This document shows, piece after piece, positions 1 to 25,802 of a stretch of 25,802 nt of DNA. The position numbers and the translations under genes were made by a program. The stretch covers positions 1 through 25,802 of IMG/VR virus record IMGVR_UViG_3300028399_000027. One strand, written 5' to 3'. A model generated the notes under the pieces. It was given only the letters and a program-made list of their open reading frames with translations. It was not told the origin of the DNA and did not search any database. The DNA is from a virus. How positions within the stretch are numbered: the stretch's first letter is position 1; each line of letters starts with the position of its first letter.

Positions 1-19
1 AATTTAAAGGAGGTTAGAG

Positions 20-223
20 GTGTGTGCCAAGTTAAAACTTTTTGTCTGGTCAGAGTTTTGCCCAGGTTACTCAAAAGGGCTTGCATTTGCAGTGGCTGAA
101 AGTGAGGAGGAAGCAATGGAGTTAATTAGGGAAAAGCATGGGTGTGAACCTCATAGTTGGGGAGAATTGGAAGTTCTTCCATTGGATCGTAAAGTTGTGC
201 GGTATGTGTGTGAATGTTACTAA
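20..223 (+). CDS. small hypothetical phage protein
   Basis: A 67-residue acidic protein with three cysteines near its ends and no recognisable domain. It probably starts at GTG, because AAAGGAGG at 6-13 lies at good distance upstream. It is the first of four co-directional small genes (20-1706) that oppose the late operon, a position typical of small early or accessory phage genes. The segment EEEAMELIREKHGCEP looks helical. No membrane segment or signal peptide is visible. Function unknown. The region after its stop contains two copies of AATGTTACTAA in tandem. Confidence 0.6.
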   Translation: MCAKLKLFVWSEFCPGYSKGLAFAVAESEEEAMELIREKHGCEPHSWGELEVLPLDRKVVRYVCECY

Positions 224-250
224 AATGTTACTAAATTGGAGGTATTTAAA

Positions 251-514
251 ATGGTAGTGAAAGACATTGTAGTGAAGTGGCTCAAAGACAATGGGTATGA
301 TGGGCTAGCATCTGAAGATTGTGGATGTTCTTTTGAGGACTTGGCAGAATGTCAGGGGTATGTAGGAGGCTTTGCCTACTGCAAGCCGGCAATCCGCATC
401 AAGTGTAGTGAGTGTAACCACACCAGAAATTACTGTGAATACAGAATTATATATGACGCAACTGAGTGTTTCAGAGCTATGGAGAGAGAAATCGAAAAGG
501 AGGTCCAAGAATGA
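251..514 (+). CDS. small cysteine-rich phage protein, possible zinc-binding
   Basis: An 87-residue protein. I chose ATG 251 over the earlier TTG at 236 because GGAGGT at 238-243 is correctly spaced for it. The N-terminus (VVKWLKDNGYDGL) is an amphipathic helix followed by CGC, a Cys before QGYVGG, and then C-P-A-I-R-I-K-C-x2-C-N-H. The Cys/His cluster in the middle and C-terminal part suggests a small zinc-binding fold. Such proteins are common in phage early regions but I cannot assign a role. Its stop overlaps the start of the downstream holin gene (ATGA), so the two are translationally coupled. Confidence 0.65.
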   Translation: MVVKDIVVKWLKDNGYDGLASEDCGCSFEDLAECQGYVGGFAYCKPAIRIKCSECNHTRNYCEYRIIYDATECFRAMEREIEKEVQE

Positions 515-1104
515 CCTGGTCTGATGTCGGTGGATTTCTGAAAAAGATAGCTCCAAGGATAGGTGGACTGCTTACCAATCCAGTAGGAGAAGGCATAGAG
601 CTCATTACCAATGCTCTGGCCGGCCGCCTTGGCGTGGAAAATAAACCCGAGCAGGTAATGCAGGCACTCCAGAATGATCCAGGTGCTCTGCTGAAGATCA
701 AGCAGATGGAAACAGAGCTGGAAGCTCTGCGGATTAAGCAGGAGATGAATGAAACAGACAAGGCCACTGCCATAATCCAAACCGAGGCCTCCTCAGAAGA
801 CGCCTATGTCAGAAGAACCAGGCCGAAAATCTTGCGGGATTCCTTTGCGCTTCTGGCGGTGATGATGGTGGGCGGATTCTTCTCTATGGTAGTCATGTCG
901 ACTTCGAAAGTTCCCGAGACAACGATCAATACAATCATGGGTTTCTGGATCGAATCCATGAAATATCTGACGGGATTGGTGACTGCTGGATTTCTCGGGT
1001 ATGTACGCTACAGGAGCGTGCACGATAAGAGAATCGAGAAAGGGCTTGAGCCTCGGTCGGTTATTGGTGATATCTTGAAGATTATGAAGGGCAATAACAA
1101 ATGA
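511..1104 (+). CDS. holin, gene-transfer-agent 3TM type
   Basis: A 198-residue protein starting at ATG 511, preceded by AAGGAGGTCC. Residues 14-45 are amphipathic and glycine-rich (IAPRIGGLLTNPVGEGIEL). Residues 60-95 form a charged coiled-coil-like helix. RRTRPKILRD (101-110) leads into two clear hydrophobic segments at about 111-130 and 151-168, followed by a basic tail. This order, with the RxRP motif just before the membrane segments, matches the family of holins described for gene transfer agents and many phages. It would form the membrane lesion that releases the endolysin. It is on the opposite strand from the endolysin (2500-2964), which is unusual. Its stop overlaps the next gene (ATGA). 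Alternative: a non-holin membrane protein of the same family. Confidence 0.72.
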   Translation: MTWSDVGGFLKKIAPRIGGLLTNPVGEGIELITNALAGRLGVENKPEQVMQALQNDPGALLKIKQMETELEALRIKQEMNETDKATAIIQTEASSEDAYVRRTRPKILRDSFALLAVMMVGGFFSMVVMSTSKVPETTINTIMGFWIESMKYLTGLVTAGFLGYVRYRSVHDKRIEKGLEPRSVIGDILKIMKGNNK

Positions 1105-1706
1105 TCAAAAAAATAACAACAAGATGGCTGAAAAGCAAAGGAGCATGCCAGGAAGCTATTGATGCATTTGAAAAGCAGGACCTTGATGATCCTATAGAGG
1201 TCTTGGAATTTTTGGTTGAAGAAGGGCGAAGGAAAAGGGAAAAATTAGATTGGGCTATATGGTTGATCCAAAAATTGATGAGTTCAAGACAAAAACGTTT
1301 ATTCGCTATTTATATGACTGAACAGACTTTATCTCATTTTGAGAATAAGCACAGAAGAAAAATCTATATAGCGAGAAAAATAATCAATATAATGAAAAAA
1401 TCTCGAAAAACTGCTGATGATTATACGGTTATTTTTCGGTTCAGGCAGGAATATATCCATACAATACAGAGGATTCTTGAGGAACGAAATAGCAATACCT
1501 ATATTAGTCAACAGCAAAAAAACGCTCAAATGATATTGACGATCGAATATTATCTCGCTTGTGTAGGAACAAATGATGAATATATCACCAATATCATTGA
1601 AACTGCTTCTGCAATTTATGGAAAGAGAGCAAAAACCAAAATGATAGAATATCTAAGATATGGCATTGAATTGCTTAGAAAAGACAGAGATGCGAAACAA
1701 AGATAA
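1101..1706 (+). CDS. putative phage immunity-type protein (Imm5-like), AT-rich accessory gene
   Basis: A 201-residue basic, mostly helical protein overlapping the holin stop by ATGA. The N-terminus WLKSKGACQEAIDAFEKQ, the segment LDWAIWLIQKLMS, and IYMTEQTLSHFENKHRR followed by KIYIARKIINIMKK match the layout of small phage and bacterial 'putative immunity protein' families (Imm5-like). In those a WLK-x-ACxxAIxxF opening is followed by an Ala-Glu-Gln helix and an ARKAI-like helix. The gene is visibly more AT-rich than its neighbours, and it sits at the end of a plus-strand operon facing the late operon, a usual place for a moron gene. The family's biochemical function is not established. Assignment is from pattern memory only. 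Confidence 0.45.
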   Translation: MIKKITTRWLKSKGACQEAIDAFEKQDLDDPIEVLEFLVEEGRRKREKLDWAIWLIQKLMSSRQKRLFAIYMTEQTLSHFENKHRRKIYIARKIINIMKKSRKTADDYTVIFRFRQEYIHTIQRILEERNSNTYISQQQKNAQMILTIEYYLACVGTNDEYITNIIETASAIYGKRAKTKMIEYLRYGIELLRKDRDAKQR

Positions 1707-1764
1707 AAATATTTAATTCATGCAACACAATAAATTGGAGACTTTGGAGCCTACAAAATTTATC

Positions 1765-2253
1765 TTACAGAGAAACAGCAGGCGCCATCAAAACCAATTT
1801 GAATCCAAAGGCTCCACTATCAGGTCTCCACCCGATATAAAATTTGATCCTTTTGCTTTTGTATGAAATAAATGGAAAAGGAACAAGCACCCACATAACC
1901 GCATACAAAAATGAAAGCGCTCCTGTGGCTTTCAATCCAGCGACAAACAATCCTACTGGAATGCTCAGGAACAAATAATCAAGGAATCCCGGCGAGGTCT
2001 TTGTGTATGACCAGTTGAGGCCCTCGACAAAGACCATGGAAGGATTGCGGGCAATAACAATGCGGCTTCTATCGGCAATGCCTATGACATACCACATGAA
2101 ATTGTGAAGAGGATTCCTGAGTAGCCACATAAGGAGATCGTTTCTGAACCAACCCGGCGGTAACGGATCATCGTCATTTCTGATCCACCAACACGGATTG
2201 AGCTTCTTGAATGCTGATATTTTCCTCTTGGGTTCATATTTTCTGCTTTTCAT
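1765..2253 (-). CDS. conserved phage membrane protein (DUF7338-like)
   Basis: A 162-residue protein. The start is ATG 2253, which overlaps the upstream stop as ATGA and has AAAGGAGG just before it; an upstream ATG would lack spacing. Visible features are WWIRNDDDPLPPGWF (22-36), LLRNPLHNFMWYVIGIADR (44-62), two hydrophobic segments at about 92-127, and a C-terminal FYIGWRP motif (138-144). The NPxHNFxxYVIG and GWRP signatures are shared by a widespread family of uncharacterised phage proteins that I associate with DUF7338. These are often encoded near lysis genes. Role unknown. It is the last gene of the late operon. Confidence 0.6.
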   Translation of the reverse strand: MKSRKYEPKRKISAFKKLNPCWWIRNDDDPLPPGWFRNDLLMWLLRNPLHNFMWYVIGIADRSRIVIARNPSMVFVEGLNWSYTKTSPGFLDYLFLSIPVGLFVAGLKATGALSFLYAVMWVLVPFPFISYKSKRIKFYIGWRPDSGAFGFKLVLMAPAVSL

Positions 2254-2495
2254 GATTCCTCCTTTTGCCATTTCCTCCAATGGCAGAGTCGCCGGCAGAC
2301 CTCCTCTCTGGCCTCAATTTCGTAATCCTTGCCCTTGAACAGTTCCTGCCGTACAGAACAGCATGAGACGACGCACCAGCTGTTTTCTTTCCACTTCTCG
2401 ACCCCTTCCCTCAGTAGTACCTCAGAGCGGCCCCTGCGGCCTTCTACGTAAGCCTTGGCGAATGCGTAACGCATCATAGGGAACAGATCAAACAT
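2250..2495 (-). CDS. small hypothetical phage protein
   Basis: An 81-residue protein starting at ATG 2495, with GGAGG eight bases upstream inside the end of the endolysin gene. Longer in-frame extensions run into the endolysin coding sequence and have no ribosome binding site. It is rich in Arg, Lys and Glu and has four cysteines (CVVSCCSVRQ and CRRLC). No membrane segment is visible. It lies between the endolysin and the DUF7338-like gene, so it may belong to the lysis block, but there is no direct evidence of function. Confidence 0.55.
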   Translation of the reverse strand: MFDLFPMMRYAFAKAYVEGRRGRSEVLLREGVEKWKENSWCVVSCCSVRQELFKGKDYEIEAREEVCRRLCHWRKWQKEES

Positions 2496-2499
2496 CTCC

Positions 2500-2964
2500 C
2501 TATCCTCCTTTTTTCTTGATCGGAGCAAAGCCTTTCCTTGCTTTGAAAAATGCATCTTCGAATGATACATAGCCAGGCTCTTCATCAATCTTGCCCCACC
2601 TGGCCTTTGATCCTCTGACATCGAGGTGGAAGCCTGGAGAGTTCCAGTCGGGATATATTCCCAACCCAACACGGTCGGCGATCTGAAGTTCTGTCAATAT
2701 GTCTGTGATTATGAGCACCTGTTTCCAGAACGGCAGTGAGGTCTTGATATGAAAATCCATGGCATTGCCACGGTAGTGTTGGGATTTCGGAGCGTGGCCT
2801 TTGGTGGCATAGGCATTGTTGACGATGAAAACCGCGTCTGGATCTTTCTCCCTGAACAGTTTTCTGACAGCGCTGATGACGAGCAACAGCATACCATTGA
2901 GTTTCTTGGAATTGCCCCAATTCTCCTCAGGACTGAAACCCTCGATCATTTCCCATATTGACAT
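2500..2964 (-). CDS. endolysin, peptidase M15-type (L,D/D,D-peptidase)
   Basis: A 154-residue zinc peptidase that should cleave peptide cross-links of peptidoglycan at lysis. The M15 signature is complete. SQHYRGNAMD (61-70) supplies the zinc ligands His63 and Asp70, and GFHLDVRG (111-118) supplies His113 with Asp115. GLGIYPDW before it and RWG after it match the short phage M15 family. There is no signal peptide, so export would depend on a holin. I prefer ATG 2964 over ATG 2970 because AAGGAG is only one base from the latter. A stem-loop at 2985-3020 lies directly upstream. Encoded in the late operon after a small membrane protein. Confidence 0.85.
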   Translation of the reverse strand: MSIWEMIEGFSPEENWGNSKKLNGMLLLVISAVRKLFREKDPDAVFIVNNAYATKGHAPKSQHYRGNAMDFHIKTSLPFWKQVLIITDILTELQIADRVGLGIYPDWNSPGFHLDVRGSKARWGKIDEEPGYVSFEDAFFKARKGFAPIKKKGG

Positions 2965-2984
2965 CTGCATACTCCTTCACTTAT

Positions 2985-3020
2985 GTAGTAGGGTGCTCCG
3001 CAATACGAACACCTTACTAC
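2985..3020. other. inverted repeat upstream of the endolysin start
   Basis: Arms GTAGTAGGGTG (2985-2995) and CACCTTACTAC (3010-3020) pair over 11 positions around a 14-base loop, with a single non-Watson-Crick position. It fills almost the entire gap between the stop of the membrane protein gene and the ribosome binding site of the endolysin. It lacks a U-run, so a classical terminator is unlikely. A processing site or a translation-control hairpin would fit. The pairing is seen directly; the role is inference. Confidence 0.5.
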
Positions 3021-3022
3021 CA

Positions 3023-3262
3023 TTATTTGCCGATCCACGATTTGAACCCCAGACCAAGAATCGTGAGAATTGCTCCGAGAATGGCGTACACGAGAACATT
3101 GCATCCCACAGTCACAATCTTATTGATGCGTCGGCGCACGGTTCCAAGGAACTGGTGATCATCGTAATGAGTCTGTCGATCGACCCAGAGAGGATTGAAC
3201 TTATCATCGAGTTCCTTGCGGATCGTAACGGCTATGAGTTCCGCAAGTTTTTCTTCATTCAT
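3023..3262 (-). CDS. small membrane protein, holin/XhlA-like
   Basis: A 79-residue protein starting at ATG 3262, which overlaps the preceding stop (ATGA). A charged amphipathic N-terminal helix (NEEKLAELIAVTIRKELDD) and a His/Asp-rich HYDDHQFLG stretch are followed by one hydrophobic segment at about residues 52-73 and a short basic tail. This is the topology of XhlA-like and other one-span holin-type proteins. Its position directly before the endolysin gene supports a lysis role. No sequence signature proves holin activity. The window also carries a better holin candidate at 511-1104. Confidence 0.6.
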   Translation of the reverse strand: MNEEKLAELIAVTIRKELDDKFNPLWVDRQTHYDDHQFLGTVRRRINKIVTVGCNVLVYAILGAILTILGLGFKSWIGK

Positions 3263-3456
3263 TTCCCTTCCCATTCAATCAGCTTCTTTCCGTCCTCTGA
3301 CAGGACATATTTCTTGTCAGGGTTGCCTTTTTCAGCGATTACCGTGCTGATGACTGCTTGAATTACATTTTGAACCGGCTGGATTTGGGCGGCAAGTCCT
3401 GCAAGTAATTTCTGTGTCTGTTCCGACAGTTCTATTACTTCCTTGTTGTCACTCAT
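3259..3456 (-). CDS. small hypothetical phage protein
   Basis: A 65-residue protein. ATG 3456 is used because it shares a base with the upstream stop (TGATG) and GGAGG precedes it. The sequence contains a hydrophobic/amphipathic helix (LAAQIQPVQNVIQAVISTVIAEKG) and a charged C-terminus ending KKLIEWEGK. It is not strongly hydrophobic enough to be confidently membrane spanning. Its place in a tight run with the membrane protein and endolysin suggests a late or lysis-linked role. Function unknown. Confidence 0.55.
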   Translation of the reverse strand: MSDNKEVIELSEQTQKLLAGLAAQIQPVQNVIQAVISTVIAEKGNPDKKYVLSEDGKKLIEWEGK

Positions 3457-3746
3457 CAATCCTCCGTTCCAGTGAAACCTTTCTTCTGTTTCACTTTTGT
3501 TTGTATCAGGCGCCTGAGTGCCTGTGATAATTTCATGCCGACATGTGAAGTCTTGATTGTCTGGTTCATGATCTCCGTATAATCCGCCCCATCAAAATCA
3601 ATATGTTCTACTTCGATAATTCCAGCTGAAGAATCAACGTACTCAAGCCGTGCTATTATTTTCCCTTTCGAGATTCCAAATTGATTGATTTCTACTTTGA
3701 CCGCATCAGGCTTTAGTTTATATGGAGAATCAAAAGTAATCGCCAT
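3456..3746 (-). CDS. hypothetical phage structural-region protein
   Basis: A 96-residue protein with ATG 3746 preceded by GGGAGG at about ten bases. The N-terminal 60 residues alternate hydrophobic and charged residues (VKVEINQFGISKGKIIARLEYVD), suggesting beta strands. The C-terminal part is a basic helix (ALRRLIQTKVKQKK). No family recognised. It lies immediately downstream of a tail-fibre gene and could be a fibre accessory, but this is only positional. Confidence 0.55.
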   Translation of the reverse strand: MAITFDSPYKLKPDAVKVEINQFGISKGKIIARLEYVDSSAGIIEVEHIDFDGADYTEIMNQTIKTSHVGMKLSQALRRLIQTKVKQKKGFTGTED

Positions 3747-3770
3747 TTTTTACAATCCTCCCAATCATAC

Positions 3771-5177
3771 CTACCATGTTACTAAAGTTCTGAACGCCCC
3801 ATCTGCGTACATTTTTATATTGTTGTCCGCGGTATTGATCACCATCATCCCCTCGAACGAATATGAGGGGTCGCCTGTGGTGGTCTTGTAGACGACCCCG
3901 GGGACTATGAGGTCGCCGGTGATCTCGTTCCGGAAATGGAGAGATGCATTTCCGGCCGTACCGGCAATATCCTTCGAGTAGAGGAAAGACGTATCTGCCT
4001 GACCTGGCAGGGCCGTGCCGTTATACAAAACGAGATTATTTGAGCCAAAAATATCAGAAATATAAGTTGTTCCTATAGCAACATTTGCCCCTATCTTTAA
4101 ATAAGTGGTTGTCTCTCCTGAATCCATAAACGTCCAATCACCAGTTAATTTACCTCCCCTTACGGTATATTCTGTCGGTGTTCCTTGGATATCCCTTGTA
4201 ATGAGTCTGATAGTTGCTTCAGTGCTTGGGCTGTTTCCATCAAGTCTGAAATCAGTACCCTTGACGTCGAGATCATACGTAGGACTCCAGCCTATTCCAA
4301 GCCCTGTCGAGTTAAGTATAAGAGAATTGGAAGTGCCAGTATTTACCTGGAATGAACTACTATTACCAGGCATCTGTATCTTGAAATCTGCATTGTTCCC
4401 TGCATATCCATATCCAGTAACAGTAAGGAGAAACGAGCAATATTCTACTGCTCCCCCTGAGCCATTCATAACAAAAGGTACCTTGATTGCATTTGATATA
4501 GCTGCAGCTGCAAGATTTTTCAATGTAAGCAACGTGGAAGTTCCTGCATCCGTATCTTTCCTGAAGACAACGCCCCCATTTCCGTCGAAATCAAAAAGCG
4601 CTATTCCAGCAGCATTTTGCCACTGCTGAAGACTCCCAGAGTAAGCAGTGACTGAACTTTCCCAGTAATCGCCGAGGGTATGCCCGGTTGTATTTGTAAA
4701 CGTTATTGTAACTCCGTCATTCAGAGTCTGTGCTGAGCCTGTAATGGCAACACCTGTTGCCTGCCAGGTTGAGCCTCCGTCATCACTCCACTTGAAAGTA
4801 TCCGGCGATCCTGTTGCATCTATCTCAACACGATATGTTTTATTCGTGTCGCCAGTATACGTACCTCCAAACGTTGCATCGTTCAGTCCTGTACCAGTGA
4901 AAGTAGTCGATCCTATAATTGTATACGCTTTGGCAACAATGGCATCTGCAGAGGTACTTACCGGCTGGAACGTCTTAAGGCCTGATATCGACTGAGCCGA
5001 AGTCTTATCCACAATATTGGCTTCATCGGCAGTCTGATTGATCCACAAAGAAGACCCTGAATCATACGCAAGGACCTCGTTGTCTGAAACTGACGTTATG
5101 GTAACGTTCAGGAGGTCCTCAATCGATCCCTGACTATAGAATATCTGGAGCCTTCCGTACTTGTCATATACCTGCAT
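3771..5177 (-). CDS. tail fibre / receptor-binding protein
   Basis: A 468-residue Gly/Thr/Ser-rich beta protein. The first 60 residues (a short N-terminal anchor followed by VTITSVSDNEVLAYDSGSSLWINQTADEAN) match a module repeated in many phage fibres. Residues about 85-180 carry a common phage beta domain, recognisable by GGTYTGDTNKTYRVEIDATG, DTFKWSDDGG, and GHTLGDYW. Further on, LNSTGLGIGWSP and similar strands resemble the 'GIG' repeats upstream of fibre tips. The C-terminus (VYKTTTGDPSYSFEGMMVINTADNNIKMYADGAFRTLVTW) resembles a trimerising end domain. No catalytic or chaperone domain is evident. Likely located on the distal tail and involved in host recognition. Confidence 0.75.
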   Translation of the reverse strand: MQVYDKYGRLQIFYSQGSIEDLLNVTITSVSDNEVLAYDSGSSLWINQTADEANIVDKTSAQSISGLKTFQPVSTSADAIVAKAYTIIGSTTFTGTGLNDATFGGTYTGDTNKTYRVEIDATGSPDTFKWSDDGGSTWQATGVAITGSAQTLNDGVTITFTNTTGHTLGDYWESSVTAYSGSLQQWQNAAGIALFDFDGNGGVVFRKDTDAGTSTLLTLKNLAAAAISNAIKVPFVMNGSGGAVEYCSFLLTVTGYGYAGNNADFKIQMPGNSSSFQVNTGTSNSLILNSTGLGIGWSPTYDLDVKGTDFRLDGNSPSTEATIRLITRDIQGTPTEYTVRGGKLTGDWTFMDSGETTTYLKIGANVAIGTTYISDIFGSNNLVLYNGTALPGQADTSFLYSKDIAGTAGNASLHFRNEITGDLIVPGVVYKTTTGDPSYSFEGMMVINTADNNIKMYADGAFRTLVTW

Positions 5178-5497
5178 TATTTCTCAACTCCATGGATAGT
5201 GTAGTCTACCTTGCCGGCGGTACTTGTTATCCCTCGTATCTTGTCGCCTGCCTCAAGAGTGAATTCGTCGTCAAGGACAGCCATGTACTGCACTCCAAGC
5301 TGAAAATCCTTGGGTGCTATCATTCTCTTGATTGACCCAGACTTCAGAATATAAATATTTATCGTCTCAACGCTCGTATTGCCGTTGACGAGCGTTATTG
5401 TCTTTATCAGGGCGGTTTTGCCTGACGGCACAGTATAGAGGTCTGCCTCTGTACTCTGCAATTGTCCTTCTGCTATGAGTTTGATATTTACAGCCAT
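5177..5497 (-). CDS. small virion beta-protein (fibre/decoration type)
   Basis: A 106-residue, mostly beta protein. It shows the pattern LYTVPSGKTALIKTITLVNGN, then INIYILKSGS, then LEAGDKIRGITS, seen in many short phage structural proteins that sit next to fibre genes. The first base of the downstream fibre start is shared with its stop region, so it is translated with the fibre. Probably a fibre or capsid-decoration component. The exact position in the virion cannot be inferred. Confidence 0.6.
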   Translation of the reverse strand: MAVNIKLIAEGQLQSTEADLYTVPSGKTALIKTITLVNGNTSVETINIYILKSGSIKRMIAPKDFQLGVQYMAVLDDEFTLEAGDKIRGITSTAGKVDYTIHGVEK

Positions 5498-5500
5498 GTC

Positions 5501-5794
5501 TTATATTCCGAGCCAGGCAAGCACATCACCGTCGTCTATGTGAGCATCTATCTCGGCATGTGTCTTTGTTCCTACATTCTGCATTACCGTATGGTCGATC
5601 GACTGCTGAGTGAAATGTATCGACGTGTCGTTTATATGCGAGGTCGTCAGATTCGACAGTGATGTGCTTGCCGTACTTTCAGTATTTGTCCTGTTGTCGA
5701 GTTCGTGCTGAAGCTCAACGAGGACATCAAGCAATCTCTGAAGATTGTCAGGGGTAAACCCTGTTATCGTCCTTGGATTGTAGGCAAAAGGCAT
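5501..5794 (-). CDS. small tail-fibre-associated protein
   Basis: A 97-residue protein whose start overlaps the upstream stop (TAATG). An N-terminal helix (TPDNLQRLLDVLVELQHELDNR) suggests a coiled coil. It is followed by Ser/Thr-rich sequence and repeated His/Asp/Ile patches (SHINDTSIHFTQQSIDHTV and THAEIDAHIDDGDV). Such THAEIDxHI segments recur in phage fibre and neck proteins. Likely a structural component near the fibres. No finer assignment possible. Confidence 0.55.
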   Translation of the reverse strand: MPFAYNPRTITGFTPDNLQRLLDVLVELQHELDNRTNTESTASTSLSNLTTSHINDTSIHFTQQSIDHTVMQNVGTKTHAEIDAHIDDGDVLAWLGI

Positions 5795-5991
5795 TATTTC
5801 TTCTTCCTCAGCTTACTGAGTGTTTTTGCCAGCCTTGCCCGCTTTGCAGTTACACCGCTTCCCTTCGCCTTCTCATTGAGCCATGACTTCTTGATTGTTC
5901 CTGATTTGGTAATGGCTCCTTCTCTCTTTGCCGTCCTTGTCAATGCTCCCGGATTCTTGATAGCCTTCTGAATCCATTTCTTTTTCGCCAT
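5794..5991 (-). CDS. small highly basic phage protein (KAIKNPGALT family)
   Basis: A 65-residue protein, about a third Lys/Arg. KKWIQKAIKNPGALTRTAKREG at the N-terminus matches a short protein found in many phage structural regions. The rest is Lys/Ala-rich helix. It overlaps both neighbours as TAATG. The strong positive charge suggests binding to packaged DNA or to acidic virion proteins. That function is inference; the family is uncharacterised. Confidence 0.65.
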   Translation of the reverse strand: MAKKKWIQKAIKNPGALTRTAKREGAITKSGTIKKSWLNEKAKGSGVTAKRARLAKTLSKLRKKK

Positions 5992-6164
5992 TACATACTC
6001 CTTTTCTTGTTCTTGCTATTGTTCTTCATGTTCTTCTTGGGTTTGACCGGTCTTGTCGGCTTGTCATCGAGGCCCAGTTCCTTGATCATCCGGTTTGTTC
6101 GGGTAAGACTTCCAAAAAACCGCCTCGACCAAGTATCGTTTTTGTTCTTGCCTTTCTTCTTGTC
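5991..6164 (-). CDS. very small basic phage protein
   Basis: A 57-residue, extremely Lys/Asn/Arg-rich protein. The start is taken as ATG 6164 because AAGGAGG lies eight bases upstream; the longer in-frame version begins inside the upstream coding region. The central segment WSRRFFGSLTRTNRMIKELGLDD is the only ordered-looking part. Together with the next basic gene it may condense DNA or neutralise acidic internal proteins. Function unknown. Confidence 0.5.
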   Translation of the reverse strand, partial: DKKKGKNKNDTWSRRFFGSLTRTNRMIKELGLDDKPTRPVKPKKNMKNNSKNKKRSM

Positions 6165-6168
6165 CATT

Positions 6169-7629
6169 TCACATACCTCCTTCTTGGTTGCTTTCGCCTT
6201 CGGCATTGGTTATTCTTGCTCCAGCCTGCTCGGCCAGAAGGCGCCTCAATCTCCATTTACCCTTTGTAAGAGCCATCCTTTTACCCTTGTAGAGAGCAAT
6301 TGCAAGCCTTGAGTTTACCCGTGGATTGTTGAAGATATAGTTTGCAAGCATCATACCTATTGCACCCTTGACGCCTGCTATACCTCCTCCTACGTTTCCA
6401 TACATACCACCGATCAACGAGAAGATATTGCGGTTGTCTATTCTTCCAACAGCCCTACGGAGTTCTTTGTTGAGTTCCAGCAAGGCACTCTGGCGCTTAT
6501 TGAGAAATCTTATCTCGGGAAATATGTTTGCAACCTCTTCTCTTATTCCTTTGTTGAGAGCAGCACGCACACGTGCCCAGTCTTCAGTATTGACGGGCTG
6601 ACCAGTCTTGATCTTCTTGTAGAAGTTATTCAGTTCCTTGTTGAGGTCCTTGGTCAGCTTGCGGGCCTTCTTGATCGTGATTCTCTCAGGCTGAAACCTC
6701 TCGAATTCCTTTATTGTCTTCTTGGCTTCCTTTATTGCACTCAAGGGCAGAGCCTTTTCCTCAGGCAATGTCTCAACGAGTTCCTTAAGAGGTTTAAGAG
6801 CTGCATCTCTCGATATTGTGAAATTGCCGGCCTGATAGAGTTCTATTCTCTTGTCTATTTCATCGTTGATCGCCTCAATCAGTTTTTCACTCTTCTTGAG
6901 TCCTTTCGTCAATGGAAGATTCTCTCTGAGCGCGGTCTGAATTATATCACTTCTTGCTTTCTCTGTAAGAGTAGTAGAAGGCTTAAGACCACTCTTGTAT
7001 AGTTTCTCTGGAAACTTCTCAGGAACCAACTTTAGAGGGCTTTTTATTGCTGCTGCGGCGACATTCAGGGGATCGGCATAACGTGCCATTGTCGAGGCCA
7101 ATTCCCCAGCCTTTTCAAGTTTGGAGATTTTGGCGACCTTGCCTGTCTTTGCAAGCACTCCGCCTATACCTGCAAACAACGAGGCAAGGTCGATTGCAAC
7201 CTGTACAGGATTCGTTGCTATGGTCTTCTTTATTGCGTCTTCACTTCCATACTGATTCTTGAGTTCATTCCATACTGCTTCAGCGATCTGCTCATCTTCT
7301 TGGCGGCCCGGGACGAACTTCTGAATTATGCCAAGTCCAAGCCGTCCAACACCCTTGACGGTCTGCACAGGATGAAATACCACGTTGCCGATATCTTTTA
7401 TCACCCTGACTGCGCTTCTTGGTACATTTCCAAAGGCTTCTTTTCCGACTTCAGCCCATGTCTTCTGAGAATAATCAGGACCAGCAGAAACCTGCTCAGC
7501 CTGAGGTACTTCCTCAGTAAAATCAATCTCGTCAGGACTGACAGGCTTGAGCCCCTTCAGTCTTTCGGGCTGAACCTGCTCGGTTACTTCAGTATCGAAC
7601 TCGATCTCTTCAGGACTTACAGGTCTCAT
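6169..7629 (-). CDS. internal virion / DNA-ejection protein
   Basis: A 486-residue, largely helical, charged protein with a GGAG ribosome binding site. The N-terminus holds two copies of a PVSPEEI-type motif (residues 3-15 and 29-41). A first hydrophobic/amphipathic zone (about 145-205, with DLASLFAGIGGVLAKTG) is followed by a long coiled region. A Gly/Ala-rich hydrophobic stretch lies near 405-440 (GGMYGNVGGGIAGVKGAIG), and the tail is basic. Helical proteins with membrane-active patches in this position, between hub and fibre genes of short-tailed phages, are usually ejected with the DNA to extend the tail through the envelope. No lysozyme or transglycosylase motif is visible. Assignment rests on architecture and position. 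Confidence 0.6.
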   Translation of the reverse strand: MRPVSPEEIEFDTEVTEQVQPERLKGLKPVSPDEIDFTEEVPQAEQVSAGPDYSQKTWAEVGKEAFGNVPRSAVRVIKDIGNVVFHPVQTVKGVGRLGLGIIQKFVPGRQEDEQIAEAVWNELKNQYGSEDAIKKTIATNPVQVAIDLASLFAGIGGVLAKTGKVAKISKLEKAGELASTMARYADPLNVAAAAIKSPLKLVPEKFPEKLYKSGLKPSTTLTEKARSDIIQTALRENLPLTKGLKKSEKLIEAINDEIDKRIELYQAGNFTISRDAALKPLKELVETLPEEKALPLSAIKEAKKTIKEFERFQPERITIKKARKLTKDLNKELNNFYKKIKTGQPVNTEDWARVRAALNKGIREEVANIFPEIRFLNKRQSALLELNKELRRAVGRIDNRNIFSLIGGMYGNVGGGIAGVKGAIGMMLANYIFNNPRVNSRLAIALYKGKRMALTKGKWRLRRLLAEQAGARITNAEGESNQEGGM

Positions 7630-7631
7630 TT

Positions 7632-8885
7632 CTATATCTCCGGCTGATAGTATTTGCCCTTGTACTTGTAAATAGGCAGGCCTGTCTTCTTGCTCACCCC
7701 GACCTTTACGGCACCATTAGGAATACCGAAAACAGGGTCTTTGCCGAGCCTCTCTTCAGTATATATCCTGAATTTGAGCGGATCGAAAATCCCTCTGTTT
7801 TTCTTCTTGAATTCATACAGCAGCTTGACGACCTGGGCCTGTCTCTCTGCCAACTTCTTGCGAATCTTGATAAGCAACTTGTTTCCTGCTTTGCTCAGGA
7901 TCAACTGAGGGTTCATATCCTGCAAGAACTTGACGTCCTGATCTGACATCTGTCCTGCAAGGACCATACCCTGACCAAGGTTTCTTGACCTTAGGGCCAA
8001 TTCGTTTGTAAGGGCGGTGAAGGCCTCCTTGGCTGCAAGGTTTGCTGTATCTATCGGTATATCAAATGAATTGGCTATCTGCTGAATTGACTTTCTCCAG
8101 TTTGCCAGCCTGCCAGTTTCCATCCTGTCGAGCAGGCCTTCGAGGGTATTCAATGTTGCTATCTGACTGGTAGCCTTGTTTGCATCATCGATAATGACCT
8201 TTTCGCTCTGTGCTGCAAGTTTTCCTCTTTCGACACCATAGCCGCGCATCTCTGGAGATATCGGCCTGTAACCTTCATTGAACAGCCTGTCCCGTTCCGC
8301 TTCATCTCTGACATTGACAGGAATCGCCTCTCCTGTTTCAGGATTGATCCAGGTCTCTACATCAGGAGCAAACTCTCGCTCTTTACCACTTGATACGGCA
8401 GGAGGAGCCCCCGTCTCTATATATGCCTGCCTCTGCATGGCCTCAGGTCCCTGCTGGGCAGCCAGAGACCGCTCCTTCCTGAGAATCATATCTTTGTACA
8501 GCGGATTCAGGCCATACTTCTGGCGGAGCACTTCGAGGCCTTTTCTTACCAGCTGAGGCCCTCCCTGCTTTGCCATCTGGTCGAGCTTCTTGAACTCCTC
8601 CATGACCTCATCAGGCTTTGCTCCTGAGAAGTCTATGCCTGTGATCTTTCCAACCTCATCAAGTAACTGTCCCTGCTCTTCAGGAGGTGCAAACGGCAAC
8701 CACTGTGTTATCTCCCTGAGCCGCTTCGAGTTCTCCTGTAACTTTTCACGCCTCATGATCTCAGCAGTAGCGAGCTGCTGTCCGAACTGCATGGCGGCCA
8801 TCTTATCGGCAAGCCTGCGCTCACTCTGTGCCTGCTGTTCTGCAAACCTTGGAAGCAGTCCCTTGTATACACTCGCCTGAGCCAT
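7632..8885 (-). CDS. internal virion / ejection protein candidate
   Basis: A 417-residue protein. ATG 8885 is preferred over GTG 8894 because AAGGAGG is eight bases upstream. The sequence is helical and Gln/Glu/Arg-rich, with coiled-coil-like stretches (FAEQQAQSERRLADKMAAMQFGQQLATAEIMRREK). A long mid-region contains ETWINPETGEAIPVNVRD, followed by helices around LNTLEGLLDRME and LAAKEAFTALTNELALRSRNLG. It ends in a short beta tail (GLPIYKYKGKYYQPEI). The INPxTGE and SxQDVxFL-like motifs are common in podovirus internal proteins. It sits between two other internal-protein candidates. Probably carried in the head and ejected. Confidence 0.58.
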   Translation of the reverse strand: MAQASVYKGLLPRFAEQQAQSERRLADKMAAMQFGQQLATAEIMRREKLQENSKRLREITQWLPFAPPEEQGQLLDEVGKITGIDFSGAKPDEVMEEFKKLDQMAKQGGPQLVRKGLEVLRQKYGLNPLYKDMILRKERSLAAQQGPEAMQRQAYIETGAPPAVSSGKEREFAPDVETWINPETGEAIPVNVRDEAERDRLFNEGYRPISPEMRGYGVERGKLAAQSEKVIIDDANKATSQIATLNTLEGLLDRMETGRLANWRKSIQQIANSFDIPIDTANLAAKEAFTALTNELALRSRNLGQGMVLAGQMSDQDVKFLQDMNPQLILSKAGNKLLIKIRKKLAERQAQVVKLLYEFKKKNRGIFDPLKFRIYTEERLGKDPVFGIPNGAVKVGVSKKTGLPIYKYKGKYYQPEI

Positions 8886-8890
8886 GTCCG

Positions 8891-9574
8891 TCACCTCCTT
8901 ATGAGCGGCATTGTGTTCTGTTCAAACTCTCTCGCCTTGCCAAGCGTATAGCGCCTGCTTGGAGTAGAAGGACCAGGAAGCAAGGGCCTGTTTCCGATTA
9001 TGTTGGGATTCCCCATCATATTCTGCCAGAACAGCTTATCACGCTGAGCCTGAGAGAGATTGAGGAAAGTAGACAACCCCTGCTCGGCAGCCCCTACGAA
9101 GGCCTGCCCCGTTGTCGGTGTTTGATACCTCATCAGTTCGTAGTTGAGCATAGGATCAGGTATTGACCTTCCGAGATTCAGCAGATTTTCATAACTGCGG
9201 AGCTTTGTCTGCTCCTGAAGTGTCCTGATGTCAGTTCCTATTGCAGACTCGGCCCTTGCCCGCTCGGCCTCTATGCCTTCGAGTTTTCTGCCGGCAGCCC
9301 CTATATTGCCATACGGCACGATCTGTTCCTTGACCCTTCTTGCAGCACCTTCATAGCGGGCCCCTATGTCTTCGAGCCCCTTTCTGATCAGCCTGTTTGC
9401 AACATCGTCAGAGAATGTATAGCCGCCTGCTTCGAGTCCACGCTTTATGCCTTCTATGATCTTGTCCTGCATCTCAAGCCATGGGCCGTAAGGCTTCGGC
9501 GGCTTGGGAGCAAACAAACGGTCTGCAAGAGAAAGCCCAAAACTTGCAAGAGACATTATGGTTATCGGATCCAT
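8891..9574 (-). CDS. internal virion protein candidate
   Basis: A 227-residue protein. The N-terminus MDPITIMSLASFGLSLADRLFAP is hydrophobic and could insert in membrane or act as an assembly signal. The rest is helical and charged (EDIGARYEGAARRVKEQIV and AERARAESAIGTDIRTLQEQTKLRSYENLL). Short hydrophobic-start helical proteins at this location are frequent first members of ejection-protein sets. AGGGGGTG precedes ATG 9574. No enzymatic motif is seen. Confidence 0.55.
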   Translation of the reverse strand: MDPITIMSLASFGLSLADRLFAPKPPKPYGPWLEMQDKIIEGIKRGLEAGGYTFSDDVANRLIRKGLEDIGARYEGAARRVKEQIVPYGNIGAAGRKLEGIEAERARAESAIGTDIRTLQEQTKLRSYENLLNLGRSIPDPMLNYELMRYQTPTTGQAFVGAAEQGLSTFLNLSQAQRDKLFWQNMMGNPNIIGNRPLLPGPSTPSRRYTLGKAREFEQNTMPLIRR

Positions 9575-9587
9575 TTCAACACCCCCT

Positions 9588-10484
9588 TTACTCTAATGCT
9601 ACCGTTTCACCACCTATGGCGTCAACCATGATTATTGCATCTGAAATCTCTCCCTGCGTTGCACCATCCCGTGCTTTTCCCTTTATCTGCAGGCTGTCAC
9701 CTGCAGTTATTCCCGATATGACTTCTTCATAGGTTGCTGATGTGCTTGTTATTCTCTCTGTTCCTACTGCAACGTCATTGAGATGAATTTGCCCATAAGC
9801 AGTACCGCCTCCTGAGGTATTGGTCAGTGTAAACCAAACTCTTACAGACCCTCCACGTTTCATGACGAATGTCTTGACGTTCTGGTAAGTAGTGCTTCCT
9901 GTAAATGTGCTTGCCTTCTTAGACCACAAAAGCGGCTGATGGCCAGCAGAGTAATCCAGGTTCTTCTTGAACGTCGACCCTGCCAGAACGTTCCCACTTG
10001 CATCGACCTCGAAAGCCCTGAACCATGACGGTCCAATCCCAGAGGCATCAGAAGGAGCATAATAAATCCTGAACACTGTAGACCTGAGAGTAATTAGCAT
10101 ACACGGGCCCGTAACATCCCTGCCCGTCCATGTCGACCCATTCCATTCAGTGTTGTATGAAATTCCCCACTCACTGCCGTCTGATCCTCTAAACTCCCTT
10201 ACCAGGGCATTGCCGTCAGCACGCATCTTGCGCCATATACCGTCAAAAGTATGACGCAGAAGACCGCTCAGGCTTCCTCCGCTCAGCGGCAAGAAGGACG
10301 ATCCACTGAGGTCTATCTTTGTCGACTGGATCGGAGGGCTGCCATCGATGTTTGCATCGTCGAGAGAATTCATGTTGCTTGCCAGGTTATTGAGCTCTGC
10401 ATCTATGGCAGCGCCAACATCAGGATCGATTGTTGGAAGTGTTGAGAAGTAGTTCGACGAATATATTCTTGATACGAGTGCCAT
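9588..10484 (-). CDS. tail fibre-like protein
   Basis: A 298-residue protein with a GGAGGT site before ATG 10484. The N-terminal helix (PDVGAAIDAELNNLASNMNSLDDANI) resembles attachment segments of short tail fibres. The LPLSGGSLSG motif is the common collar-like linker in fibres. The remainder is beta-rich. The last ~110 residues (VWFTLTNTSGGGTAYGQIHLNDVAVG, then ISGITAGDSLQIKGKARDG) look like a jelly-roll-type tip domain. It follows the hub gene directly, so it may be the fibre that docks there. Confidence 0.68.
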   Translation of the reverse strand: MALVSRIYSSNYFSTLPTIDPDVGAAIDAELNNLASNMNSLDDANIDGSPPIQSTKIDLSGSSFLPLSGGSLSGLLRHTFDGIWRKMRADGNALVREFRGSDGSEWGISYNTEWNGSTWTGRDVTGPCMLITLRSTVFRIYYAPSDASGIGPSWFRAFEVDASGNVLAGSTFKKNLDYSAGHQPLLWSKKASTFTGSTTYQNVKTFVMKRGGSVRVWFTLTNTSGGGTAYGQIHLNDVAVGTERITSTSATYEEVISGITAGDSLQIKGKARDGATQGEISDAIIMVDAIGGETVALE

Positions 10485-10485
10485 G

Positions 10486-12537
10486 TCAGACCTCCACCCG
10501 CTTGATTTTGCGCTTCGGCTGATAAAACAGGCTTATGCCGTTTAGAGTTATAGGCTGATTCAAGCCTGCATGTGATATCTTGAACTTGATATTTCTGCCC
10601 TTCAGGTTGACTGAGTCTGAGCCTATTATGTCCAGAGTTTTCGTAACCCTGTAATTACCTCCAAGGGTACTCCAAGCAACAGAACCCCATGATTCTCCCC
10701 TTACTGAAACTATTTCTCCACCTGAAGGAGTGCCATTGTCCCAGTTATCCACAGTCAACGTATTGTTTGCATCATCGACCGCAGTTATGGTTCCCTTTGA
10801 TCCTCCTGAGGCAACAGCAAACATACCGACGACGACATTGGATAAATCCCATGTACTTCCGTCTACTACGGTCGTAGCCGTAAAGGTCGTGTTTGAACTC
10901 GATGTCGTCACATCAGCAGTATAGAGATTCAACGGTACAGATATGCTGTCTCCATCAATATACACAGTGACACTCGGCGAATAATTGCCCTGTAAAGTCG
11001 TATCGACATTGAAGAACCTGAACCTTACATCCTGGTTGCCGCCTATTCTCCACCATGTAAATTCAGCCCTCTGGGTAATTGCAGACCCTGCATTGTTCAG
11101 GCCTCCAATCTTGTATATCTTTCCTGTTGCTTCAGAAGTGCCAAACAGGGTGTTGTTATTCCAATCCAACATAATGTTGCATTTCCTGTCATATACAGTA
11201 ATCGTATTGAGCCTGTAATCCCATACTATCTGCTTATTGTTGTATGACTGCCCGGCTTCAGTAACAGAAAGTATATACCTGTTGTTCTTCAAATCATTGA
11301 ATCCATAAGCCTGGTCCAACTTGTTCGGATCGAGACTATTGATCAAACCAGTTATATTTATTCCAACATCAGGCTGGTAACCTATATTCCTATACGTATA
11401 CCCATCGAAAGCATACAATCCATGCTTCGTAAGTCCAACAAGGACATCCCCACTGTTCAAGGTGACCGTTGCAATAGAGCGATGATATAAGCCGTAAGAG
11501 TTACTTATTGGCTGACTCGTGGTCATCATATCATCCGGGGTTATACCGCTTACAGGCCATGTGGAAGATTCCTTGAAAATATACAGAATATTTCTCAAGG
11601 TTCTGACTCCGATAATCTCCTGGCCGTCATTAAGACCTATCTGGAGGTAGTATCCTGTGGTTGCCGAGGTTTTGAATATCTCAGGCTGACTCTGGTGAGA
11701 AAAGTATACCTTCGTCGGTTCTCCTGAAACACCGGCAACGAACAGGTATTCCTTGTAGACCTCGGCGAATTTCCCTACAGGTGGATCATCATGATCAGTA
11801 GGAGCAAGTGTTGTTCCAAGGCTTGTATCGGCAATGTTGTCTGTATATGTCGTTGTTGTGTTGTCAGGTATCGTATCAAGATAATAGAACGCAGTCCCGC
11901 CAGCCGTGGTTCTGTATATCTTTCTGCTTACCACCTCTGCAGAACCTGTTGGAATTGCAGAAAGATCGACCTGCTGAGAAGACGGACTGACGATAGATGT
12001 AGACGGCCCAGGATTGGTTTCTGCACCGGCCTTTGACACGAACGTGACCTTATACATGTAATCACCGGTTAGGTTGCCAGAGCTTCCAACAGCTGCAGAC
12101 GGTGCAGTAGTCGGCTTTGCGATCTTCAGAGTAAGCATGTTTGAACCGTCATACTTGAGCGGCTGATTGGTACCATCGAACCTTATTGCAAAATCCGCCA
12201 AGGTCGTATAATTTCCCATGTATCCAGCCGTCAAGCCGGTATAGATAGAAGAAAAAACTCCTGTCGATCCTTCGACGTACACGTCTGTATTGCTATCAAC
12301 AAGCAGTTTCTTCGTTCCGTCTTTCTTGTTGTACACATATGCCCCTGTTATTGAAGCAGTAGGTAATCCAGAGGTCGAATACTCCGAGTATCCATCAACC
12401 GTCTTCAGCCCGGTCGGTGTAAAGTCCATGTTCAGGATATCAACGATAACTTCCGACGGCAAATTCATCTGGTCGTCAGTATCGTTGAATCCCCTGAACG
12501 GAACTTTAGGCCTGTATTCCCGTATCCTTCTGATCAT
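10486..12537 (-). CDS. tail hub / DNA-stabilisation-like protein
   Basis: A 683-residue beta protein. The N-terminus FRGFNDTDDQMNLPSEVIVDILNMDFTPTGLKTVDGYSEY is the typical start of phage stabilisation/hub proteins that form a propeller around the tail axis. Residues about 155-240 hold a fibronectin-III-like insert (YMYKVTFVSKAGAETNPG, then KIYRTTAGGTAFYYLDTI, then TTTTYTDNIADTSLG). WNNNTLFGTSEATGKIYKIGG and similar strands continue the propeller. A further insert near 565-625 (DVTTSSSNTTFTATTV, then GSKGTITAVDDANNTLTVDNW) recurs in other phages. It would close the portal-adaptor channel and hold the DNA. Its start overlaps the propeller gene stop (ATGA). Confidence 0.7.
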   Translation of the reverse strand: MIRRIREYRPKVPFRGFNDTDDQMNLPSEVIVDILNMDFTPTGLKTVDGYSEYSTSGLPTASITGAYVYNKKDGTKKLLVDSNTDVYVEGSTGVFSSIYTGLTAGYMGNYTTLADFAIRFDGTNQPLKYDGSNMLTLKIAKPTTAPSAAVGSSGNLTGDYMYKVTFVSKAGAETNPGPSTSIVSPSSQQVDLSAIPTGSAEVVSRKIYRTTAGGTAFYYLDTIPDNTTTTYTDNIADTSLGTTLAPTDHDDPPVGKFAEVYKEYLFVAGVSGEPTKVYFSHQSQPEIFKTSATTGYYLQIGLNDGQEIIGVRTLRNILYIFKESSTWPVSGITPDDMMTTSQPISNSYGLYHRSIATVTLNSGDVLVGLTKHGLYAFDGYTYRNIGYQPDVGINITGLINSLDPNKLDQAYGFNDLKNNRYILSVTEAGQSYNNKQIVWDYRLNTITVYDRKCNIMLDWNNNTLFGTSEATGKIYKIGGLNNAGSAITQRAEFTWWRIGGNQDVRFRFFNVDTTLQGNYSPSVTVYIDGDSISVPLNLYTADVTTSSSNTTFTATTVVDGSTWDLSNVVVGMFAVASGGSKGTITAVDDANNTLTVDNWDNGTPSGGEIVSVRGESWGSVAWSTLGGNYRVTKTLDIIGSDSVNLKGRNIKFKISHAGLNQPITLNGISLFYQPKRKIKRVEV

Positions 12538-13673
12538 CTCTGCCTTACCTTACTCCATGTTGATGTTGCTGCTTTCTGTTTGCCCCATTTGTGAAAACTC
12601 TTGAGATAATTTGCTATTGAACTGTAATTACCGACATTTCCAGCAGTATCTAACGTAGTTAATGTCCAGGAACCTCCTGAATTGATTGCGCATTTGAGAT
12701 TATCATTTGTAGTATCGTAATAACTGATATATATATTGTCATTGGAATCAATTACGATTGAGTTGTGTTCACCAACAGCATCAATACTATCCAAAACAGT
12801 AGAAACCCAAGCACCCGATGCATTAGTTATGTATCTCAGATCATAATCAGTGTAATAAAAGTAGCTGATATGAACCTTGTCATTTGAGTCAAGTGCAATT
12901 GAAGTATACCATCCAACATCAGTGCCGTTATTATCCAAGAGAGTAGAAACCCAAGCGCCAGAGGTATTCGTTGTATATCTAAGAGCTTTATTTGTAGAAT
13001 CATAGTAACTGATATGAATCTTATTGTTTGAGTCAAGTGCAATCGAAGAATACCTCCCAACAATATTGACACTATCGGCAGTAGAAGTAACCCAAGAGCC
13101 CGATTCATTCGTTGCATACTTCAGATTGAAATTTGCAACATTAGCATCATAATAACTGATATGAGCTTTATCATTTGAGTCAATCGCAATTGAAGTCTCA
13201 AAATTTATTTTCGTGCTGCTGTCCACAGTAGTGATAACCCAAGAGCCCGATTCATTCGTTGCGTATTTCAGATTGAAATTTGTATTGTCGTTGTAACTGA
13301 TGTGGACTTTATCATTAGAATCAATCGCAATTGAACTATAAAGACCAACATCTCCAGCACTATCTATAACTGTAATGACCCAAGCACCTAAGGCATTCGT
13401 TGCATACTTGAGATTTTTATTTGTTGAATCGTAATAACTGATATGTGCTTTACCATTTGAATCAATTGCAATTGAAGTATACCATCCGACATAATTGCCA
13501 TCGTCAATAACTGAGGCAACCCATGATCCTGATTCATTGGTTATATACTTCAGATTACCATTGGTGGCATCATAGTAACTGATAAATTGAATATTCAACT
13601 GCTTGTTGATATCTGTGACTTTATCAGTCTTCTGCCAGTTATTGCTTGCTGATTTTACCTTTACGAATCCCAT
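12534..13673 (-). CDS. seven-repeat beta-propeller virion protein
   Basis: A 379-residue protein starting at ATG 13673, which shares a base with the adaptor stop (TGATG). It holds seven repeats of about 47 residues with core SIAIDSNDKxHISYYDxTNxNLKYxTNxSGxWV. The first repeat lacks its opening strand and the C-terminus supplies an extra one (YSSIANYL), the classic closure of a seven-bladed propeller. The N-terminus (VKVKSASNNWQKTDKV) and C-terminus (KWGKQKAATSTWSKVRQR) share a KxxxATSxWxK-like linker motif. DNA is visibly AT-rich and repetitive relative to flanking genes, pointing to separate acquisition. No Asp-box sialidase catalytic residues are visible. Probably a surface, binding or decoration protein of the tail. 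Confidence 0.7.
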   Translation of the reverse strand: MGFVKVKSASNNWQKTDKVTDINKQLNIQFISYYDATNGNLKYITNESGSWVASVIDDGNYVGWYTSIAIDSNGKAHISYYDSTNKNLKYATNALGAWVITVIDSAGDVGLYSSIAIDSNDKVHISYNDNTNFNLKYATNESGSWVITTVDSSTKINFETSIAIDSNDKAHISYYDANVANFNLKYATNESGSWVTSTADSVNIVGRYSSIALDSNNKIHISYYDSTNKALRYTTNTSGAWVSTLLDNNGTDVGWYTSIALDSNDKVHISYFYYTDYDLRYITNASGAWVSTVLDSIDAVGEHNSIVIDSNDNIYISYYDTTNDNLKCAINSGGSWTLTTLDTAGNVGNYSSIANYLKSFHKWGKQKAATSTWSKVRQR

Positions 13674-14572
13674 CAGTAATAATCCACCACCCTGCACTGA
13701 AGGTTATCAAGATTCATCCCATCGACTTCCCTCATCTTGAGTTCCTGAAGCATAACCCTGTAGATGGTCCTCTCCTTCAGGTATCTATCGTCATCATCAT
13801 CCTGCAAGACCCGCCAGTAGACACCAGTGATAAATACATTTCTCCACCGCCTGTAGAGAGTACCCATGAGGTTCGAACTCAGGTCAACGAGTGAGAGGTT
13901 GGCATAGTAGCGCATCTGAAGGCCATAGAGCTTATCAGGTGTCGGATACAGTTCGAACTCTCCAGTCTCATCTGAATCAGCCTGAGCCATACCAAGAGGA
14001 AAGTAATGAGTCGGCCTGCTCCTTGCATTCGGATGAGCAATTGCATCCCTCTCTGTGATTCTCAACTGATGCAACGGATACTGTGTATCAACAATCATGT
14101 AGGTCTCTGTACCATCAGGCGTTACAGTAAAATCAGGAGTCACACTTGCAACCTTCGTTGTAGTATTGTATGCAGTTATCTGAGAGCATGCACCAAGCCC
14201 TGTACCAGACGTTATAAGAAGCAGTTTTCCTATTGCAAAGTCCTCTGAAACATCCTCGTTTGCATCCAATGTTGCAGACGATGAAGTTGCCGCCTGAAGT
14301 GTGCCTGTATGGTCCCCTGTCAGGATCGTAAGGGTAAGGTCACGCTCAAAGTCAACAGGGTTTGCATACCTCGATATGCCTTTCGTGGTGACCCCGTAGC
14401 TGGTATATATCAACGACTTCCACTTCTTTGAAGTCGTCCATATGTCATGTTTGACTTCTTCGAGCCAGTCCTTTGCTCTCGATATCTTGGCGGCTGACGG
14501 ATTAGAGTAGCCAGCTCGCTTAAGGGCCTCTGTAACGATGCTGTCAGACGTCGGCTGTGTTGGTACTGCCAT
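13673..14572 (-). CDS. head-tail adaptor (SU10 adaptor / P22 gp4-like)
   Basis: A 299-residue protein with GAGGAGGT upstream of ATG 14572. The helical N-terminus (IVTEALKRAGYSNPSAAKISRAKDWLEEVKHDIWTTSKKWKSL), followed by a YANPVDFERDL strand, is the usual pattern of adaptors that bind under the portal. Residues about 80-160 are a beta insert with SATLDANEDVSEDFAIGKLLLITSGTGLGACSQITAY and DFTVTPDGTETYMI, a module spread through many phage virion proteins. The C-terminal helices (YRRWRNVFITGVYWRVLQDDDDDRYLKERTIYRVMLQEL) would contact the portal. It overlaps the glycosyltransferase gene by 29 bases. Confidence 0.72.
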   Translation of the reverse strand: MAVPTQPTSDSIVTEALKRAGYSNPSAAKISRAKDWLEEVKHDIWTTSKKWKSLIYTSYGVTTKGISRYANPVDFERDLTLTILTGDHTGTLQAATSSSATLDANEDVSEDFAIGKLLLITSGTGLGACSQITAYNTTTKVASVTPDFTVTPDGTETYMIVDTQYPLHQLRITERDAIAHPNARSRPTHYFPLGMAQADSDETGEFELYPTPDKLYGLQMRYYANLSLVDLSSNLMGTLYRRWRNVFITGVYWRVLQDDDDDRYLKERTIYRVMLQELKMREVDGMNLDNLQCRVVDYY

Positions 14573-15668
14573 TCAGGACCTCCTCAAGTGAAAACTTCCA
14601 TAACCGCCAATTCTTGTTGATATCGAAATTGGCCTCAACGTCCTTCCTTGCCTTTGCACCTATGGATTTTCTCAAGATACTCGATTCTATCATTTCAGAC
14701 ATACCGCTGAACCATGCAGATTCGTCATTGTCTTCAATCATTATTGCATTCTCTCCGGTATAGACCTCACGGTAAGGACTGACCAGCGACATCACGCAGG
14801 GAACCTCCATTGCAGACATCTCTATCCACTTGATCGGAGATTTGCATCTGTTGAAATCATTATCCACCAACGGTATTACTGCAAAGTCGAGATTCATCAT
14901 CATTGCCTCATAATGATATCTTTCGATGTTGACCCATGGATGAATCTCAACCCTGTCTTCAGGCAAATCCTTGATGAATCCCTTGAATGCCTGGCCGAAA
15001 ACAACGAACCTCGTATTTTCGTATGCCTCCATTATCAATCTTACAGGCTCTTTGATAATCATGAGGTCCTCGTAGTGGCTGCTTCCACCAAACCACCCGA
15101 ATCTCACTTCTTCTGTTCTCTGAAACGGCAAGGCTTTCCACATGTTTACATCTATTGAATTAGGGAGAACATAGACATTGCCATTGTATTCCCTGTAGAT
15201 ATCAGCAAGAATATCTGTTGTTACAGTTACAGCGTCTGCAATCTCAAGGGTCCTTTTGAAGTAATTCATGCGCTCGACATTCTTCTTTATGTCTATGTTT
15301 TTTCCATCTTCCCACAATTTCATTTTGCTGCCGTCCTTGAGTGCTACAACAACCTCTTTCGTGCCAAGATGAGCATAATGATTCGAAAATGGAGACACAT
15401 CGAAAAGGTTGTCGTCAAACTCAACTACAATACGCTTGCCCTCTTTCTTCATCTCGTTTATCAGTATGTGAAAGTTAGGTTCTCCGGGCCGAGGAACAAC
15501 GACAACATCAGAATCTTCAAGCATCGAGGCAAGTTCATTAATTCCAATGCCCTGCTTTGCAAAGTCGACTATGACGAAAGGATCATTCATAGCCCAGACA
15601 GAATAAGGCAGAGTAACCCGGTAGTATCCACAAGGGCCGTCGTCTCTTACAAAAGCTGTAATCTTCAT
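14544..15668 (-). CDS. glycosyltransferase, GT4-type (group 1)
   Basis: A 374-residue GT-B-fold enzyme expected to transfer a sugar from a nucleotide-sugar donor. The N-terminus MKITAFVRDDGPCGYYRV and the VEFDDNLF motif (82-89) occur in phage-borne group 1 glycosyltransferases. The second Rossmann domain has RFGWFGGSSHYEDL (189-202) and the EX7E-like donor site CKSPIKWIEMSAMEVP (275-290). There is no membrane segment or signal peptide, so it acts in the cytoplasm. It overlaps the RmlA-like gene (ATGA) and the adaptor gene, and is therefore expressed with head genes. Acceptor unknown: a virion protein or host glycan. Confidence 0.78.
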   Translation of the reverse strand: MKITAFVRDDGPCGYYRVTLPYSVWAMNDPFVIVDFAKQGIGINELASMLEDSDVVVVPRPGEPNFHILINEMKKEGKRIVVEFDDNLFDVSPFSNHYAHLGTKEVVVALKDGSKMKLWEDGKNIDIKKNVERMNYFKRTLEIADAVTVTTDILADIYREYNGNVYVLPNSIDVNMWKALPFQRTEEVRFGWFGGSSHYEDLMIIKEPVRLIMEAYENTRFVVFGQAFKGFIKDLPEDRVEIHPWVNIERYHYEAMMMNLDFAVIPLVDNDFNRCKSPIKWIEMSAMEVPCVMSLVSPYREVYTGENAIMIEDNDESAWFSGMSEMIESSILRKSIGAKARKDVEANFDINKNWRLWKFSLEEVLNGSTNTADV

Positions 15669-16390
15669 ATAAGCATCCTTTCATTTATGCTGTTTTTCAC
15701 CAGCAAAGAAGCTTCGAGTAATCCATCAAACGTACCAGCGTCAACCCATGCTCCTTTTATTTCTTTGTGCCTCAGCTCTCCGTTTTTTGCATACTTGTTT
15801 ATGACATCAACTATCTCGTATTCACTGCGCCTCGACTTTGTTATCGTCTTTGCAAACTTGACAGCCTTGTTGTCGAACACGTACAACCCTGTAACTGCAT
15901 ACTCAGACGGTGGAATATCAGGCTTTTCAATCACGCATCTTATTCTTCCATCGTTATCAAATACAGGAACTCCATACCTTGCAGGATCGTCGACCTTCTT
16001 CACGAAAATCTTTGCTCCTGATTCAAACCCTGAAATATGACTCGACAGGTCATCCTCGAAAATATTGTCTCCAAGTGCAAGAGTAAAGTTATCATCTCCA
16101 ATAAACGAGGAACTTATCATGATTCCATGCGCTATACCTTCAGGTCTTTCCTGTATTTCATAAAACAGCCTTACTCCGAACTTCATACCACTTCCAAGCA
16201 GGTTGAGGTAATCACCTGCATTGTATCTTGATACTATTATGAGAATATCCTTTATTCCAGCCCTAATAAGTGTATCAAGTGGATAATATATCATTGGCCG
16301 GTTGTAAACAGGCAGCAATTGCTTACTCGTCACGGCAGTGCAAGGCATCAGCCTTGTAGCAAGACCTCCTGACAGTATTATCCCCTTCAT
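15665..16390 (-). CDS. glucose-1-phosphate thymidylyltransferase-like (RmlA family)
   Basis: A 241-residue nucleotidyltransferase that would make a dTDP-sugar from sugar-1-phosphate and dTTP. The pyrophosphorylase signature lies at residues 8-32 (GGLATRL, then SKQLLPVYNRP) with Arg13 and Lys23 present. The usual GxGTRL is changed to GLATRL, as in some variants. EIQERPEGIAHG (78-89), the metal-binding LGDNIF (106-111), VTGLYVFD and WVDAGTFDGLLEAS all match RmlA. It ends about 45 residues earlier than Escherichia coli RmlA, lacking the last helices. It sits in an ATGA-coupled run with a glycosyltransferase, and rmlB is encoded divergently at 24806. The exact sugar substrate is not certain. Confidence 0.82.
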   Translation of the reverse strand: MKGIILSGGLATRLMPCTAVTSKQLLPVYNRPMIYYPLDTLIRAGIKDILIIVSRYNAGDYLNLLGSGMKFGVRLFYEIQERPEGIAHGIMISSSFIGDDNFTLALGDNIFEDDLSSHISGFESGAKIFVKKVDDPARYGVPVFDNDGRIRCVIEKPDIPPSEYAVTGLYVFDNKAVKFAKTITKSRRSEYEIVDVINKYAKNGELRHKEIKGAWVDAGTFDGLLEASLLVKNSINERMLI

Positions 16391-16626
16391 ATGGAAACCT
16401 TCCCCTTAAGTGCCTTGAACATCTTCATATCCTTCTTCAGTTCGTCGATCTGCTCCTTGAGTGCTTTGTAGGAGTTACCATTGCTTTTGCCCTTCAGTCT
16501 TTCAACCGGCTTGTGCTTACCTTTGAAGAAGACCAGGCCGCACTCAATGCATACTATGAAATCGGTAAGCGGATACATGAGTTCGGCCTTGTCTGAACCA
16601 CAGAAACATCCAAATTCGTTATCCAT
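16387..16626 (-). CDS. small zinc-ribbon/coiled-coil protein
   Basis: A 79-residue protein with AAAGGGGTG upstream of ATG 16626. CFCGSDKAELMYPLTDF followed by CIECGLVFF gives a CxC...CxxC zinc-ribbon-like pattern at residues 7-29. The second half is a Lys/Glu coiled coil (SYKALKEQIDELKKDMKMFKALKGK). It overlaps the RmlA-like gene (ATGA) and follows the sulfotransferase-like gene. It may be an adapter for the neighbouring enzymes or an unrelated small regulator. No function assigned. Confidence 0.6.
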   Translation of the reverse strand: MDNEFGCFCGSDKAELMYPLTDFIVCIECGLVFFKGKHKPVERLKGKSNGNSYKALKEQIDELKKDMKMFKALKGKVSI

Positions 16627-16640
16627 ACTTGAACACCCCT

Positions 16641-17162
16641 TTAATCGTACTTGTAGCCAAGGTATATCATGAAATCAAACAGCCTCCTGTTGTATTCCCT
16701 GGCAATGGATATTCCCCTGTTGAGTTCTACCCCGTAATGCTCATATAGAGATTCTGCAACCTCTATGGGCTTTCTCATACATATGACGAAAAACGGATCT
16801 TCGAGGTATTCCATGTAGCACTTTATCGTCAGGACGGTCCGCGGGTCCTTCCATCCCCATTTAGGCTTGACTGCAGATTCTATGGTCCGTTTTATCTCTT
16901 CTGAAAGCTTTTTTCCGGCCCTGATGATATCTTCTTCAGGCGGAGGACTCCACCACGAACCACCGGCCTCTTTCAGGATCATCTCGTTGAGATTATAGAA
17001 TCTTACATCCTCGTAATGACCGCCGTTGTTCTCTGCATTATTGAACAAGAAATCATCACCCATGGAGACACCTTCCTTGTGAAGGCTTCTCGCCACGAGG
17101 CTTGTTGCACTTCTGTGCATGCCAAGCACTATAATTGGGCTTTTGCTGAAGTCAGTCTTCAT
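16641..17162 (-). CDS. sulfotransferase-like protein
   Basis: A 173-residue P-loop protein. GMHRSATSLVARSLHKEGV (14-32) matches the 5'-phosphosulfate-binding loop of PAPS-dependent sulfotransferases. GWKDPRTVL (103-111) and FFVICMRKPIEVAESL (124-139) match the distal PAPS-binding region, including the Arg in the RxP motif. It is shorter than typical enzymes (250-300 residues), so activity is uncertain, although all the nucleotide-binding elements are present. It is coupled by ATGA to the preceding gene and shares the cassette with the glycosyltransferase and RmlA-like genes. The acceptor could be a sugar or a protein tyrosine. Confidence 0.7.
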   Translation of the reverse strand: MKTDFSKSPIIVLGMHRSATSLVARSLHKEGVSMGDDFLFNNAENNGGHYEDVRFYNLNEMILKEAGGSWWSPPPEEDIIRAGKKLSEEIKRTIESAVKPKWGWKDPRTVLTIKCYMEYLEDPFFVICMRKPIEVAESLYEHYGVELNRGISIAREYNRRLFDFMIYLGYKYD

Positions 17163-17473
17163 GAGACCCTCTTGTCAGGCACCCTGTATGGAATACCTTC
17201 ATCTGAGTTCAACCACTTGAAAAACGCCTTCTCGTCAAGTCTTCCATCAGGAGCAAAAATATGAGCATTCTTGTTGAATACATAGTCAGGAATCTTTGCA
17301 ACGTGTTGAAATTCCCGCTCCTTGGAGAATCCATTGTCTGAATTTTCCCTTATAAACTTGACAGCCTCCTTGATATGATCGACGTACTGAAACCTGTCGA
17401 TCCTAATAAGATCAGGATTCTTGTCATCGATCCTGAGCTTGTTGAAGTAACTCTTCCTTTTCTTGATTACCAT
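17159..17473 (-). CDS. conserved hypothetical phage protein
   Basis: A 104-residue charged protein. The C-terminal half has the pattern HVAKIPDYVFNKNAHIFAPDGRLDEKAFFKWLNSDEG, followed by YRVP. A similar 'IP...W...DxxAFxxWLN...FR' arrangement occurs in small proteins beside podovirus capsid genes. Function unknown. It lies directly after the capsid gene and hairpin at 17498-17520, before the sulfotransferase-like gene, with AAAGGA before ATG 17473. Confidence 0.58.
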   Translation of the reverse strand: MVIKKRKSYFNKLRIDDKNPDLIRIDRFQYVDHIKEAVKFIRENSDNGFSKEREFQHVAKIPDYVFNKNAHIFAPDGRLDEKAFFKWLNSDEGIPYRVPDKRVS

Positions 17474-17497
17474 TACACGTCCTTTTGTTTGGAAGTC

Positions 17498-17520
17498 CCG
17501 GCGGGAAAAGCTCCCGCCGG
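17498..17520. other. perfect GC-rich hairpin downstream of the capsid gene
   Basis: A nine-base-pair stem (CCGGCGGGA at 17498-17506 paired with TCCCGCCGG at 17512-17520) with a five-base loop sits 16 bases after the capsid stop. On the transcribed (minus) strand it is followed by GACTTCCAAAC rather than a U-run. It could attenuate transcription, or stabilise the capsid end of the mRNA so that capsid is made in excess over the sugar cassette. Structure seen directly, role inferred. Confidence 0.55.
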
Positions 17521-17536
17521 TGGCTTCACTTTGCGG

Positions 17537-18445
17537 TTAGCTCGTAGTGAGCTGCGTGATCTTGCCCGATCCCTTTTCCTGCCTTGATTCGAGGGTCAGT
17601 TCCGCTTCGATCATGTACTTCGTCGAAGATCCTGTCCTTGCGAGTTTTTCAGGCTTCACGGGCCGCGCCCACGCCTTGCGCCAGAGCTTCATATCTCCGA
17701 AGATCACTACAGTGTCTGGAGCACTGGTCTGCATCTGGTGGTGGAGCCTGACCATCAGGGTGCCGAAGCTCGACTTGTACACATCGACTGCGGCTACCAA
17801 GGTCTTCTCAGAAGCCGCGATATCCCTCGTGTTCGTAGTGAAGGAGTCGAACTTCCTCTTCTGGAAGGCTCCGACGATCACGTTGGAGGGCTTACCACCC
17901 TGAGACCATATGAGCTGCAGATTGTCATTGACCATACTTTCGGTCAGCGGCTCACTTCCGGTTCCTGTACCTGTAGTCACATTCGTGGTTATCCAGCCAA
18001 GGACACCTTTCATCTGCCTTGCCACCGAGGCCGAACCTGAGACAGCCGTCGAGTTGACTATCAGCGCATACTCGATATCGGTAGCAAGCTCGGTCAGGTG
18101 CTTCTCAAGCTGGTATGAGAGGTCAGACCCTCTGCCAGCCTTGTCGAACGCCTCCTGAGAATCCGATATCTGGAAGACCTTCCTGAGTATCTGCGTGTAG
18201 TTACCGGTTCTCGTCGGAGGAGTGATAGCCGATGCAGTGGCGTCATCACCTTCGAGCACCGCATTGGCTCCAGGCGATGCCAGAGAGTCGACAGGCCACT
18301 CATGATACCTTGCGGTAGCCTTGCCGCTCCCTGTATTCGACAGGAACCAAGTATCCACGGGACTGATGTTTGTGATGACATCGATCAGGTCCTCGCGGAT
18401 AGTCGTATCGGAATACGATACGAGTGTATTTGTAGGAACTGCCAT
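17537..18445 (-). CDS. major capsid protein (SU10 / DUF5309 type)
   Basis: A 302-residue HK97-fold capsid protein, by similarity of layout to the SU10 major capsid family (DUF5309). The N-terminus NTLVSYSDTTIREDLIDVITNISPVDTWFLSNTGSGKATARYHEWPVDSL is diagnostic of that family. It is followed by an EGDDATASAITPPTRTGNYTQILRKVFQISDSQEAFDKAG segment. LIWSQGGKPSNVIVGAFQKRKFDSFT and a beta C-terminus complete the fold. No N-terminal delta domain is present, and the separate scaffold gene upstream fits that. GGAGGTGG precedes ATG 18445. It follows the scaffold gene, as in many short-tailed phages. Confidence 0.85.
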   Translation of the reverse strand: MAVPTNTLVSYSDTTIREDLIDVITNISPVDTWFLSNTGSGKATARYHEWPVDSLASPGANAVLEGDDATASAITPPTRTGNYTQILRKVFQISDSQEAFDKAGRGSDLSYQLEKHLTELATDIEYALIVNSTAVSGSASVARQMKGVLGWITTNVTTGTGTGSEPLTESMVNDNLQLIWSQGGKPSNVIVGAFQKRKFDSFTTNTRDIAASEKTLVAAVDVYKSSFGTLMVRLHHQMQTSAPDTVVIFGDMKLWRKAWARPVKPEKLARTGSSTKYMIEAELTLESRQEKGSGKITQLTTS

Positions 18446-18466
18446 ACTTTACCACCTCCTTGACTT

Positions 18467-19411
18467 CTAAATGACCCCCTTGAGCTTGAAGACTTCGGAC
18501 CAGTCGCCCGATTCTTTTGCTCTCGCGAAGGCCTGTCTGTACCTTCCGAGCTCATCGTCGGCACCTGAAGGTGTTGAACCACCCTCGATATTGGAAACAG
18601 CAGGCTTACGGCGCTCGTCGACCTGCTGCTTCTTCTTGCCTGAGGCCAGTTCCCGAAGTTCCTTAAGCTTGAGGTCCTTGTAGATCGATATGAACCCTTC
18701 GCGGTTGTTCAGCCTGTTGAACTGCTCCTCTGGCAACTCCCGCAGGGTTCGCTCGATCTCAGGCACCTTCTGCTTGAAATCATCGAACCCCTCTGCCTTC
18801 ATCTCTGCGTCGATCTGCGATATGACGGTCTGGTAGACTGTCGGCTTCGTTACTTCTGTCAATTCTTTGACGGTATTCTTCAGGGATTCTATCTCGCTCT
18901 TGAGGTCTTTGACATGAGGCGCGATATACTCCCTGTAGAAATCGTCATTCTCATCGTAAGAACCAACTCCGACGTCATCATCCCGCCCTGCGTTTAGCAG
19001 AGGGTTTTTCTCGATGAGTTCCTTCTTGAGGTCTTCAAGCGCCTTCTTCTCTGCTTCCAGCCTCGCCTTTTCCTCGGCGATCTTCTGTCCGGTCCTGGTC
19101 AGGTACTGGGCAGTCTGGTAACCCTTGATGAGCTCGTCCTCATCGACTTCCATCACCTCACCGCCTATCTTGACGGTGTACTTCTTTGCAGAGCCTTCAT
19201 TGGAATCGCCGTCAGTCTTTTCCTGGGCGCCCTTGTCATCTGCCTTGTCATCTGCCACAGCACTGTTTTTCTCGTCACCTTCAAGAAGTGACTGGGCCAT
19301 GGCATCGAATACAGACGGATCGATTCTCCTTGGCTCTTCCGACATCCCTGCATCAGGGGTAGTCTCATCCGACATCCCGGCATCCGGGGTAGTCTTGTCG
19401 TAATCTTTCAT
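18467..19411 (-). CDS. scaffolding protein
   Basis: A 314-residue acidic, Glu/Lys-rich protein between the portal block and the capsid gene. The N-terminus has two tandem ten-residue repeats (TTPDAGMSDE and TTPDAGMSEE). A low-complexity acidic stretch follows. Long coiled-coil helices are evident (EEKARLEAEKKALEDLKKELIEK, and another near IESLKNTVKELTEV). The basic helical C-terminus (YRQAFARAKESGDWSEVFKLKGVI) is the usual capsid-binding end of scaffolds. It assists capsid assembly and is absent from mature heads. Start overlaps the preceding stop (TAATG). Confidence 0.78.
   Translation of the reverse strand: MKDYDKTTPDAGMSDETTPDAGMSEEPRRIDPSVFDAMAQSLLEGDEKNSAVADDKADDKGAQEKTDGDSNEGSAKKYTVKIGGEVMEVDEDELIKGYQTAQYLTRTGQKIAEEKARLEAEKKALEDLKKELIEKNPLLNAGRDDDVGVGSYDENDDFYREYIAPHVKDLKSEIESLKNTVKELTEVTKPTVYQTVISQIDAEMKAEGFDDFKQKVPEIERTLRELPEEQFNRLNNREGFISIYKDLKLKELRELASGKKKQQVDERRKPAVSNIEGGSTPSGADDELGRYRQAFARAKESGDWSEVFKLKGVI
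19341..19400 (-). repeat. two tandem 30-base repeats in the scaffold gene
   Basis: Units 19341-19370 and 19371-19400 are near-identical copies encoding the TTPDAGMS peptide twice. They are in frame, so repeat-number change would alter the scaffold N-terminus by ten residues without a frameshift. Confidence 0.75.
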
Positions 19412-19695
19412 TACACATCCTCCTCGGGTAGTGTTTCAAGGTTTAGACGGGCAAGCCGTCCTTCTTCAACGATATTATCAATCTCTCTCCTTATCTGATT
19501 GATGATCTTGGACATCATCTGAGTCTGTATTATTTCGATCTTGTTATTAGGATCGACCCTCTTGAACGTCTCGAAAGCCTTGCGGTCCAGCCTCTCGAGT
19601 ATTTCTTCATCAAAGACAGCCCATTCCTTGCTCTTCAGAAACCTCTCAAAAAACTCACCCTTTTGTGCTTTGCTGAAATACTCGTCTTCAATCAT
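19411..19695 (-). CDS. small hypothetical protein between portal and scaffold
   Basis: A 94-residue charged, helical protein. Its ATG overlaps the portal stop (ATGA). Helices around EFFERFLKSKEWAVFDEEILERLDRKAFETFKRVD and SKIINQIRREIDNIVEEGR are visible. No known domain. Small proteins in this place occur in several podovirus and SU10-like head modules. A role in portal or scaffold assembly is possible but unproven. Confidence 0.6.
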   Translation of the reverse strand: MIEDEYFSKAQKGEFFERFLKSKEWAVFDEEILERLDRKAFETFKRVDPNNKIEIIQTQMMSKIINQIRREIDNIVEEGRLARLNLETLPEEDV

Positions 19696-21518
19696 ATGCC
19701 CATGGCCTCCATTATTGCGTTCATATCCTGACCGCCGGTGTCGAGAGAAGGCTGAGAAGCTATTCCAGGCACCTTCTGGGCCTCTCTCGGCGGCTCCTTC
19801 GCCTCAAGCAGGAAATCATCCATGTTTTTCTCACCAAGCAGCCTCATCAGCCTGTTGAGTATATATGAGACATCTATGAACCTGGCTTGATCCCTTCCTA
19901 TCACGCCGGCGGTCAACATCTGAGCTGTCGTCTGGTTTGCAATATTGGCCCTGTCCATGATCAGCAAAATCCTGTTGATCTGAGTCTGCTTACTCATTCC
20001 AGAAGTAACCTTCAGGTCGAAATCACCCTGAATTATCTCTCTTGGAGGCGCTCCGTCATCAGCAAATCTCCACCCGAGAACCCTGCCGGTTACAAGCTCT
20101 ATGAACCGGTCGTCGCAATAAGTCTGCTCAAGCCTCAGCAGTTTTCTGAAGACAGGCAAAAACAAGGTATTCGACAGATTCCTGATGATCTGTGATATCT
20201 TCTTATTGGCGTTCTGCTCATGCCTTACTACGCTCGTTGCGGTCTCTTCAGGTCCAGATGATATACCCATCAAATTCGGTGGAATAGACGTTGCCTCGTA
20301 GAAGTCCTGATCTGTCCTCATCTGCTCCTGTACAGACGTCCCGGTCGGATCCTTTATCTCCAGTTCTCTTATCGACGCCGTTGAGATATCGTCTCCAAGA
20401 ACAACAGAGCCTATGCGCCTGTTGACGAGGCTAACGAGGTCTATCCCTGCAGACCTCTGCGCCAGTATCGGCTTTCTGAGGGCAAGGGCAACCGCCTCTC
20501 TCCTCTGGTTCCTCAACACATTCGTCTCTCTCTGCAGCCCCTCGACTATCTCAGGGAGACTCTTACCGTATAGCTGATGACTCTCCGGCAGTGCAAGCCC
20601 GACATCGAACGGCGGCCGGTTGTAGTCATCGCCATCAACCATGTAAGGCAGGTCATTCTCTTGAACTTCCCTTATTACTATCTTGGGTCCTCCCTCGTCT
20701 CCAGCCATGACATACGAGCAGGACTCGAGCAATCCATCACCGTCGACATCAAGAAGGGTCCATATCTCGTATATCAGCACTCTTGCAGCCGAATCTACCT
20801 TTACAGCGGCCTCAGACATGAACGGAGACCCCTGCTCCTCGGCCCTCTTCTGCTTTATATCGTCTCCAAGAGTCTCGTCCTTGATAGGCTGTATCATGTC
20901 GAGGTTCTTGTACCCTCTCCTCTTCAGATAATCCAAGGACCTGACCATCCTGTGTATTATCGTATGCCTGTGGTAGTCTTTCCACGTAGCAGCAGGCGAG
21001 AAAAACACGTCTTCATAAGGTATGGTTTCAATTATCGGCGTGTAATTGCCCTGGGAATCAAACTTAGGATAAGTCTTCATTATGCCAACCTTGGCCTTCA
21101 TGGCATCCAGGGCGGCCTCGTAGGCTTCCTTGTAGAAATCTATCGGGTGGCCGTTGAGACGATAGTTCAAGAGCGACTTGACTATCATCCTGGTTTCAGC
21201 AGGTATGTTTTTCCAATTCGTTACGTCAACTATCTCTTCAGGGTCGAAAAAGTAAGTATCAAGTATATCAACGAGTATCCTCTGAATATGAGAGTAAGTC
21301 TTCGGTATGAATAGCCTCCCCTGCCCAACCAGTACCTCGGACTTCTTGCGCTCCTCGTCTGAAAACCTCGAGTTGTACAGGTCTGAGTCCGTCTTCCACC
21401 GCTCGCTTATCTTTTCCGTGCGGAAATTGACCGCCCGCTCAAACTCAGACATGCCGAGTTCAACGAGAAACTCTTCCTTGAATTCCTTCTTGCCCTTCTT
21501 CTTGGTCTTTTCAGCCAA
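19692..21518 (-). CDS. portal protein
   Basis: A 608-residue protein that forms the dodecameric DNA channel at one head vertex. It starts at TTG 21518, overlapping the terminase stop, with GAGGTGG close upstream. The N-terminal 200 residues (FRTEKISERWKTDSDLYNSRFSDEERKK, then GRLFIPKTYSHIQRILVDILDTYF) are typical of large podovirus portals. A mid-region with PPFDVGLALPESHQLYGKSLPEIVEGLQRETNVLRNQRREAVALALRKP matches the clip/stem helix segment. ETATSVVRHEQNANKKISQIIRNLSNTLFLPVFRKLLRLEQTYCD is the crown/tunnel segment seen across portals. Gene order terL-portal-scaffold-capsid supports it. Confidence 0.85.
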   Translation of the reverse strand: MAEKTKKKGKKEFKEEFLVELGMSEFERAVNFRTEKISERWKTDSDLYNSRFSDEERKKSEVLVGQGRLFIPKTYSHIQRILVDILDTYFFDPEEIVDVTNWKNIPAETRMIVKSLLNYRLNGHPIDFYKEAYEAALDAMKAKVGIMKTYPKFDSQGNYTPIIETIPYEDVFFSPAATWKDYHRHTIIHRMVRSLDYLKRRGYKNLDMIQPIKDETLGDDIKQKRAEEQGSPFMSEAAVKVDSAARVLIYEIWTLLDVDGDGLLESCSYVMAGDEGGPKIVIREVQENDLPYMVDGDDYNRPPFDVGLALPESHQLYGKSLPEIVEGLQRETNVLRNQRREAVALALRKPILAQRSAGIDLVSLVNRRIGSVVLGDDISTASIRELEIKDPTGTSVQEQMRTDQDFYEATSIPPNLMGISSGPEETATSVVRHEQNANKKISQIIRNLSNTLFLPVFRKLLRLEQTYCDDRFIELVTGRVLGWRFADDGAPPREIIQGDFDLKVTSGMSKQTQINRILLIMDRANIANQTTAQMLTAGVIGRDQARFIDVSYILNRLMRLLGEKNMDDFLLEAKEPPREAQKVPGIASQPSLDTGGQDMNAIMEAMGI

Positions 21519-23109
21519 CTACCACCTCGTCGATCATGAGGGCCTCCGGAGCCTCCAAATCCTCCGGATACCAGTTAATAGGAAACTGAAATATATACCT
21601 CAGTGCAGCATGCAGGTGGTGCCTTCCCTCAGCTATCCTGTCCTTTTTGCCCTTGAGGTCCTCGTTCGAATAAGTATCCCGCTGCAGGGTCTGAAAACTC
21701 CTTATCAGGGCCTTGTTTTCAGGCCTGTTCACTATGAAAAACCGCCCGGCCTTCAGCAGCTTCTTTATCTCGTCGACTCCTGCCTTTATAGACCCCTCAT
21801 ACTTTATCGAGGTCCTCAAACCAGGCAATGCATTATCTCCCATCTTCAGTTCCCTGAAAATATTCCGACCTCCAAACGCTATTATATTCGAATCTGCACT
21901 CTTGTCAGCAACTCCCCATCCTACACGATACCCGGCCTCACTCACTATGTCGTGAAAATCCTGCTTCAGCTCATCAGTAGAGACAAGCCTGAAATAACAC
22001 CTGTCAACATAAAAATTCAGCTCCCTGTCCACCAGCACAAACACGAGCGCAGCCTCTGTAACAGTATGCGGGTCACAGCCGTACAGACACAGATAATCAG
22101 CCTTCTCAGCCGGGTTCAATTTCTCGAAAAACGGCTCTATAACGTGCACCTTCCTGTCAAAAGCCTTACCGTACACCAGCCCACTCAACGAGACAAACTC
22201 ACCAAGCAGTCTCATCTTCAACTCCTCATAGTCCGTTATCTCGTCAAGTATCGCCTCCAGTACATCGAGATTCGCCTTTGGGTTGTTTATCGAGCACAGC
22301 TTGTAAAGATGCGTCCTGTCCGCCCCGTCTCCCTCGAACAAATCAGCAGTCCACGTTATCCCCTTCGTCGGTGTAAAGCAGAAATCCATGTCCAGACTGT
22401 CACTCGTCGTGAACCTCAACAAATTCTCCCTGTATATATCTTCCCTCGGCTCCTCGTCAAAAACCACCCAGTCCAGCGGAGGCCCCTGAAACGTGTCCAC
22501 GTCCATCTTGTTCGTCATAAACTCTATCTGGGCACACGCCTTCCCTCCCCTCCACAACGTCAGCCTGTTATGCTGAGCGCTGAAACTGTCGCTCCACCTC
22601 CCATTCTTCAAATACTTCCTCGGCGCCCACCTCTGCCACGCCGGCAACACCGTGTTGTGCAGCTGCTTGAAGTCAACTCCTACAACCCTCCCCCTTATGA
22701 ACTTCTTCCGCGCCCTCTCTATGTCCATCCTGTATAACTCCTCATACTCGCTCAAAGCTTCCGGTAACTCCCCTACACTCCTTATATATCCCCTTATCGC
22801 CCCAAATACGCTCTTCCCGCTCTGGTTACCTCCACTTACCCCAACTATCCCCCTCGGCTGCTTGAATGCGTCCGCCTGCCCGTCCACCTTCTCAGGTATG
22901 TCCTCAGGCTTCAAATACCTCTCCAGAAACTCCCTCTCACGCTCCCCTATCTCTCCCCTCGTCGGTTCAAACCACCAATATGGATCGTCCCCCTCCATCT
23001 GCTCTATACGCCCCTCTATCTCCCTTATTACCGCCTCAAGCTCATCTTCGCTCATCCCCTTGAATATCTTCTTCGTGTAATCCCTGCTGTATGCCTCTCG
23101 CTTCCTCAA
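21511..23109 (-). CDS. terL: terminase large subunit
   Basis: A 532-residue packaging motor. Walker A is GGNQSGKS (93-100). Walker B is WVVFDEE (214-220) with its catalytic Glu, and the coupling motif is FTPTKG (245-250). The nuclease half begins with YLCLYGCDPHTV (Asp346), then VADKSADSN (Asp402 region). The third acidic position, normally within a DHxxDAxRY motif, reads GRHHLHAALRY (495-505), so one expected Asp is replaced by His. The likely start is TTG 23109, with AAGGGG shortly upstream; no nearby ATG has a better site. Plus-strand sequence here is strikingly pyrimidine-rich, so the mRNA is purine-loaded. Confidence 0.88.
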   Translation of the reverse strand: MRKREAYSRDYTKKIFKGMSEDELEAVIREIEGRIEQMEGDDPYWWFEPTRGEIGEREREFLERYLKPEDIPEKVDGQADAFKQPRGIVGVSGGNQSGKSVFGAIRGYIRSVGELPEALSEYEELYRMDIERARKKFIRGRVVGVDFKQLHNTVLPAWQRWAPRKYLKNGRWSDSFSAQHNRLTLWRGGKACAQIEFMTNKMDVDTFQGPPLDWVVFDEEPREDIYRENLLRFTTSDSLDMDFCFTPTKGITWTADLFEGDGADRTHLYKLCSINNPKANLDVLEAILDEITDYEELKMRLLGEFVSLSGLVYGKAFDRKVHVIEPFFEKLNPAEKADYLCLYGCDPHTVTEAALVFVLVDRELNFYVDRCYFRLVSTDELKQDFHDIVSEAGYRVGWGVADKSADSNIIAFGGRNIFRELKMGDNALPGLRTSIKYEGSIKAGVDEIKKLLKAGRFFIVNRPENKALIRSFQTLQRDTYSNEDLKGKKDRIAEGRHHLHAALRYIFQFPINWYPEDLEAPEALMIDEVVVG

Positions 23110-23178
23110 CTTCAGCCCCTTTTGTCTCCTCCCCTTAAATGGAGGGTAGTAACTTTATAGGTATATTTATTTTCATCC

Positions 23179-23196
23179 CGGGGGTCCCCACCCCCG
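23179..23196. other. GC-rich hairpin next to the palindrome array
   Basis: Arms CGGGGGT (23179-23185) and ACCCCCG (23190-23196) pair perfectly around a CCCC loop. On the minus strand it is followed by GGATGAAAATAAATATACC, not a U-run, so a strong intrinsic terminator before terL is unlikely. The last two bases overlap the first CGTCAA half-site. Confidence 0.5.
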
Positions 23197-23300
23197 TCAA
23201 GATTTTGACTCATTTCGTCAATGTTTTGACGTTATGACCTTGACGCCTGAGCACCTCCCGTCAATTCCATGACGTAGGCAATGGTTGCCGTCATAACGTC
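23195..23300. repeat. array of CGTCAA-N4-TTGACG palindromes (candidate pac/operator site)
   Basis: Half-site CGTCA[A/T] or its complement occurs at 23195, 23205 (last base changed), 23216, 23226, 23234 (imperfect), 23240, 23259, 23269 and 23289. Three 16-base palindromes with a six-four-six layout stand at 23195-23210, 23216-23231 (perfect, CGTCAA-TGTT-TTGACG) and 23259-23274 (one mismatch). The first two start 21 bases apart and the next 43 bases further, close to two and four helical turns, so a protein binding there would face one side of the DNA. Position between the two terminase genes fits a packaging-recognition or late-operator site. Arrangement seen; function inferred. Confidence 0.6.
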
Positions 23301-23435
23301 CGATAATATCAATTATGGTAAAGTTCCCTTTCCTGCAAGTCCTTGATTTTCCATGGTTTTTCCGATCCAACCACCTCGGCACTGTCCTGTCCCTATTTGC
23401 CGTCGTTTCTGGGCCTCTTGTGGGGGGGATCCTGG

Positions 23436-23984
23436 TCATTTTCTCCCACCTTTTTTCTCTTCCAGGACCTGCCGTGCGATTTTCAGCATCTCCCGCGAGT
23501 CCCTGATGACCGTATGAGTGTCGATATTCTGCGTACTTTGGCCTCGTTCCAGGCGCTCCTTGTCATAGAGCACCGCGAAGCACCATATCCTGTCCCGGGG
23601 CGCCATTTTTTTGACGGTGCTCTCATCGATGGCGTCAAGGAGCATCCGCTGCTTCGCCGCGAGGATATCAGCGCGATTTTTCCGCCATTTCGGGAGCCCT
23701 TCGCCGCCGAGGTTCGTAAGACGACGGGTGACGGTTTCGCGCCGTATTCCGAGCTTTTCGGCGATTTCGCGGTGTGTGAGGTTCAGCGCGGCGAGCTCGA
23801 GGAGCTCCTCGTCACCGACTTTCTTGTGCCGGCGCCGGTATGCGGTGGGAGTGGTGGTGCTGGTGTCCTTCGGGTGGGAGGATGTGTTCACTTTTTCGGT
23901 CTGTGGCAGGTCTGAGTAGGAGAGATTCGTGTTTTTTTCTTCCACTTGGTGCTGTTTTCCTGTCTCGTTCGGTGCATTCGGCAT
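23436..23984 (-). CDS. terminase small subunit candidate (HTH protein)
   Basis: A 182-residue protein located one gene before terL. The first 50 residues are Asn/Thr/Ser-rich and look disordered. A helix-turn-helix lies at 69-90 (LTHREIAEKLGIRRETVTRRL), followed by helical sequence (KNRADILAAKQRMLLDAID, then RDRIWCFAVLYDKERLERGQ) and a basic C-terminus. An N-terminal HTH followed by an oligomerising helical region is the common plan of small terminases, which choose the packaging site. The alternative is a late-gene activator. Weak upstream signal: GGTGG ten bases before ATG 23984. DNA is more GC-rich than the rest of the late operon. Confidence 0.6.
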   Translation of the reverse strand: MPNAPNETGKQHQVEEKNTNLSYSDLPQTEKVNTSSHPKDTSTTTPTAYRRRHKKVGDEELLELAALNLTHREIAEKLGIRRETVTRRLTNLGGEGLPKWRKNRADILAAKQRMLLDAIDESTVKKMAPRDRIWCFAVLYDKERLERGQSTQNIDTHTVIRDSREMLKIARQVLEEKKGGRK

Positions 23985-24096
23985 GTCTTTTTTCCACCCT
24001 TCGGGTCATCCTTCCGGGAAATTTCGGTATATATATATGTGAAATTGGGACATTTTTGGACGGTTGGGGGGCGATTTTTTCTTTTTTTTCAAGGGG

Positions 24097-24459
24097 TTAG
24101 GACGTTTCGGGGAGCGGACATCTCCGGATCAGGCGGCGGAGATGACGGGGGGAGAGGTGGAGTAGTTCGGCGATGGTGGAGAGAGGGATATCGGCGAGGA
24201 GACAGGCGGCGATGGCGCGGAGACGGAGGTCCTCGATCTCCCGGAGCCGCTCCGCGTATTCGGCCGTCGAACGCTTCGCGGCAATCACCTCCGCAATCAC
24301 TTCCGTGTACGGCCTCGTCGGGCGCTCTCTCGTGAGCCTGAGCTCGCCCAGGAGCCGCTCGCGCAGCCTGTAGGAGCCGTCTGCGGCCTCGGCCACGAAC
24401 CGGCACGGTACGCGGCACTCCCTAAGTTTCCGGCATCCACGACATACGGACCGCCCCAT
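24097..24459 (-). CDS. HTH regulator with N-terminal cysteine cluster
   Basis: A 120-residue basic protein. The N-terminus MGRSVCRGCRKLRECRVPCRF carries four cysteines in a CxxC...C...C pattern that could bind zinc or an Fe-S cluster. The middle is helical and Arg/Glu-rich. The C-terminus IPLSTIAELLHLSPRHLRRLIRRC is a clear helix-turn-helix, similar to sigma-region-4 types. As the first gene of the minus-strand block, just before the terminases, it occupies the place of late-gene activators in many phages. The start codon is fixed by an in-frame stop seven bases upstream. Its promoter would place transcription start at or near the ATG. Family not named with confidence. Confidence 0.6.
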   Translation of the reverse strand: MGRSVCRGCRKLRECRVPCRFVAEAADGSYRLRERLLGELRLTRERPTRPYTEVIAEVIAAKRSTAEYAERLREIEDLRLRAIAACLLADIPLSTIAELLHLSPRHLRRLIRRCPLPETS

Positions 24460-24464
24460 ACCAT

Positions 24465-24494
24465 ATCATACCTCATTTTTTTGTGCTTATGCAA
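24465..24494 (-). promoter_or_regulatory. putative sigma70-type promoter of the HTH regulator
   Basis: On the minus strand TTGCAT (24494-24489) and TATGAT (24470-24465) are separated by 18 bases. The start ATG at 24459 is six bases beyond the -10 box, so the transcript would be leaderless or almost so. There is only a weak, poorly spaced GAGG upstream, consistent with that. Confidence 0.4.
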
Positions 24495-24569
24495 GTTACG
24501 TGCCACTAATTTTTTTCGAAAATGCTTATTTTTCAATACCTTACGGCTTCATTTTTTTTCATTTTTTTC

Positions 24570-24598
24570 TTGACTTTCGGGAAAAAATGTGCCACAAT
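24570..24598 (+). promoter_or_regulatory. sigma70-type promoter, plus strand
   Basis: TTGACT (24570-24575), a 17-base spacer, and CACAAT (24593-24598). The -35 box is near consensus and the spacing is ideal; the -10 box is weaker. It points toward the terminator at 24641-24677 and rmlB at 24806, and is divergent from the regulator promoter. Confidence 0.55.
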
Positions 24599-24604
24599 AG
24601 AGGT

Positions 24605-24677
24605 ATGAAAAAGCAGAACGAACACAGACCTGACGAAAAAGGGGCGGCGCTCCCGCGGAGGAGTGCGCCCCTTTTTT
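24605..24677 (+). ncRNA. predicted short terminated transcript (small RNA or attenuated leader)
   Basis: From the expected start about seven bases after the -10 box to the U-run of the intrinsic terminator is roughly 73 bases. It could be a small RNA, or a leader that attenuates rmlB. An ATG at 24605 opens a 41-codon frame to 24730 but it has no usable ribosome binding site and runs through the terminator, so I do not call it a gene. Confidence 0.35.
24641..24677 (+). terminator. intrinsic terminator
   Basis: GGGGCG(G)CGCTCC pairs with GGAGTGCGCCCC (12 pairs, one bulged G and one G-U), loop CGCGGA, then a T6 run. An A-run precedes the stem, so it could also work on the other strand. Confidence 0.8.
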
Positions 24678-24694
24678 CTTTTCCCGCGACCGCA

Positions 24695-24769
24695 AGCCCC
24701 GACAGAGCTGCCTTCGGCAGTTCGGGCTAAGCCCTCCCCTCTCCTTCTGTCTCTCTCAGGAGAGAGGGG
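24695..24769 (+). other. two further hairpins in the rmlB leader
   Basis: Hairpin A: AGCCC (24695-24699) with GGGCT (24724-24728), enclosing an inner stem of about eight pairs centred on CTGCC-TTC-GGCAG (24708-24720). Hairpin B: CCCCTCTC (24736-24743) with GAGAGGGG (24762-24769). With the terminator they fill the leader between the promoter and the rmlB ribosome binding site. No known riboswitch consensus was recognised. Confidence 0.45.
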
Positions 24770-24805
24770 TAGGAGGAAAGATTGATTTTCATGAAAGGAG
24801 GACAT

Positions 24806-25780
24806 ATGAAAATACTCGTAACGGGCGGAGCAGGCTTCATAGGCTCCAACTTCATAAGACACATCCTGAGGAGATATCCCGGCTATCACGTCGTAAACCT
24901 CGACGCGCTCACCTACGCGGGCAACAGGGAGAACCTGCGGGATGTTGAGGCAGAGCCGAGATACCGCTTCATCCACGGCGACATAAGAGACGCTGAAACC
25001 GTTCTCGATGCATTGAAGGACATCGACATCGTCGTGAACTTCGCCGCTGAAACCCACGTCGACCGCTCCATCGCGGACCCTCAGCCGTTCCTCGCAACCA
25101 ACGTCATCGGCCTCCAGGTGCTCCTCAATTGCGTCCGCAACAGGAGTGTCCGCTTCATCCATATTTCCACCGACGAGGTATACGGAAGCCTCGCAGCAGA
25201 CGAAGGCGCCTTCACCGAGGAGTCACCTCTTCGGCCAAGCTCTCCTTACTCCGCTTCGAAGGCCGCAGGAGACCTCATGGCACACGCCTATATGACGACC
25301 TTCGGCTTCCCCACCGTAATCGTAAGGCTTTCGAACGTCTACGGGCCCTTCCAGCATCCTGAAAAGTTCATCCCCAAGGTGATCACGAACCTGCTCAATA
25401 TGGTTCGTGTCCCCGTATACGGGGATGGCACCAATGTCAGGCAATGGCTCTTCGTCGAAGATGCATGTACCGCAATTGACACGGTCATGCACCGCGGAAT
25501 ACCGGGCGAGATATACAATGCAGGCGGTGGAAGCGAGAAGAGAAACATCGACGTGGTAAGAGATGTCCTGTCACTGATGGGCCTGCCAGGGGAGTATTTT
25601 GAGCTCGTCCCTGACAGACCTGGACACGACTACCGCTACGCGATCGACTCCTCCAAGATCAAAAGCGCTTTCGGCTGGACTCCAAATGTAGACTTCACCA
25701 CAGGATTGGAGAAAACCATCCTGTGGTATTGCAAGGAGGTGATAGGGGGATGGCTCTCCGAAGAACGAAAGCGGAACTGA
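24806..25780 (+). CDS. rfbB: dTDP-glucose 4,6-dehydratase
   Basis: A 324-residue short-chain dehydrogenase/reductase of the extended type. It converts dTDP-glucose to dTDP-4-keto-6-deoxyglucose, the second step of dTDP-rhamnose and related sugars. The NAD-binding motif is GGAGFIGSN (7-15). The catalytic set is Thr122-Asp123-Glu124 in STDEVYG and Tyr148/Lys152 in YSASK. THVDRSI, NVYGP, PVYGDGxNVRQWLFVEDAC and the RPGHDYRYAIDxSK motif all fit RmlB rather than generic epimerases. ATG 24806 has AAAGGAGG immediately upstream. This gene is either host DNA flanking a prophage or a phage-carried sugar gene; the phage RmlA-like gene at 15665 would supply its substrate. Confidence 0.87.
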   Translation: MKILVTGGAGFIGSNFIRHILRRYPGYHVVNLDALTYAGNRENLRDVEAEPRYRFIHGDIRDAETVLDALKDIDIVVNFAAETHVDRSIADPQPFLATNVIGLQVLLNCVRNRSVRFIHISTDEVYGSLAADEGAFTEESPLRPSSPYSASKAAGDLMAHAYMTTFGFPTVIVRLSNVYGPFQHPEKFIPKVITNLLNMVRVPVYGDGTNVRQWLFVEDACTAIDTVMHRGIPGEIYNAGGGSEKRNIDVVRDVLSLMGLPGEYFELVPDRPGHDYRYAIDSSKIKSAFGWTPNVDFTTGLEKTILWYCKEVIGGWLSEERKRN

Positions 25781-25802
25781 AGGCAGACTTCATCGTCTAC
25801 CT
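25750..25802 (+). CDS. start of a downstream gene, cut by the window end
   Basis: ATG 25750 follows AAGGAGG at about ten bases and opens a frame reading MALRRTKAELKADFIVY up to the edge. It overlaps the last 31 bases of rmlB, a coupling typical of an operon. Too short to identify. It shows that rmlB is not the last gene of its transcription unit. Confidence 0.4.
   Translation, partial: MALRRTKAELKADFIVY

Follow-up and report, generated by a model that had tools for sequence, protein, structure and literature searches.

The window, a 25,802-base IMG/VR virus record classed as linear, carries a dense array of CGTCA[A/T] half-sites in front of its terminase large subunit gene (terL), and on balance this array is best regarded as a regulatory binding region of terL and the late operon. 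The same site stands before the packaging genes in many environmental phages that are unrelated to each other, and hence is probably a switch for late-gene control. To our knowledge, only a handful of model phages have had the control of their late genes and packaging worked out. A palindrome found again and again upstream of terL in dozens of unrelated uncultivated phages provides a searchable handle on the late promoters of viral dark matter, and it suggests a regulator that the homology searches performed here did not expose.

The late genes of the window lie on the minus strand, in the order Cys-cluster helix-turn-helix (HTH) protein, HTH protein, noncoding gap, terL, SU10-type portal and, further on, SU10-type capsid. 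terL, which starts with TTG 85 nt from the array, is the first gene of the late block and is followed by portal, scaffold-like and capsid genes. The original prediction placed 326 noncoding bases between two terminase genes. The gap does measure 326 nt (23110-23435); the small-terminase (TerS) identity of the HTH gene next to it rests on a weak match to phrog_141. The genes and the array are as follows.

24097..24459, minus strand: Cys-cluster HTH protein, the second candidate regulator (HTH_23, E 1e-4, below cut-off)
23436..23984, minus strand: HTH protein adjoining the array (HTH_Crp_2, E 6.8e-8; phrog_323 D5-like, E 5.6e-6; phrog_141 TerS, E 6e-4)
23195..23300, no strand: array of CGTCA[A/T] half-sites forming GTCA-N6-TGAC palindromes (seven exact half-sites in 106 nt, and recurrence in phage loci)
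21511..23109, minus strand: terL (phrog_2 terminase large subunit, E 2.4e-16; PF17288, E 7e-4, below cut-off)

Of the 78 exact copies of CGTCA/TGACG in the 25.8 kb, seven fall between 23195 and 23293, and all seven have the form CGTCA[A/T]. Two or three further half-sites have one mismatch (e.g. TTGACT at 23205 and ATGACC at 23233), in agreement with the nine or so that had been predicted. The densest 106 nt of the window hold seven CGTCAW half-sites, where 300 dinucleotide shuffles of the window gave at most three, and CGTCAW-N4-WTGACG with up to two mismatches is found 11 times against 3.1 expected. An origin of the array by chance is excluded. The half-sites pair into the following dyads and repeats.

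23195..23210, no strand: dyad 1, CGTCAAGATTTTGACT, one outer mismatch
23216..23231, no strand: dyad 2, CGTCAATGTTTTGACG, a perfect 6-4-6 palindrome
23230..23245, no strand: weaker, overlapping dyad, CGTTATGACCTTGACG
23259..23274, no strand: dyad 3, CGTCAATTCCATGACG, one inner mismatch
23228-23238 and 23290-23300: perfect 11-nt inverted repeat, GACGTTATGAC/GTCATAACGTC, which includes the outermost half-site

The three 6-4-6 palindromes foreseen near multiples of 21 bases are thus present, one perfect and two with a single mismatch. They start at 23195, 23216 and 23259, in steps of 21 and 43 (64 overall) that are 0-1 nt off multiples of 10.5. One array is seen in the window, and it matches the core GTCAA-N4-TTGAC.

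Two elements lie between the array and terL.

23179..23196: GC hairpin, CGGGGGT-CCCC-ACCCCCG, with no T run after it on either strand
23153..23165, minus strand: A/T-rich -10-like stretch, TATACCTATAAAG, without a consensus -35

Of 63 loci, 29 have G/C runs of five or more close to an array, where random windows give 16.7. Such runs accompany, for example, the arrays of L118, L026, L164 and L176, and some form hairpins. The -10-like stretch may belong to a promoter, judging from its composition; a consensus promoter scan of 23000-24800 returned no promoter-like site there, and no consensus -35/-10 at the array. A 73-aa open reading frame (23218-23439, minus strand), whose start overlaps the HTH gene in an ATGA, ends inside the array, and its GC content by codon position is not coding-like.

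Elsewhere, the window carries sugar genes (regions 14544-17162 and 24782-25780), namely a glycosyltransferase-like gene (14544-15668), a short rmlA-type nucleotidyltransferase of 241 aa that falls below the rmlA cut-off (15665-16390), and a complete, divergent rmlB (TIGR01181, E 4.5e-130). Ahead of rmlB, at 24570-24690, a sigma70 promoter-like TTGACT-17-CACAAT is followed by a short frame starting with Met and a GC hairpin with a T run, which together look like a leader or attenuator.

Scans of viral_contigs with TerL, portal, TerS and major capsid protein (MCP), and of genome_contigs with TerL, revealed no close relatives of the window phage, the best capsid relatives being about 35-41% identical. 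Sampled genomes of two phyla held no homologues of the window TerL, and did hold homologues of its putative TerS, in islands. The comparative evidence comes instead from recurrence of the site. The palindrome pair, in the CGTCA[A/T]-type pattern, was found in 23 IMG/VR stretches against two for a permuted palindrome of the same composition, and the core pair GTCAA-N4-TTGAC in at least 119 against 11 for its permuted control; retrieval by pattern may pool the operators of several proteins. The array stretches listed from both patterns make up 59 nucleotide clusters, and their GC spans 0.24 to 0.71. Where records are fully or largely covered, the palindromes are gathered between genes in one or two clusters per record, with 2-21 copies in 23 of 24 records against 0.2-1.3 expected by chance. 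The phage G001 carries a second array, the 21 sites of G051 are scattered, and no palindromes were present in the 40 kb of G053 that were examined. All of these results are computational, the records are often fragments, and several of the group comparisons amount to few independent lineages. Among isolates, HTVC023P, HTVC027P, DSL-LC04, DC33, BPP-1 and CL131 have no exact sites in 15-20 kb around terL.

Two sets of matches appear to be of another kind. Four high-GC records, apparently isolate genomes (L114, L150, L198 and L201), contain GTCAA-N4-TTGAC pairs, extended in three of them to GGTCAA/TTGACC, and probably represent a different operator class. In one Bacteroidales metagenome-assembled genome, many intergenic paired CCGTCAA-N4-TTGACGG palindromes lie on different contigs (L039, L050, L053, L056, L064, L067, L080 and L083), and these copies constitute a chromosomal repeat family.

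The extra copies near the arrays, which were not fixed by the search, give the consensus YGTCAA-W4-N-TG[A/G]CR, a dyad of 5-6-5 geometry in which the centre is A/T-rich and the outer GTCA/TGAC is strongly conserved. Spacings of at least 19 nt cluster near n x 10.5 + 1 (R 0.37, with P between 1.5e-4 and 6e-4 when compared with smoothed nulls), and the window spacings of 21, 43 and 64 agree with this helical clustering; the commonest steps in dense arrays are 14 and 16 nt. Between related phages the sites are kept and the spacers have diverged. Single-base variants are equally common in the left and right arms and often break pairing, which indicates recognition of DNA by protein rather than recognition of RNA and points to a dimeric DNA-binding protein as the likely binder. 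An RNA hairpin element was rejected on the same grounds, as compensatory changes would keep the pairing and the single variants mostly break it. Nor does the site fit IHF or Fis: the IHF site (WATCAA-N4-TTR) leaves the outer positions free, where the unconstrained copies here conserve the outer G/C and are looser at the inner A/T, and the Fis consensus does not match. The comparative data, including phasing in unrelated loci, thereby lend weight to the proposal of a helically phased array that a protein would bind cooperatively.

TerL is the commonest protein at the array loci, in two families of 47 and 15 loci. In 59 of the 66 loci with TerL on the examined stretch, the nearest array is upstream of terL, and in 43 of the 66 it is no more than 3 kb away. 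Against a random-intergenic null that uses a crude ORF caller, and with some of the 27 representatives related to each other, arrays lie up to 3 kb upstream of terL in 17 representatives (9.3 expected, P about 1e-4) and up to 1.5 kb upstream in 12 (5.2 expected). Among 58 bacterial and archaeal genome matches, none had a terL recognisable by the same models on the examined stretch; these cellular matches resemble chromosomal repeats or operators. Closeness to terL is not unique to GTCAA-N4-TTGAC, since three of 11 control loci carry TGACTGA-type palindromes 0.8-2.4 kb upstream of terL. This other array, TGACTGA...TCAGTCA, was seen in L312, L314 and L315. It follows that palindromic arrays before terminase genes are more widespread than this one motif, although GTCAA-N4-TTGAC is by far the commoner of the sequences tested.

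In one group of phages the site coincides with a promoter. The right arm, TTGAC[GA], of the second palindrome in group C (L029, L111, L113 and L159) is the -35 of a conserved promoter into the terminase genes, followed by a 17-nt spacer, TGGTACAAT (degenerate at the -10 in L111), and then a small gene that begins ahead of terL. A protein bound at this site would compete directly with RNA polymerase. Group A has a conserved TATATATATAAAAAGGGTACC element downstream of its arrays. This element is highly conserved on the way from the arrays to terL in L090, L131, L145, L153, L178, L188, L190 and L169, and is perhaps a phage promoter. Divergent sigma70 promoters with TTGACA boxes were discarded as a general explanation of the palindromes, as there is no general -10 at 16-18 nt. 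Given the promoter overlap in group C, the lack of general sigma70 overlap, and only a -10-like stretch in the window, the array is most simply a regulatory region of terL and the late operon.

The computed support for a regulatory array consists of clustering, repeated occurrence at terminase operons in phages that are unrelated, spacing that follows the helix, sites more constrained than spacers, and the overlap with a late promoter in one group. The action of the window array on terL transcription, the sign of this effect and what binds there are inferred. In the mechanism that we propose, a dimeric DNA-binding protein would read YGTCA/TGACR half-sites and occupy several palindromes in helical phase, 85-190 nt upstream of terL, and its binding would switch, repress or activate transcription of the packaging and head operon (terL, portal, scaffold-like protein and capsid).

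The window array may be bound by either of the two HTH proteins, the adjacent one (23436-23984) or the Cys-cluster one, or by a host regulator. Structure models of both HTH proteins were of low confidence and uninformative. No shared regulator was found among 24 fully or largely covered array-bearing records, in which no family is as widely common as TerL. As common binders, several families were tried and rejected: the D5-like regulators (phrog_323, which the window HTH protein matches weakly), and with them a T5 D5-type regulon, in only nine of 50 array records; Myb/D5-like small proteins, restricted to few phage groups; CRP-type HTH proteins, in three of 24 records with the window included; and GP88, in three of 24.

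It is possible, though we would put it at rather less than even, that unrelated phages from many environments and with unrelated small terminases have converged on a GTCA-N6-TGAC operator as a cross-lineage code for the terminase and late operon, read by one widely conserved host regulator or one shared horizontally. A narrower case of the regulatory array, which we advance tentatively, is that the palindrome is the site of a conserved host regulator that times late genes in many phages. This would fit a site common to unrelated phages with GC from 0.24 to 0.71 and the lack of a phage-encoded regulator common to them, and there is a precedent in the use of CtrA by Alphaproteobacteria phages (PMC9437464). 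However, the same wide GC range speaks against a single host group, and the open literature searched describes no host regulator with the exact consensus. Text searches of that literature, with subscription journals outside their coverage, likewise yielded no description of the motif.

Sites of the cos and pac types usually lie beside or upstream of terminase genes. The arrays do so as well. Next to a late-gene operator bound by the Cys-cluster regulator, the original prediction offered a packaging recognition site for the HTH protein at 23436-23984. In this rival reading, the array would be a pac or cosB-like site to which a small terminase, possibly this HTH protein, binds so as to start packaging at terL. 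The match of this protein to phrog_141 is weak but long (aa 61-175), and its C-terminal part is conserved in an island homologue; its general HTH matches (HTH_Crp_2 and phrog_323) are better than its TerS match. Small-terminase-like or a regulator by sequence, it could still be a small terminase. Its homologues (L324, 6254-6652; L325, 6137-6577) lie in islands with integrase and primase genes that resemble phage satellites. In L325, however, the homologue directly precedes a separate and clear TerS gene of the phrog_51 type, and no array lies beside it. The palindrome is also common to phages whose TerS proteins differ (phrog_51, 309, 3802, Terminase_2 and Sf6-type) or give no HTH match, G001 and G051 depart from one site per genome with their two arrays and many scattered sites, and in group C the palindrome overlaps a promoter. 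Unrelated neighbouring TerS families and the second arrays of some genomes thus make a packaging site less likely, and we consider it unlikely in the window. Between the two proposals, the late-gene operator is the better supported, for these two reasons and for the -35 overlap of group C.

Least probable is a replication origin with iterons bound by a phage or host initiator: intergenic, A/T-rich dyad clusters do resemble origins, and TTATNCACA, which is like a DnaA box, is denser near arrays (0.098 per kb against 0.038) and stands beside those of L090, L178, L176 and L132, but such boxes are near the array in only 10 loci and absent from the window, the orientation upstream of terL is unexpected for an origin, and the spacing between sites is variable.

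The regulatory array that we favour has partial counterparts among known systems. It shares the TCAA-N4-TTG core with IHF sites (WATCAA-N4-TTR), with the reverse pattern of conservation, as the outer G and C (GTCA/TGAC) are conserved here and the inner A/T is looser. The 5-6-5 geometry and A/T-rich centre recall the CRP/FNR boxes (TGTGA-N6-TCACA), and the neighbouring HTH protein matches HTH_Crp_2; unlike in these boxes, the half-site is TGTCA/CGTCA and not TGTGA, and CRP-type HTH proteins are not common to the other array phages. As in lambda cosB and pac, repeated sites, here of predicted binding, adjoin terS-terL, whereas the arrays span unrelated TerS families, are dyad-symmetric and number more than one in some genomes. 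The P2 Ogr/Delta sites are operator/activator sites of phage late operons. Like them, the arrays are dyads upstream of the late or terminase operon, with the group C site overlapping the -35 box; unlike them, the arrays have several copies, their consensus is GTCA-N6-TGAC, and an Ogr-type activator was not found. CtrA half-sites are of the TTAA type. Clusters of CtrA sites have evolved independently in several phage lineages, and the use of this host factor has been shown experimentally in Alphaproteobacteria phages (PMC9437464). The arrays resemble these clusters in being dense repeats of one factor's site that lie between genes or in promoter regions, in phages with no other relationship, and with high turnover (PMC9437464), and differ from them in having another motif and in concentrating upstream of terminase genes.
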